Positions 1 through 50,672 of a DNA stretch of 50,672 nucleotides are shown in pieces (position 1 is the first letter of the stretch; every line of letters starts with the position of its first letter). The position numbers and the translations under genes were made by a program. This stretch comes from Lachnospiraceae bacterium (GTDB taxonomy: Bacteria > Bacillota > Clostridia > Lachnospirales > Lachnospiraceae), in the NCBI GenBank assembly GCA_017548765.1, contig JAFYZH010000057.1, forward strand, positions 1 through 50,672, read 5' to 3'. The notes beneath the pieces were generated by a model. It was given only the letters and a program-made list of their open reading frames with translations. It was not told where the DNA came from and did no database searches.

Positions 1-204
1 GGCTGCGAGACGGTCGCAATTCGAAGCGCAGCCGGCCGGATCAGCGCGGACACTGTGTACGTGTACCCGCCCGGGATCCCCCAGATCGTGTGCGGCGAAC
101 GCATTTCGCAGGGGATGATCGACCGTTTGATGAAGATGCAGAAGGCAGGAGCCACCTTACGCGGTTCCGCCGATGAGGACCGGATCACGGTCCTGAAGAT
201 ATGA
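1..204 (+). CDS. Orn/Lys/Arg decarboxylase, C-terminal end (5' truncated by window)
   Basis: Frame 1 is open from the first base to a TGA at 202-204, giving the last 67 residues of a protein that starts outside the window. The segment carries a tyrosine-rich turn followed by PPGIPQIVCGE, which matches the C-terminal domain of PLP-dependent Orn/Lys/Arg decarboxylases of the aspartate-aminotransferase fold. In low-GC Gram-positives this gene commonly sits just upstream of a guanylate-kinase-like gene and holB, as it does here, which supports the call. The family decarboxylates a basic amino acid to a polyamine precursor such as cadaverine, putrescine or agmatine; the substrate cannot be read from this fragment. 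The PLP lysine lies upstream and is not visible. Confidence 0.8.
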   Translation, partial: GCETVAIRSAAGRISADTVYVYPPGIPQIVCGERISQGMIDRLMKMQKAGATLRGSADEDRITVLKI

Positions 205-242
205 CAAAAGGGTCCCCTTGGGACCCGAAATCGGAGACAGCA

Positions 243-854
243 ATGGGAAAGATATTTTACCTGATGGGAAAAAGCGCAACGGGAAAGGATACGATGTTTC
301 AGCATCTGGAAGAGAATCCCGAACTGGACCTTAAGACGGTCGTGTTGTACACGACACGTCCGATCCGCGAAGGTGAGAGCGAAGGCGTGGAGTACCATTT
401 CATCGATGAGAAAGCGATGGAACGCTTCCTGAGATCCGGAAAGGTGATCGAAAAGCGCACCTACCACACAGTCTGCGGGGACTGGAGCTACATGACCATC
501 GACGACGGGCAGTTCGACCTCTCGGCGAATAATTACCTCGCGATCGGAACACTGGAGTCCTACGCGAAGATCCGCGAGTATTTCGGCCCGGAAGTGCTGG
601 TGCCGATCTATATTTGGGTAGAGGACGGTGACCGGCTGGCGCGGGCGCTGAAGCGGGAGCGTAAGCAGGCGAACCCGCGGATCGCCGAAGTGTGTCGCCG
701 TTACCTGGCAGATGAGGCGGATTTCTCCGAAGAAAATCTGGCTGCCGCCGGCATCGAGAAACGATTTGAGAACGATGACCGTGAGGCGACGATGGCTGCG
801 ATCGAGGACTATATTCGTGAGCAGATCGCTGCGCAGGATCCGGAAAATGCATAA
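243..854 (+). CDS. Guanylate kinase-like protein
   Basis: The 203-residue protein begins with a P-loop, GKSATGKDT (about residues 8-16), followed by YTTRP, the conserved guanylate-binding segment of guanylate kinases. Guanylate kinase transfers phosphate from ATP to GMP. I chose the ATG at 243 because GGAG lies 6 bases before it and the P-loop then starts near residue 8; an in-frame ATG at 201 would add 14 unrelated residues and overlap the preceding stop. The P-loop has SAT where standard Gmk has SGVGK-type residues, and the middle of the protein is divergent. It may therefore be the paralogue that accompanies the decarboxylase/holB cluster rather than the essential Gmk. Genuine GMP kinase activity is likely but not certain. 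Confidence 0.75.
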   Translation: MGKIFYLMGKSATGKDTMFQHLEENPELDLKTVVLYTTRPIREGESEGVEYHFIDEKAMERFLRSGKVIEKRTYHTVCGDWSYMTIDDGQFDLSANNYLAIGTLESYAKIREYFGPEVLVPIYIWVEDGDRLARALKRERKQANPRIAEVCRRYLADEADFSEENLAAAGIEKRFENDDREATMAAIEDYIREQIAAQDPENA

Positions 855-926
855 AGAAAGTTAGGGTTTACGGTGCCTGGTCGGCGAAACAGTTCGACGG
901 CCAGGCAGGATACAGGGGTGAATCAG

Positions 927-3221
927 ATGGCAGATAACGAGAATAAAAAACCGAATAAACAAGATTCCATCGGGATCGAGACGGGCCTAGAGACCAACGT
1001 GATCACGAACGAGAGTGCGAAGCGTTATAAGTGGATCTTCGTCGCATTTTGCGGCGTGCTTGCGATCGCGCTGGCACTGAATGCATTGGGCGTGTTTTCG
1101 ATCGCTCCGCGAAATGAGGACGATCCCGACAAATGGTACGATTACGACGACCGACGCGCCGACGCGAAGACGACCGCGGAAGATATTACCTATACGACCG
1201 CGGACTCGGACATCCCGACGATCGATGTAAATGTCAGACCCGGTGAAACGGCGGATGTGACGAAGCCGGACGGCACGAAAGAAGAGACGGCGGATGTTTC
1301 GGAACCGGACGAGTCGAAGGCAGACCCGACGAAGGAGGAAACCGCGCCGGGAGCTTCGGAAGCGGACGTGACGCAGGCGGACGAATCGAAACCGGATACA
1401 ACGAAGGCGGAACCTACGAACCCTGAGCCGACGAAGGCAGAGCCTACGAAACCGGAGCCTACGGCCCCCGAGCCCACGAAGCCCGAACCTACGAAGGCAG
1501 AGCCTGCAAACCCTGCGGGACCGGTGACGATCCCGGCAAATGCGACGAAGGGCACGACCTTTACCGCGACGGATAAAGACGGCCAGCTGAGCGTAGTCGT
1601 AACATTGGCCGACCGCTGGGGAGACGGGAACGCATTTACCAAGTACGACATCAAACTGAACAATGCTTCGAAAAAGGATCTGTCCAACTGGGCCATCGAA
1701 CTCACGTTCGCGAAGGCGCCGGTGCTGGACCAGTCCTGGAGCGGCACGTTCACGCCGAACGGAAATAAACTGGTGATCACGCCGGTGGACTATAACACCA
1801 CCATCATGGCGGGACAGAGCCCTGACGTCGGCTTCATCGTGAACGGCACGACGCTCACCGAGATCACGAGAGTGACCATCGGAAAAGCGGTCGCTTCTGT
1901 AAACCAGAACCCGCAGAACCAAAATCAAAACCAGAATCAGAATAACCAGAACAACCAGAACAACCAGAACCAGCCGGCGGCAAACCCCGGTAAGAAGGAA
2001 GTTCCGGCGCTGTCGCAGGACGACTGGCTCTCCGTTTCCGGAAACAAGATCGTAGACGCGGCGGGGAACGAGGTTTGGCTCACGGGTTGCAACTGGTTCG
2101 GTTACAACACGGGAACGAACACCTTCGACGGTTTGTGGAATTGTGACCTCAACAGTTCATTGGCCGCGATCGCGGACCATGGCTTCAACTTGTTGCGCGT
2201 TCCGATCAGCGCCGAACTGATCCTCCAGTGGAAGGCCGGAAATGCTCCGTCCGCGAACTTCAACAACGCGACGAATTCCTACCTGGTGGGCATGGATTCC
2301 CTGCAAATCTGGGACTACGTCGTCGGTCAATGTCACGCCTACGGCATAAAGATCATGATCGACATCCACAGTGCGAAGACGGACGCGATGGGACACATGA
2401 AGCCGCTCTGGGTGGACGGAAACATCACCGAGAAGGATTATCTGGACGCGCTGGCGTGGATGGCCGATCGCTATAAGAATGACGACACGATCATCGCGTA
2501 CGATCTGAAGAACGAGCCGCACGGTAAGCCGAACGAGACGCCGAAGGCGATCTGGAACAACAGCACGGATGCCAACAACTGGAAGTACATCGCAGAGAAG
2601 GCGGCAAATGCAGTCCTCTCGAAGAACCCGAACGTCCTCGTTATGGTCGAAGGCATCGAGATCTACCCGATCGACATCAAGAAGAACGGCAACTTCGCTT
2701 CGACGAATGAGAAAGACTACTACTACAACTGGTGGGGCGGTAACCTCCGTGGCGTTGCGGACGCGCCGGTAAACCTCGGAAAATACCAGAATAAGCTGGT
2801 CTACTCACCGCACGATTACGGTCCGACCGTATATAAGCAGCCGTGGTTCGACAAGGCATACACCTTCGATTCGCTGATGAAGGATTGCTGGGAGGATAAC
2901 TGGTTCTACATCTATAAGCAAGGCATTGCCCCCCTGCTGATCGGTGAATGGGGCGGCTACATGACGGAGCCGAACCTGACCTGGATGACGTACCTGCGGA
3001 AGCTGATAAAGGATAACAAACTGCACCACACCTTCTGGTGTTTCAACTCGAACTCGGGTGATACCGGCGGCCTAGTGCTGGGCGATTTCGTCACCTGGGA
3101 TACGGAGAAATACAACTTCGTGAAGGAAGTCCTGTGGCAGAAGAACGGCAAGTTCGTCGGGCTGGATCATCAGATCCCGCTGGGTAAGAACGGCATCACC
3201 TTAACACAGGGAGTTAAGTAA
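927..3221 (+). CDS. Membrane-anchored endoglucanase: CBM2-like domain plus GH5 catalytic domain
   Basis: The protein has 764 residues from the ATG at 927, which has AGGGGTG 6 bases upstream; the longer frame from 873 has no good ribosome site. In order it shows a charged cytoplasmic tail, one membrane segment (36-58), a Thr/Glu/Pro/Lys linker with [11 protein letters not shown]-type repeats (about 60-205), a CBM2-like cellulose-binding domain (about 210-320), an Asn/Gln-rich linker, and a GH5 domain (about 360-741). The GH5 domain resembles subfamily 1 endocellulases: GCNWFGY, LLRVPIS, DIHS, NEPHG with the acid/base Glu at about 530, WWGGNLRG, and IGEWGG with the nucleophile Glu at about 674. 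The expected role is hydrolysis of beta-1,4-glucan at the outer face of the cell. A membrane segment with no obvious signal-peptidase site suggests a type II anchor. It sits inside what is otherwise a housekeeping gene run. Confidence 0.9.
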
Positions 3222-3257
3222 ACGACCGAAACGGACGTTTCGGAAAATGGAGAGCAT

Positions 3258-4259
3258 ATGGCGGGATTTGAGAAGGTGGTCGGCCATCCTGCGGTCATCA
3301 CCCATCTGAACAATTCCATACAGAGCGGGCGTGTCGCACACTGCTACCTGTTCGTCGGCGAGGACGGCATCGGCAAGCGCATGGTGGCGACCGAGTTCGC
3401 GAAGAAGCTGCTGTGCGAAACGCCGGACGGGCCTTCGGCCCGCCCGTGCGGTACCTGCCCGGCCTGCGTCGCGGTGGATCGCGGCTCGCACCCGGACCTG
3501 AAGTACATTCGCCACGAAAAACCCGCGACGATCGGTGTGGACGATGTGCGGGAGCAGCTCAATGGCGACATCGTGATCCGCCCGTACCGCGCCGACCGGA
3601 AGATCTACATCATCGACGAGGCAGAACTTCTGAATGTGCAGGCGCAGAATGCGATCCTAAAGACCATCGAGGAGCCGCCGTCCTACGCGGTGATCCTCCT
3701 GCTTTCCAACAATCGCGACGTTTTCCTGGAGACGATCCGTTCACGAAGCGTTTTGGTGGAGTTTCAGCCGCTGCGTCGCGAGGACGTCGCGAGATACATC
3801 GAGGCGTATTTTCCGCCGTCAGATGATCGCGAGTTCGCGCTGGACCACTGCCGCGGAAATATCGGGCGCGCCCTGCATCTGATGGAGGACGAGAACGCAC
3901 GCGAGTTCGTCACGACGGTGTGCGGGATCCTGGCGAAGCTTCCGAAACTGTCCGTGATCGAGCGGATGGACGCGGTGAGCGAACTGTCGCAGGATCGCGA
4001 GGATGTGAAAGAGGCGATGGAACTGTTTTTGGCATGGTATCGCGACGTGGCCGTGCTGAAGGCGACGGGGGATGCCCGCCAGTTGCAGTTCGGTAGCCAA
4101 AACATAAAGAAGATCGAGGCGGCCGCGCAGGCATATTCATTTGCCGCGCTCGGACGGATCTTCGAGAAGGTCAGGGAGACGAAAGAGCTCCTTCTGGCCA
4201 ATGTAAACCCCGAATCGGCATTCGAGAATTTGCTGCTCGAGTGCGGAGTCGCGGGCTAG
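3258..4259 (+). CDS. holB: DNA polymerase III subunit delta'
   Basis: This 333-residue protein is an AAA+ clamp-loader subunit of DNA polymerase III. The P-loop region reads GEDGIGKR (about 34-41), and Cys53, Cys64, Cys67 and Cys70 form the zinc module (CGTCPAC) typical of delta' and tau/gamma. The segment YIIDEAE and the sensor-1-like ILKTIEEPP follow. The protein opens and loads the sliding clamp. The ATG at 3258 has GGAGAG upstream. It directly precedes ricT, an arrangement conserved in Firmicutes (holB-yaaT), which strengthens the call. Confidence 0.92.
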   Translation: MAGFEKVVGHPAVITHLNNSIQSGRVAHCYLFVGEDGIGKRMVATEFAKKLLCETPDGPSARPCGTCPACVAVDRGSHPDLKYIRHEKPATIGVDDVREQLNGDIVIRPYRADRKIYIIDEAELLNVQAQNAILKTIEEPPSYAVILLLSNNRDVFLETIRSRSVLVEFQPLRREDVARYIEAYFPPSDDREFALDHCRGNIGRALHLMEDENAREFVTTVCGILAKLPKLSVIERMDAVSELSQDREDVKEAMELFLAWYRDVAVLKATGDARQLQFGSQNIKKIEAAAQAYSFAALGRIFEKVRETKELLLANVNPESAFENLLLECGVAG

Positions 4260-4322
4260 ATCGCCGATGGCGGCGCGGGATGACCCGGCCGGACCACGGA
4301 AGAAAGATGAGGATAGATAGAA

Positions 4323-5471
4323 ATGCAAAGCAATGAAAACATCGACAACCAGGTAAACCCTGAGATCCGCGAGACATCGGAGAGCAGGGAGAACGTGGAA
4401 GTCAAAGAGACAAAAAGTGTGACCGAAGCGAAGGACACTAAGGAAAACCGTGAAAACCGAGAACCCCGTGAGAACCGCGGCGGACGCGACAACCGGGAGA
4501 ATAAGGAGTCGAAAGACAACAAAGAGGCGAACCGCGAGCCGATCTCTCCGGATGAGCAGGTCATCGGAGTGAAGGTGGATAACAACCGCAAGATGTACCT
4601 GTACCTGACCGGTAAGAAGCAGGTTTCACGCGGACAGCGCGTGATCGTGGAGACGGCGCGCGGCGTCGAGATCGCCACGGTCGTTATGAGCCCGCGGCGC
4701 TATGAGAAGCGTGACCGCGACCTGAAGAGGATCCTGCGCGTAGCGACGGAAGCCGACATAAAGAGAGACGAGAAAAACCGTGAAAAAGAGGCGCACGCGT
4801 TTGAGATCGGTCTGGAGAAGATCGCCCAGTACGGTCTGGAAATGAAGCTGGTGCGCACCGAATACACGTTTGATAATAACAAATTATTATTCTATTTCAC
4901 AGCGGATGGCCGCGTGGATTTCCGTGAGTTGGTAAAAGGCCTGGCTTCGGTCTTCCACACGAGGATCGAGTTGCGCCAGATCGGCGTGCGTGACGAGTGC
5001 CGCATGCTGGGAGGCCTGGGCGTATGCGGACGTGAGCTCTGCTGCAAGAGCTACCTGCCCGACTTCGCGCCGGTATCTATCAAGATGGCGAAAGATCAGG
5101 GCATTCCCCTCAATCCGCTGAAGATCTCCGGCGTTTGCGGCCGTCTGATGTGCTGCTTAAAGAACGAGCAGGAGACCTACAACTACCTGAACAGCCGTCT
5201 GCCCAACCCGGGCGATGAAGTGACGACGCCGGAGGGCCTGAAGGGTAAGGTCCACAGCGTGAGCACCCTGCGTCAGCAGGTGCGCGTCATCGTCGAGACG
5301 GATAAAGACGAAAAGGAGATCCGCGAGTACGAGGCAGCCGACCTGAAGTTTGCGAAGCCGAAGCAGCGTCGCAGAGATAAGCGGCTGGATATCTCCGAGG
5401 AAGAGGCAAATAAGCTCGAAGAGATCGAGAAGATGGAGCGGAAGACGCTTTACGAGGAAAGAGACGACTAA
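4323..5471 (+). CDS. ricT: PSP1 domain protein, RicT/YaaT family
   Basis: The 382-residue protein starts with an unusually long, charged, Asn/Glu/Arg-rich disordered segment (about 1-75). The PSP1 domain follows. Its cysteine pairs, CRMLGGLGVCGRELCCKS and GVCGRLMCC, are the hallmark of RicT. In Bacillus subtilis RicT forms the RicA-RicF-RicT complex, binds iron-sulfur clusters and is needed for RNase Y-dependent mRNA processing, competence and sporulation phosphorelay functions. No ricA or ricF is present in the window. The gene follows holB and its TAA abuts the ATG of the methyltransferase gene. The repeated DNRENKESKDNKE-like N-terminus is an extension not expected in Bacillus. Confidence 0.88.
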   Translation: MQSNENIDNQVNPEIRETSESRENVEVKETKSVTEAKDTKENRENREPRENRGGRDNRENKESKDNKEANREPISPDEQVIGVKVDNNRKMYLYLTGKKQVSRGQRVIVETARGVEIATVVMSPRRYEKRDRDLKRILRVATEADIKRDEKNREKEAHAFEIGLEKIAQYGLEMKLVRTEYTFDNNKLLFYFTADGRVDFRELVKGLASVFHTRIELRQIGVRDECRMLGGLGVCGRELCCKSYLPDFAPVSIKMAKDQGIPLNPLKISGVCGRLMCCLKNEQETYNYLNSRLPNPGDEVTTPEGLKGKVHSVSTLRQQVRVIVETDKDEKEIREYEAADLKFAKPKQRRRDKRLDISEEEANKLEEIEKMERKTLYEERDD

Positions 5472-6203
5472 ATGGAGCGTGTGGATAAACTGACGGCCAA
5501 TGGATATAAGATCCTGCAGGACACGGACGGCTTCTGTTTCGGCATGGATGCGGTGCTGCTGTCGCGGTTCGCGAAGGTGACCCCGGGAGAGACGGTGCTG
5601 GACCTGTGCACGGGCACGGGCGTGGTGCCGCTGCTGCTTGCGGCGCACACCGAAGGGAAGCATTTTACCGGGCTGGAGATCCAGGAGCGCGTGGCGGACA
5701 TGGCGGGCCGGAGCGTCGTACTCAACGGCGTGGAGGATCGTGTGTCGATCGTCTGCGGCGACCTGAAGGAGGCTGCGACGCATTTTCCGAAAGCATCCTT
5801 TGATGTGGTCACTTGCAATCCGCCGTACATGAGTCAGCAGGGCGGGCTGGTGAACCCGTCGGATGGGAAGGCGATCTCGCGTCACGAGATCAAATGCACG
5901 CTGGCGGACGTGATCGCGGCGGCGACGCAGATGATGAAGAGCGGCGGGCGGTTTTACATGGTGCACCGGCCGCGGCGGTTGCCGGAGATCTTCACGCTTT
6001 GCTCGGAAAATGGCTTGCACATCCGGACCTTGCGCACGGTGCAGCCGCGGATCGGCGAGCCGGCGAACATGGTGCTGATCGAGGCGATCCGCGGAGGAAA
6101 CGCCCAGTGCAACATTGCCCCGACATGCGTGATCTACGACGGCAAAGACGAAGCGGGACGGGACACCTATACCGACGAGATCCGGCGGTATTTTGAGGAA
6201 TAA
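5472..6203 (+). CDS. tRNA1(Val) (adenine-37-N6)-methyltransferase-like, YfiC/TrmN6 family
   Basis: The 243-residue protein starts on the base after the ricT stop, so the two are probably translated together. It opens with DGFCFGMDAVLLSRF, typical of the TrmN6/YabB family, followed by the SAM-binding motif VLDLCTGTGVVPLLL (about 42-56) and the catalytic NPPY motif at 116-119, which marks amino-methyltransferases of adenine or glutamine. The family adds a methyl group to N6 of adenine in tRNA. The neighbours holB, ricT and rsmI match the conserved Bacillus order yaaT-yabA-yabB-yazA-yabC, with yabA and yazA absent. The exact tRNA target is inferred from family only. Confidence 0.85.
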   Translation: MERVDKLTANGYKILQDTDGFCFGMDAVLLSRFAKVTPGETVLDLCTGTGVVPLLLAAHTEGKHFTGLEIQERVADMAGRSVVLNGVEDRVSIVCGDLKEAATHFPKASFDVVTCNPPYMSQQGGLVNPSDGKAISRHEIKCTLADVIAAATQMMKSGGRFYMVHRPRRLPEIFTLCSENGLHIRTLRTVQPRIGEPANMVLIEAIRGGNAQCNIAPTCVIYDGKDEAGRDTYTDEIRRYFEE

Positions 6204-6206
6204 GAT

Positions 6207-7061
6207 ATGAGCGGTACACTTTATGTATGCGCGACCCCGATCGGAAATCTGGAGGATATCACGTATCGGGTGGTGCGGACGCTGCGGGAGGTCGACCTGA
6301 TCGCGGCCGAAGACACGCGCAACAGTATAAAACTGTTGAATTACTTCGACATCAAAACGCCGATGACGAGTTATCACGAGTATAATCGCTTCGACAAGGC
6401 GAACTACCTGGTGAAGGAACTCCTAGACGGCAAAAATATCGCGCTGATCACGGATGCGGGCACGCCTGGCATCTCGGATCCGGGCGAGGTCCTGGTGGCC
6501 ATGTGCGTGGAGGCGGGCGTGACGGTTACGGCGCTGCCGGGCGCGATGGCGGGGATCAATGCCCTCATCATGTCGGGACTGCCGACACGGCGCTTCTGCT
6601 TTGAAGCCTTCCTTACGAACGAGAAGAAGGAGCGGCAGCAGGTGCTGGAGGAACTGGCGCATGAGCATCGTACGATCGTGATGTACGAGGCGCCGCACCG
6701 GCTGACGAAGACGCTGCAGGTGTTGGAGGAGCTCTTCGGGGCGGATCGCAGGATCGCGGTCTGCAGGGAGCTGACGAAGAAGCACGAAGAGGCGGTGCGG
6801 GGAACATTGGCCCAGGTGCGAGAGCATTTTGAGCAGAACGAGCCGAAGGGCGAATTCGTGCTCGTGATCGAGGGCGCGTCCTACGAAAAGGAGCGCGACG
6901 AGAAGGAAAAAGAGTGGGCCGAGATGGATCTTTCGGCGCACATGAACCTGTATCTGGAGCGGGGAATGGACCGCAAAGAAGCCATGAAGCAGGTGGCGGC
7001 GGACCGCGGGATCTCGAAGCGGGACGTGTATAAAGAATTACTGGAGGAAAGCGGAGAATGA
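6207..7061 (+). CDS. rsmI: 16S rRNA (cytidine1402-2'-O)-methyltransferase
   Basis: The 284-residue protein carries the tetrapyrrole-methylase fold: CATPIGNLEDITYR near the N-terminus, then LIAAEDTRNS, YHEYN, LITDAGTPGISDPG and LPGAMAG. These are the RsmI signatures. The enzyme methylates the 2'-O of C1402 in the decoding centre of 16S rRNA using SAM. The start at 6207 lies 3 bases after the preceding stop, with TGAGGAATAAG as the ribosome site. The C-terminal part (RGMDRKEAMKQVAADRGISKRDVYKEL) is the usual helix-turn-helix-like tail. Its stop overlaps the start of the next gene. Confidence 0.93.
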   Translation: MSGTLYVCATPIGNLEDITYRVVRTLREVDLIAAEDTRNSIKLLNYFDIKTPMTSYHEYNRFDKANYLVKELLDGKNIALITDAGTPGISDPGEVLVAMCVEAGVTVTALPGAMAGINALIMSGLPTRRFCFEAFLTNEKKERQQVLEELAHEHRTIVMYEAPHRLTKTLQVLEELFGADRRIAVCRELTKKHEEAVRGTLAQVREHFEQNEPKGEFVLVIEGASYEKERDEKEKEWAEMDLSAHMNLYLERGMDRKEAMKQVAADRGISKRDVYKELLEESGE

Positions 7062-7651
7062 AAGATTCCCAGAAGATGAAGGATGAGGACATCCGCCCGA
7101 TCCTGTTTGACTATTTGGATGAGCAGGGAGTGCGTGGGCGCTTTTTTGAAGAGTTTGTCATGGGACGCCGGACGCGGGCCGATGCGCTTTTGGTGCGCGA
7201 GGATCTGATCGGTTTTGAGATCAAAAGCGACCGCGACACGCTGGCGCGGCTGAAACGGCAGATCAAGGGCTACCACCAGTTCTGCGACCGCAGCTACATC
7301 GTGGTTGGCGCGAAATACCTGGATAAAGTGCAGGAGGAAGTCCCGGAAAACTGGGGCGTGATCCTGATCAAAAAGGGTGAGAACGAAGAAGAGAAGCCTT
7401 CCCTCGAGATCCTGCGGGAGGCGCAGCCCGGACCCCGCGAACATTTGCGCTCGCAATTACACTTATTGTGGAGATCCGAACTGATCGAGATCGTTCGCAA
7501 CCATAACCTCGGCGGAGTATCCGGAAAGAATAAGCAGCGCCTGCGCGAGATGATCTACCACGGACTGCCCCGCGAGACCGTCCGCAAGGAACTCTGCGAA
7601 GCATTGATCCAGAGAGACTACTCGCTGTATGAAGGCGAAGATGAAGAATAG
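7058..7651 (+). CDS. sce7726-like protein of unknown function
   Basis: The 197-residue protein overlaps the rsmI stop in an ATGA arrangement, so it is probably cotranslated with it. The segment RADALLVREDLIGFEIKS, followed by a Lys/Arg-rich helix and YIVVG, resembles the core of the sce7726 family: a PD-(D/E)xK-like pattern with Asp, Glu and a Lys two residues after the Glu. That core suggests a nuclease-type fold. The C-terminal part (about 130-190) is helical and contains a possible DNA-binding segment around RQRLREMIYHGLPRETV-like residues. An alternative start is the ATG at 7076. Function is not established; family assignment rests on the core motif only. Confidence 0.6.
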   Translation: MKDSQKMKDEDIRPILFDYLDEQGVRGRFFEEFVMGRRTRADALLVREDLIGFEIKSDRDTLARLKRQIKGYHQFCDRSYIVVGAKYLDKVQEEVPENWGVILIKKGENEEEKPSLEILREAQPGPREHLRSQLHLLWRSELIEIVRNHNLGGVSGKNKQRLREMIYHGLPRETVRKELCEALIQRDYSLYEGEDEE

Positions 7652-7658
7652 AAGAGCA

Positions 7659-7713
7659 ATGTGTCAGTGGGAAAGGTGACAAAAAGAACCGTCCCCATTG
7701 ACACATTTTTTTA
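7659..7713. repeat. REP-like long hairpin followed by a T tract
   Basis: Left arm ATGTGTCAGTGGG and right arm CCCCATTGACACAT pair over nearly their whole length, with one G-T wobble and two inner mismatches, around a loop containing AAAAAGAACC. Seven T residues follow at 7707-7712. The core GGGGACGGTTCTTTTTGTCAC (read on the minus strand) resembles dispersed palindromes I know from many Clostridia. It may also terminate transcription of the rsmI run before the sigma factor gene. Confidence 0.7.
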
Positions 7714-7788
7714 AAAAGGGTCCTAACCATTTTCCGGAAAGCGCTACTATATAGGTGAAAGCTTTCAAATGCAACTGAGGTACACACT

Positions 7789-9333
7789 ATGACGAAAGAA
7801 CAGATGGAACAGATCGTTTCGGAAAATATGAAGAAGATCTATCTGTACTGCATGCGCAGATTGGGAAATGCGTCGGACGCGGAGGATGTGGCGTCGGACA
7901 TCATGCTGGAACTGCTGCGTTCGTACTCCGAAGTGAGGGACGACGCTGCGGTGCATAATTACATGTGGTCCGTGGCCGGGAACCTGTGTAAAAGCTTCTG
8001 GCGTAAGGCCGGGCGAATGGCAACGATAGAGATCCCGGAAGACTATGAGGGAACCTATATGATCACACCCGAGGAGCAGCTGATCCACGAAGAGGAATTG
8101 CTTACGCTTCGGAGGGAACTCTCCCTGCTCAGCGAAAAGTACCGCCAGGTCATGATCGCGCACTACATTCATCAGAAAACCTGCGAAGAGATCGCGGGCG
8201 AGACGGGATTGACCGTGACGAATGTAAAGCAGTATCTGTTCGAAGGACGGAAAAAAGTCCGGAAAGGAATGGACATGCAAAGAGAATATGGAGTATATAG
8301 TTACGCACCGGAGAAGTTCACAATGGATTTCTGGGGCGATTCGGGAGAGGGTTACTGGTCGTTGTTCGACCGCAAACTGCCGGGAAGCATCATGCTTTCG
8401 GTCTATGACGCGCCGAAGACGCTGGAGGAACTCAGCATGGAGGTCGGTGTTTCGATGCCGTACCTCGAGGAGGAGGTGGCCCGCCTTTTGGAGTATGAGC
8501 TCCTGGTGAAGCAGGGCAATAAGTACCGCAGCGGTATCGTGATCTACGACAATGCTTTTTTAGACGCCGTAAAGCGTGCGGCCCGCGAAGCATTGACTGA
8601 GAATATCGAAGCGATCCGAGCCATGGTAAAACGGGGAACTGAGCTACTGAAAGAGACGGACTTCACTTGTTATAAGGACGATGAAAACGTCCGCGGCTGG
8701 TTCGTCCTGATGTTGATCCTGTGGGAGGCAGTGCAACAGTCGGAAAGCAAACTGAAGAAGCCGCTGACATTTCCCCTTCTGGCCAATGGTTCCAAGGGCT
8801 ACGTGATGGGCCAGCGCGGCGAGCATGAGAGAGAGGTCTCCGGCTTTTACGGGATGTATACCCTGAACCACGGCTACCTGCGGTCTTTGAATTTCAACCG
8901 CCTGACGGACCGGGTGGTGAACCCTTTTGAGAAGGGCGTTCGCGATGTGCTTCTCGCCTGTGAAGAGCGACGCGGCGAGACGTCGGAATGGGAGAACCTG
9001 TCCGACATGATCGAGAAGAAGATCGTCCACATTGAGGACGGAAAGATCTGCCCGAACTACTGCGAGATATCCGAAACCTGCTACCAGGAGATCATGGATA
9101 AAATGGCAGGCGAGATCGACTTTATGGCAGATCTGTCGGCACGACTTCGCGAGCATGCGGCGAAGACCCTGGCTGCATCGACCCCGAAGGATATATTGCA
9201 TGCGGAGGAGATCGGCAGCATCCTCTCCATGTGGAAGATTTTGGAGAACATGGTTCCGATCGCTCTTGAGAGCGGACTGCTCACAAAGGGAACCGAGGAG
9301 CAAAACCTCACCGTCTTTTATATTCACTGGTAA
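7789..9333 (+). CDS. ECF-like sigma-70 factor with a ~350-residue C-terminal extension
   Basis: The 514-residue protein starts like an ECF sigma factor. Region 2 is at about 14-75, including RRLGNASDAEDVASDIMLEL. Region 4 is at about 110-162, including the helix-turn-helix CEEIAGETGLTVTNVKQYL. ECF factors direct RNA polymerase to alternative promoters and normally end near residue 180. Here a further 350 residues follow with no membrane segment. They begin with a likely winged-helix module (about 208-255, ELSMEVGVSMPYLEEEV, then a hydrophobic wing) and continue as a mostly helical region with several Cys and Trp residues. No anti-sigma gene is adjacent, so the extension may itself sense or restrain activity; that is inference. 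The ATG at 7789 has TGAGG upstream. Confidence 0.8.
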   Translation: MTKEQMEQIVSENMKKIYLYCMRRLGNASDAEDVASDIMLELLRSYSEVRDDAAVHNYMWSVAGNLCKSFWRKAGRMATIEIPEDYEGTYMITPEEQLIHEEELLTLRRELSLLSEKYRQVMIAHYIHQKTCEEIAGETGLTVTNVKQYLFEGRKKVRKGMDMQREYGVYSYAPEKFTMDFWGDSGEGYWSLFDRKLPGSIMLSVYDAPKTLEELSMEVGVSMPYLEEEVARLLEYELLVKQGNKYRSGIVIYDNAFLDAVKRAAREALTENIEAIRAMVKRGTELLKETDFTCYKDDENVRGWFVLMLILWEAVQQSESKLKKPLTFPLLANGSKGYVMGQRGEHEREVSGFYGMYTLNHGYLRSLNFNRLTDRVVNPFEKGVRDVLLACEERRGETSEWENLSDMIEKKIVHIEDGKICPNYCEISETCYQEIMDKMAGEIDFMADLSARLREHAAKTLAASTPKDILHAEEIGSILSMWKILENMVPIALESGLLTKGTEEQNLTVFYIHW

Positions 9334-9351
9334 AGAATGTGAGTTCGAAAT

Positions 9352-9400
9352 ACGGGTGCGGGTCTGTCGAATAAGACAGCCCCGCGCCCGTTTTCTTTTT
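9352..9400 (+). terminator. Rho-independent terminator after the sigma factor gene
   Basis: ACGGGTGCGGGTCTGTC pairs with GACAGCCCCGCGCCCGT around the loop GAATAA, followed by TTTTCTTTTT. Confidence 0.85.
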
Positions 9401-9417
9401 GGCGGAAGGATGATATA

Positions 9418-9495
9418 ATGGGGACAGTTACCGCGAGAGGAAAGGAACAGATCGAGCGGATCCACAAATTGGTGCACGCATGGTCGGAGGTGTAA
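9418..9495 (+). other. Possible 25-codon open frame, probably a gene remnant or chance
   Basis: A frame MGTVTARGKEQIERIHKL... ends in a TAA at 9493-9495, between the sigma-gene terminator and the tRNA promoter. TATAAT at 9414-9419 overlaps its ATG, so that ATG is unlikely to be a normal translated start. There is no ribosome site. I list it only because this interval otherwise holds nothing. Confidence 0.15.
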
Positions 9496-9508
9496 ATAGA
9501 AAGGATAC

Positions 9509-9537
9509 TTGACAAACGGACAGATTCGTGACATAAT
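9509..9537 (+). promoter_or_regulatory. Sigma-A promoter of tRNA-Ala
   Basis: TTGACA (9509-9514), a 17-base spacer, then CATAAT (9532-9537). It ends 10 bases before the tRNA. Confidence 0.85.
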
Positions 9538-9547
9538 TCCGTTGTCA

Positions 9548-9620
9548 GGGCCCGTAGCTCAGCTGGGAGAGCGCTGCGTTCGCAACGCAGAGGTCATGGG
9601 TTCGAATCCCACCGGGTCCA
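9548..9620 (+). tRNA. tRNA-Ala (anticodon CGC)
   Basis: A 73-base cloverleaf. Acceptor arms GGGCCCG and CGGGTCC pair with one G-U. The D arm is GCTC...GAGC. The anticodon stem CTGCG/CGCAG encloses the loop TTCGCAA, giving anticodon CGC, which reads the alanine codon GCG. The variable loop is AGGTC, and the T arm has loop TTCGAAT with one mismatched pair at its base. The discriminator is A73. The next bases are CCG, so CCA is not fully encoded and must be completed by the nucleotidyltransferase. GCG is a frequent Ala codon in this window, which fits a dedicated CGC tRNA. Confidence 0.92.
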
Positions 9621-9624
9621 CCGC

Positions 9625-9662
9625 GTCGTCACGGGCTTCATATCGCTCGTGGCGACTTTTTT
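9625..9662 (+). terminator. Terminator of tRNA-Ala, built from the first 88-bp repeat
   Basis: GTCGTCACG (9625-9633) pairs with CGTGGCGAC (9648-9656), with one G-T wobble, followed by six T residues. The right arm and T tract belong to the 88-bp duplicated sequence. The second copy lacks the left arm. Confidence 0.7.
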
Positions 9663-9895
9663 ATGCTCCGCATAAAAGCGCCCCTCGTTCATTCCGCCGT
9701 TCCTCCTTTCCGCAAAAGGGCACGCTCGGCTCGCCTGCTCGGTTGTAAACGCCCTCGCGACGGCTCACAGTCGCTAACACCCTTTTGCGGGTCTAAGTTC
9801 ATCAAAAGGGCTTCATATCGCTCGTGGCGACTTTTTTATGCTCCGCATAAAAGCGCCCCTCGTTCATTCCGCCGTTCCTCCTTTCCGCAAAAGGG
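9633..9895. repeat. 88-bp direct repeat (two copies) enclosing an inverted repeat
   Basis: The block GGGCTTCATATCGCTCGTGG... ending ...CTTTCCGCAAAAGG occurs at 9633-9720 and again, essentially identically, at 9808-9895. Each copy includes the small hairpin TTATGCTCCGCATAA. Between the copies, CCGCAAAAGG (9710-9719) is mirrored by CCTTTTGCGG (9781-9790). The spacer carries CGCGACGGCTCACAGTCGCTAAC. No open frame here looks coding; the two 79-codon frames across it are simply the repeat translated. Confidence 0.85.
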
Positions 9896-9940
9896 GTTGT
9901 GATCCAGTGCGTTCGTAAGAAAACCGTAAGGAAAAAGACC

Positions 9941-9969
9941 TTGACGCGTTCGATTCGGAATGATATCAT
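9941..9969 (+). promoter_or_regulatory. Sigma-A promoter of the SPFH gene
   Basis: TTGACG (9941-9946), 17 bases, TATCAT (9964-9969). The remaining leader to 10052 is about 75 bases and ends in the ribosome site AAAGAGG. Confidence 0.8.
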
Positions 9970-10052
9970 AGTGATATCAGCCGAGGGCATAAGTCCTACG
10001 GTGAAAAAACATACAGTATCGAAGTAGGAGTTCGAGAAAAGAGGTAAAGGAT

Positions 10053-11063
10053 ATGAAAGAAAAGATCATCGGTAAGAAGGGAAGCGGAGCGCTGATGCTC
10101 CTGTTGTATTTCGCATTGACCGCCCTTTCGGTAGTGGCTATGATTTGGGCACTGCCGGAGAATGAGAACGGGGAATTTAACAGTGTTATCGTGTTCATTC
10201 TCTCCGTTTTGTGGTTGTCTTTGGGTTGGGTCGTACTGCTCGGCCTGAAGGTCATCAAGCCGTCGGAGGCGCTGGTCCTGACCCTGTTCGGTCGCTATGT
10301 CGGCACCCTGAAGGAAGACGGTTTCTACTGGGTAAATCCGTTCTGCGTCGGTGTTAACCCTGCAGCAGCAACGAAGCTGAACCAGAGCCGCGACGTGGCT
10401 CCGGCATCGAGCCAGGTATTGAGCGCAGCAACAGCGCAGGCTCTGATGAGTAAGAAAATGTCCCTGAAGATCATGACCCTGAACAACAACGTTCAGAAGA
10501 TCAATGACTGCCTCGGTAATCCGGTCGAGATCGGTATCGCGGTAACCTGGAGAGTTGTTGACACCGCAAAGGCGGCGTTCAACGTTGATAACTACAAAGA
10601 GTATCTGTCACTGCAGTGTGACGCGGCTCTGCGTAACATTGTCCGCATCTACCCTTATGATGTAGCGGCAAATGTTGACACCACCGGCGACGGTATCGCA
10701 GACGAGGGCAGCCTGCGTGGTTCGAGCGAACTGGTAGCACGCCAGATCCGCGACGAGATCGCAGCAAAGGTTGTAGATGCCGGTATCGAGATCATGGAGT
10801 CTCGTATCACCTACCTTGCATATGCTCCCGAGATCGCAGCAGTTATGCTTCAGCGTCAGCAGGCATCGGCGATCATCGATGCCAGAAAGATGATCGTGGA
10901 CGGTGCAGTCGGTATGGTTGAGATGGCACTGGAGCGTCTGAGCCAGAACCAGACAGTAGTCCTGGATGAGGAACGTAAGGCGGCAATGGTTTCGAATCTG
11001 TTGGTAGTCCTTTGCGGCAATCATGATGCGCAGCCCGTCGTGAATTCGGGTACACTGTATTAG
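10053..11063 (+). CDS. SPFH/Band 7 (stomatin-like) membrane protein
   Basis: The 336-residue protein has two N-terminal membrane segments (about 13-33 and 46-67). They are followed by VIKPSEALVLTLFGRYVGTLKEDGF, the start of an SPFH domain, which continues through a RDV/QVLS region to about 245. A helical region rich in Gln, Ala and Glu (about 255-310: QRQQASAIIDARKMIVDGAVG) follows, as in prohibitin/stomatin proteins that assemble into ring-like membrane oligomers. Members organise membrane microdomains or protect proteases; the specific role is not visible. A promoter lies at 9941-9969. The stop overlaps the GTG start of a ribbon-helix-helix gene, so the two are translationally coupled. Confidence 0.85.
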   Translation: MKEKIIGKKGSGALMLLLYFALTALSVVAMIWALPENENGEFNSVIVFILSVLWLSLGWVVLLGLKVIKPSEALVLTLFGRYVGTLKEDGFYWVNPFCVGVNPAAATKLNQSRDVAPASSQVLSAATAQALMSKKMSLKIMTLNNNVQKINDCLGNPVEIGIAVTWRVVDTAKAAFNVDNYKEYLSLQCDAALRNIVRIYPYDVAANVDTTGDGIADEGSLRGSSELVARQIRDEIAAKVVDAGIEIMESRITYLAYAPEIAAVMLQRQQASAIIDARKMIVDGAVGMVEMALERLSQNQTVVLDEERKAAMVSNLLVVLCGNHDAQPVVNSGTLY

Positions 11064-11257
11064 TGAACGAAGATAAAAAGAAGCAAATTCCGCTCAGGCT
11101 TTCGCCCAAGCTGTACGAGGATCTCGCAGCTTGGGCAGAGTCCGATTTCCGTTCCGTCAACGGACAGATCGAATATTTGCTCACGGAATGCGTAAAACAA
11201 CACAAGAGAACCGGCGGTTATGTGCCGAAGTTCGAAGAAAAAGATCCTTCGATTTAG
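11063..11257 (+). CDS. Small ribbon-helix-helix (Arc-type) protein
   Basis: The 64-residue protein starts at a GTG whose first base is the last base of the preceding TAG. Residues 8-47 (IPLRLSPKLYEDLAAWAES, then VNGQIEYLLTECV) match the Arc/MetJ ribbon-helix-helix pattern: one basic strand followed by two helices. Such proteins bind DNA as dimers or higher oligomers. Pairing with an SPFH gene recurs in Firmicutes, so it may autoregulate the pair or be tethered to the membrane complex; neither is shown here. A strong terminator follows. Confidence 0.75.
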   Translation: MNEDKKKQIPLRLSPKLYEDLAAWAESDFRSVNGQIEYLLTECVKQHKRTGGYVPKFEEKDPSI

Positions 11258-11292
11258 GAAACAGTTAAGAATCGTACAAGATTTGAATAAAG

Positions 11293-11347
11293 ACTTCCCT
11301 GTGCGGATGCTGTATGATAGCATCATAAGACGCAGGGAAGTTTTTTT
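11293..11347 (+). terminator. Terminator after the SPFH-RHH pair
   Basis: ACTTCCCTG pairs with CAGGGAAGT, enclosing a second hairpin GATGCTGTATGATAGCATC, then seven T residues. Confidence 0.85.
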
Positions 11348-11411
11348 AGACCGCAAACGCGTAACGGTCGGGCCCGCGCCGAGGAACACATACCCAAAGG
11401 AGTTAAGTAAG

Positions 11412-12236
11412 ATGAATAATACAGCAAACGAGACAAAGACCGCTATCGTTACGGTGAAAGACCTGTCGAAGACATTTTCCAATGAAAGCGTGCAGCAGCA
11501 CGTACTTAAGAACTTAAATCTCACGATTTACCGCGGCGACTTCACGGTCATCATGGGAAACTCCGGATCCGGCAAAAGTACGCTTTTGTACACGCTGTCG
11601 GGCATGGACCGGCCCACGCTCGGGACCGTCACCTACCATGTGGACGGTAAGACCGAGGAGATCTCGAAGCACAGCAACGACGCCCTGGCGCGCTTCCGCA
11701 GAGACCACGCGGGCTTCGTTTTCCAGCAGAACTACCTGAACGACTCGATGAGCGCTCTCGATAACGTCATGGTCTGCGGCCTGCTTTCGGGCGGCGACCG
11801 CAAGGCACTGGCAGAGCGGGCGCGCAAGCTCCTCACGCAGGTGGAGATCGACGAGCGCGACCAGCGCAAATTCCCGACGCAGCTCTCGGGCGGCCAGCAG
11901 CAGCGCGTCGCCGTGGTGCGCGGCGTCATCAACGAGCCGGAAATCCTCTACGCGGATGAACCGACCGGCGCCCTCAACTCCCAGAACACGGACAATGTCC
12001 TGAACATCCTTTCGGAACTCAACGACGCCGGCCAGAGCATCGTCATGGTGACCCACACGATCAAGGCGGCCGAGCGAGGAAACCGCATCCTGTACCTCGC
12101 GGACGGCGTGATCACGTCGGAGATCGACCTCGGACCGTACGTCGGCGACTACCGCGACGAAAGCAACCCGAACCTCGCGCTCGCAAAGGAGCGCCACGCG
12201 AAACTCAAGAGCTTCCTTCAGGAAATGGGGTGGTAA
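11412..12236 (+). CDS. ABC transporter ATP-binding protein, MacB/FtsE-like
   Basis: The 274-residue ATPase starts at the ATG at 11412, preceded by AAGGAG; the frame is open further upstream but that part crosses the terminator. It has Walker A GNSGSGKST (about 49-57), the Q-loop FVFQQNYL, signature LSGGQQQR (about 158-165), Walker B ILYADEPTGAL (about 178-188) and the switch His in MVTHT. This is the subfamily that energises FtsX-type permeases used for macrolide, lipoprotein or antimicrobial peptide export or sensing. The permease gene starts one base after its stop. Confidence 0.9.
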   Translation: MNNTANETKTAIVTVKDLSKTFSNESVQQHVLKNLNLTIYRGDFTVIMGNSGSGKSTLLYTLSGMDRPTLGTVTYHVDGKTEEISKHSNDALARFRRDHAGFVFQQNYLNDSMSALDNVMVCGLLSGGDRKALAERARKLLTQVEIDERDQRKFPTQLSGGQQQRVAVVRGVINEPEILYADEPTGALNSQNTDNVLNILSELNDAGQSIVMVTHTIKAAERGNRILYLADGVITSEIDLGPYVGDYRDESNPNLALAKERHAKLKSFLQEMGW

Positions 12237-12237
12237 G

Positions 12238-14637
12238 ATGTATAAAATGTTTTTTATCGCACGCAACAACATCAAAAAGCAGAAGGGTGATATGATCACA
12301 TTCCTCATCCTCACGTTGCTCGCGTCCTATCTGTTTTTCCAGTGCGCATCCGCCCTGGCCGGCATGCCGAACGTGATGGAGAGCCGCTTCGAAGAAGTCA
12401 ACGGCGCCCATGTATATGCTTACGGCGGCGACTCGCCGGAAGAGATCGAGGCGTTCACGCAGGCATTTTCCGAAAAATCGTACATCGTGGACCTGGAGAA
12501 GGCTCCCTATGTCAACGCGTATGCAGAATACCGCAACACAAAGAACGCGGAATTTGAAGAGTACAGCTTCTTCTTAGAGGATTTTGCCGGGCAGCGCCGC
12601 ATCATGGATATGGGGATCGACAGTTCCTCGCTGAAGGAGGACGACATCCTGCTTCCGTACTACCTGAATAGCGTGTTTGCGGTCGGCGACACGTTGGAAC
12701 TGCGCTTTGGCGAGAACGTGTACCCCTTCCATGTGGCCGGCTATGTGGAAGATCCGATCTTCTGTTCATCGATCAATATCACCATTTTCTCCTGCTATAC
12801 CTCGAAGACCATGATGGAGAAACTGGTCAATGAAAACCCTGTCAAGGCATTTTCCGGAATGGCGTTCCGCGGAGTCGCGGACACGAAGGCCATCGAAGGC
12901 GGCATGACGACCATCACGATGGAGAAAGAGATCAGTGAGGCTTACCACCGCCTGATCGCTCCTTCGATCGAGAAAAACCCGGAGAAAAACTATCTGAATA
13001 TCATCATGCTCAACTGGGATACCATGCGTGGCGGCGGACTCTTCCTGCCGAATATCATAATGGCAGTCGTCATGATGTTCGGTGTGCTGATCCTGACCAT
13101 CGCGTTCATCATCATTACCCACGGAGTACGAAATTTCATCCGTCGTAACATGAAGAGCACGGGAATCCTGGAGGCGGCCGGCTATACCGTTTCGATGCTG
13201 CGCCGCGCGCTGATCGCCCAGATCGCCCTGGTCGCCCTGCTGGGTGCCTTGATCGGTGTGGCCCTTGCGATCCTGACGAACAAAACGTTCGGCGACCTGG
13301 TCAGCAGTGTGCTCGGAATGAGCTGGAACCAGCCCATCCTTTGGGGCCTGGCTGCGGCGACCGTTGCAGGCGTGGTGCTCGTGACCGCCTTCCTCGCATG
13401 GATGATCGGCGGCGTATACAAGAAGATCACGGTCCTCGACGCTCTCCGCGGTGGACTGAACTCGCACAACTACAAGAAAAACTATGTTCCGCTCGATAAG
13501 ACCAGCCTGCCGGTATCGGTCGCATTGTCCTTAAAGAGCACACTCGGAGGTTTCCGCAGAAGCCTGCTGCTGGTATTTATCATTGCGGTCCTGGCGATTG
13601 CCATGGCCTGCGGTTTCGGAATGTATGAGAATTTCGGCGCCCATGAAGAGAGCATGGCGACGACCCTGGGATTGGAATTCGGTAAAGCTTATGTCTCCAA
13701 CGGCGACCTGTCCTACGCCGACGAGATCCGTAAGATCGAAGGCGTGACGAAGGTACTGTGCCAGAAGGGCATGGATATGACGATCGCGTTCGGTGATTAT
13801 GATCAGTCCGTATTCGTTTACGCGGACGATGCGGTGGACAACCGTGTGAATATGACGCTTCTCGAGGGCCGGGTGCCCGTGCATGACAATGAGATCATGC
13901 TCACGCAGGCTGCGGCGGATGACCTCGGCGTCGAGATCGGCGATGTCGTGACCGTGCGTATCGGCGTTGAGAGCGCGGATTATATCGTCACCGGTTTCGA
14001 CCAGCGGATGGAGCGTATGGGCCGCACAGCGAACCTGACGATCCCCGGAGCGGAGAAACTGCTCGGTACCATCACCCGCGCAGACATCATCGTGAATGCG
14101 AAGGATGACGTGGCCTACGAAGAGCTGGAGGCGCAGATCCGCGCGATCGCAGCGCGCTACAATGATACCGAGTACGACCTCATGAACTCAGGGAAAAACC
14201 TGAAGTCTACGCTGGGAACCCTGTCTTCGGCCATGAAGGCCGTGTGCATCGTGATCGCGGTCATCACCCTCCTGATCGTTGTATTTACGGAGACTCTGAT
14301 CATCCGCGCGAAGATCACGCGTGAGTGGCGCGACATGGGCATCAGCAAGGCGCTCGGCGCTACCAGCCGCCAGCTGATCGTGCAGATCATGCTGTCGAAC
14401 CTGCCCGCCGTGCTGCTGGGAGGGATCGTCGGCCTGAGCCTGTCCAACATGCTCGGCAGCCGCATGTGCGTCCTCATCTTCTCGTTGTTCGGCATGCGGA
14501 AGGTCTGCTTTAACACCCCGGTTATGTGGATGCTCTTTACGCTTTCGGCGATCGTTTTCATGGCGGTCGCAAGCGCCGGAGTACTCGGACTTCGCGTCCG
14601 CAAGATGAAGCCGGTCGAGATGATCACCGAAGAGTAA
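12238..14637 (+). CDS. FtsX-type ABC permease with two FtsX domains
   Basis: The 799-residue protein has eight predicted membrane segments in two blocks: about 19-41, 272-294, 323-345 and 367-391, then 440-462, 667-689, 716-740 and 761-785. A large extracellular domain follows the first segment of each block (about 42-270 and 463-660). The last three segments of each block form an FtsX domain. It pairs with the ATPase immediately upstream. This family couples ATP use to mechanical work on outside substrates such as peptides, lipoproteins or cell-wall enzymes. The extracellular domains differ from the single one in BceB, so this is not a standard Bce peptide-resistance permease. The substrate is unknown. 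Confidence 0.88.
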   Translation: MYKMFFIARNNIKKQKGDMITFLILTLLASYLFFQCASALAGMPNVMESRFEEVNGAHVYAYGGDSPEEIEAFTQAFSEKSYIVDLEKAPYVNAYAEYRNTKNAEFEEYSFFLEDFAGQRRIMDMGIDSSSLKEDDILLPYYLNSVFAVGDTLELRFGENVYPFHVAGYVEDPIFCSSINITIFSCYTSKTMMEKLVNENPVKAFSGMAFRGVADTKAIEGGMTTITMEKEISEAYHRLIAPSIEKNPEKNYLNIIMLNWDTMRGGGLFLPNIIMAVVMMFGVLILTIAFIIITHGVRNFIRRNMKSTGILEAAGYTVSMLRRALIAQIALVALLGALIGVALAILTNKTFGDLVSSVLGMSWNQPILWGLAAATVAGVVLVTAFLAWMIGGVYKKITVLDALRGGLNSHNYKKNYVPLDKTSLPVSVALSLKSTLGGFRRSLLLVFIIAVLAIAMACGFGMYENFGAHEESMATTLGLEFGKAYVSNGDLSYADEIRKIEGVTKVLCQKGMDMTIAFGDYDQSVFVYADDAVDNRVNMTLLEGRVPVHDNEIMLTQAAADDLGVEIGDVVTVRIGVESADYIVTGFDQRMERMGRTANLTIPGAEKLLGTITRADIIVNAKDDVAYEELEAQIRAIAARYNDTEYDLMNSGKNLKSTLGTLSSAMKAVCIVIAVITLLIVVFTETLIIRAKITREWRDMGISKALGATSRQLIVQIMLSNLPAVLLGGIVGLSLSNMLGSRMCVLIFSLFGMRKVCFNTPVMWMLFTLSAIVFMAVASAGVLGLRVRKMKPVEMITEE

Positions 14638-14660
14638 AAACAAAGAATAGATTTGCGATG

Positions 14661-14694
14661 AGGACGCCTTTCGGGACGTCCTTATCTGCATTTT
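14661..14694 (+). terminator. Weak terminator after the ABC permease
   Basis: AGGACG and CGTCCT form a stem around CCTTTCGGGA. Only a broken T tract follows (ATCTGCATTTT), so termination may be partial. Confidence 0.4.
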
Positions 14695-14697
14695 CCG

Positions 14698-14726
14698 TTG
14701 TTTGAAAACGGGATCCATGGTACAAT
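14698..14726 (+). promoter_or_regulatory. Promoter of the two-component system
   Basis: TTGTTT (14698-14703), 17 bases, TACAAT (14721-14726). It lies 31 bases before the response regulator start. Confidence 0.6.
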
Positions 14727-14757
14727 ATGAGTAAGTAATCCTGCGAGGAGGCGGGCA

Positions 14758-15504
14758 ATGCATTATCAGTGTTTATTGGTAGATGATGAGGCGGATCTGG
14801 CGAAGATGACCGCCGAGTATTTTCAGATGTTTGATGTGTCGACGGCGTATGTGGAAAGCGCCGCGGCCTGCTATGAGTTTTTTAAGGAAAACACAGCGGA
14901 GCTGGTCCTGCTGGATATCAATCTCGGGGACGGTTCCGGTTTTGCCGTGTGCAAAAAACTGCGGGAGGAGCAGGAGCTTCCGATCCTGTTTATCAGTGCC
15001 AGACAGAGCGATGACGATGTTCTGGCGGCGCTCACGATCGGGGGCGATGACTATATCAAGAAGCCGTACAGCCTGTCGGTGCTTCTGGCGAAGGTGAAGA
15101 TCAACCTGAAGCGGGTGGCGGAGCTGAAGGCGGCGCGCGCGGCGGAGCAGCCGGGCGCGGCAGCCGGGGAGACTGCGCAAAACGGCGAGGCGACGGACGG
15201 AAAGAAGAGCGGGGAGGAAGCATTTGCCCTGGATCCTGCGACGATGTCAGTACTGCGCCGCGGCGTGCGGATCCCTTTGAAAGCGAAGGAGTTCGCCCTG
15301 CTTTCCTGCCTGTATAAGCATAAAAACGCGATCGTCACGAAGGAGGATCTGTTCGATGAGGTCTGGGGCGATGCTTACTACGGTGACGGTACCCTGAACG
15401 TGCACATCCGGAAGCTCCGCGAGAAACTGGAGGACGATCCGAACGAGCCGAAACTGATCAAAACGGTTTGGGGAACGGGTTATATTTTGGAGACGGAAGA
15501 ATGA
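14758..15504 (+). CDS. Response regulator, OmpR/PhoB family
   Basis: The 248-residue protein has a receiver domain with the acidic pair near residues 9-10, phospho-acceptor Asp53 in LLDINLGDGSG, and the conserved Lys in KKPYS (about 102). An Ala/Gly-rich linker of about 35 residues (RAAEQPGAAAGETAQ) follows, longer than usual. The C-terminal winged helix contains LKAKEFALLSCLYKHKN, VWGDAYYGDGTLNVHIRKLR and the terminal hairpin VWGTGYILE. It would bind DNA after phosphorylation by the kinase encoded next. GAGGAGG precedes the ATG. Position suggests it regulates the ABC transporter, but there is a terminator and a promoter between them. Confidence 0.92.
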   Translation: MHYQCLLVDDEADLAKMTAEYFQMFDVSTAYVESAAACYEFFKENTAELVLLDINLGDGSGFAVCKKLREEQELPILFISARQSDDDVLAALTIGGDDYIKKPYSLSVLLAKVKINLKRVAELKAARAAEQPGAAAGETAQNGEATDGKKSGEEAFALDPATMSVLRRGVRIPLKAKEFALLSCLYKHKNAIVTKEDLFDEVWGDAYYGDGTLNVHIRKLREKLEDDPNEPKLIKTVWGTGYILETEE

Positions 15505-16802
15505 AATATCGGAACAGAATAGGGATCGTGTTCCTCCTGCTCATGCTGGGGGCGCTGGTCGCCCTGCTGTGCTTAACGCAGCCGAAGGTGCGTGAGAAGC
15601 GGGACATGGTCGCATACAATGACGAGATCTGCCGGATCTACGAGGCCTACCTGGCCGGCACTCCGGTCGAGGCGCTGGAAGAGAAGTACGAGTGCACGAT
15701 CGCGATCGGAAAGGGCGCTGAGGCGAAGGCCATGCGAGGCTATGCAGAATATGCGCTGGTCATGGATTTCGCCCCGGAAGGCGAGGCCATCGGAAAGATC
15801 ATTTGGAGTGACGTGGATCGGGAAGACGAGGAATCAGCGGCCTCTTTTCGCAGGCTGGCGCTGATCCTGTGGGGCATCCTGCTGCTCGCAGGCCTGGTGC
15901 TTTTGGTGCTCATTGACCGATTTTTGCTGCGTCCCGTGCGGGACATGCAGGGCATGGTCAGCGAGATCGCGAAGGGCAACCTCGACGTGCCGCTGCCCAT
16001 CCGGAAGCATAATCCGTTCGGCGGCCTGGTCGAGGGTTTCGACCTCATGCGCGAGGAACTTCGGGCATCGCGGGAGCGTGAGATCGAGGCAGAAAAAGCG
16101 AAGAAAGAACTGGTGGCGGAGCTGGCACACGACATCAAGACGCCAGTCGCGACCATCCGCGCGACGTGCGAGGTGCTGGAACTGAAGCAGCAGCGGAGGC
16201 TCGGGCAGCTGTCGCAGGAGGGCGATGTTGCGGACGCCCGGGATGTGCTCGAGAAAACGCAGACCATCGCTCACAAGGCGGACATGATCGAAAGCCTGAT
16301 GGGCAGTGTGTTTGAGGCAACGCTCGCCGAACTGGACCGCATCGAAGTGAACCCGCAGGAGGAGAATTCGGAGCGGATCGAAGAGTATTTCCGCAACCTG
16401 CGAAACTACGGGAACATCATCCTGGAGAACCCGATCCCGCCGTGCCTGGTCTGCATGGACCGCGTCCGTATGGAGCAGGTCATCGACAATGTGGTCGGAA
16501 ACTCGCATAAATACGCGGGCACGGACATCCACGTCCGCTTTGACGAGACCGAAGGGAAGGACCCGGACGGCAAGCCAGTGAAATACATCTCGATCCGCAT
16601 TAAGGACGACGGCCCCGGCGCGCCGGAGGACGAGATCCCGCTGCTGATGAGCAAATACTACCGCGGAAGCACCGCGAAGGATAAAGCCGGCTTCGGCATG
16701 GGCCTGTATCTGGTCCGCACCTACATGGAAAAACAGGGCGGCGGCGCGGAGATCTACAACGACAACGGGTTTGTCGTGAACCTGTTTTTGCGGAAGGTTT
16801 GA
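15501..16802 (+). CDS. Sensor histidine kinase with HAMP domain
   Basis: The 433-residue protein starts in an ATGA overlap with the regulator stop, so translation is coupled. It has membrane segment 7-26, an extracytoplasmic sensor of about 90 residues, a second membrane segment (119-138), a HAMP domain (FLLRPVRDMQGMVSEIAKGN), the H-box ELAHDIKTPVATIR with His210, an N-box (NVVGNSHKYA), and ATP-lid motifs DDGPGAPEDEIP and GFGMGLYLVRTY. It is a complete phosphorelay kinase. The sensor domain shows no motif I recognise. It is not a BceS-type intramembrane sensor because the outside loop is too long. Confidence 0.92.
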   Translation: MKYRNRIGIVFLLLMLGALVALLCLTQPKVREKRDMVAYNDEICRIYEAYLAGTPVEALEEKYECTIAIGKGAEAKAMRGYAEYALVMDFAPEGEAIGKIIWSDVDREDEESAASFRRLALILWGILLLAGLVLLVLIDRFLLRPVRDMQGMVSEIAKGNLDVPLPIRKHNPFGGLVEGFDLMREELRASREREIEAEKAKKELVAELAHDIKTPVATIRATCEVLELKQQRRLGQLSQEGDVADARDVLEKTQTIAHKADMIESLMGSVFEATLAELDRIEVNPQEENSERIEEYFRNLRNYGNIILENPIPPCLVCMDRVRMEQVIDNVVGNSHKYAGTDIHVRFDETEGKDPDGKPVKYISIRIKDDGPGAPEDEIPLLMSKYYRGSTAKDKAGFGMGLYLVRTYMEKQGGGAEIYNDNGFVVNLFLRKV

Positions 16803-16841
16803 GTTATAAGATCAAGTTACGAATATGGGAGCAGAATACCT

Positions 16842-16880
16842 ATGCAGCTCATCTTTTTCGGAAGATGGGCTGCATTTTCC
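16842..16880 (+). terminator. Terminator after the histidine kinase gene
   Basis: ATGCAGCTCATCTT pairs with AAGATGGGCTGCAT around TTTTCGG, followed by TTTTCC. Confidence 0.8.
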
Positions 16881-16952
16881 GTAGGTTTTCGACATACGGA
16901 GAGAACTCAGAGAGAGCCGTTCTTACAGTTTTGCAAGATTGGCGGGAAAGCG

Positions 16953-16981
16953 TTGACAGGTGAAAATTGCTAGAATATAAT
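16953..16981 (+). promoter_or_regulatory. Perfect sigma-A promoter of the giant surface protein gene
   Basis: TTGACA (16953-16958), 17 bases, TATAAT (16976-16981). The transcript leader is about 125 bases and ends with GGAGG before the ATG. The 30 bases before the -35 (TTACAGTTTTGCAAGATT...GGGAAAGCG) recur in related form at 25185-25213. Confidence 0.9.
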
Positions 16982-17111
16982 GAATTCACCAAGTTGAAAA
17001 CAAAAATGTAAAGACGTATTGCGATAATACTTATCGGTTTTGTGGTTGCTTTCCAATATGGGGGAAGATCTGGGAGCAGTGGCAACGATTTTGCTTCGGA
17101 GGTACTGAGTT

Positions 17112-20100
17112 ATGAAAAAAACAACGATGAAAAAGAGAATTGGAGGACTGTGCTTAGTGATCTTGCAGGTCCTCTTACTTTTGATGGCCTCTTCGCCGAT
17201 GATAAAGGCGGAGGCAAATAACGGCGTCTGGACGGGTAACGGCGAGTACGATGATCCCTATCTGATCGAGGACCTCGCGGATCTCCTGGAATTCCGGGAA
17301 TATGTAAATGCCGGAAGATCCACGGAAGATCAGTATTTCCAGCTGAAAAATGATCTGGATCTGCAGGAAGTTTGCGGAGAAAGTATCGGCAGTTGGACCC
17401 CCATCGGAACCCAGAGCCACCCTTTTAAAGGTCATTTCTCCGGAAGTGAGAAAAAGATCCGGAACCTTTATATTTCGGGCGGGAATAATGTCGGCCTGTT
17501 CGGTGTAAACGAGGGCTATATTGATAGTGTTATTGTGTACGGTTATGTAAGCGGCGATGAGAATGTGGCAGGCGTTGTCGGTGAAAACCGTTTCAGCGTA
17601 AGCTCCTGCTGGTCGGATGTGGATCTTACGGGAAAAAGCCGCGTCGGCGGAATTGCCGGTTGCAACAGAGGCTTTATCTTTGATTGCTGTAACAAAGGCA
17701 CAGTTGTGGCTACGGTAGAAGAGGCCGGCGGTATTGCGGGTTTTTCTTCGGATAGTATCGACTTTTGTACCAATTCCGGATTTGTCGCAGGTGCCGGAAG
17801 GGTCGGGGGTATCGCAGGCTATTCCAAAGCCCGGATCGCGGACTGTATTACGGAAATGAGCTATGAGATCTCTGCAATAGAAAACGATGACGGCCAGGAT
17901 CAGGATATCTATATCGGCGGTATTGTCGGACTTACCGATTCTTATGTTGAGAGATGCACAAATAGATCGAGAATATTGGGTACGAAGAGTGTAGTGGGCG
18001 GTATCGCCGGAAAAGCTACCGGTGAATGGGTCTGCAACTGTATCAATGAGGGTGAGGTCTCCGGAGGCGGCACGATCGGCGGTATTGTCGGCTGGTTCCA
18101 GGGTAAGGAAGGACAGAACAATAACCGCATCATAAAATGTTCCAACAGCGGAAAGATAACCGGAACGGAAAACAGGGTCGGCGGCATCGTCGGGACTGCG
18201 TCTTTTTGTGATATAACGGAATGTGTCAACAGGGGCAATGTTGAAGGAAAAGAAAGCACCGGCGGTATTGCGGGCTCTTTTGCGGACATCGGGAACTTCG
18301 CAAATGTCACCAATCATGGAAAGGTGCAGGGAGAGAATTACACCGGCGGTATTGCGGGTAAAATGGATAAAAAAGGCTCAGTCTGCAATTGCGTCAACAA
18401 CGGTGTGGTAGAGGGAAAGGATTGTACCGGCGGTATCGTGGGCGGAGATCCTGATGAGACTACGGTTTCCCGGCCCGGTAAATTTGTGGAGTGCATGAAC
18501 ACGGCCGCGGTAACCGGTAAAACGAAAACCGGCGGCATTGCCGGACAGTGCGGAAGGATCGTCAATGATTCTATCAATAAAGGTGAGGTGAAGGGAACCT
18601 CTGCGGTTGCAGGTATCGTGGGAAAAACCCTGTCCGGCATCAGCATCGAAAACAATGTAAACACGGGTAATATCTCGGGAACTGCAGATTCGGTCGGAGG
18701 AATTGCGGGAGATAACAAAAATATACCTATCCGGGAATGCCGGAATGAGGGCAGAGTTGATGGAAGCAAGTATGTCGGCGGAATCGCCGGAGACAACCGG
18801 GGAAGTTATGGCAACCTTCGGGGTGTAATAGAGGGATGCCAGAATAGCGGAGAGATCCGAGGAACCGGGGAGGATCACACCGGCGGTATTGCGGGGATCT
18901 GTTCTTATGCGGATATCACCGGGTGTGAAAATTCAGGAGATATTTCTTCCGGAAGAGATTATACCGGTGGAATCACAGGCAGCGGAGTAAATGTAAAGAT
19001 CAGAAGATGCGGGAATACAGGTTCGGTAATATCCAAACAGAAATATGTCGGAGGTATCGGCGGCAGGATCGAGGATTCCGAGGTGGAAGACTGCTACGAC
19101 AGAGGAATGGTAACCGGCGGCTATGATGTCGGAGGAATCGTCGGCTGTGTGGCGGGTACGGAGGATCTGATCGCCAGATGCTATGTCAAGGCGGGTAGGA
19201 ATAATATCAGACGCGACATAGATAGCGAAAACGGTTGTGTCGGAGCATTGTACGGAAAAAGAGAAAGCATGACGAATGTGACGATGGAATTCTGCTACTG
19301 GTGGCGTTCCTGTGCACAGAAGGCCAGAGGAGACATCGAGGGAGCGGATGAATCGGATCCCAGTCTGGGATTCACGGCGTATTCTGATGAAAGATGGTTT
19401 GGAATTTCGAGCAAGTTTACATCTTGGGATTTTGGAAATGTGTGGAAGATTTCGGATGGTGTGCCGGAATTAGATAATCAATATGATATTTCGGTATCGG
19501 ACAGCATTGGATTTGATGATGCAATGTATGTAACAGGCGGAGAGGGATGCCATTATGCCCGCCTGAGTTATATTCACTCTCTGGATGATCTGGAGGCTTT
19601 CCGCGATGCCGTAAACAGTGGAGATAGTTATTTGGGCGCTGCGGTCTTTCTCTGCACGGATCTGGATCTGGGCGGAGATTCCGGAAGAAATTGGAGACCC
19701 ATCGGCCAAGAACTGTCTATGAAGTTCAGTGGATCTTTTTATGGAGGAAATCATGTCATAAAGGGACTCAGTGTTTCTGCGACAGATATCGCAGGGCTGT
19801 TTGGATGCTGCAGCGGAACCATTCGGGATCTGGCTGTGATCGGAACCGTTACAGGTAACGGCAACTGGGTGGGCGGCATTACCGGCAACTGCGAAGGACT
19901 TATAAAAAACTGCTTTTTCCTGGGAGACGTTACCAGTAACGGACAAGGCAGCGACGTGGGAGGTATCGCCGGCTTCGTTACGGGATACGGTGTAATGGAG
20001 GACTGCGGACATGTGGGAAGCGTATTGGTAAAGAAGGGATATGCCGGCGGCGTGGTCGGAATGCAGCGCGCGAAAACATTCTGCATTTACCGTTGTTTCC

Positions 20101-23100
20101 ATTACAATAAATTCGATCTGAAGAGAAATGTTGTATCTGAGGTCAGTGGAAAGGCCGGCAGCGTGATCGGAGAAGCGATCAATCCGAGCGCTCTCAGTGA
20201 TAACTATGCGATCGCCGGCTGCTGCACCAGATGTATCGGATATACTCCGGAGAGCTCACAGTCCGGCGTGAGCGGCGGTACGATGCTCGACGTAGAGGAC
20301 TTCCGCAAGCCGGAAATGTTTACAAACTGGAATATCGATTCCGATGAAAACTCCTACTGGATCATGGGGCAGGACTATCCGATAACACGGAGCCTTAGCG
20401 CTTGCATGATTCTGTCTCCGAACGGCGCCGAGGGCGAAGAACAGAAACTGTGTGAGATCAAAGGACAGTTGAAAGCGCCGGGAGCGATTTATACTCGGGA
20501 AGGATATATTTTCACCGGGTGGAATGACGAGGCGGATGGTAGCGGAAGCATCTACTACGAAGGTGACGATGTTCCCGGAGGAACTACCCTTTATGCGCAG
20601 TGGCTCGAGGGAGTACCCTATCGCAAATATATGCCCATCGAACCGGCGGACCCGGATGAGATCGGGATTGAAGATCATACCTATGATCTTCTGTTAGACG
20701 GGAACGAAGATACGAAGTGGTGTCTTGAGACCTCAGGCAGCGATGATACCTGGACTCTGGAATTCAATACAAAAGAATATGTAAGACCCTATGCATATGC
20801 TTTGGTCACCGCCGGTGATACGAAGATGTATCCCGGCCGTAATCCGAAGAACTGGACACTGGAAGCCCTGGATGCCAGCGGCAGATGGACTGTTCTGGAC
20901 GAGGTGACGAACGACGGGACACTGCCGCCCCGAAATAACTGTGCGGTTTATAAACAATTTAAGAATAATATGGAATACTGCCATTTCCGGATCACCTTCA
21001 AGGGGCTGACCTCGGGAAAGGTCTTCCAGTTATCGGAATTCTTCCTGATCACCAAAGATCCGAAGAAAGATGTTCGTAAGGCGAAAATCACGTTGCATGC
21101 GTGCAGCAGTATCCAGGATGCGGCGATCAAGAGGGAGTATGTATGGGGAGAGATCGGTACGAAGGTATACATCCCGACGGATCCGTGGGGTGAAGAATGT
21201 TACGAATTGCTTTACTGGACGGAGAAGCCGAATGGAGAGGGAAAGGTCTATAAATTTGGAGATCCCTACATCATCGAACGTGATATTACAATATATGCCC
21301 GGTGGAAGATAAGGGATTTCCAATTAGTCGTGAAGCGGGATGCCGACGAGGAGCCACCGTATTTCAGAAATTATTGGACCTATAATGCAAACCGACCGTT
21401 CAAGCTCAAGCCGCCCGCGCGGGAAGGATATCTGTTCCAGTACTGGATCGTAACTTCGCCGGCCGGCAACTGGAAGCCGGGCGCCACCTATGATAAGGAC
21501 ACCCTTTTTTCCGGAATGTACGGAAATGCTGAGCTTGTCGGAATCTGGAAGGAGATCAGAGAGGTCAGTGTCAAATGGTACTGCGGCAGTAAGCTGATGG
21601 ATGAAGGTACCTATTACGAGGGGGATACACCCACTTATAACGGAGAGCAGCCGCAAAAGGAATCCGATCCGGAGTACGACTATGTCTTCAAGGGCTGGGA
21701 TAAGGAAATAAAACCGCTCACCGGGGATACGACCTATCATGCAGAGTTTACTGAGAACAGAAGATCCTATGATATTACCTGGCTGAATGAGAAGGGTGAA
21801 CAGATCGATGTGACGAGTGTGGAGTACGGAACGGTACCGACACATGAGGATCTCGGGAAGCTTCCCACCAAGGAAAGCTGCTTCATTTTTGACGGGTGGG
21901 ATAAGACGCCCGTGGCGGTTACGGGAAAGGCGACCTATAAGGCAAAATTCCGGGAAGTCCCGAGACCGTATGAGATCACCTGGCAGTATGATGACGGAAC
22001 GGTGATCGACGTGACGGAAGTGGATTACGGTAGCGTGCCTTCACATGCGGAACCGGAGATGATGCCTACGGATGAGTATACCTACACATTTGCCGGATGG
22101 GATAGACAGCCGACCGTTGTCGACGGACCTGCGGTATATACGGCGCAGTTCACCGCTTCGAAGAACAGCTATGAGATCACCTGGAAGAATGATAACGGGG
22201 AAGTGATCGATGTCACGACGGCGGAATACGGCGAGATCCCGACGCACGAGGTGCCTTCCAAGAAGGGCGATGAGCAGTTCGGCTATACGTTCTCAGGCTG
22301 GTCACCGAGCGTAAAAGCGGTTACCGGAGCTGCAGAGTATACGGCACAATTCTCCCGGACCATCAACAGCTACGAGATCGTCTGGAAGGACGAAAACGGA
22401 GCGGTGATCGACACCACAAAGGTCGAGTACGGCAGCATGCCTCTGCATGAGGATCTCAGCAAGAAAGAAACAAAGGAATTCAGCTATGAATTTGACGGCT
22501 GGGAACCGGAGCTGAAAGCGGTCGACGGTCCCGCGGAATATCAGGCGATATTCCGGGAGAATAAAAAGAGCTATGAGATCGTCTGGAAGTATGAGAGCGG
22601 CCGCGTGATCGATACTAAGACGCTGGAGTACGGCACCCTGCCTTCCTGCGAGGCACCTTCGATGGAGGCGACAGCGGAATTTGAGTATGCCTTCGACGGC
22701 TGGGATCCGGAGATCATAAAGGTCGACGGACCTGCGGTATACACGGCGAAATTCACGGCGACCCGAAGAAGCTATGAGATCACCTGGCAGGATGACGAGG
22801 GCAATGTATTCGATACCACCGTGGCGGAGTACGGAAGCGTACCGTCGCATGAGGATCCCGTAAAGAAAGAAACGGACGAATTTACATACTCTTTCAAAGG
22901 GTGGAACCGTGATTTCAAGGCAGTGGAAGGTCCGGAAACCTATGTTGCCAGATTTGACAAAACCAAAAGAAGCTACGAGATCACCTGGAAGATGGATGAC
23001 GGCAGTGTGATCGATGTAACTACCTTGGAATATGGCGCAACGCCGACGCATGACGATCCTGTAAAGGAAGCGACCGAGGAGTATACATATACATTTGCCG

Positions 23101-23378
23101 GCTGGGATAAAGAGGTTGCGGCGGTCACCGGAGCAGCGGAGTATAAGGCTTTGTTTACCGCTTCGAAGAACAGCTACGAGATCACCTGGAAGAATGATGA
23201 CGACAGTGTGATCGATGTGACCACAGTGGAATATGGCGAAATGCCGACCCACGAGGATCCCGTAAAGGAAGCGACGGTGGAGTACACGTATACATTTGCC
23301 GGCTGGGATAAAGAGATCGCAACGGTCACCGGAGCTGCGGAGTATAAGGCTTTGTTTACCGCTTCGAAGAACAGCTAA
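17112..23378 (+). CDS. Giant GLUG / InlB-repeat surface protein, N-terminal 2088 residues, ended by an in-frame TAA
   Basis: The protein has a signal peptide (about 1-35). A large GLUG-repeat region follows (about 95-700 and again 860-1010), with dozens of GGIAG or GGIVG turns that would build a beta-helical adhesin-like rod. Next come an InlB-type repeat ending TLYAQW (about 1095-1165), a discoidin/F5-8C-like domain (about 1177-1314), two more InlB-type units, and about nine 67-residue repeats with the core SYEITWKNDDGSVIDVT...YTFAGWD. Translation stops at TAA 23376-23378. The same frame continues to 25124 with six more repeats and a membrane anchor, so this is the front part of one longer gene. 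As it stands, the product lacks an anchor and would be secreted. Function as a surface adhesin is inferred from its domains. Confidence 0.85.
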   Translation: MKKTTMKKRIGGLCLVILQVLLLLMASSPMIKAEANNGVWTGNGEYDDPYLIEDLADLLEFREYVNAGRSTEDQYFQLKNDLDLQEVCGESIGSWTPIGTQSHPFKGHFSGSEKKIRNLYISGGNNVGLFGVNEGYIDSVIVYGYVSGDENVAGVVGENRFSVSSCWSDVDLTGKSRVGGIAGCNRGFIFDCCNKGTVVATVEEAGGIAGFSSDSIDFCTNSGFVAGAGRVGGIAGYSKARIADCITEMSYEISAIENDDGQDQDIYIGGIVGLTDSYVERCTNRSRILGTKSVVGGIAGKATGEWVCNCINEGEVSGGGTIGGIVGWFQGKEGQNNNRIIKCSNSGKITGTENRVGGIVGTASFCDITECVNRGNVEGKESTGGIAGSFADIGNFANVTNHGKVQGENYTGGIAGKMDKKGSVCNCVNNGVVEGKDCTGGIVGGDPDETTVSRPGKFVECMNTAAVTGKTKTGGIAGQCGRIVNDSINKGEVKGTSAVAGIVGKTLSGISIENNVNTGNISGTADSVGGIAGDNKNIPIRECRNEGRVDGSKYVGGIAGDNRGSYGNLRGVIEGCQNSGEIRGTGEDHTGGIAGICSYADITGCENSGDISSGRDYTGGITGSGVNVKIRRCGNTGSVISKQKYVGGIGGRIEDSEVEDCYDRGMVTGGYDVGGIVGCVAGTEDLIARCYVKAGRNNIRRDIDSENGCVGALYGKRESMTNVTMEFCYWWRSCAQKARGDIEGADESDPSLGFTAYSDERWFGISSKFTSWDFGNVWKISDGVPELDNQYDISVSDSIGFDDAMYVTGGEGCHYARLSYIHSLDDLEAFRDAVNSGDSYLGAAVFLCTDLDLGGDSGRNWRPIGQELSMKFSGSFYGGNHVIKGLSVSATDIAGLFGCCSGTIRDLAVIGTVTGNGNWVGGITGNCEGLIKNCFFLGDVTSNGQGSDVGGIAGFVTGYGVMEDCGHVGSVLVKKGYAGGVVGMQRAKTFCIYRCFHYNKFDLKRNVVSEVSGKAGSVIGEAINPSALSDNYAIAGCCTRCIGYTPESSQSGVSGGTMLDVEDFRKPEMFTNWNIDSDENSYWIMGQDYPITRSLSACMILSPNGAEGEEQKLCEIKGQLKAPGAIYTREGYIFTGWNDEADGSGSIYYEGDDVPGGTTLYAQWLEGVPYRKYMPIEPADPDEIGIEDHTYDLLLDGNEDTKWCLETSGSDDTWTLEFNTKEYVRPYAYALVTAGDTKMYPGRNPKNWTLEALDASGRWTVLDEVTNDGTLPPRNNCAVYKQFKNNMEYCHFRITFKGLTSGKVFQLSEFFLITKDPKKDVRKAKITLHACSSIQDAAIKREYVWGEIGTKVYIPTDPWGEECYELLYWTEKPNGEGKVYKFGDPYIIERDITIYARWKIRDFQLVVKRDADEEPPYFRNYWTYNANRPFKLKPPAREGYLFQYWIVTSPAGNWKPGATYDKDTLFSGMYGNAELVGIWKEIREVSVKWYCGSKLMDEGTYYEGDTPTYNGEQPQKESDPEYDYVFKGWDKEIKPLTGDTTYHAEFTENRRSYDITWLNEKGEQIDVTSVEYGTVPTHEDLGKLPTKESCFIFDGWDKTPVAVTGKATYKAKFREVPRPYEITWQYDDGTVIDVTEVDYGSVPSHAEPEMMPTDEYTYTFAGWDRQPTVVDGPAVYTAQFTASKNSYEITWKNDNGEVIDVTTAEYGEIPTHEVPSKKGDEQFGYTFSGWSPSVKAVTGAAEYTAQFSRTINSYEIVWKDENGAVIDTTKVEYGSMPLHEDLSKKETKEFSYEFDGWEPELKAVDGPAEYQAIFRENKKSYEIVWKYESGRVIDTKTLEYGTLPSCEAPSMEATAEFEYAFDGWDPEIIKVDGPAVYTAKFTATRRSYEITWQDDEGNVFDTTVAEYGSVPSHEDPVKKETDEFTYSFKGWNRDFKAVEGPETYVARFDKTKRSYEITWKMDDGSVIDVTTLEYGATPTHDDPVKEATEEYTYTFAGWDKEVAAVTGAAEYKALFTASKNSYEITWKNDDDSVIDVTTVEYGEMPTHEDPVKEATVEYTYTFAGWDKEIATVTGAAEYKALFTASKNS

Positions 23379-24650
23379 GAGATCACCTGGAAGAATGATG
23401 ACGACAGTGTGATCGATGTGACCACAGTGGAATATGGCGAAACCCCGACCCACGAAAAACCGATGAAGGAAACGACAGCGGAGTACACCTATGAGTTTGC
23501 CGGTTGGTCTCCGGAGGTCACGGCAGTCGAGGGCGCAACGGAGTATAAGGCAAACTTCACGGCAACCAGAAGAAGCTATGAGATCACCTGGAAGGATGAT
23601 CATGATAACGTGATCGAAGTCACCAAAGTGGAATATGGCACAGTTCCGAAACATGCGGCTCCGGTTCGGGAAACGACAGCGGAGTACACCTATACATTTA
23701 CCGGATGGAGCCCGGAGATCACAGCGGTCACCGGCCCGGCGGAGTATAGGGCAAACATCACGTCAGCCAGAAGAAGTTATGAAGTCACCTGGTTGGATGA
23801 TGACGGCAGTGTGATCGATGTGACTACCTTGGAATATGGCGTAACGCCGACCCACGAGGATCCCGTAAAGGAAGCGACGGTGGAGTACACGTATACATTT
23901 GCCGGCTGGGATAAAGAGGTTGCGGCGGTCACCGGAGCAGCGGAGTATAAGGCTCAGTTCACCGCTTCGAAGAACAGTTATGAGATCACCTGGAAGAATG
24001 ATGACGGAAGTGTGATCGATGTGACGAAAGTGGAATATGGTGCAACGCCGATCCATGAGGATCCCGTAAAGGAAGCGACGGACGAGTATACCTACGAATT
24101 TGCCGGCTGGGATAAAGAAGTTGCGGCAGTCACAGGCCCTGCGGAGTATATCGCGAAGTTTACGGCGGTGAAGAGAAGCTATGAGATCACCTGGAAGATG
24201 GACGATGGAAGTGTGATCGATGTGACGAAGGCAGAGTACGGAACCGTGCCGGAACATGCGAAGGCTCAGAAAAAAGCGACGGATGAGTATACCTACGAAT
24301 TTGCCGGCTGGGATAAAGAAGTTGCGGCAGTCACAGGCCCTGCGGAGTATATCGCGAAGTTTACGGAAAAAAAGATAAACAGCGAAAATGCCGAGGCTCA
24401 GACATCCGTCACGGACAATACGAATTCGTCAAGCGAGCCGGTTCCGCAGCCGATCAAAAAGTTCTACAAGATCACCTGGAAATACGAGGACGGCACGAAG
24501 ATCGATGTCACGAAAGTGGAAGAAGGCATGGTTCCGGTACATGCAGATCCTGTTATGAAGGCAACGGCGGAGTACACCTATGAGTTCATCGGCTGGGACA
24601 GGGAACCTGCAAAGGTCAGCGGTCCCGCAACATATACCGCGATGTTCCGC
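21560..24650 (+). repeat. In-frame 201-bp (67-codon) tandem repeats in the surface protein gene
   Basis: About fifteen units share a 201-bp period. Neighbouring units can be nearly identical at the DNA level: 23136-23241 and 23337-23442 match over 106 bases except for one base. Most units code for SYEITW, VIDVT, EYG, PTHE, EYTYxFAGW and AVTG. Such arrays change copy number by recombination. Confidence 0.9.
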
Positions 24651-25124
24651 AGAATAAGAAATGTATATTCGGTGCGTTTTGAATCGAACGGCGGCACGGC
24701 TTCGGCGGTATTAACGGCAGAGTACGGGGATCATATCAACAGACCCGCGGAGCCCGAACGCGAAGGATACACTTTTGAAGGCTGGTACACGGACGAGGCG
24801 TTGACCCAAGAGTACAACTTTAATGAACCGGTTGTGGCAGACATAACGGTTTATGCAAAGTGGAAACTGGAGGAAAAACCGGTTACTGAGGTTAAGGAGA
24901 CGAAAGCACCTCCGAAGGAGGCTACGATCGAGACCGTAGCGCCGACGACTGCGCCCGTAGCACAGGAGACCACGCTTGCATCCGAAACAACGGAGGCGTT
25001 ACTTCTTGAAACGGATGGCCTCAATATTCCGGCTATTCTGGCGATCATAATTGCAGCACTGGCAGGATTGACGGCTGTCGGAGCTTTAACAATAATTCTT
25101 CGAAACAGATTAGGGAAAAAATAA
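23379..25124 (+). pseudogene. C-terminal part of the giant surface protein, cut off by the TAA at 23376
   Basis: This segment is in exactly the same frame as the preceding 2088-codon gene and begins in mid-repeat (EITWKNDDDSVIDVT). It holds six further 67-residue repeats, a Ser/Asn-rich break (about 24380-24450), one more repeat, an InlB-type unit (GYTFEGWYTDEAL...YAKW), a Thr/Glu/Pro-rich stalk, and a C-terminal membrane segment (NIPAILAIIIAALAGLTAVG) ending in RNRLGKK. It has no signal peptide and no ribosome site; the first possible start is a GTG at 23409. It is probably not expressed alone. Without the stop, the whole gene would be 17112-25124, about 2670 codons. No LPxTG motif is seen. 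Confidence 0.8.
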
Positions 25125-25126
25125 TG

Positions 25127-25165
25127 CAAAAAGACGGCAGTCCGGTTACGGACTGCCGTCTTTTT
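25127..25165 (+). terminator. Terminator after the surface protein gene
   Basis: GACGGCAGTCCG and CGGACTGCCGTC form a perfect 12-bp stem with loop GTTA, flanked by A and T tracts, so it could act in both directions. Confidence 0.92.
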
Positions 25166-25184
25166 GGCTTGCTCAGATTTTTTT

Positions 25185-25232
25185 TACAGTTCTGAAAGAT
25201 TCCTGGTAAAGCGATACTACTTAGATTATAAT
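25185..25232 (+). promoter_or_regulatory. Promoter-like sequence with no evident gene downstream
   Basis: TTACAGTTCTGAAAGATT...GGTAAAGCG resembles the block before the surface-gene promoter (16924-16952), and TATAAT follows at 25227-25232. The -35 at a 17-base spacing (TGGTAA) is poor. No gene with a ribosome site follows; 25233-25372 holds no feature I recognise. It may be a leftover of a duplicated surface gene, or it may drive an untranslated RNA through the repeat array. Confidence 0.4.
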
Positions 25233-25384
25233 GGCTTAACTATCGGGTGGTGTAAAGATTTAGATCAAAAAACGAGTGCTAAAACAAGTCGGTTTTCCGG
25301 AAGAACCGCTGGCATTTCTTACGAATCCGTTGTAATATGTAAGGGAGTTGTCAGGGTCTTACGCGCATAAAGGTACAAAATGAC

Positions 25385-25724
25385 GAAATGCGCGTAAGGA
25401 ACAGCCTTTGGTCAGGCAAGCATTACGCGCAAAACGAGAGAAATCACGGAAATGCGCGTAAGGAACAGCCTTTGGTCAGGCAAACATTACGCGCAAAATG
25501 AGAGAAATCATGAAAATACGCGTAGGGAACGGCCTTCGGTCCGGAAATCATTACGCGCAAAACGAGAGAAAACACGAAAATGCGCGTAGGGAACGGCCTT
25601 CGGGCAGGGAAGTTTTACGCGCAAAACGAGAGAAATCACGAAAATGCGCGTAAGGAACGGCCTTTGGTCAGGCAAACATTACGCGCAAAACGAGAGAAAT
25701 CACGGAAATGCGCGTAGGGAACGG
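25385..25724. repeat. 64-bp tandem repeat array, five full units plus a partial one
   Basis: Units start at 25385, 25449, 25513, 25577, 25641 and 25705 with an exact 64-base period. Each holds TGCGCGTAA and its inverse TTACGCGCA, about 34 and then 30 bases apart, plus a small inner stem GCCT/AGGC. Units differ by scattered substitutions (AAGGAACAGCC versus AGGGAACGGCC). A further half-site, TTACGCGCA, lies at 25359-25367. The array is noncoding: no long open frame with a start signal crosses it. Confidence 0.92.
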
Positions 25725-25856
25725 TTTAGATGAAGAGGATCTGTGAAGAGGACGATATAGCGCCGGAATTAAAATGATCGTGTCGGTGGTGAAAACCATA
25801 AGGACTGTAAGAAAGTATTTGAAACAGATTATATAAAAGAGAAAAGGAGAAACACA

Positions 25857-27290
25857 ATGAAAGAATTTATCAAGGGTGCAAACCCGTATATGCCGCTGTG
25901 GGAGCATGTTCCGGACGGTGAGCCGCGGGTGTTTGAACATAACGGAGAGAAGCGCGTCTATGTGTACGGCTCGCATGATATCGAGCGCACGCAGTACTGC
26001 GGACGAAACTACGTGGTATGGTCGGCGCCGGTCACGGATCTGACCGACTGGACCTACCATGGGGTGGCTTATGAGACGCACTACGATTCGATTTTGTACG
26101 CGCCCGACGTTGTGAAAAAGGGCGACAAATACTATATGTACGCGGCGGAGCGCAAGGGCAGCCTGGTCGTGGTCGCTTCTTCGGATACGCCGTGGGGACC
26201 GTTTGAGAACCCGGTGGAGACGAAGCTGGGCTTCGATCCCGGCGTGCTGGTCGACGACGATGGCCAGGTCTATGCGTACTGGGGCGGCTGCGCGGCTCCG
26301 TGCTACATTGCCCGCATGAAAGACGACATGGCGACCATCGAGGAGGAGACGCTCGTATCGAACCCGCTCGGCCATTCGACCTGCCCGTGGAACCCGGTGG
26401 ACGATGGCCACATCGACCTGATCGACGCGTTCTTCGAGGCTTCCAGCCCCCGGAAAGTTTTGGGAAAATATGTTTATCTTTACTCGAAACGCTACGAGAA
26501 ACCGATCCCGGAACTCGGCGTTTTCGAGCCTTGCAACGGTTTCCTGTCCTATCGTTTTTCGGACAGCCCGTTCGGCCCGTTCCGTGAGGGCGGCGACATC
26601 AGCTTCAACGGCGGCGAGATCCTGAAGGACGCCGACGGCCGCGGCACCATGACCTACCAGTGGGGCAACAACCACGGCTCCATCATGGAAGTGAACGGGA
26701 AATGGTACATTTTCTACCATCGGCAGACCGGCGTGAACGAATATTCGCGTCAGGCGATGCTCGAGCCGGTGGACGTGGCGATGGGAACGGACGGGAAGCT
26801 TTATATCGGCGATGTCCGCTTCATCGACGGCGAGCCGGTCTCCTCGAAACCTGTGGAGATGACGTCGCAGGGCGCGCACATCAACGGCCTGGACGCGCGG
26901 AAGTGGATCTCGGCGGGGTACGCCTGCCACATCTACGGAAGCAAGACCCGCGCCTATGTGGAGCCGGGCTACGAGCAGACCGAGACGATCTCAACACCCG
27001 TTGTGAACCTGAGTTCCGGTACGACCGTGGGCTTCCGTTACTTGCAGTTTGGGGCGAATGCTCCCCAGACCGTGACGGTGGTCCTGGGCGAGCACAAGGC
27101 GCTGAAGGTCCGCGTGCGCATCGATTCGTACCGCGGCCGCATCGTTTCCGAACTGGATCTTGCGGAAAATGAGAACGAAAAGACTGCAGCATTGACCGCG
27201 GGCGTGATCGGAAAGCATGCCGTATACTTCGAGTTTGTTTCGGATGCCGACGGCGCGATCGCAGCGTTTGACCGCTTCACCTTTGACTGA
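25857..27290 (+). CDS. Glycoside hydrolase, family 43-like (arabinosidase/xylosidase type)
   Basis: The 477-residue protein has GH43 five-bladed propeller signatures: YVYGSHDI near the N-terminus, YAPDVV with the pKa-modulating Asp at about 84, a VDDDGQVYAYWGG strand, and FFEASSP with a candidate acid Glu at about 194, then KWYIFYHRQ. Residues from about 330 form a beta-rich C-terminal module resembling a carbohydrate-binding domain. The family usually removes arabinose or xylose from arabinoxylan and arabinan. No signal peptide is present, so it probably acts on imported oligosaccharides in the cytoplasm. AAAGGAG precedes the ATG. The neighbouring xylose isomerase fits a pentose role. The exact substrate is not determined. 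Confidence 0.85.
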   Translation: MKEFIKGANPYMPLWEHVPDGEPRVFEHNGEKRVYVYGSHDIERTQYCGRNYVVWSAPVTDLTDWTYHGVAYETHYDSILYAPDVVKKGDKYYMYAAERKGSLVVVASSDTPWGPFENPVETKLGFDPGVLVDDDGQVYAYWGGCAAPCYIARMKDDMATIEEETLVSNPLGHSTCPWNPVDDGHIDLIDAFFEASSPRKVLGKYVYLYSKRYEKPIPELGVFEPCNGFLSYRFSDSPFGPFREGGDISFNGGEILKDADGRGTMTYQWGNNHGSIMEVNGKWYIFYHRQTGVNEYSRQAMLEPVDVAMGTDGKLYIGDVRFIDGEPVSSKPVEMTSQGAHINGLDARKWISAGYACHIYGSKTRAYVEPGYEQTETISTPVVNLSSGTTVGFRYLQFGANAPQTVTVVLGEHKALKVRVRIDSYRGRIVSELDLAENENEKTAALTAGVIGKHAVYFEFVSDADGAIAAFDRFTFD

Positions 27291-27301
27291 TGATGTGTAT
27301 G

Positions 27302-27332
27302 ACGGCCTCGGTTTCGGCATGGGGCCGTTTTT
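27302..27332 (+). terminator. Terminator after the GH43 gene
   Basis: ACGGCC pairs with GGCCGT around a 15-base loop, followed by TTTTTG. Confidence 0.65.
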
Positions 27333-27356
27333 GCGGACAATTATTGAGATTCATGC

Positions 27357-27385
27357 TTGACAGACTTCAATGGATGCAATATAAT
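27357..27385 (+). promoter_or_regulatory. Perfect sigma-A promoter of the flavodoxin-xylA operon
   Basis: TTGACA (27357-27362), 17 bases, TATAAT (27380-27385). The expected transcription start, near 27392, falls inside the first palindrome. Confidence 0.9.
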
Positions 27386-27386
27386 A

Positions 27387-27414
27387 ATGTCGGTTAGCAT
27401 ATGCTAACTGACAT
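27387..27414. promoter_or_regulatory. Palindromic operator 1
   Basis: GTTAGCATATGCTAAC (27393-27408) is a perfect 16-bp palindrome, extended to 28 bp by ATGTC and GACAT with one mismatched pair. It covers the predicted start of transcription, where a bound repressor would block initiation. The pattern resembles DtxR/IdeR-family iron boxes; that link is inference. Confidence 0.8.
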
Positions 27415-27421
27415 AGAAAGA

Positions 27422-27445
27422 ATACCGCCACACTCGTGGCGGTAT
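27422..27445 (+). promoter_or_regulatory. Leader hairpin between the two operators
   Basis: ATACCGCCAC and GTGGCGGTAT form a perfect 10-bp stem with loop ACTC. No T tract follows, so it is more likely an mRNA-stabilising or spacing element than a terminator. Confidence 0.6.
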
Positions 27446-27459
27446 ATAAATGGACTTGG

Positions 27460-27475
27460 GTTAGCATATGCTAAC
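27460..27475. promoter_or_regulatory. Palindromic operator 2
   Basis: An identical copy of the 16-bp palindrome GTTAGCATATGCTAAC, centred 67 bases from the first and just before the flavodoxin ribosome site. Confidence 0.8.
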
Positions 27476-27497
27476 TAGAATACAGGAGGAACTGAAT

Positions 27498-27920
27498 ATG
27501 AGCAGAGTGGCAGTCGTTTTTTGGAGTGGTACAGGAAATACTGCGGCCATGGCAGAGGCTGTGGCAGAAGGTGCCAGAGCGGCCGGAGCGGACGTGACTA
27601 TCCTGGGACCGACAGAGTTTACCGCAGAGAAAGCGGAGGGCTTCGACGGCATCGCGTTCGGATGCCCGGCTATGGGTGCCGAAGTGCTGGAGGAGTACGA
27701 GTTTGAGCCGATGTTTACGGACGTGGAAGGTTTGCTCGCCGGAAAAAAGATCGCACTGTTTGGTTCGTACGGATGGGGCGACGGACAGTGGATGCGTGAC
27801 TGGGAAGACCGGTGCTTTGATGCCGGGATCCGATTAGCCGCGACCTCAGTCATGGCGAATTACGCTCCGTCCGAGGCGGATCAGGAAATGTGTAGAGCGC
27901 TTGGAAGAGCGTTGGTATAA
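27498..27920 (+). CDS. Flavodoxin
   Basis: The 140-residue protein has the FMN phosphate loop SGTGNT at residues 10-15, directly after the first strand (VAVVFW), and the second loop FGSYGWGDGQWM around residue 90. This is a short-chain flavodoxin, an FMN electron carrier that can replace ferredoxin. The ATG at 27498 has AGGAGG upstream; an in-frame ATG at 27468 lies inside operator 2 and is less likely. It is the first gene after a strong promoter with two palindromic operators. Xylose isomerase follows 19 bases after its stop, so the two are probably cotranscribed. Confidence 0.9.
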   Translation: MSRVAVVFWSGTGNTAAMAEAVAEGARAAGADVTILGPTEFTAEKAEGFDGIAFGCPAMGAEVLEEYEFEPMFTDVEGLLAGKKIALFGSYGWGDGQWMRDWEDRCFDAGIRLAATSVMANYAPSEADQEMCRALGRALV

Positions 27921-27939
27921 ATGTAAGGAGGCAAGTTTT

Positions 27940-29259
27940 ATGAGTGAAATTTTCAAAAATGTTCCCGTGATCAAATACGAAGGACCCGGGAGCAAAAATC
28001 CGTTTGCGTTCAAGTATTATGACGCTGAGAGAACTGTGCTCGGTAAGAAGATGAAGGATCATCTTCCCTTTGCCATGGCGTGGTGGCATAATCTCGGTGC
28101 GAACGGTGTGGATATGTTCGGCCGCGGAACGGCGGATAAAAGGTTCGGAGCAGCCTACGAAGGAACCATGGAGCACGCGAAAGCGAAGGTGGATGCCGGC
28201 ATTGAGTTCATGAAGAAGTTGGGTATCAAGTACTATTGTTTCCATGATGTAGATCTGGTTCCTGAGGCAGATGATATCAACGAGACGAATGCGCGCCTGG
28301 ATGAATTGACCGATTATATTCTGGAAAAAACGAAGGGAACCGATATTCAGTGCTTGTGGGGAACCGCAAACATGTTTTCTAACCCTCGTTTTATGAACGG
28401 CGCAGGAAGTACGAATGATGTAGACGTTTACTGCTTTGCAGCCGCGCAGGTTAAGAAGGCCATTGAAATGACTGTAAAGCTCGGTGGTAAGGGCTACGTT
28501 TTCTGGGGTGGCAGAGAGGGTTATGAGACCCTGCTGAACACCGAGGTGAAGTTGGAGCAGGAGAATATCGCGAACCTGATGCGCATGGCACGCGACTATG
28601 GTCGTAGCATCGGCTTTACGGGAACATTCCTGATCGAGCCGAAGCCGAAGGAGCCGATGAAGCATCAGTATGATTACGATGCGGCAACTGCGATCGGATT
28701 CCTGCGTCAGTATGGGCTGGATAAGGATTTCATGATGAATATCGAAGCAAACCACGCGACGCTTGCCGGACATACGTTCCAGCATGAGTTGCGGATCAGC
28801 CGCATCAACGGAATGCTGGGTTCGATCGATGCAAACCAGGGCGACGTGATGCTGGGCTGGGATACCGACTGCTTCCCGAGCAATGTCTACGACACGACGC
28901 TCGCAATGTATGAGATCGTCAAGAATGGCGGTCTGCCGGTCGGCATCAATTTCGATTCTAAGAACCGCAGACCGAGCAATACTTACGAGGACATGTTCCA
29001 TGCATTTATCCTCGGTATGGATTCCTTTGCGTTCGGCCTGCTGAAAACGGCGGAGATCATCGAAGACGGTCGTCTGGAAGGCTTCGTTAAAGAGAAGTAC
29101 AGCAGTTTCGATTCGGAACTGGGCAGGAAGATCCGCAGCGGCGAGACAACCCTTTCGGAACTGGCCGAAAGAGCGAGCCGCATGAAGAGTGTGGCAACAC
29201 CTATGTCAGGAAGACAGGAGTATCTCGAAGGAGTGCTTAATAATCTGATCCTTTCATAA
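27940..29259 (+). CDS. xylA: Xylose isomerase
   Basis: The 439-residue protein has the length and motifs of class II xylose isomerases: MAWWHNLGANGVDMFGRG, the catalytic His102 and Asp105 in CFHDVDLVPE, FWGGREGYETLLNT, LIEPKPKEP, the metal-binding segment IEANHATLAGHTF, and ANQGDVMLGWDTD. It converts D-xylose to D-xylulose and needs two divalent metals such as Mg, Mn or Co. AAGGAGG precedes the ATG. It lies downstream of flavodoxin in the same transcription unit. No xylulokinase, transporter or xylose regulator is in the window. Confidence 0.96.
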   Translation: MSEIFKNVPVIKYEGPGSKNPFAFKYYDAERTVLGKKMKDHLPFAMAWWHNLGANGVDMFGRGTADKRFGAAYEGTMEHAKAKVDAGIEFMKKLGIKYYCFHDVDLVPEADDINETNARLDELTDYILEKTKGTDIQCLWGTANMFSNPRFMNGAGSTNDVDVYCFAAAQVKKAIEMTVKLGGKGYVFWGGREGYETLLNTEVKLEQENIANLMRMARDYGRSIGFTGTFLIEPKPKEPMKHQYDYDAATAIGFLRQYGLDKDFMMNIEANHATLAGHTFQHELRISRINGMLGSIDANQGDVMLGWDTDCFPSNVYDTTLAMYEIVKNGGLPVGINFDSKNRRPSNTYEDMFHAFILGMDSFAFGLLKTAEIIEDGRLEGFVKEKYSSFDSELGRKIRSGETTLSELAERASRMKSVATPMSGRQEYLEGVLNNLILS

Positions 29260-29289
29260 GTATTGTATATTGTAGTTTAATTTTGGGAA

Positions 29290-29336
29290 CAGGAAGGCGG
29301 TGCCGATGCAAAGTCGGCGCCGCCTTCCTGCTTTCG
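29290..29336 (+). terminator. Terminator after xylA
   Basis: CAGGAAGGCGGTGCCGA and TCGGCGCCGCCTTCCTG pair over 17 bp with one wobble around a 7-base loop. The T tract is weak (CTTTCGT). Confidence 0.75.
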
Positions 29337-29381
29337 TATAACCCGGCGGAGAGGAGCTGACGGAGCGGGCCTATTTGGAAA

Positions 29382-29410
29382 TTGACCGTAAGGGGGTTCT
29401 TTGGTATACT
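29382..29410 (+). promoter_or_regulatory. Sigma-A promoter ahead of a short open frame
   Basis: TTGACC (29382-29387), 17 bases, TATACT (29405-29410). The next annotated gene starts 250 bases further on, so the transcript has a long leader or includes the short frame at 29424. Confidence 0.75.
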
Positions 29411-29423
29411 GGCGCTAGAGAGA

Positions 29424-29498
29424 ATGAAGATGCACGCGAAAGAATTTGCCAAGAGGATCTTCGGAACGGACGTCGGCTCGTACTCCACGATGTACTGA
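29424..29498 (+). CDS. Possible 24-residue peptide
   Basis: An ATG 14 bases after the promoter -10 opens a 24-codon frame with a basic start (MKMHAKEFAKRIF), ending at TGA 29496-29498. Only GAGAG precedes it as a ribosome site. It could be a leader peptide, a remnant of a longer gene, or chance. The stretch 29499-29659 holds no other feature I recognise apart from the ribosome site of the next gene. Confidence 0.25.
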   Translation: MKMHAKEFAKRIFGTDVGSYSTMY

Positions 29499-29659
29499 TC
29501 AGGTGCCCATAATTCTGACGGAACCTTTACGCTTTGCTTACAAATCCTTTCGGGAACTTCCCTTTTTGATCTTCCCTTGGTATTATTCTCCTACAGGCCA
29601 ATGATACCGAATCGGCGGACATTGCCCCTGTAGTTTAGGTGACGAAGGAGGATATTAAA

Positions 29660-30082
29660 ATGTTTGTTACCTGCCCGAGCTGCAAAGAACTGATCAAAAA
29701 GAATGTAGGCCCTTGCCCTATGTGCAAGAACATGATCACGGCTGATTATATACTGAAATACGAGAAAGAGGAGAGAAGACAAGCCGACGAGTATAACAGG
29801 GAGAAGATGGCGATCTTCAGCAAAAGAAGAGGAGTTGCCACTCTGTTGACGGTTATTCTCATCGTGGTGATTATCGTGACGATGATCGTATGCGGCTCGA
29901 TGAAGAACGAACCTTTGGGGATCGGTCTCGTGCTCGCTGAGATAGTGATCGCTGTTGTTGTCGGTCATTTCACAAAGTGCTTCAACTGCCCGTATTGCGG
30001 AAAGTACTACAAAGCGTATGCATCCCGTGGGATCAGTTTCCAGACGGACTGCTGCCCGCACTGCGGGGGAAGACTTCGCTGA
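29660..30082 (+). CDS. Membrane protein with zinc ribbons at both ends
   Basis: The 140-residue protein starts at the ATG at 29660, which has AAGGAGG 8 bases upstream; the frame from a GTG at 29639 would place the ribosome site inside the gene. Cys5, Cys8, Cys19 and Cys22 form an N-terminal zinc ribbon. A charged linker and two adjacent membrane segments follow (about 57-80 and 84-103). The C-terminus carries CFNCPYCGKYY and CCPHCGGRLR, a second cysteine-rich ribbon. Both ends would face the cytoplasm. The first ribbon has the same cysteine spacing as that of the protein at 30280. Function unknown. Confidence 0.8.
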   Translation: MFVTCPSCKELIKKNVGPCPMCKNMITADYILKYEKEERRQADEYNREKMAIFSKRRGVATLLTVILIVVIIVTMIVCGSMKNEPLGIGLVLAEIVIAVVVGHFTKCFNCPYCGKYYKAYASRGISFQTDCCPHCGGRLR

Positions 30083-30122
30083 GCGATCTACAGAGGATCT
30101 TTAAAACATAATAGTAGTTACA

Positions 30123-30148
30123 GGGGCGGACCTAGTCCGCCCCTTTTT
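30123..30148 (+). terminator. Terminator after the first zinc-ribbon gene
   Basis: GGGGCGGA and TCCGCCCC with loop CCTAG, then TTTTT. Confidence 0.9.
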
Positions 30149-30171
30149 AGCGAATAAAGTGACTGTGTGTA

Positions 30172-30200
30172 TTGCGAAAACGTACGATTTGTGGTACATT
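30172..30200 (+). promoter_or_regulatory. Promoter of the second zinc-ribbon gene
   Basis: TTGCGA (30172-30177), 17 bases, TACATT (30195-30200). Confidence 0.55.
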
Positions 30201-30279
30201 TTCTGTAGGTAAAAATGTGGGGAGTTGTGACACGATAACGATCGAATGATATCACGCGATATCGGAATGGGAGGCTAAT

Positions 30280-31545
30280 ATGATGATCATTTGCCCGGTG
30301 TGCGGGAAAGAGACCGAAGGCGGTTATAAGTTTTGTATGAATTGCAGAAGCGAGATCGGCGCGGACAATGCTTCGCAGGCGGCGCAGGCTGCGGCTTCAC
30401 AGGCTACAGAAACCGTGCAGGCAGCGGCGGCTACGGCTGCGACGATGGCAGCACCGCAGATAATGGCGGCGCCCGGTGCACAGACGGGAGCGGTTCCCGG
30501 CGCATCGAAGGCGACACCTCCACAGAACTACGAGACTTATGAGCCCTACATTAAGCAGGGAACGATCCCGGATTATTCAAACTATCCGAACATGTATTCC
30601 GCTCCTGACCCGAACGTGGTGAGGGTGAAGCAGAAGAAGGGCCCCGGCGGCGGACGGAAGTTTTTTGCATTTTTCGTGTGTTTCTTTCTGTTCCTTTCGG
30701 GGCTGGCTTCGCTGGCTCTGTATTGTGTCGGAAAGACATTGTCCGCGGAGAATATAGTGAATGTAGTGGTGGACTCTACCGAGCTCACGACCATCGACGT
30801 TGGAAAACTGACCGGCAACAGTGGGGATGAAGGAAAGACGATCTCCGAGTTTATCATGGAGCAGATCCCCGAGGACCAGAAGGAAAGATTTCCCGGATTG
30901 ACGGAGGACAGTATCAATGAGATCCTGACCGACGAGGACACGAAGGTTCTGGCGTCCGAAGTTCTCGGCGACCTCACGGGCTATTTGACCGGTGAGAAAG
31001 AGGAGTTTGCCATCGATCCGGAGAAGACCGTCGAACTGCTGAAGGAGCACTCCGATAAGATCGAAACCATGATCGGACAGAAACTGAATGCGGAGGATTA
31101 CGCTTCCATCAAAGAAGAGATCGGAAAATTCAATACCGAAGAAATGGCGAAACTGACCGGCGGAGAACAAAAAGGAGTTGCGGAAGCGATGAAGGCTGTG
31201 CGCTGGGGGCTGTCGGGAGTCCTGCTGAAGGCACTGATCGGAGTGTCGATCTTCTTTATTTTGCTGGTATTCCTGATTTTCGGTCGGTATGTGGACAGCG
31301 CGCTGATCCGGCTCGGCCTGACGGCTGTATTTGTAGGCGGCGCTGCTTGTGGAGGCGTGAAGATCGGCGAGCTGGCTATCGAAAAATCGTTAGTCTCCCG
31401 GATCGGTGTAGGCCTGACCGAACTGCTGGATAAAGCTGTTTTTACACATTTTGAGAAGACCGGAATGATGGTGATTTTCGTTGGTGTCGGAGCCATGGCG
31501 GTCGGTATCTTATGGAAAATCATACTTCCAAAGAAGAACGCATGA
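30280..31545 (+). CDS. Zinc-ribbon membrane protein with Ala-rich linker
   Basis: The 421-residue protein has an N-terminal zinc ribbon (Cys5, Cys8, Cys19, Cys22; CPVCG and CMNC), an Ala/Gln/Thr-rich flexible stretch (about 28-75), and a basic segment just before a first membrane helix (about 127-149). An external region of about 165 residues rich in Asp, Glu and Lys follows, then three more membrane helices (about 316-336, 344-362 and 396-415). The external part contains EEIGKFNTEEMAKLTGGEQ and is helical, with no motif I recognise. GGGAGG lies upstream of two adjacent ATG codons. The gene appears to be cotranscribed with the Nudix gene. Function unknown. Confidence 0.8.
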   Translation: MMIICPVCGKETEGGYKFCMNCRSEIGADNASQAAQAAASQATETVQAAAATAATMAAPQIMAAPGAQTGAVPGASKATPPQNYETYEPYIKQGTIPDYSNYPNMYSAPDPNVVRVKQKKGPGGGRKFFAFFVCFFLFLSGLASLALYCVGKTLSAENIVNVVVDSTELTTIDVGKLTGNSGDEGKTISEFIMEQIPEDQKERFPGLTEDSINEILTDEDTKVLASEVLGDLTGYLTGEKEEFAIDPEKTVELLKEHSDKIETMIGQKLNAEDYASIKEEIGKFNTEEMAKLTGGEQKGVAEAMKAVRWGLSGVLLKALIGVSIFFILLVFLIFGRYVDSALIRLGLTAVFVGGAACGGVKIGELAIEKSLVSRIGVGLTELLDKAVFTHFEKTGMMVIFVGVGAMAVGILWKIILPKKNA

Positions 31546-31569
31546 GAGAATACATGAGATAATAAAACG

Positions 31570-32133
31570 ATGAGAACGATCTACATTTATGATTATAAAA
31601 ACTACAAAGTCGGCGGGACCGTAGGAGTACGCCCTTCGGTGCGTGCCATCATCATCAAAGACGGAAAACTCGGCATGATCCACAGCCGCAGGTTTGACTA
31701 CTATACATTTGCCGGAGGAGGGATCAATCCGGGCGAAAGTCACGAGGAAGCGCTGATTCGCGAGGTTCGGGAAGAACTGGGCCTGAAGGTACTACCGGAA
31801 ACGATCCGTGAGTACGGCCTGCTCATCCGGAAGGAGAAGGGGAGGATCGACGACCTCTTTATCCAGGAGAATTACTACTATCTGTGCGAAGTTTCCGATC
31901 AGCAGATGGAGCAGGAACTGGAAGGATATGAGATCATAGAGGATTACGAAGTATGCTGGGTGACGCCGGAAATAGCAATACGGGTCAATCAGGACCACGA
32001 TCATGGGGAGATGGGCAGCGGGCCGACGCAGGCGGAATATATGCACCATCTGTTCCATCGGGACGAGGTACTGATGCGAAAACTGGTGGAGGAAGGACTG
32101 GTGCCCGCAGGAGAGCTGGCGGAAAATGGTTGA
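31570..32133 (+). CDS. Nudix hydrolase
   Basis: The 187-residue protein has a complete Nudix box at about 48-73: GGGINPGESHEEALIREV followed by REELGL, matching GX5EX7REUXEEXGU. This motif binds Mg and hydrolyses nucleoside diphosphates linked to another group. The N-terminal region (VRAIIIKDGKLGMIHS) is the expected first strand pair. The specific substrate cannot be told. The gene starts 24 bases after the preceding stop with only a weak ribosome site. No terminator separates it from the next gene, which has its own promoter. Confidence 0.88.
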   Translation: MRTIYIYDYKNYKVGGTVGVRPSVRAIIIKDGKLGMIHSRRFDYYTFAGGGINPGESHEEALIREVREELGLKVLPETIREYGLLIRKEKGRIDDLFIQENYYYLCEVSDQQMEQELEGYEIIEDYEVCWVTPEIAIRVNQDHDHGEMGSGPTQAEYMHHLFHRDEVLMRKLVEEGLVPAGELAENG

Positions 32134-32158
32134 AGAAACCGGAAGGGACGATAAAAAG

Positions 32159-32187
32159 TTGCATCATTTCCCGAACTGTGGTATTAT
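32159..32187 (+). promoter_or_regulatory. Promoter of the DUF4430-ECF transporter cluster
   Basis: TTGCAT (32159-32164), 17 bases, TATTAT (32182-32187). The transcript would begin almost directly with the hairpin at 32192. Confidence 0.75.
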
Positions 32188-32191
32188 ATGC

Positions 32192-32210
32192 GTTGGGGTA
32201 TAGCCCCAAC
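32192..32210 (+). promoter_or_regulatory. 5'-end mRNA hairpin
   Basis: GTTGGGG and CCCCAAC enclose TATAG at or next to the expected transcript start, followed by AGGAGG and the ATG at 32232. A stem at the 5' end typically protects mRNA from decay. The roughly 40-base leader leaves no room for a cobalamin riboswitch. Confidence 0.6.
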
Positions 32211-32231
32211 ATATGATAGGAGGTATAGATT

Positions 32232-33245
32232 ATGAATATGAAGAAGAGATTTTCCGCATTGCTGGCGGCAGGAATGCTTGTTGCAGCTCCTGTTGCGGTA
32301 TTTGCCGATGACGAACCTACGACCGCTTCTTCCGAAGTGATCACGAAGGAAGCAGAGGCTGTTGAAGCCGAGCCGGTCACCGGAGATGCAGGTCAGGCAG
32401 TTGATACCGTAGGCGCAGCAGCTCCCGTAGATGGAGATGAACCTACCGTGGCTCCCGTAGGTGGCGAGAGCGATGGCCCTACCGTAGCTCCGGCCGATGG
32501 GGACGTAAAGGCGGAAGAACTCGTTACTGCACACGTTCGTGTTGAAGGCATCGATAAGATGTTGTACAATAGCGATGTGACGGTATCGGTTAAGAGCGGC
32601 GAGAAGGCTACCGCGAAGTCGGTCCTGATGGCAGCAGACGAGCAGTCCGACGATCTTACCATCGTTGGCGCAGATGCCAACTATATCACCGAGGTCAATG
32701 GCGTGAAGGCAGCTACCTACGGCGGCTGGGACGGCTGGATGTATCAGGTAAACGGCGTTGCCGCTCCTGTGGGCATCGATGCATATGAGATCGCAGCAGG
32801 CGACAGCATCGTTCTGTACTACTCGGATGAGTATGGCATCGGTATGGATTACCCGATCATGAACGTTGATAAGATCGCAGATAAGAAGATTTCCTTCACA
32901 TCCATGAAGACGACCTATGATGCAGAAGGTAAGGCTTCTACATCCGAGGTTAAGGTTACCGATATGGACGTTACCATCGGCGGCGAGACTTTCAAGACCG
33001 ACGCGAACGGTGAGATCACTCTTTCCGACGCAGTTATGGCGAAGCTTCCCGCGGAGATCGCGATCAGCAAATATGCAGAGAACGGCTGCCCGCTCGTACT
33101 TCGTTACGCACCGGGAACCACCGTTGCCGCTCCGGCAACCGCTACACCGACCGGAGACGCTACCCCGGTAGCATGGCTGTTTGTGATCGCAGCAGGTGCT
33201 GCAACGATCGCAGTAGCAACCCGTAAGAAAGAACAGGTTAGATAA
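32232..33245 (+). CDS. Surface protein with DUF4430 (transcobalamin beta-like) domain
   Basis: The 337-residue protein has a signal peptide (about 1-25), an acidic Pro/Thr/Val-rich stalk with repeated GDEPTVAP-like units (about 26-95), and a DUF4430 domain (about 97-205). That domain shows the family hallmark GWDGWMYQVNGVAAP followed by GDSIVLYYSDEYG. A further beta-rich stretch and a C-terminal membrane helix (about 312-330) ending in RKKEQVR complete it. DUF4430 is the fold of the C-terminal beta domain of human intrinsic factor and transcobalamin, which closes over cobalamin. It probably displays a ligand-binding domain outside the cell. The next gene also has DUF4430 and leads into an ECF transporter. 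Ligand identity is inferred. Confidence 0.85.
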   Translation: MNMKKRFSALLAAGMLVAAPVAVFADDEPTTASSEVITKEAEAVEAEPVTGDAGQAVDTVGAAAPVDGDEPTVAPVGGESDGPTVAPADGDVKAEELVTAHVRVEGIDKMLYNSDVTVSVKSGEKATAKSVLMAADEQSDDLTIVGADANYITEVNGVKAATYGGWDGWMYQVNGVAAPVGIDAYEIAAGDSIVLYYSDEYGIGMDYPIMNVDKIADKKISFTSMKTTYDAEGKASTSEVKVTDMDVTIGGETFKTDANGEITLSDAVMAKLPAEIAISKYAENGCPLVLRYAPGTTVAAPATATPTGDATPVAWLFVIAAGAATIAVATRKKEQVR

Positions 33246-33294
33246 TTTACATCGCCCGCGGGAAACCGCCGGGTGAGATAGAGAAGGAGTCGGA

Positions 33295-35310
33295 ATGCAG
33301 AACAAAATGCGTAGGCGTCGACACAATCTGATTTTGTGGTCGCTGGCAGTTGTTTTGCTTCTGACTTCTTTTTTTGATGCTTTTAGCAGCGTCGGGCTGA
33401 ACCGGCGTGTGTTTGCGGACACGACGGCGGAGCAGCTGCTCACGAAGTGCCGGGAGGCGCTTTCTTGGAAAATGAAGGCCTCCGGCGTTACGACGGAGCA
33501 GGAGCTGCTGGATGCGATGGCGGCGCGTGCGGGCCGAAGCCCGGAGGACTGGTACGTCCTCGCGATGGCGAAGATGGGCCTGAAGCTTGATTACACAAAG
33601 TATGCGAACGCCCTGTTCGAGGTATGCAAAGATCCTGAACCGACGGATGTGGAGCAGTACCGGCGCTATCTGACGGCGCGCGCGATGGGCTACGACGACA
33701 TCCCGGGGACGGTCCCCGAGAAACTGAAGGATAAGGGCATCATGAGCGCGATCTACCGCGGCTATGCCGTGGCGGCCGGCCGTGCGTCGAGTTCGTTTGT
33801 CTACGGGGAGACGCAGAGTGCCCTCATCGCGCTGAAACTGGCAGACGGCGGCTACGCCCTGATGGGAGAGACTTCCGATATCGACGTGACGGCCTTCGTG
33901 CTGCAGGCGTACGGCGCCCTCCTCGGCGCGCAGGGTAAGAACGCGGCAGGCGCGGAGCTGATGGCGGCGGTCCGCGATGGTTTCGCAGTGCTCGGTAAGC
34001 GCCAGTCGGCGGACGGCGGCTATGCATCGTTCGGCACGGCAAATGCCGAGAGCGGGGCGATGGTCCTGCTGGCCCTCGCAGCATTTTCCGATAAGGATAT
34101 CGCGGCGGAAGTACGCAATTCGGTCGATGCGAGCGCCCTGATCGCGGCGACGGACCGCTTCCAGACGGCGAAAGGCGGTTTCGCGCACGCTCTGACGGAC
34201 GGAGTTGCCTCCCTGGAAAATGACTTGGCCACGGCGCAGGTGATGTGCGCATACGCGGCATATGCTTCCTACCTGAAGGGAGCGTCCGGACGTCTCTACC
34301 CGGTGAAGGCGGCGGCAGCGCCGGTGGAGCCGACGACACAAAAGCCGACGGAGAAACCGACCGAGGCATCCACGGAAGAGACGACAGCAAAGCAGACGGA
34401 AGCGTCTACAGAAGAGACGACAAAGAAGGAAACCGGGGCCTCCACACAGGAGACCACGACGAAGGGGACGGAAGTTTCTGAAGAAGAAACGACCGAAGAG
34501 ACCGCGGAGATGTCGACGGAGGAGTCGGCCGAAGGATCGACCGCGGAAACAGAAGAGGAGACACGGGAGAGTACCACGGAAGAAACAACGGTCGTTCCCG
34601 AAGAAACCACTACAAGCGTGGAATCGACGGAAATCAGTTCCGCAGAATCCACAACCGAAGCGATAACAGAAGAAAACAATCCTTCTGCACCCACAGAAGA
34701 GACAAATATAGAAGAAACGGAGGAAGCTTCCTCCACATCGACAAGTACGATACGATGGATCATGACGGCGGTCGTGGCCGGCCTGATCTTACTCGCCTTT
34801 TTGGCGAACCTTTTCTCGAGACGCAAGTCGAAGTTGAACTACATCCTGATCCTCATCTTCGGCGTAGCGGCGCTTACGTTCATCTGGCTGTCGAAGATCA
34901 CGATGCCGGAGCAGGCGACGCAGAAACAGCAGCAGTCTTATCTGGAGCGTCTGCCCGCACAGGGAGAGTTCCGCATCGAGATCAGCATTGACCAGAGGGT
35001 CGAAGGCGAGGAGATGCTGCTTACGCCGCGACTGGTGACGGTCAGCGCTGACGATACGGTCTTCGAGATCCTGGACCGTGTGACGAAGGCCTATGGCATA
35101 AGCATCGATTATACAAAGAGTATGGTCGGGACCGTGTACGTGCGCGGGATCGGCGGCCACGCGGAGTTCGATCGCGGCGCCGGCTCGGGCTGGGTCTTCC
35201 TGGTCAATGGCACGCTGGCGACGACGGACGCGGGTAGCGTGAAACTCTCGGAAGGCGACGTCCTTCGGTGGGCCTACACGCTCGACCTGGGAAAGGATGT
35301 GAGCCCATGA
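33295..35310 (+). CDS. Transcobalamin-like membrane protein: alpha-toroid plus DUF4430 domain
   Basis: The 671-residue protein has an N-terminal signal or anchor (about 10-32). A helical repeat region follows (about 45-345) with GGYALMGE, GGYASFG and GGFAHAL turns, the pattern of prenyltransferase/squalene-cyclase alpha-alpha toroids. Then come a Thr/Glu-rich stalk (about 350-480), two membrane helices (about 487-507 and 514-535), and a C-terminal DUF4430 domain (about 556-670; GAGSGWVFLVNG, then GDVLRWAYTLDLG). In animal intrinsic factor the same two folds clamp cobalamin. Both domains would sit outside, joined by a membrane hairpin. The TGA overlaps the ATG of ecfT, so synthesis is coupled to the transporter. 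Corrinoid binding is a strong inference, not proven. Confidence 0.85.
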   Translation: MQNKMRRRRHNLILWSLAVVLLLTSFFDAFSSVGLNRRVFADTTAEQLLTKCREALSWKMKASGVTTEQELLDAMAARAGRSPEDWYVLAMAKMGLKLDYTKYANALFEVCKDPEPTDVEQYRRYLTARAMGYDDIPGTVPEKLKDKGIMSAIYRGYAVAAGRASSSFVYGETQSALIALKLADGGYALMGETSDIDVTAFVLQAYGALLGAQGKNAAGAELMAAVRDGFAVLGKRQSADGGYASFGTANAESGAMVLLALAAFSDKDIAAEVRNSVDASALIAATDRFQTAKGGFAHALTDGVASLENDLATAQVMCAYAAYASYLKGASGRLYPVKAAAAPVEPTTQKPTEKPTEASTEETTAKQTEASTEETTKKETGASTQETTTKGTEVSEEETTEETAEMSTEESAEGSTAETEEETRESTTEETTVVPEETTTSVESTEISSAESTTEAITEENNPSAPTEETNIEETEEASSTSTSTIRWIMTAVVAGLILLAFLANLFSRRKSKLNYILILIFGVAALTFIWLSKITMPEQATQKQQQSYLERLPAQGEFRIEISIDQRVEGEEMLLTPRLVTVSADDTVFEILDRVTKAYGISIDYTKSMVGTVYVRGIGGHAEFDRGAGSGWVFLVNGTLATTDAGSVKLSEGDVLRWAYTLDLGKDVSP

Positions 35311-36170
35311 GAGTTTACCTTCATTCCCGAACCTGGTTTATCTATTTCATTATGGTCATTGCGATCCTGATGTCGATCCGCCATCCGGTGCTGATCCTGA
35401 TCGGCCTGGAGAGCGGTCTGATCTGGTGGAAGATCCTGGGGAGAAAACTGCGCGCAGGCCATGTATTTGCCGCGTTATTCATCCTCGGGGCGCTGGCGGT
35501 CGCGAACCCGCTCACATCCTCGAACGGCGCGACGATCCTGTTCTACCTGAACGGGCGCGCATTTACCGCGGAGGCCCTCGCTTACGGCCTTTTGTTCGGC
35601 GCGGTGCTCGTAGTCACCCTGCTATGGTGCGTGATCCTGAGCGAGCTCATGACAACGGACCGCTGGCTGAACGTCTGCGGCCGACGCTTCCGGAAGACCG
35701 GCCTCGTGCTGACCATGGTGTTCCGCTTCTTCCCGCTGTTCACGAAGCAGTGGCAACGGATCCGCGAGGGGCAGGAAGCCCTGGAGGGAGGTAGCCCCGT
35801 CGGCTGGAAAGAGACCTTTCGCATGACGAAGCGCGAGCTTCTGTGCATGCTGACCTGGTCGCTGGAACACGGTTTCGTGACGGCCGATGCGATGCTGGCG
35901 CGCGGCTACGGCGCGGCGAAACGCTCGTTTTTCAACCGCGAAAACTACCGCTCGGCGAGCGTCGGGGTAGCGATCTTGCTGCTCGCGGCATTTTCCACCG
36001 TCATCACGATCGCGGTCCGCGGAGGGATGGAAGCAGAGATCTATCCGTACGTAAAGATCCACATGGATGCAGCGATCGACATACTCGGATTTGCAGCGTT
36101 TTTTCTGCTCTGCCATATTCCGATGATCTCATATAAAGTATTACGCGAGGAAAGGAGGATGCGGTCATGA
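35307..36170 (+). CDS. ecfT: ECF transporter transmembrane subunit EcfT
   Basis: The 287-residue membrane protein starts in an ATGA overlap with the transcobalamin-like gene. It shows several hydrophobic helices and the EcfT coupling motif region LARGYGAAKR (about 196-205), where the Ala-Arg-Gly triplet contacts the ATPases. EcfT links the two ATPase domains to the substrate-binding S component in energy-coupling-factor importers of vitamins and metals. Because the gene lies in the same operon as one S component, this module may be dedicated rather than shared. An ATGA overlap also joins it to the ATPase gene that follows. Confidence 0.88.
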   Translation: MRVYLHSRTWFIYFIMVIAILMSIRHPVLILIGLESGLIWWKILGRKLRAGHVFAALFILGALAVANPLTSSNGATILFYLNGRAFTAEALAYGLLFGAVLVVTLLWCVILSELMTTDRWLNVCGRRFRKTGLVLTMVFRFFPLFTKQWQRIREGQEALEGGSPVGWKETFRMTKRELLCMLTWSLEHGFVTADAMLARGYGAAKRSFFNRENYRSASVGVAILLLAAFSTVITIAVRGGMEAEIYPYVKIHMDAAIDILGFAAFFLLCHIPMISYKVLREERRMRS

Positions 36171-37780
36171 TACAAGTCGAAAATGTAAGTTTTACATACG
36201 CCGGAGCGGCCCGTCCGAGCCTTTCCGACATCTCCCTGCACGTCGCGCCGGGGCAGTTCGTCCTGCTTTGCGGTCCGACGGGGTGCGGCAAATCGACCTT
36301 GCTTCGGATGCTGAAGCCGGAGCTTACGCCGGCCGGTGAGCGGAGCGGCCGCGTACTGTTTAACGGAAACGAGATCGGGGCCAATGACCGCCTTCCGAAG
36401 ATCGGTTTCGTCATGCAGAACCCGGAGCAACAGGTGGTCACGGACCGCGTCTGGCATGAGCTGGCGTTCGGTTTGGAGAACCTGGGAGTGCCTTCGGATG
36501 TGATCCGCCGCCGCTGTGCGGAGATCGCGGCGTACTTCGATCTGGAGAAGAGTTTCGAGAAGGACACGAACGCCCTGTCCGGAGGAGAAAAACAACAACT
36601 CGTCGTTGCCGCGACGATGATCATGGGATGCAAGGTGCTGCTTTTGGACGAACCGACGTCGCAGCTCGATCCCATCGCCGCTAACCGCTTCTTCCTGTGG
36701 CTGGAGCAGCTGCGGCGCGAGTTCGGCATCACGATCATTATGGCGGAACACCACCTCGAGGAGATCTTCGGGGAGGCGGACCGCGTGGTATATATGGAAC
36801 GCGGGCGCATCCGGGCACAGGGTACGCCGGCGCAGGTCGCCTGGGAAATGCTGACCGTGCGGGATGCATTTGCCGCGGCGCTCCCGACCGTAACGCGCCT
36901 CTTCTTCGACGCGAAGACCCGGAAAACACCGTTCGTATCGCTTCGCGAAGCAAAGGGTGCGCCCGATTATGCGCAGATGGTCGACGAAGCGAAGAAGACG
37001 CTCACATCCGCTTCGGGAAGGGATGCATTTGTGTCTCGGGAGAACGGGAAACGGGCTGAGGACCCGGCGGTCACGCTCAGCGACGTCGTATTCGCTTACG
37101 ACGACCGCTCTCCGAGCATTCTCAATAACCTGTCGTTTTCGATCCCTGCGGGCGCGTGCACCGCGATCGTCGGAGGAAACGGCAGCGGCAAGACCACGCT
37201 GCTGAAGGTGATCGCCGGACTGGCGACGCTTAAGAAGCGTGACGGTAAGGTGAAGTTTTTCGGGGAGAAGCAGGCGGACCGGCAGAGGATATCCTTCCTG
37301 ATGCAGGATGTCACGACGCTCTTTACCGAAGAGACGGTCTACGAAGAGATCGTAGCCGGCGTGAAGGAGAAGGTCGAGCAGGGCGGCGAAGGCTTCATCG
37401 AGGCGTTCCTGAAGGAGCAGGGCTTCGAAGCATTGACCGCGCATCTATCGCAGCACCCGTACGACCTGAGCGGCGGTGAACAGCAGATGCTCGGCCTTAC
37501 GAAACTGTTGCTCCGCGACCCGCAGATCCTGCTGCTCGACGAGCCGACGAAGGGCATGGACGCAGTCGCAAAAGAAAGTCTCGCAAAACTCATCACGGAG
37601 AAGACAAAAAGCGGCGTGACGGTCGTTTTAGTCACGCACGACCTGGATTTCGCGGCGCTTTGCGCCGACTACGCGGCGATGCTGTTCCGCGGCGAGATCC
37701 TGTCGATGGAGCGGGCGGACCGCTTCTTCGCGGACAATGTATTCTACACAACGCATAAGAATCGCGCGCTGAACGCATAA
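36167..37780 (+). CDS. Fused ECF transporter ATPase (EcfA-EcfA' in one chain)
   Basis: The 537-residue protein contains two complete ABC ATPase domains. The first has Walker A GPTGCGKST (36-44), signature LSGGEKQQ, Walker B LLLDEPTSQLD and the switch in MAEHH. The second has GGNGSGKTT (about 336-344), LSGGEQQMLG, LLLDEPTKGMD and VTHDLD. Most ECF systems encode the two ATPases as separate genes; here they are fused, so a 1:1 pairing is fixed. The start overlaps the ecfT stop. The product powers import by the S component encoded downstream. Confidence 0.92.
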   Translation: MIQVENVSFTYAGAARPSLSDISLHVAPGQFVLLCGPTGCGKSTLLRMLKPELTPAGERSGRVLFNGNEIGANDRLPKIGFVMQNPEQQVVTDRVWHELAFGLENLGVPSDVIRRRCAEIAAYFDLEKSFEKDTNALSGGEKQQLVVAATMIMGCKVLLLDEPTSQLDPIAANRFFLWLEQLRREFGITIIMAEHHLEEIFGEADRVVYMERGRIRAQGTPAQVAWEMLTVRDAFAAALPTVTRLFFDAKTRKTPFVSLREAKGAPDYAQMVDEAKKTLTSASGRDAFVSRENGKRAEDPAVTLSDVVFAYDDRSPSILNNLSFSIPAGACTAIVGGNGSGKTTLLKVIAGLATLKKRDGKVKFFGEKQADRQRISFLMQDVTTLFTEETVYEEIVAGVKEKVEQGGEGFIEAFLKEQGFEALTAHLSQHPYDLSGGEQQMLGLTKLLLRDPQILLLDEPTKGMDAVAKESLAKLITEKTKSGVTVVLVTHDLDFAALCADYAAMLFRGEILSMERADRFFADNVFYTTHKNRALNA

Positions 37781-37801
37781 AGCAGCGCCGGAAAGGAAAC
37801 C

Positions 37802-38407
37802 ATGGAGAACACGATGCAAAGCACGGCAGAACCGGCGAAGACCGGAGCGGGTATTTTTTCCTCCCGCGTCCAGGCCCGAAAACTCTGCATGATCGCGGTC
37901 ATGACGACACTCGCCGTCATGGGACGCGTCCTGTTTGCTGCGCTCCCGGGCTTCAAGCCCGTCGCCGCCATCGTGATCCTGACCGGCATGTATTTCGGCG
38001 CGGGCAGCGGGTTTGCGACCGGAGCCCTGGCAGCGCTGATCTCAAACATTTACTTCATGCAGGGACCGTGGACGCCCTTCCAGATGCTGGCCTGGGGCAG
38101 CATCGGCCTGATCTCGGGCATCCTGCGCCGCCCGCTTCGGCGCTTCCCCGTCCTCCTGTGCATCTGGGGCGCATTGGCCGGCGTATACTACTCTTTATTC
38201 ATGGATACGTGGATGGTCTTCTGGTACAACAGCAAGCCGACATGGCAGCTTTGGCTCGCCGCCGTATCCACCGGTGTGTTCAGCATGATCACCTATGTGA
38301 TCTCCAATGTGGTCTTCCTCGCGGCGCTTTCGCCGGCGATGGGCCGCCGACTGATGCGCATTTCCCGAAAGTGCGGAATTGTAAATGAATTGTTAACAAA
38401 CCGTTGA
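37802..38407 (+). CDS. ECF transporter S component, probably for corrinoids (CbrT-like)
   Basis: The 201-residue protein has a short cytoplasmic N-terminus and five or six membrane helices. The core reads FKPVAAIVILTGMYFGAG, then GPWTPFQMLAWGSIGLISG, a pattern I associate with the S-component group that includes CbrT. ECF-CbrT of Lactobacillus delbrueckii is known to import cobalamin and cobinamide. The S component binds the vitamin in the membrane and topples to release it inside. It starts 21 bases after the ATPase gene with AAAGGA as the ribosome site. Cobalamin as substrate is inferred from similarity and from the transcobalamin-like neighbours; another vitamin is possible. Confidence 0.8.
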   Translation: MENTMQSTAEPAKTGAGIFSSRVQARKLCMIAVMTTLAVMGRVLFAALPGFKPVAAIVILTGMYFGAGSGFATGALAALISNIYFMQGPWTPFQMLAWGSIGLISGILRRPLRRFPVLLCIWGALAGVYYSLFMDTWMVFWYNSKPTWQLWLAAVSTGVFSMITYVISNVVFLAALSPAMGRRLMRISRKCGIVNELLTNR

Positions 38408-38423
38408 ATCGGGGGTTAGTAGG

Positions 38424-38452
38424 TTGACTTTTTCGGTCAAAAAACGTATACT
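38424..38452 (+). promoter_or_regulatory. Sigma-A promoter of the coiled-coil protein gene
   Basis: TTGACT (38424-38429), 17 bases, TATACT (38447-38452). The -35 begins an inverted repeat, TTGAC...GTCAA (38424-38440), which could bind a regulator. Confidence 0.8.
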
Positions 38453-38518
38453 TTTTATGGTGTGACTTGTAGAGAAAAGGGAGTGGAATTACAACAGGCT
38501 GATATTAGGAGGTTTGCT

Positions 38519-39610
38519 GTGGAAACGACGATCGATGATAACATTCGGTTTCTGGAACAAGCTAAGTCTGCACTGTCTTCCCTGGAACAGATCCGCAGCC
38601 AGAAGATCGATCTGGCGGCAAATGAAAAGCGGATCGAGAAACTGATCGCGGCGGAGCAGCGGTCGATCGAGGATGAGATCAACCGTACCGTGAAGAAACG
38701 TCGCGATGAAGTCGGCGCCGGATACGACAAAGAGATCGTCGGCATCCAGGACCGGCTTAAGAAGCTGAAATCCAAGAAAGAACAGGCCCGAAGCGCCGGA
38801 ATGAAAGAGCGCATCAAGGAAGAAACGGCCGATCTGGCTTCGAAAAACACAGAACTGAAAACACACATTCACACATTGGTAAAACAGAACGGGCTGCCTG
38901 CTTTCTGCGAGTCCGGTTGGTTTTATGTGTTCTTTTTGACGCGCACGGCGTTGCAGTGGGTCATCCTCTCGGCGGCATGCGTGGTTTGGATGTTTGTCAT
39001 CCCTTACATGATCTACATCTTCAGCGGGAGCGAGACCCCGCTCTTGCTGACGTTGCTGCATCTGATCTTTTTCGCCGTGACGATGACGGGATATTTCCTG
39101 ATCAACGTTATGGTGAAGTACCGTTATTATGACACGCTGAAGCTGATCCAGGTGGATCGTGCGCAGATCGCCAGAAATAAAAAGGAGATCCGCATGATCA
39201 CGAAGGACATTAAGAAGGATGATGACGACGACCGCTACGATCTGGGCGACTACAACTACGAGATCGCGAAGACCGAGGCAGAGGTCGAAGACGTCGTTCA
39301 GCGGAAGAAGGAAGCATTGTCCACGTTTGAAGCGGTAACGCGCCAGGTGATCTGTGATGAGATCACGGAGACCGGCCGGGAGCGCCTCAACGAACTGCGC
39401 GCAGAACAGGCGGCAAATGCGAGCGCGCTCGCGCAGACGGAGGAGACTTATAAGAGCACATCCATCCGGTTCACGGACCGGTACGGCGGATACCTGCCGC
39501 GGGAGTGCATGGATCAGGCGCATATCGATCAGTTGATCGAACTGATGCGCAGCGGGCAGGCTTCGAGCATTACGGAGGCGGTGACCGTCTTCCAGACGAA
39601 GAAAGCCTGA
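38519..39610 (+). CDS. Coiled-coil membrane protein of unknown function
   Basis: The 363-residue protein starts at a GTG with AGGAGG 8 bases upstream; the open frame extends to 38462 but lacks a ribosome site there. An N-terminal charged coiled coil (about 5-125) is followed by two membrane helices (about 147-172 and 178-200), then a second long coiled coil (about 210-310) containing a run of Asp residues (KKDDDDDRYD). The C-terminus is RFTDRYGGYLPRECMDQ followed by a helix. Both coiled coils would lie in the cytoplasm. I do not recognise a family. It is followed 29 bases later by a DUF5711-type gene, probably in the same operon. Confidence 0.75.
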   Translation: METTIDDNIRFLEQAKSALSSLEQIRSQKIDLAANEKRIEKLIAAEQRSIEDEINRTVKKRRDEVGAGYDKEIVGIQDRLKKLKSKKEQARSAGMKERIKEETADLASKNTELKTHIHTLVKQNGLPAFCESGWFYVFFLTRTALQWVILSAACVVWMFVIPYMIYIFSGSETPLLLTLLHLIFFAVTMTGYFLINVMVKYRYYDTLKLIQVDRAQIARNKKEIRMITKDIKKDDDDDRYDLGDYNYEIAKTEAEVEDVVQRKKEALSTFEAVTRQVICDEITETGRERLNELRAEQAANASALAQTEETYKSTSIRFTDRYGGYLPRECMDQAHIDQLIELMRSGQASSITEAVTVFQTKKA

Positions 39611-39639
39611 TTTAGCAAATATACGGAGGAGAGAGCGAC

Positions 39640-40935
39640 ATGGCGGATGAGAGAGATCGCTTTTCGGATGACGAAAAAGTCATTTCGCTCGATGAAGTAC
39701 GACAGACGCGAGGAAAGCGACTGGCTACAAAAGAAGAAAACCGTAAGATGGGGCACGGCGATGAGTACCTGGACGAACGGTTGCGTGACGATATCAAGGC
39801 GCACGCATCGTTGCGGCGGACACTGGCGTTGTGCCTGGTTGCGATTCTTATCGTTGCTGTCGGTGTGTACTTCGGCATCCGCCTGACCTTGAAATATAAC
39901 GACATCGTGACGACTTGGGAGAAACCGGCGTCCGAGATGTCACTGTTTACGTCCCTGCCCTATGCGGACGGTATTTTGAAATATAACAATGACGGCATGA
40001 ACTTCTACAACGCGGATGGCGAACTGAAGTGGCCGGTGACCTACGAGATGCGTAATCCGAAGCCTTCGGTTTGCGGAGAGTACATCGTAATGGCAGACAT
40101 CGGATACAACACGCTCGTGATCTGTAACCGCGACGGCTTCCAGGGCAGCGCATACAGCACGTTGCCGATCAGTTCGGTCAGCATTTCCCGCGAAGGCCGC
40201 GTAGCGGCGGTGGTAGAGGACGACATGGCGAACCGCGTCCTGTTCTTCGATAAGACGGGAGCGCGAAACGATTCCAATTTCCAGACCCTGATGAATAAAT
40301 CCGGATATCCGATGTCGGCGGCACTTTCGCCGGATGGTAAGATGCTCATGGTATCGTACGTTTATCTGGAGCAGGGCATCATGAATAACAAGTTGACGTT
40401 CTATGATTACCACGACAGCCAGGTCGGCGCGAACCAGACCGTCGGAAGTTTCCAGAAGTACGGCGACACCCTGTTTGCGCGCGTGGTATTCCTGAGCGAT
40501 AAGCGCGCCGTGGCCTTCGGCGACGGGCGTATCGTTTTCTTCTCGTTGAAAAACCGTATGAAGCCGGAGGAGACGGCAGACGTCAAATTCTCCGATACGA
40601 TCACCCGCGTTTTCTATGACGAGGAGGGCGTTTACGTCGTGTCGGAACAGCCCGAGAACCAGTCTTGGCTCGTGACTTGCTTTGCTACCGACGGTACGAC
40701 AAAGTATGCTTACCGCTCGTCGTTCCTGCCGGACTATGTGGGCATGAAGAACGGGACTCTGTACTTCCACGACAGCAGTTCGCTCGTAGTCTACGGTAAG
40801 GTCCTGGGTAAGATGAAACTGCGTTTCCAGGGTAACTTTAAGGTGAATGTACGTACCATCGTCAACCTGGGTAAGGATAACGCGTTCATGATCTTAAGCG
40901 ACACCAAACTGATGCGCGTTAAACTGAAGAATTAA
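39640..40935 (+). CDS. DUF5711-like beta-propeller membrane protein
   Basis: The 431-residue protein has a charged cytoplasmic N-terminus of about 60 residues, one membrane helix (about 60-83), and an external domain built of repeated beta-strand units (for example YIVMADIGYNTLVICNRDG, FFDKTG, MLMVSYVYLEQG, LYFHDSS). These are characteristic of a seven- or eight-bladed propeller of the DUF5711 type. Such domains usually bind partner proteins or cell-wall components; no enzymatic residues are evident. CGGAGGAGAG precedes the ATG. The next gene, galE, starts 45 bases downstream. Confidence 0.75.
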   Translation: MADERDRFSDDEKVISLDEVRQTRGKRLATKEENRKMGHGDEYLDERLRDDIKAHASLRRTLALCLVAILIVAVGVYFGIRLTLKYNDIVTTWEKPASEMSLFTSLPYADGILKYNNDGMNFYNADGELKWPVTYEMRNPKPSVCGEYIVMADIGYNTLVICNRDGFQGSAYSTLPISSVSISREGRVAAVVEDDMANRVLFFDKTGARNDSNFQTLMNKSGYPMSAALSPDGKMLMVSYVYLEQGIMNNKLTFYDYHDSQVGANQTVGSFQKYGDTLFARVVFLSDKRAVAFGDGRIVFFSLKNRMKPEETADVKFSDTITRVFYDEEGVYVVSEQPENQSWLVTCFATDGTTKYAYRSSFLPDYVGMKNGTLYFHDSSSLVVYGKVLGKMKLRFQGNFKVNVRTIVNLGKDNAFMILSDTKLMRVKLKN

Positions 40936-40980
40936 GGAAAACAGAACCGGCCGGAGCAGTTCGGCCATGAAGGAGGAAAT

Positions 40981-41997
40981 ATGAAGATATTGGTTACCGG
41001 CGGCGCCGGTTTTATCGGAAGCCACACCTGTGTGGAGCTTCTGAATGCAGGCTATGACGTGGTCGTAGTCGACAACCTGAGTAATTCCAGCGAGAAGAGC
41101 CTGGACAGAGTCGAGCAGATCACCGGAAAGAAAGTAGCGTTTTACAATGCGGACATCCAGGACGAGGCAGCATTGACCGCGATCTTTGAAAAAGAGAAGA
41201 TCTACGCAGTCATCCATTTCGCGGGACTGAAGGCGGTCGGCGAGTCCGTACAGAAGCCCATCGAATACTATACAAACAACATCGGCGGTACGTTGACACT
41301 GCTGAGAGTGTGCCGCGCATTCGGCGTGAAGAACTTCATCTTCAGTTCGTCCGCGACAGTCTATGGCGACCCGCTGACCGTTCCGGTAAATGAACAGTGC
41401 CCGAAGCAGGATGCGACGAACCCGTACGGCTGGACGAAGAGCATGCTCGAGCAGATCCTGATGGATGTCAACGTTTCGGATCCCGAGTGGAGCGTGATCC
41501 TGCTGCGTTACTTCAACCCGATCGGTGCGCACGAGAGCGGCCTGATCGGCGAGGATCCGCAGGGCATCCCGAACAACCTGGTGCCTTATATCGCGCAGGT
41601 GGCTGTGGGCCGCAGAGAGTTCCTGTCCGTATTCGGCGACGATTATGACACGCCGGACGGCACGGGCGTGCGCGATTACATTCACGTAGTGGATCTGGCG
41701 CGCGGCCATGTGATGGCGGTGAAGAAGTTCGAAGAGGAGCCGAAGGTGCGCATCTACAACCTCGGCACCGGCCGCGGCTACAGCGTGCTCGACGTATTGC
41801 ACGCATATGAGAAGGCATGCGGAAAGACATTGCCCTATCAGATCAAGGCACGCCGTCCCGGAGATATCGCGACGAACTACGCAGACGCGTCCCTGGCGAA
41901 GAAAGAGCTCGGTTGGGAAGCGACCATGGATCTCGACGAGATGTGCCGCGATTCCTGGAACTGGCAGAGTAAAAACCCGAATGGGTATAATGACTAG
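40981..41997 (+). CDS. galE: UDP-glucose 4-epimerase
   Basis: The 338-residue protein has the NAD-binding motif GGAGFIGSH (7-15), the catalytic SSSATVYG serine/threonine region, and the YxxxK pair Tyr149/Lys153 in [24 protein letters not shown] and [13 protein letters not shown] are diagnostic of GalE. It interconverts UDP-glucose and UDP-galactose for galactose use and for cell-wall polysaccharide synthesis. GGAGG lies upstream. A ROK-family sugar kinase follows after 9 bases, so the two probably form an operon. Confidence 0.96.
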
Positions 41998-42006
41998 GAG
42001 GCACTT

Positions 42007-42945
42007 ATGAACTATTGTTTCGGTATTGATGTCGGCGGTACGAGCGTGAAGCTGGGACTGTTTGACACAGAAGGAAACCTCCTCGATAAATGGGAGATCC
42101 CGACGCGTAAGGATAACGGCGGAGAGCAGATCCTGCCGGATATCGCGGCGTCGGTTAAAGATAAGATCGCAGAGCGGAAGATCGACGCAGCGCAGGTTTG
42201 CGGCGTCGGCATCGGCGTTCCCGGACCGGTCACTCCGGAAGGCTACGTTCCGGTTTGTGTAAATCTGGGCTGGAAGGACATCTATCCCGGCCGCGAGCTT
42301 TCCGCGCTTCTGGGCGGAGCATCCGTCCGCGTGGGCAATGATGCGAACGTGGCAGCGCTCGGTGAGTTCTGGCGCGGCGGCGCACAGGGTTGTAGCAATG
42401 TCGTGCTTCTGACACTGGGCACCGGTGTCGGCGGCGGCGTGATCCTGGACGGAAAGGTAGTAGACGGCGTACACGGAGCCGGCGGCGAGCTGGGCCACGT
42501 GATCGTAAATCCCGACGAGCCTTTGGCATGCAACTGCGGTAGCCATGGTTGCCTGGAGCAGTACGCATCCGCGACCGGCGTAGTACGTGTGGCAGGACGG
42601 ATCCTCGCTGCAAAGCCGGAAACCGCGAGCGTGCTCCGCGAAAAGGCGGATTTCTCCGCGAAGGACGTGTTCGACGCGGCAAAGGCGGGCGATGCGATCG
42701 CGGACGAGGCAGTGGATACCTTATGCCGGTACCTCGGACTGGCGACGGCGAACTGTGCACTCACGATCGACCCCGAAGTATTTGTGATCGGCGGAGGCGT
42801 TTCCCGTGCGGGCGCGATCCTTACCGATCGAATCGAAAAATATTTCGAAAAATACACACCTTTGCTCAAAATCAAGGCAAAATTTGCCTTGGCTACTTTG
42901 GGAAATGATGCAGGAATCTATGGAGCAGCACGTTTAGTACTGTGA
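42007..42945 (+). CDS. ROK-family glucokinase
   Basis: The 312-residue protein has the phosphate-binding segment GIDVGGTSVKLGL at the N-terminus, catalytic-site NDANVAALGE, and the ROK zinc cluster: His164 in ELGHVIVNP and Cys175, Cys177 and Cys182 in CNCGSHGC. This is the profile of Gram-positive ROK glucokinases (GlcK), which phosphorylate glucose with ATP. There is no N-terminal DNA-binding domain, so it is a kinase and not a ROK repressor. AGGAGG precedes the ATG. Adjacent galE suggests a hexose-use role. Confidence 0.93.
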   Translation: MNYCFGIDVGGTSVKLGLFDTEGNLLDKWEIPTRKDNGGEQILPDIAASVKDKIAERKIDAAQVCGVGIGVPGPVTPEGYVPVCVNLGWKDIYPGRELSALLGGASVRVGNDANVAALGEFWRGGAQGCSNVVLLTLGTGVGGGVILDGKVVDGVHGAGGELGHVIVNPDEPLACNCGSHGCLEQYASATGVVRVAGRILAAKPETASVLREKADFSAKDVFDAAKAGDAIADEAVDTLCRYLGLATANCALTIDPEVFVIGGGVSRAGAILTDRIEKYFEKYTPLLKIKAKFALATLGNDAGIYGAARLVL

Positions 42946-42955
42946 TTCCGCATAA

Positions 42956-43016
42956 TAATGCACGGTCGCGAAACAGTTTCGATGCATTTGCACGATTTAA
43001 TGCACGATAATGCACG
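42956..43016. repeat. Three direct repeats TAATGCACG
   Basis: TAATGCACG occurs at 42956-42964, 42998-43006 and 43008-43016, with a degenerate copy (ATGCATTTGCACG) at 42982-42994. The spacings of 10 and 42 bases are close to whole helical turns. They lie between the glucokinase stop and the promoter at 43091, a position suited to an activator or repressor. Confidence 0.6.
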
Positions 43017-43090
43017 CGCCGGGCATGGGAAAGCCCAAAAATAAAAAAAAGATAAAAAATTCAAATTTAATGTACTAATTTATGAGATAT

Positions 43091-43101
43091 TATGCTATAA
43101 T
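43091..43101 (+). promoter_or_regulatory. Extended -10 promoter of the small membrane protein genes
   Basis: TATGCTATAAT includes the TGn extension and a perfect TATAAT at 43096-43101. No good -35 stands 17 bases upstream (TACTAA), which is common for extended -10 promoters and for regulated ones. Confidence 0.65.
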
Positions 43102-43184
43102 GTAGTTGTGTCAGAGCCACTTCGTGAGAAGAAAGCCGAAAACAGGTTTCTTTGCAGAGAATGGCGCGACCGGAAAGGGATAGT

Positions 43185-43445
43185 ATGAGTCAGGCGAAAG
43201 TTGACAAGTACAAAGAATACAAAAAGAACCGAAAGAAGAACATTGCGAAGGAGAAGCGTCAGGAGAAACTTGCAGGTTTTGTCACCGTTGGTATTTTTCT
43301 GATCGTGATCTTGGCAGTGGCACTGTCTTTAGGAAAATCTTTTAGTAATTCATTCGGAAAATCTAAGGAATCATTACCGGGCTATGACTATGTCGCAGAG
43401 GATTTCGTCCTCGAAGACTATGCGGGAGTTATCGTAGAGGAATAG
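43185..43445 (+). CDS. Small basic membrane protein
   Basis: The 86-residue protein starts at the ATG at 43185, with AAAGGGA upstream; earlier in-frame ATGs at 43152 and 43161 lack a ribosome site. A Lys/Arg-rich N-terminus (KVDKYKEYKKNRKKNIAKEK) is followed by one membrane helix (about 29-49) and a short acidic outer tail (YVAEDFVLEDYAGVIVEE). It looks like a single-span protein with the basic end inside. I do not recognise a family. It probably shares a transcript with the coiled-coil gene at 43532. Confidence 0.7.
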   Translation: MSQAKVDKYKEYKKNRKKNIAKEKRQEKLAGFVTVGIFLIVILAVALSLGKSFSNSFGKSKESLPGYDYVAEDFVLEDYAGVIVEE

Positions 43446-43531
43446 CGTGAAGGTAACGATCAAAAAATAGGTCATCGCCGTCCGGGGTCGGAAACGAACT
43501 TATGACGAGATGAGGAAAATGGAGGAATATC

Positions 43532-44104
43532 GTGGACGAGCAGAAAATGAATCAGCAGGAACAAATTCAAGAGGCGGTATCACAGGCAGTTCGTGACGCA
43601 ATGCGCGAATTTGTCTCCAAGATGCCCGAAGGCGGACAGAACTCCGGCGTTAAGGAACAGGTAGATAAGATCTACGCTGAGGTTGCAGGCCAGATCGAGA
43701 AGCAGAAGGAAATGATGGAGAAGATGAACGATGTTCAGAGTCGTCTCGATCAGCAGGCAGAGACCAGCCTTCGCCTCGCAGGTGCTGAATCCACAGCTTT
43801 GGATCCTACGGCTTTCCAGCAGAACGTTTCGGAATTCAAGCAGTCGATCGAACTCTGCAGCCAGACGATGGATCAGCTTCGTAAACAGCTCAACCGTGAG
43901 CGCAGCAACAACGACCGTACGATCACCGAGCTTTATCGTTCCATGAAGTACTCGGAGGAGCGTATTGAGGAGCTGCACGCAAACTACGATGAGTTTACGA
44001 CAGTAATTCAGAGCCATAAGAGCGTTATGGGACTTTTGGTATGGTTGAATATCGTTACCATCATCGCCCTTGTTGTTCTGAGCATCATGCAACTCTTTAA
44101 GTAA
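43532..44104 (+). CDS. Coiled-coil protein with C-terminal membrane anchor
   Basis: The 190-residue protein starts at a GTG with GGAGG upstream. It is Gln/Glu/Met-rich and mostly helical, with heptad-like stretches (about 45-75 and 95-160), and ends in one membrane helix (about 167-187) with the tail QLFK. A tail-anchored coiled coil facing the cytoplasm is the simplest reading. No family recognised. A terminator closes the unit. Confidence 0.7.
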   Translation: MDEQKMNQQEQIQEAVSQAVRDAMREFVSKMPEGGQNSGVKEQVDKIYAEVAGQIEKQKEMMEKMNDVQSRLDQQAETSLRLAGAESTALDPTAFQQNVSEFKQSIELCSQTMDQLRKQLNRERSNNDRTITELYRSMKYSEERIEELHANYDEFTTVIQSHKSVMGLLVWLNIVTIIALVVLSIMQLFK

Positions 44105-44149
44105 TTGAGAGAACGGCTACGTGTGCTTCAGTAGTTGATACATATGAGA

Positions 44150-44193
44150 AGCAGACAAATGTTGCAAGAGAAATGCACATTTGTCTGCTTTGT
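44150..44193 (+). terminator. Terminator after the coiled-coil gene
   Basis: AGCAGACAAATGT and ACATTTGTCTGCT form a perfect 13-bp stem around a 14-base loop, then TTGTTTG. Confidence 0.85.
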
Positions 44194-44216
44194 TTGCATT
44201 AAGGAGGGTTTAAACC

Positions 44217-44798
44217 ATGGGAGATTTCGGCAAGCGGCAGAACTGGCCCGGAGGGAATATGCTCTATCCTCTTCCGGTGATCATGGCTTCGGTCCGCGAT
44301 CCCCGTACAGGTAAAGATAACATCATCACGCTGGCCTGGGCGGGCACGATTTGCTCGGATCCCGCGATGGTCTCGATCTCGGTACGTAAGGAGCGCTTCA
44401 GTCATCCGATGCTGATGGCGGCGCGGGAGTTCGTCATCAACCTTACGACGAAGGAACTCGCATTTGCCACGGATCTGTGCGGCGTGAAGTCCGGACGCGA
44501 CGTGGATAAATTCGAACTGGCGCACCTGACGAAGGGCGAAGCGGTGAAGATCAACGCGCCGCTCATCCTGGAGTCCCCGGTGAACCTGGAATGTAAGGTC
44601 GAGCAGGTGCTCGAACTGGGCAGCCACGATATGTTCATCGCGAAGGTGGTCGGCGTGGATGTCGACGAGAGATATCTGGATGAAAAAGGTAAGTTCTGTC
44701 TGAACGACTCCGATCTTCTGGTCTACTCCCACGGAGAGTATTTCGATCTGGGAGAGAAACTCGGGACCTTCGGTTACAGCGTCAGAAAGAAAAAATAA
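44217..44798 (+). CDS. Flavin reductase-like (FMN-binding split barrel) protein
   Basis: The 193-residue protein matches the DIM6/NTAB flavin reductase-like family: YPLPVIMASVRD near the N-terminus, NIITLAWAGTICSDPAMVSISVRKERFSH split over two strands, and FVINLTTKELA. It would bind FMN and either reduce free flavin or act as a flavoprotein of unknown partner. AAGGAGG precedes the ATG. The terminator before it and the hairpin after it suggest a short transcript, possibly continuing into aroK. Confidence 0.85.
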   Translation: MGDFGKRQNWPGGNMLYPLPVIMASVRDPRTGKDNIITLAWAGTICSDPAMVSISVRKERFSHPMLMAAREFVINLTTKELAFATDLCGVKSGRDVDKFELAHLTKGEAVKINAPLILESPVNLECKVEQVLELGSHDMFIAKVVGVDVDERYLDEKGKFCLNDSDLLVYSHGEYFDLGEKLGTFGYSVRKKK

Positions 44799-44819
44799 GC
44801 GGAGGTAAGTTCCGCTTAA
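44797..44819 (+). promoter_or_regulatory. Intergenic hairpin between the flavin reductase-like gene and aroK
   Basis: TAAGCGGA and TCCGCTTA form an 8-bp stem with a 7-base loop. No T tract follows, so it is probably not a terminator. It includes the stop codon of the upstream gene. Confidence 0.5.
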
Positions 44820-44831
44820 TAGGGTGATCAT

Positions 44832-45362
44832 ATGAATATTACTTTGATCGGGATGCCGGGGTCCGGAAAGAGCACCATCGGCGTCCTTTTAGCGAAACGA
44901 CTCGGGATGGAGTTCGTGGACACGGATCTGCTGATCCAGAAGAGGGAGAAACGGCGGCTGCCGGAGATCATTGCCCGAGAGGGTATCGACCGCTTCCTGG
45001 AGATCGAGAACGAGGTCAATGCTTCACTGGAAGTCGAAAATACGATCATCGCGCCGGGCGGCAGCGCCGTCTACGGACGCGAGGCGATGGAGCACTTTCG
45101 GGAGATATCGACAGTGGTGTACCTGAAGGTGAGCCTGCGGGAACTGAAGAAACGGCTGGGGGACCTGAAGGCGCGTGGCGTGGTGTGTAAAGAGGGAAAG
45201 ACGCTCGCGGACGTGCTGAAGGAGCGGGCGCCGCTGTATGAAAAGTACGCGGACCTGACGGTCGTGGAGACGCAGTACGATATCGGCCCGACGGTCGACG
45301 AGTTACGCGCGCATTTCGAACCGCTCAGGCAGAATAACGGGGGAGAACCCGAAGTAAAATAG
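44832..45362 (+). CDS. aroK: Shikimate kinase
   Basis: The 176-residue protein has Walker A GMPGSGKST (7-15), the shikimate-binding DTD motif at about 32-34, RFLEIENEV, and PGGSAVY where the family has a GGG or PGG loop. It phosphorylates shikimate in aromatic amino acid synthesis. The GGSA loop and the missing Arg after it are slightly atypical, so a related small-molecule kinase cannot be fully excluded. It is separated from the adhesin gene by 25 bases without a terminator. Confidence 0.82.
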   Translation: MNITLIGMPGSGKSTIGVLLAKRLGMEFVDTDLLIQKREKRRLPEIIAREGIDRFLEIENEVNASLEVENTIIAPGGSAVYGREAMEHFREISTVVYLKVSLRELKKRLGDLKARGVVCKEGKTLADVLKERAPLYEKYADLTVVETQYDIGPTVDELRAHFEPLRQNNGGEPEVK

Positions 45363-45387
45363 AGAAGATAAAGAAGAGGATGTAAAG

Positions 45388-48177
45388 ATGAACAAAGAAA
45401 TGATCCGCAAGACCTTGTTGTCGGCGTTAATGGCGATAGTCCTGGCCGGCATCGTATTGCTTTCCTTCGGGAATGCGTTCGCGCAGACGACGAAGAACCT
45501 GGCCGACCTGACCGTCGGCGGCAGCTTCACCGCAGTCATGATGCAGGGCTCCGAACCGATGGGGTCGCCGACGACCCTGAACTACGGGGAGGAGATCTAT
45601 GTTGAGTTTGACTGGGAGTTCCCGAACACCGCGCAGATCGAGGCGGGCGACGTGCTCGAGTATACATTGCCCGCGGCCATCGTTTTTACCGAGACGAAGG
45701 GCAACATCATGCAGGGCACGGACCCGGTCGGAAGCTACGAGATAAAGGATAATAAGATCTCCGTGACCTACACCGATGCGAACTTCATCGGAGGAACGAA
45801 GCGGAAGAGCAGCCTGACGATCGCCGGAAAGGTGCAGGGCACCGGCGTTTCCGCGACCCAGCGTTCGCAGGTCACCATCGACCTGCCGGCGAATAAGAGC
45901 TACGTGCTGGACGTGGTCCCGCCCGCAGCAGAGCCGACCATCGAGATCTCGAAGACCATCACGAATTCGACCAGCCAGGCCGAGCGCGATCAGCACATTT
46001 ATGACTGCTATATCGATGTAAACCTGTTGGGCGAGCATGTAAACCCGTACTTTGCGGATGATATGTATCCGGGCATGGCGATGTACGGCGACACGATCGA
46101 CCTGTGCACCGACCCGAACTATGCAAACGCGTACGGCGGCACCTATTCGACAGACATCAACACCGAGAAGACGAGCTTCCGCCTGAACTTGAGCGGAACT
46201 TTGGAGAACCGCCACTTCTACATCCACTACCGCATCCAGGTGCAGGATGAGATGTACACAAAGGCGACCGCGGAAGCATTTGCCAAAAACTATCCGAGCC
46301 ACTATCCGGCGGGCTACGAGGGCCGCATCCCGAACTATGCTTACGCAAAGAGTGAAAAGATGACCGACGCGGTCGGCGCGTGGGCAGACATCTACACCCT
46401 CGAGTCTCCCTTCGAAAAATGGGGCAATGACTCCGAGAACAAGCCTGACGAAGGCCTGCTGTGCTGGATGTTCCATATCGCCCAGATGGACAGTTCCGTG
46501 CTGAATGCATATATCGTGGACAATGTTCCTTCGAACACGTCACTGATCCAGGACGGTATGCGCATCCGCGGAGGCGCAAACGGTGAGCTCACGCCGATCT
46601 CGGACTACCTGACGTTCTCGGAGACGGTCGAAAAAGGACAGAAGAAGGTCAAGATCACATTTACCGATAAATTCCTGAAGGAACTGAAGAAGGGCGCCAT
46701 GGACATCACCTTCTACACGAAGGTCGAGCGCCAGGACCAGAAGACGGCCATCTACACCAACGGAGCGTCGCTGTTTATCGACGGCGTAAGGGTGGCTGAC
46801 CGCCAGAACAACATGAAATATACAAAGCCGATGGCTTTGAAGAAAGACCATAATTACACACCGGCGACGGCTCCGAAGGTGAGTTACACGATCACCGTAA
46901 ATCCGGCGTCGCTGGATCTGGACGCGTCGAGCGACACAGTCACCATGGTGGACGTTTTCGGTTCCGCCCTGGATTTCGTGCCTTCGTCCCTAAAGGTCAA
47001 TGGCGCAGCTGCGACCGCGGCGATGGCGCCGGCCTTCGATCCGGACGCGCGGAAGCTCACGCTTACGCTGAAGGACCAGACCGCCTACGTGATCACGTAC
47101 GACGCGACGGTGAACCTCACCGCAGGCTCCGTTTTCGATGGCAAGAATTCGGCCAATGATTGCGAACTTTCGGGCATCGTTTCGGCCAATGACGGCAAGG
47201 GATCCGTGATCCCCGGCACTGTATACAAGTCTTCCGCGAGCGCGTCATCGACCGCGAAGGAAGAGTTGATGGTACACATCGTGAAGCACGATGCGAAGTC
47301 GACACTGTCCGGTCTGGCGGGAGCGGTATTCGATCTGGAGCGCGTGACGGATGTCGCTTCCGGCAGCGTGAATAAGACTGCGAGCGTGGCGACGGGTATC
47401 AAGACGGACGCGAACGGACAGGCTGTGATCAATGACTTGCAGCGCGGCGAGATCTACGTGCTGACCGAGAAGACGGCGCCGAGCGGTTACGAGAAGATCG
47501 ATACACCGATCGTGTTTGCATTTGCCGATGGAAGCACGGCGATCCCCACGACATTGACCGTGGGAGGTAAGTCGGTGAAGGTCGATGTGCTTGCAGCAAC
47601 GAAGACCAGCACGACCTACTACGTAGCAAATACAGAGGTGAAGGAACCCGAGACGTCGACGGAAGAAGAAACCACGACCGAGGAAGAGACTACCACTGAG
47701 GAAGAGACCACGACCGAAGAGGAAACCACCACGGAGGAAGAAACTACGACAGTAGAAGAAACCACCACAGTGGAAGAAACCACGACAGTAGAAGAAACCA
47801 CGACAGTAGAAGAGACCACCACAGTAGAGGAAACCACCACGGAAGAGGAAACCACTACCGAGGCGGAGACTGCCACAGAAGCAGATACTACGACGGAGGA
47901 AGAGACCACGACTGCAGGGGAGACCACCACCGAGGAGGGAACCACCTCCGTGGCGGAAGGCACAACCGAGGCCGGAACGGCCACGGAGACCGAGATTTCC
48001 ACCGAGGCCGAGGCCGCTACATTGGCCGGGGAAACGACATCGGCGGGAGACCAGGACGCAGGAACCGCGGTAAAAACCGGTAATCCGGACAGAAGTCTGG
48101 TGCTTATGCTTCTACTCATTGTCTCGACGGGAGTCATGATCTTGTGCTCCGACCTTCGGATCCGCAGGAAAAAATAG
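45388..48177 (+). CDS. SpaA-type surface adhesin with ETTTE-repeat stalk
   Basis: The 929-residue protein has a signal peptide (about 1-32) and two Ig-like adhesin-type domains (about 35-185 and 190-420), of the fold seen in Gram-positive collagen or fibrinogen binders. A further beta domain follows (about 495-610), then a SpaA domain (about 625-750) with candidate isopeptide residues: Lys in VHIVKHDA and Glu in LTEKTAPSGYE. The stalk (about 752-890) is made of EETTTEE/VEETTT units. The C-terminus has VKTGNPDRS, a hydrophobic helix and RIRRKK, which resembles a sortase or membrane anchor but lacks LPxTG. It is probably displayed on the cell surface; the ligand is unknown. Confidence 0.85.
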   Translation: MNKEMIRKTLLSALMAIVLAGIVLLSFGNAFAQTTKNLADLTVGGSFTAVMMQGSEPMGSPTTLNYGEEIYVEFDWEFPNTAQIEAGDVLEYTLPAAIVFTETKGNIMQGTDPVGSYEIKDNKISVTYTDANFIGGTKRKSSLTIAGKVQGTGVSATQRSQVTIDLPANKSYVLDVVPPAAEPTIEISKTITNSTSQAERDQHIYDCYIDVNLLGEHVNPYFADDMYPGMAMYGDTIDLCTDPNYANAYGGTYSTDINTEKTSFRLNLSGTLENRHFYIHYRIQVQDEMYTKATAEAFAKNYPSHYPAGYEGRIPNYAYAKSEKMTDAVGAWADIYTLESPFEKWGNDSENKPDEGLLCWMFHIAQMDSSVLNAYIVDNVPSNTSLIQDGMRIRGGANGELTPISDYLTFSETVEKGQKKVKITFTDKFLKELKKGAMDITFYTKVERQDQKTAIYTNGASLFIDGVRVADRQNNMKYTKPMALKKDHNYTPATAPKVSYTITVNPASLDLDASSDTVTMVDVFGSALDFVPSSLKVNGAAATAAMAPAFDPDARKLTLTLKDQTAYVITYDATVNLTAGSVFDGKNSANDCELSGIVSANDGKGSVIPGTVYKSSASASSTAKEELMVHIVKHDAKSTLSGLAGAVFDLERVTDVASGSVNKTASVATGIKTDANGQAVINDLQRGEIYVLTEKTAPSGYEKIDTPIVFAFADGSTAIPTTLTVGGKSVKVDVLAATKTSTTYYVANTEVKEPETSTEEETTTEEETTTEEETTTEEETTTEEETTTVEETTTVEETTTVEETTTVEETTTVEETTTEEETTTEAETATEADTTTEEETTTAGETTTEEGTTSVAEGTTEAGTATETEISTEAEAATLAGETTSAGDQDAGTAVKTGNPDRSLVLMLLLIVSTGVMILCSDLRIRRKK
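47653..47925 (+). repeat. 15-bp tandem repeats coding for EETTT units
   Basis: About eighteen units with the pattern GAAGAAACCACCAC(A/G) and synonymous variants. The period of 15 bases keeps the frame, so copy-number changes would only lengthen or shorten the stalk. Confidence 0.85.
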
Positions 48178-48230
48178 TGTAAAAACACGCATATAACCGG
48201 TATGAGAAGGCGCTAACAAGGAAATGCCCC

Positions 48231-48258
48231 TTTACAAATCGTATTATTGTGCTATAAT
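48231..48258 (+). promoter_or_regulatory. Promoter of murA
   Basis: TTTACA (48231-48236), 16 bases, TATAAT (48253-48258) with a TGC extension just before it. Confidence 0.8.
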
Positions 48259-48299
48259 ATGCCTAAGTAGGTGTAAAAACTGAAACAATGAGGTGTTAT

Positions 48300-49598
48300 A
48301 TGGATCAATACATCATGAAGGGTCAGGTTCCTCTGTCCGGCGAGGTGTTTATCGCCGGAGCTAAAAACGCTGCTCTCGGTATCGTGGCGGCTGCCATTAT
48401 GGCGGACGAACCGGTACATGTAGATAATATTCCCGCGATCGGCGATATCCAAGCTTTGATCGCAGGCGTGAAGGAAACCGGAGCCTCCGTAGTTGAAGAA
48501 AATAAACATCGCTGGATGATCAACGGCAGCACGCTTCACTCCGTTACCGTCGAGTCCGGTGAATTACAAAAGATACGTGGCGGGTACTATTTGATCGGTG
48601 CCCTCCTGGGAAAATGTCATAAAGCAGAGGTCGTAATGCCGGGTGGGTGTAACCTCGGTGCACGTCCTATCGACCAGCACCTGAAGGGCTTCCGTGCCCT
48701 CGGCGCGAAGGTTGAGATCCGCAACGGTAAGGTGTATGCCGAGTGCGAACGCTTAGTCGGAAATCATGTTTATTTCGATGTTTCATCGGTCGGAGCGACC
48801 ATCAACGTGATGCTCGCCGCTTCCCTCGCGGAAGGTAAGACCATTTTGGACAATGCAGCAAAAGAACCGCACGTCGTTGACGTAGCAAACTTCTTAAACA
48901 GCATGGGCGCGAAGATCAAAGGCGCAGGTACGGACCTGATCCGTATCGAAGGCGTTCCGAAACTTCACGGCACCGATTATTCCATTATCCCCGACCAGAT
49001 CGAGGCGGGCACCTTCATGGTGGCTGCAGCTGCGACGCGCGGGGACGTAGTCGTACGAAATGTCATCCCGAAACACTTAGAGTCCATCAGCTCTAAGCTC
49101 CGCGAGATCGGATGCGAAGTGGTAGAGGGTGAAGAGGAGGTCCGCGTAGTCGGCACCAACACCATTCAGGCGACGAACATCAAAACACTGCCCTATCCCG
49201 GTTTCCCGACCGACATGCAGCCGCAGATCGCGGCTACGCTCGCTCTCGCGACCGGCACCAGCATAATCTCAGAAACCGTTTTTGACGCACGTTTCCGTTA
49301 TGTAAACGAACTAAACCGCATGGGAGCCTGCATTTCCGTTGAGCGCGATAACGCGATCATCGTCGGACCGCAGCGCCTGACCGGCGCGACCGTTAATGCA
49401 TCGGATCTTCGCGCGGGCGCCGCTTTGGTGATCGCCGGACTGTGCGCAGAAGGTTATACGACCGTTTGCGATATCGAGCATATCGAGCGTGGATATGAAG
49501 ATTTCCTCGAGAAACTTCAGTCGCTCGGAGCCGTGATCGAACGGGTAGCGGAGAATGATACACGCGCTAAGACGAAGTTCCGTATGCGCGTTAGCTGA
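48300..49598 (+). CDS. murA: UDP-N-acetylglucosamine 1-carboxyvinyltransferase
   Basis: The protein has 432 residues from the ATG at 48300, which has GAGGTG upstream; the ATG at 48288 is the alternative and adds four residues. Signatures are GAKNAAL near the N-terminus, the active-site Cys117 in PGGCNLGARPIDQH, the EPHVVDVANFL segment, and PYPGFPTDMQPQ. MurA adds enolpyruvate to UDP-GlcNAc, the first committed step of peptidoglycan synthesis. The Cys makes it a target of fosfomycin-type inhibition (family knowledge). It has its own promoter and a terminator. Confidence 0.95.
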   Translation: MDQYIMKGQVPLSGEVFIAGAKNAALGIVAAAIMADEPVHVDNIPAIGDIQALIAGVKETGASVVEENKHRWMINGSTLHSVTVESGELQKIRGGYYLIGALLGKCHKAEVVMPGGCNLGARPIDQHLKGFRALGAKVEIRNGKVYAECERLVGNHVYFDVSSVGATINVMLAASLAEGKTILDNAAKEPHVVDVANFLNSMGAKIKGAGTDLIRIEGVPKLHGTDYSIIPDQIEAGTFMVAAAATRGDVVVRNVIPKHLESISSKLREIGCEVVEGEEEVRVVGTNTIQATNIKTLPYPGFPTDMQPQIAATLALATGTSIISETVFDARFRYVNELNRMGACISVERDNAIIVGPQRLTGATVNASDLRAGAALVIAGLCAEGYTTVCDIEHIERGYEDFLEKLQSLGAVIERVAENDTRAKTKFRMRVS

Positions 49599-49603
49599 TC
49601 ATA

Positions 49604-49645
49604 TACGGGCAGGATTCGAAATGAGCGGACCCTGTCCGTAATTTT
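49604..49645 (+). terminator. Terminator between murA and metK
   Basis: TACGGGCAGG pairs with CCTGTCCGTA around about 17 bases, followed by ATTTTCG. Confidence 0.65.
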
Positions 49646-49673
49646 CGTCATAATATGAAGGGGTAAAAAACCA

Positions 49674-50672
49674 ATGGAACGTTATTTATTTACTTCGGAG
49701 TCAGTAACGGAAGGACATCCCGATAAGATGTGCGACCAGATCTCCGATGCGATCCTTGATGCGATCCTGGAGCAGGATCCGATGGGACGTGTAGCATGTG
49801 AGACTTGCTGTACGACCGGTTTGGTCATGGTCATGGGTGAGATCACAACATCCGCATACGTGGATATTCAGAAGATCGTGCGCGATACAGTCACCGAGAT
49901 CGGTTACACTCGCGCGAAGTTCGGATTTGATGCTGAGACCTGCGGCGTTCTCACCGCGATCGACGAGCAGTCCGGAGACATCGCCATGGGCGTAAATCAG
50001 GCGCTTGAGGCGCGAAATCATGAGATGAGCGACGACGAGATCGAAGCGATCGGCGCCGGCGACCAGGGTCTGATGTTTGGTTATGCGACCGACGAGACTG
50101 AGACCTACATGCCGTACCCGATCTATCTGGCACATAAATTAGCGCGTCGTCTGACCTACGTACGTAAGGCGGGCATTCTCCCGTACCTGCGTCCGGATGG
50201 TAAGACCCAGGTGACGGTCGAATACGACGAGAACAACCATCCGGTACGCCTGGATGCGATCGTTCTTTCGACCCAGCACGACGAGAACATCGAGCAGGAG
50301 CAGATCCACGAGGACATCAAGCGCGAAGTCTTCGATGTGGTGCTCCCCCAGAACATGGTCGATGCGAACACGAAGTTCTTCATCAACCCGACGGGCCGTT
50401 TCGTAATCGGCGGACCGCACGGAGACAGCGGTCTGACCGGCCGTAAGATCATCGTAGATACCTACGGCGGATACGCTCGCCACGGCGGCGGCGCATTTTC
50501 CGGTAAGGACCCGACGAAGGTGGACCGTTCCGCAGCGTACGCGGCACGTTACGTGGCAAAAAACCTCGTAGCGGCAGGCCTCGCGAAGCGTTGCGAGATC
50601 CAGCTCTCCTACGCGATCGGCGTGGCACGCCCGACGTCCATCACGGTCAATACATTCGAGACCGGTGTGATC
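49674..50672 (+). CDS. metK: S-adenosylmethionine synthetase, 3' end beyond the window
   Basis: The frame is open from the ATG at 49674, with GAAGGGG upstream, to the window edge: 333 codons of about 395-400 expected. Signatures are [67 protein letters not shown] and the metal- and ATP-binding [19 protein letters not shown]. It makes SAM from methionine and ATP. The 75-base leader is taken up mostly by the terminator stem, so a SAM riboswitch is not present here. Confidence 0.97.

Follow-up and report, generated by a model that had tools for sequence, protein, structure and literature searches.

A predicted corrinoid importer with a membrane-tethered, transcobalamin-like clamp in Lachnospiraceae

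An operon at positions 32232 to 38407 of the window (the whole 50,672-nucleotide stretch of Lachnospiraceae DNA that was analyzed) very probably encodes an importer of corrinoids, meaning vitamin B12 and/or a precursor, in which a CbrT-type ECF transporter is predicted to have its own tethered, two-domain extracellular clamp for binding the substrate before uptake. Several computed observations underlie this reading: a single chain combines the two folds of the animal B12 carriers with membrane segments and a signal-like start, the S component is CbrT-like, an ECF module is encoded in the same operon, and cobalamin riboswitches stand before many homologous operons. An earlier note on this DNA had proposed a corrinoid-scavenging complex from the letters of the sequence, and its interpretation is for the most part supported, two of the three conditions by which it could be refuted having been checked and decided in its favor; that the proteins form a physical complex, with the binding domains poised over the S component, is what we infer from these observations. 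Operons of this type are frequent in the family and the class, and would give the animal B12 carriers a counterpart in bacteria.

Operon organization

All genes lie on the forward strand, in the order DUF4430 surface protein, toroid plus membrane-hairpin plus DUF4430 protein, ecfT, fused ecfA-A' and S component. Gene 1 (32232 to 33245; 337 aa) and gene 2 (33295 to 35310; 671 aa) are indeed the two consecutive DUF4430 genes that had been recognized by their motifs, with Pfam E values of 3.3e-15 (PF14478) and 2.3e-15, respectively. The motifs read GWMYQVNG and GDSIVLYY in gene 1 and GWVFLVNG and GDVLRWAY in gene 2. The tight packing of the genes was also borne out. An ATGA at 35307 to 35310 joins the gene 2 stop to the start of ecfT (35307 to 36170; 287 aa from this ATG), a second at 36167 to 36170 joins the end of ecfT to the start of the double ATPase (36167 to 37780; 537 aa), and 21 bases separate the ATPase stop from the start of the S component (37802 to 38407; 201 aa).

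The gene 1 protein has a signal peptide-like start and a C-terminal, hydrophobic, anchor-like tail, as judged by eye; signal, lipobox and anchor assignments throughout were made by simple patterns or in this way. Its single-sequence fold was unusable (pLDDT 39.9). Pfam, an AlphaFold model, Foldseek and hydropathy together describe gene 2 as an N-terminal (alpha/alpha)6 toroid followed, in the same chain, by a C-terminal DUF4430 beta-grasp domain. The toroid (residues about 45-330; alpha-domain-like core at 33496 to 34281) is helical and mostly modeled with high confidence, and Pfam gave no match of its own for this region in the window's protein. A Thr/Glu-rich linker (residues 343-479) and a two-helix membrane hairpin (residues about 480-532) lead to the beta-domain-like DUF4430 domain (residues 586-662; 35032 to 35301).

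Resemblance to animal B12 carriers

The earlier note held that a toroid joined to DUF4430 reproduces the folds of intrinsic factor and transcobalamin, and a structure search of the gene 2 model places the chain there. Against the PDB, the best 15 Foldseek matches were all intrinsic factor, transcobalamin or haptocorrin, with 630-669 alignment columns covering both domains, and the match at rank 16 was the transcobalamin beta domain. Overall the superpositions fit loosely (TM-score by target 0.46-0.58; rmsd 8.6-16.4), and the model has a pTM of 0.54, so that the placing of the toroid relative to the DUF4430 domain is not predicted by it. Searched alone with VIA-align, the toroid resembles many (alpha/alpha)6 enzymes, with sugar epimerases and terpene cyclases first. 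The B12 carriers are absent among the 50 matches listed in that search, which we take to be because the toroid alone filled the list. When the PDB was searched with sequence profiles of the toroid, the DUF4430 domain and the whole gene 2 chain, no transcobalamin was among the matches at E up to 10, and the link to transcobalamin therefore rests on structure.

The S component and its ECF module

EcfT and two ATPase domains are encoded together with the S component, as in a CbrT-type ECF importer. The ecfT product has a weak Pfam match to CbiQ (19.6 bits against a cut-off of 25), and a T homolog adjoins the S component in 81 of 84 distinct loci. The double ATPase contains two ABC_tran stretches and scores 299.6 bits against the TIGR04520 cut-off of 315.

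Among solved S components the window's protein is closest in sequence to CbrT, in agreement with the earlier assignment. As a single sequence it matches 6fnp_A (CbrT) at E 9.5e-10, and CbrT is the only S component matched; as a profile it finds CbrT at 5.5e-22 (81.8 bits), RibU at 1e-4 (25.6 bits) and the 4hzu S component at 1.9e-4. Curated family models match weakly, as folate or riboflavin type. The folate-type TIGR04518 matches 36 of 40 members of the S component family (best 1.9e-9), with 32.1 bits for the window's protein where the cut-off is 60; the riboflavin-type NF010182 matches 24 of the 40 (best 9.9e-9). A folate or riboflavin S component was set aside because the PDB profile favors CbrT over RibU and includes no chain named as a folate transporter.

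Gene neighborhoods in relatives

The coupling of DUF4430 proteins to the importer, argued in the earlier note from gene overlaps, recurs in the neighborhoods of relatives, which were surveyed with HMMs for which proteins of the window served as seeds. Of 80 loci picked by the S component alone, 72 have a DUF4430 or toroid gene on the S component's strand no more than 9 kb away, and all parts (DUF4430, toroid, EcfT and ATPase) share one strand in 57 of the 80, which argues that the arrangement is not due to chance. In the window's class, a toroid match, counted among the best 150 listed, occurs within 12 kb at no fewer than 73 of 129 strong S component places (E up to 2.1e-41, weaker rows dropped), all 73 on the same strand. 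Among the 56 places with no toroid among the matches listed, 27 start no more than 6 kb from the beginning of the contig. Of 397 genomes sampled in the family, 97 had S component matches; for the class the figure was 150 of 391, at a permissive threshold by which other S components may have been counted as well.

Cobalamin riboswitches and host metabolism

The earlier note had found no cobalamin riboswitch in the short leader and concluded that control must differ from that of classic B12 loci. This stands for the window's genus but does not extend to its wider relatives. An Rfam scan found none in the leader (32134 to 32231, forward strand), none in the window at the gathering score and none at E up to 5 in 31400 to 33400, and none was present in the window's genome or in two other genus members searched. 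In contrast, a classic cobalamin riboswitch lies upstream in 35 of 78 related genomes searched.

These counts come from a whole-genome search with 140 matches under stricter filters (3 of them below the Rfam cut-off), which replaced two Rfam scans of 16 relatives that had yielded two cobalamin riboswitches. At 36 of 80 S component sites, RF00174 occurs on the same strand no more than 16 kb upstream, forming 38 pairs, versus 1 downstream and 4 opposite-strand pairs; uniform placement, with genome relatedness ignored, predicts 0.38 upstream pairs. Two of the 38 pairs involve matches below the cut-off, and 36 pairs at 34 of the 80 sites are over it. The other 44 sites have no RF00174 within 16 kb upstream. 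Given the stricter filters, and the many contigs that end near the operon, these counts may be low. Within the fetched loci, the distance to a DUF4430 or toroid gene is 650 bp or less for 17 of 24 riboswitches. Cobalamin riboswitches before homologous operons thus add evidence for the corrinoid reading.

The source bacterium is a relative of rumen Lachnospiraceae. Its genome encodes a protein with a B12-binding domain, which we read as MetH, and also a MetE-type protein, so that B12 may be dispensable. CbiC, the one B12 biosynthesis enzyme looked for, had no match in the genome (98.74% complete).

Alternative explanations

CblT S components also sit under cobalamin riboswitches, and the riboswitches upstream of relatives would equally fit an S component carrying a building block of B12 that has no corrin ring, such as alpha-ribazole, with the surface proteins binding that compound. 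We consider this very unlikely, since the single sequence matches no S component in the PDB other than CbrT and a two-domain clamp of the transcobalamin kind would better suit a whole corrinoid. Import of heme or another tetrapyrrole has a precedent in LhaSTA, which shows that heme can be taken up by an ECF transporter (PMC7299338). It is nonetheless extremely unlikely here: the riboswitches are of the cobalamin class, the nearest solved S component is CbrT, and hemin is reported not to compete in ECF-CbrT, which transports cobalamin and cobinamide (PMC5997447).

The toroid could instead be a terpene cyclase or sugar-active (alpha/alpha)6 enzyme that has its substrate at the surface and no part in corrinoid capture. 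There is scarcely any chance of this, as the two-domain chain matches the B12 carriers best, the genes stand in a riboswitch and CbrT context, and none of 37 aligned toroids retains the final Asp of the DVDDTA stretch of cyclases. The DUF4430 proteins could also have a general surface or adhesion role and be linked to the importer by nothing more than a common operon, a view favored by proteins with Big_2, or weak fn3 and propeller, matches in some relatives' operons and by some DUF4430 domains that sit in giant proteins. That reading is highly improbable in light of the 72 loci noted above and because, of 50 DUF4430 proteins counted whose genes immediately precede ecfT, 48 have a membrane segment or lipobox-like start by a crude pattern.

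Proposed mechanism

In the corrinoid importer, the DUF4430 domain, which the hairpin would keep at the membrane, would be the first to bind the corrinoid; the toroid would then close on this ligand from a disordered tether about 140 residues long. The S component would receive the corrinoid, and ATP hydrolysis would drive its import, while the gene 1 protein would provide a second DUF4430 arm at the surface. ECF importers are generally described as operating with no substrate-binding protein. We think it somewhat probable that many Clostridia have ECF importers with a dedicated extracellular capture machine made of the two animal B12-carrier folds, in which the beta domain is tethered to the membrane beside the importer, a long tether or a separate wall protein carries the toroid, and the corrinoid itself closes the clamp before passing to a CbrT-type S component.

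Comparison with known systems

The coupling of surface protein and importer is an older idea: from gene neighborhoods, Burroughs et al. (2007; PMC1796856) had put forward B12 scavenging for SLBB-toroid-CbiO/CbiQ operons, whose description includes secreted DUF4430/SLBB proteins, a toroid fusion, a second paralogous SLBB protein, a CbiO-like ATPase and a CbiQ-like protein. The window's operon fits this arrangement, its CbiQ match being below the cut-off, and the present support for the coupling is stronger, and computational. In PMC1796856 the text on these operons mentions neither an S component nor a riboswitch or membrane hairpin; the CbrT assignment, the riboswitches, the two-domain fold match and the membrane tethering are the new elements here. 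No biochemistry of a bacterial transcobalamin-like protein was found in the literature searched, which had preprints outside its scope and included few subscription papers.

ECF-CbrT of Lactobacillus delbrueckii (PDB 6fnp; PMC5997447) shares the CbrT-like S component and the ECF module; by comparison with its published description, the window's operon has additional extracellular capture proteins, fused ATPases, and EcfT and ATPase genes beside the S component. LhaSTA is likewise an ECF transporter for a large tetrapyrrole, but its substrate is heme and it is reported to be independent of surface receptors (PMC7299338). RUMGNA_00854 of Ruminococcus gnavus (PDB 3u7z) is a domain-sized Foldseek match of the gene 2 model (106 columns; E 2.1e-3); its PDB chain of 97 residues is titled 'putative metal binding protein', with no B12 role given.

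Intrinsic factor, transcobalamin and haptocorrin, the best fold matches in the PDB, have the two folds in the same order as gene 2, toroid and then beta-grasp, and DUF4430 is described as the C-terminal domain of TCN proteins (PMC4350170). In transcobalamin, cobalamin is reported to be bound by the beta domain first, the alpha domain then closing on it (PMC11107200). Gene 2 differs from these carriers in being membrane-tethered, in having a long linker with a membrane hairpin between its domains, and in that its sequence profiles find no match to them in the PDB. Burroughs et al. (PMC1796856) suggested that the animal carriers were acquired from Gram-positive bacteria.

Operon layout and identity of the S component

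All five genes lie on the forward strand at the positions that an earlier note had given: gene 1 (32232-33245) and gene 2 (33295-35310), each carrying a DUF4430 domain (E 3.3e-15 and 2.3e-15, respectively), followed by ecfT (35307-36170), a double ATPase (36167-37780) and the S component (37802-38407). The ATGA overlaps of gene 2 with ecfT and of ecfT with the ATPase were confirmed, as was the 21-base gap before the S component. The window is one of 106 contigs of a 2.6 Mb genome. Ranked by gene 2, five MAG contigs are most closely related to it (67-84% identity), four labelled Lachnospiraceae and one Clostridiales, with three of the five coming from rumen samples according to the record label. 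At the C terminus of gene 1 (33100-33245), a TPTGD motif is followed by a hydrophobic tail and a basic end; in genus relatives this motif gives way to KAGD or SPAGD, which makes a sortase signal here doubtful. Further downstream is a DUF5711 protein of unknown function (39640-40935; E 1.5e-79), which itself lies upstream of an epimerase-type gene. In a genus relative (L007/L045; L numbers denote homologous loci), two open frames of 393 and 110 aa stand in place of the fused ATPase, because of either a frameshift or an assembly error.

The description of the S component as CbrT-like was borne out. Searched as a single sequence, the protein matched one solved S component, CbrT (6fnp, from the cobalamin transporter of L. 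delbrueckii; E 9.5e-10), and a profile built from 40 relatives placed CbrT (5.5e-22) ahead of RibU (1e-4) and the 4hzu S component (1.9e-4). Curated NCBIfam models gave weak matches of folate or riboflavin type. In the accessible text of the ECF-CbrT study, the substrates are cobalamin and cobinamide, and hemin does not compete (PMC5997447).

Conservation of the neighbourhood

An S component homologue (E up to 1e-8) was found in 97 of the 397 family genomes sampled. The 100 S places comprised the window, 80 that were fetched with flanks and the weakest 19, which were left out. The 80 loci were selected through the S component only, and neighbours were counted on the same strand within 9 kb: DUF4430 was present in 71, the toroid in 58, either of the two in 72, EcfT in 77, the ATPase in 79 and all four in 57. 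Adding the window and L007-L011 and removing two duplicates gives 84 distinct loci, of which 76 have DUF4430 or the toroid and 61 the full set. Some of the eight loci with neither on the S strand are on short contigs (e.g., L057, 3.9 kb), and in another, L113, a toroid gene is encoded on the other strand. In the wider class (E up to 1e-8), the S profile matches 150 and the toroid profile 125 of 391 genomes; 73 of 129 strong S places have a toroid match within 12 kb, on the same strand in all 73.

Several related loci show unusual architectures. In 13 of 86 loci examined (L082, L086, L087, L093, L098, L100, L102, L103, L106, L107, L115, L116 and L119; two are duplicates), the ATPase frame runs on into the S component as one polypeptide of 809-983 aa, that of L087 ending at the contig edge. 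The one fusion run against Pfam (L093) contains two ABC stretches plus S. A covalently attached S component would fit poorly with models in which S leaves the ECF module. N-terminal extensions of about 250-290 residues occur on the S components of L063 (8511-9836), L072, L077, L078 and L079; the one that was run, from L063, had no Pfam match. L105, L109, L110 and L121 carry an additional EcfT-like gene shortly after the S component.

Cobalamin riboswitches

The 78 genomes carrying the 80 fetched S places were searched with RF00174, giving 140 matches (E up to 0.001) in 56 genomes; 54 genomes have a match over the Rfam cut-off. For 36 of the 80 S sites (35 genomes, 38 pairs), there is a riboswitch on the same strand in the 16 kb upstream, compared with one downstream pair, four opposite-strand pairs and 0.38 pairs expected under uniform placement. 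Over the Rfam cut-off, 36 upstream pairs remain, at 34 sites in 33 genomes. Of 24 riboswitches placeable inside fetched loci, 17 have a DUF4430 or toroid gene no more than 650 bp away, six stand 1.6 to 3.9 kb before such a gene and one has none after it. Four of the six distant cases (L069, L108, L110 and L118) have one or two large intervening proteins with Ig-like, weak fn3 or weak propeller matches; in L076 and L084 no open frame was listed in between. Two of the 17 are on the strand opposite to the S component, preceding a further large DUF4430 protein in L121 (14916-18001) and a large toroid protein in L113 (2131-5727). L089 carries a tandem pair of Clostridiales-1 RNAs (5854-6169).

Standing before the operons of relatives, these riboswitches link the family with corrinoids by evidence that relies on neither the fold nor the S component. 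Rfam found none in the window, its whole genome or the two other genus members searched. The earlier claim that control differs from classic B12 loci therefore holds locally, for these genomes, but fails as a general rule.

Probable membrane tethering and proposed order of capture

Hydropathy places exactly two segments of membrane length between the two domains in all 17 distinct toroid-then-DUF4430 proteins below 700 residues, among them that of the window, and none in the two such proteins above 1,700 residues (L063 and L083). Many other loci encode the toroid on its own protein, frequently preceded there by another DUF4430 domain, and have a distinct DUF4430 protein ahead of ecfT. Of the DUF4430-only proteins immediately upstream of ecfT, 50 were counted: 21 begin with a lipobox-like sequence, 27 show a hydrophobic segment at the N terminus and two show neither. 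Several toroid proteins end in LPxTG-like signals (e.g., LPKTGD in L093). Judged from sequence, the beta domain (DUF4430) adjoining ecfT looks to be held at the membrane, with the toroid, or alpha domain, attached through a long tether or placed on a different surface protein. This layout is compatible with transcobalamin, in which, in the text available, binding begins at the beta domain and the alpha domain then closes on it (PMC11107200). By analogy, the membrane-held beta domain would bind first and the toroid would close onto it. The gene 2 model also matches PDB 3u7z by fold over the length of one domain (rank 36, E 2.1e-3). This protein (Ruminococcus gnavus RUMGNA_00854) is titled a putative metal binding protein but may be a corrinoid-capture domain.

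Probable host use of B12

The window's genome contains one strong B12-binding domain, in a protein that reads as MetH from its translation, and a strong MetE-type match (Meth_synt_2); CbiC, the one synthesis enzyme checked, had no match. The host is probably able to use B12 and unlikely to make it de novo, and it may not strictly need it.

Relation to known systems

Corrinoid scavenging through an ECF importer and transcobalamin-like proteins, as first suggested for this operon from its sequence, is supported by the CbrT-like S component, the riboswitches of relatives and the two-domain fold match of the model. We consider it very likely that the operon imports corrinoids through an ECF transporter equipped with a capture clamp of the transcobalamin type; a physical complex of surface proteins and importer is a prediction. 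The literature searched yielded no biochemical test of a bacterial transcobalamin-like protein of this kind. The operon is not a new kind, since it belongs to one proposed by Burroughs, Balaji, Iyer and Aravind in 2007, in the paper that coined the SLBB superfamily. Its accessible text describes bacterial fusions of a transcobalamin-type domain with a toroid, whose operons also encode a further, paralogous surface protein and relatives of CbiO and CbiQ, proposes that these scavenge B12 or its precursors, and suggests that animals acquired the gene from Gram-positive bacteria (PMC1796856). New here are the likeness of the S component to CbrT, the riboswitches on relatives, the two-domain match of the modelled chain, the distribution and the apparent anchoring of the beta domain at the membrane. 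An idea predicted long ago is now specific enough for testing, and the operon is frequent among the relatives sampled.
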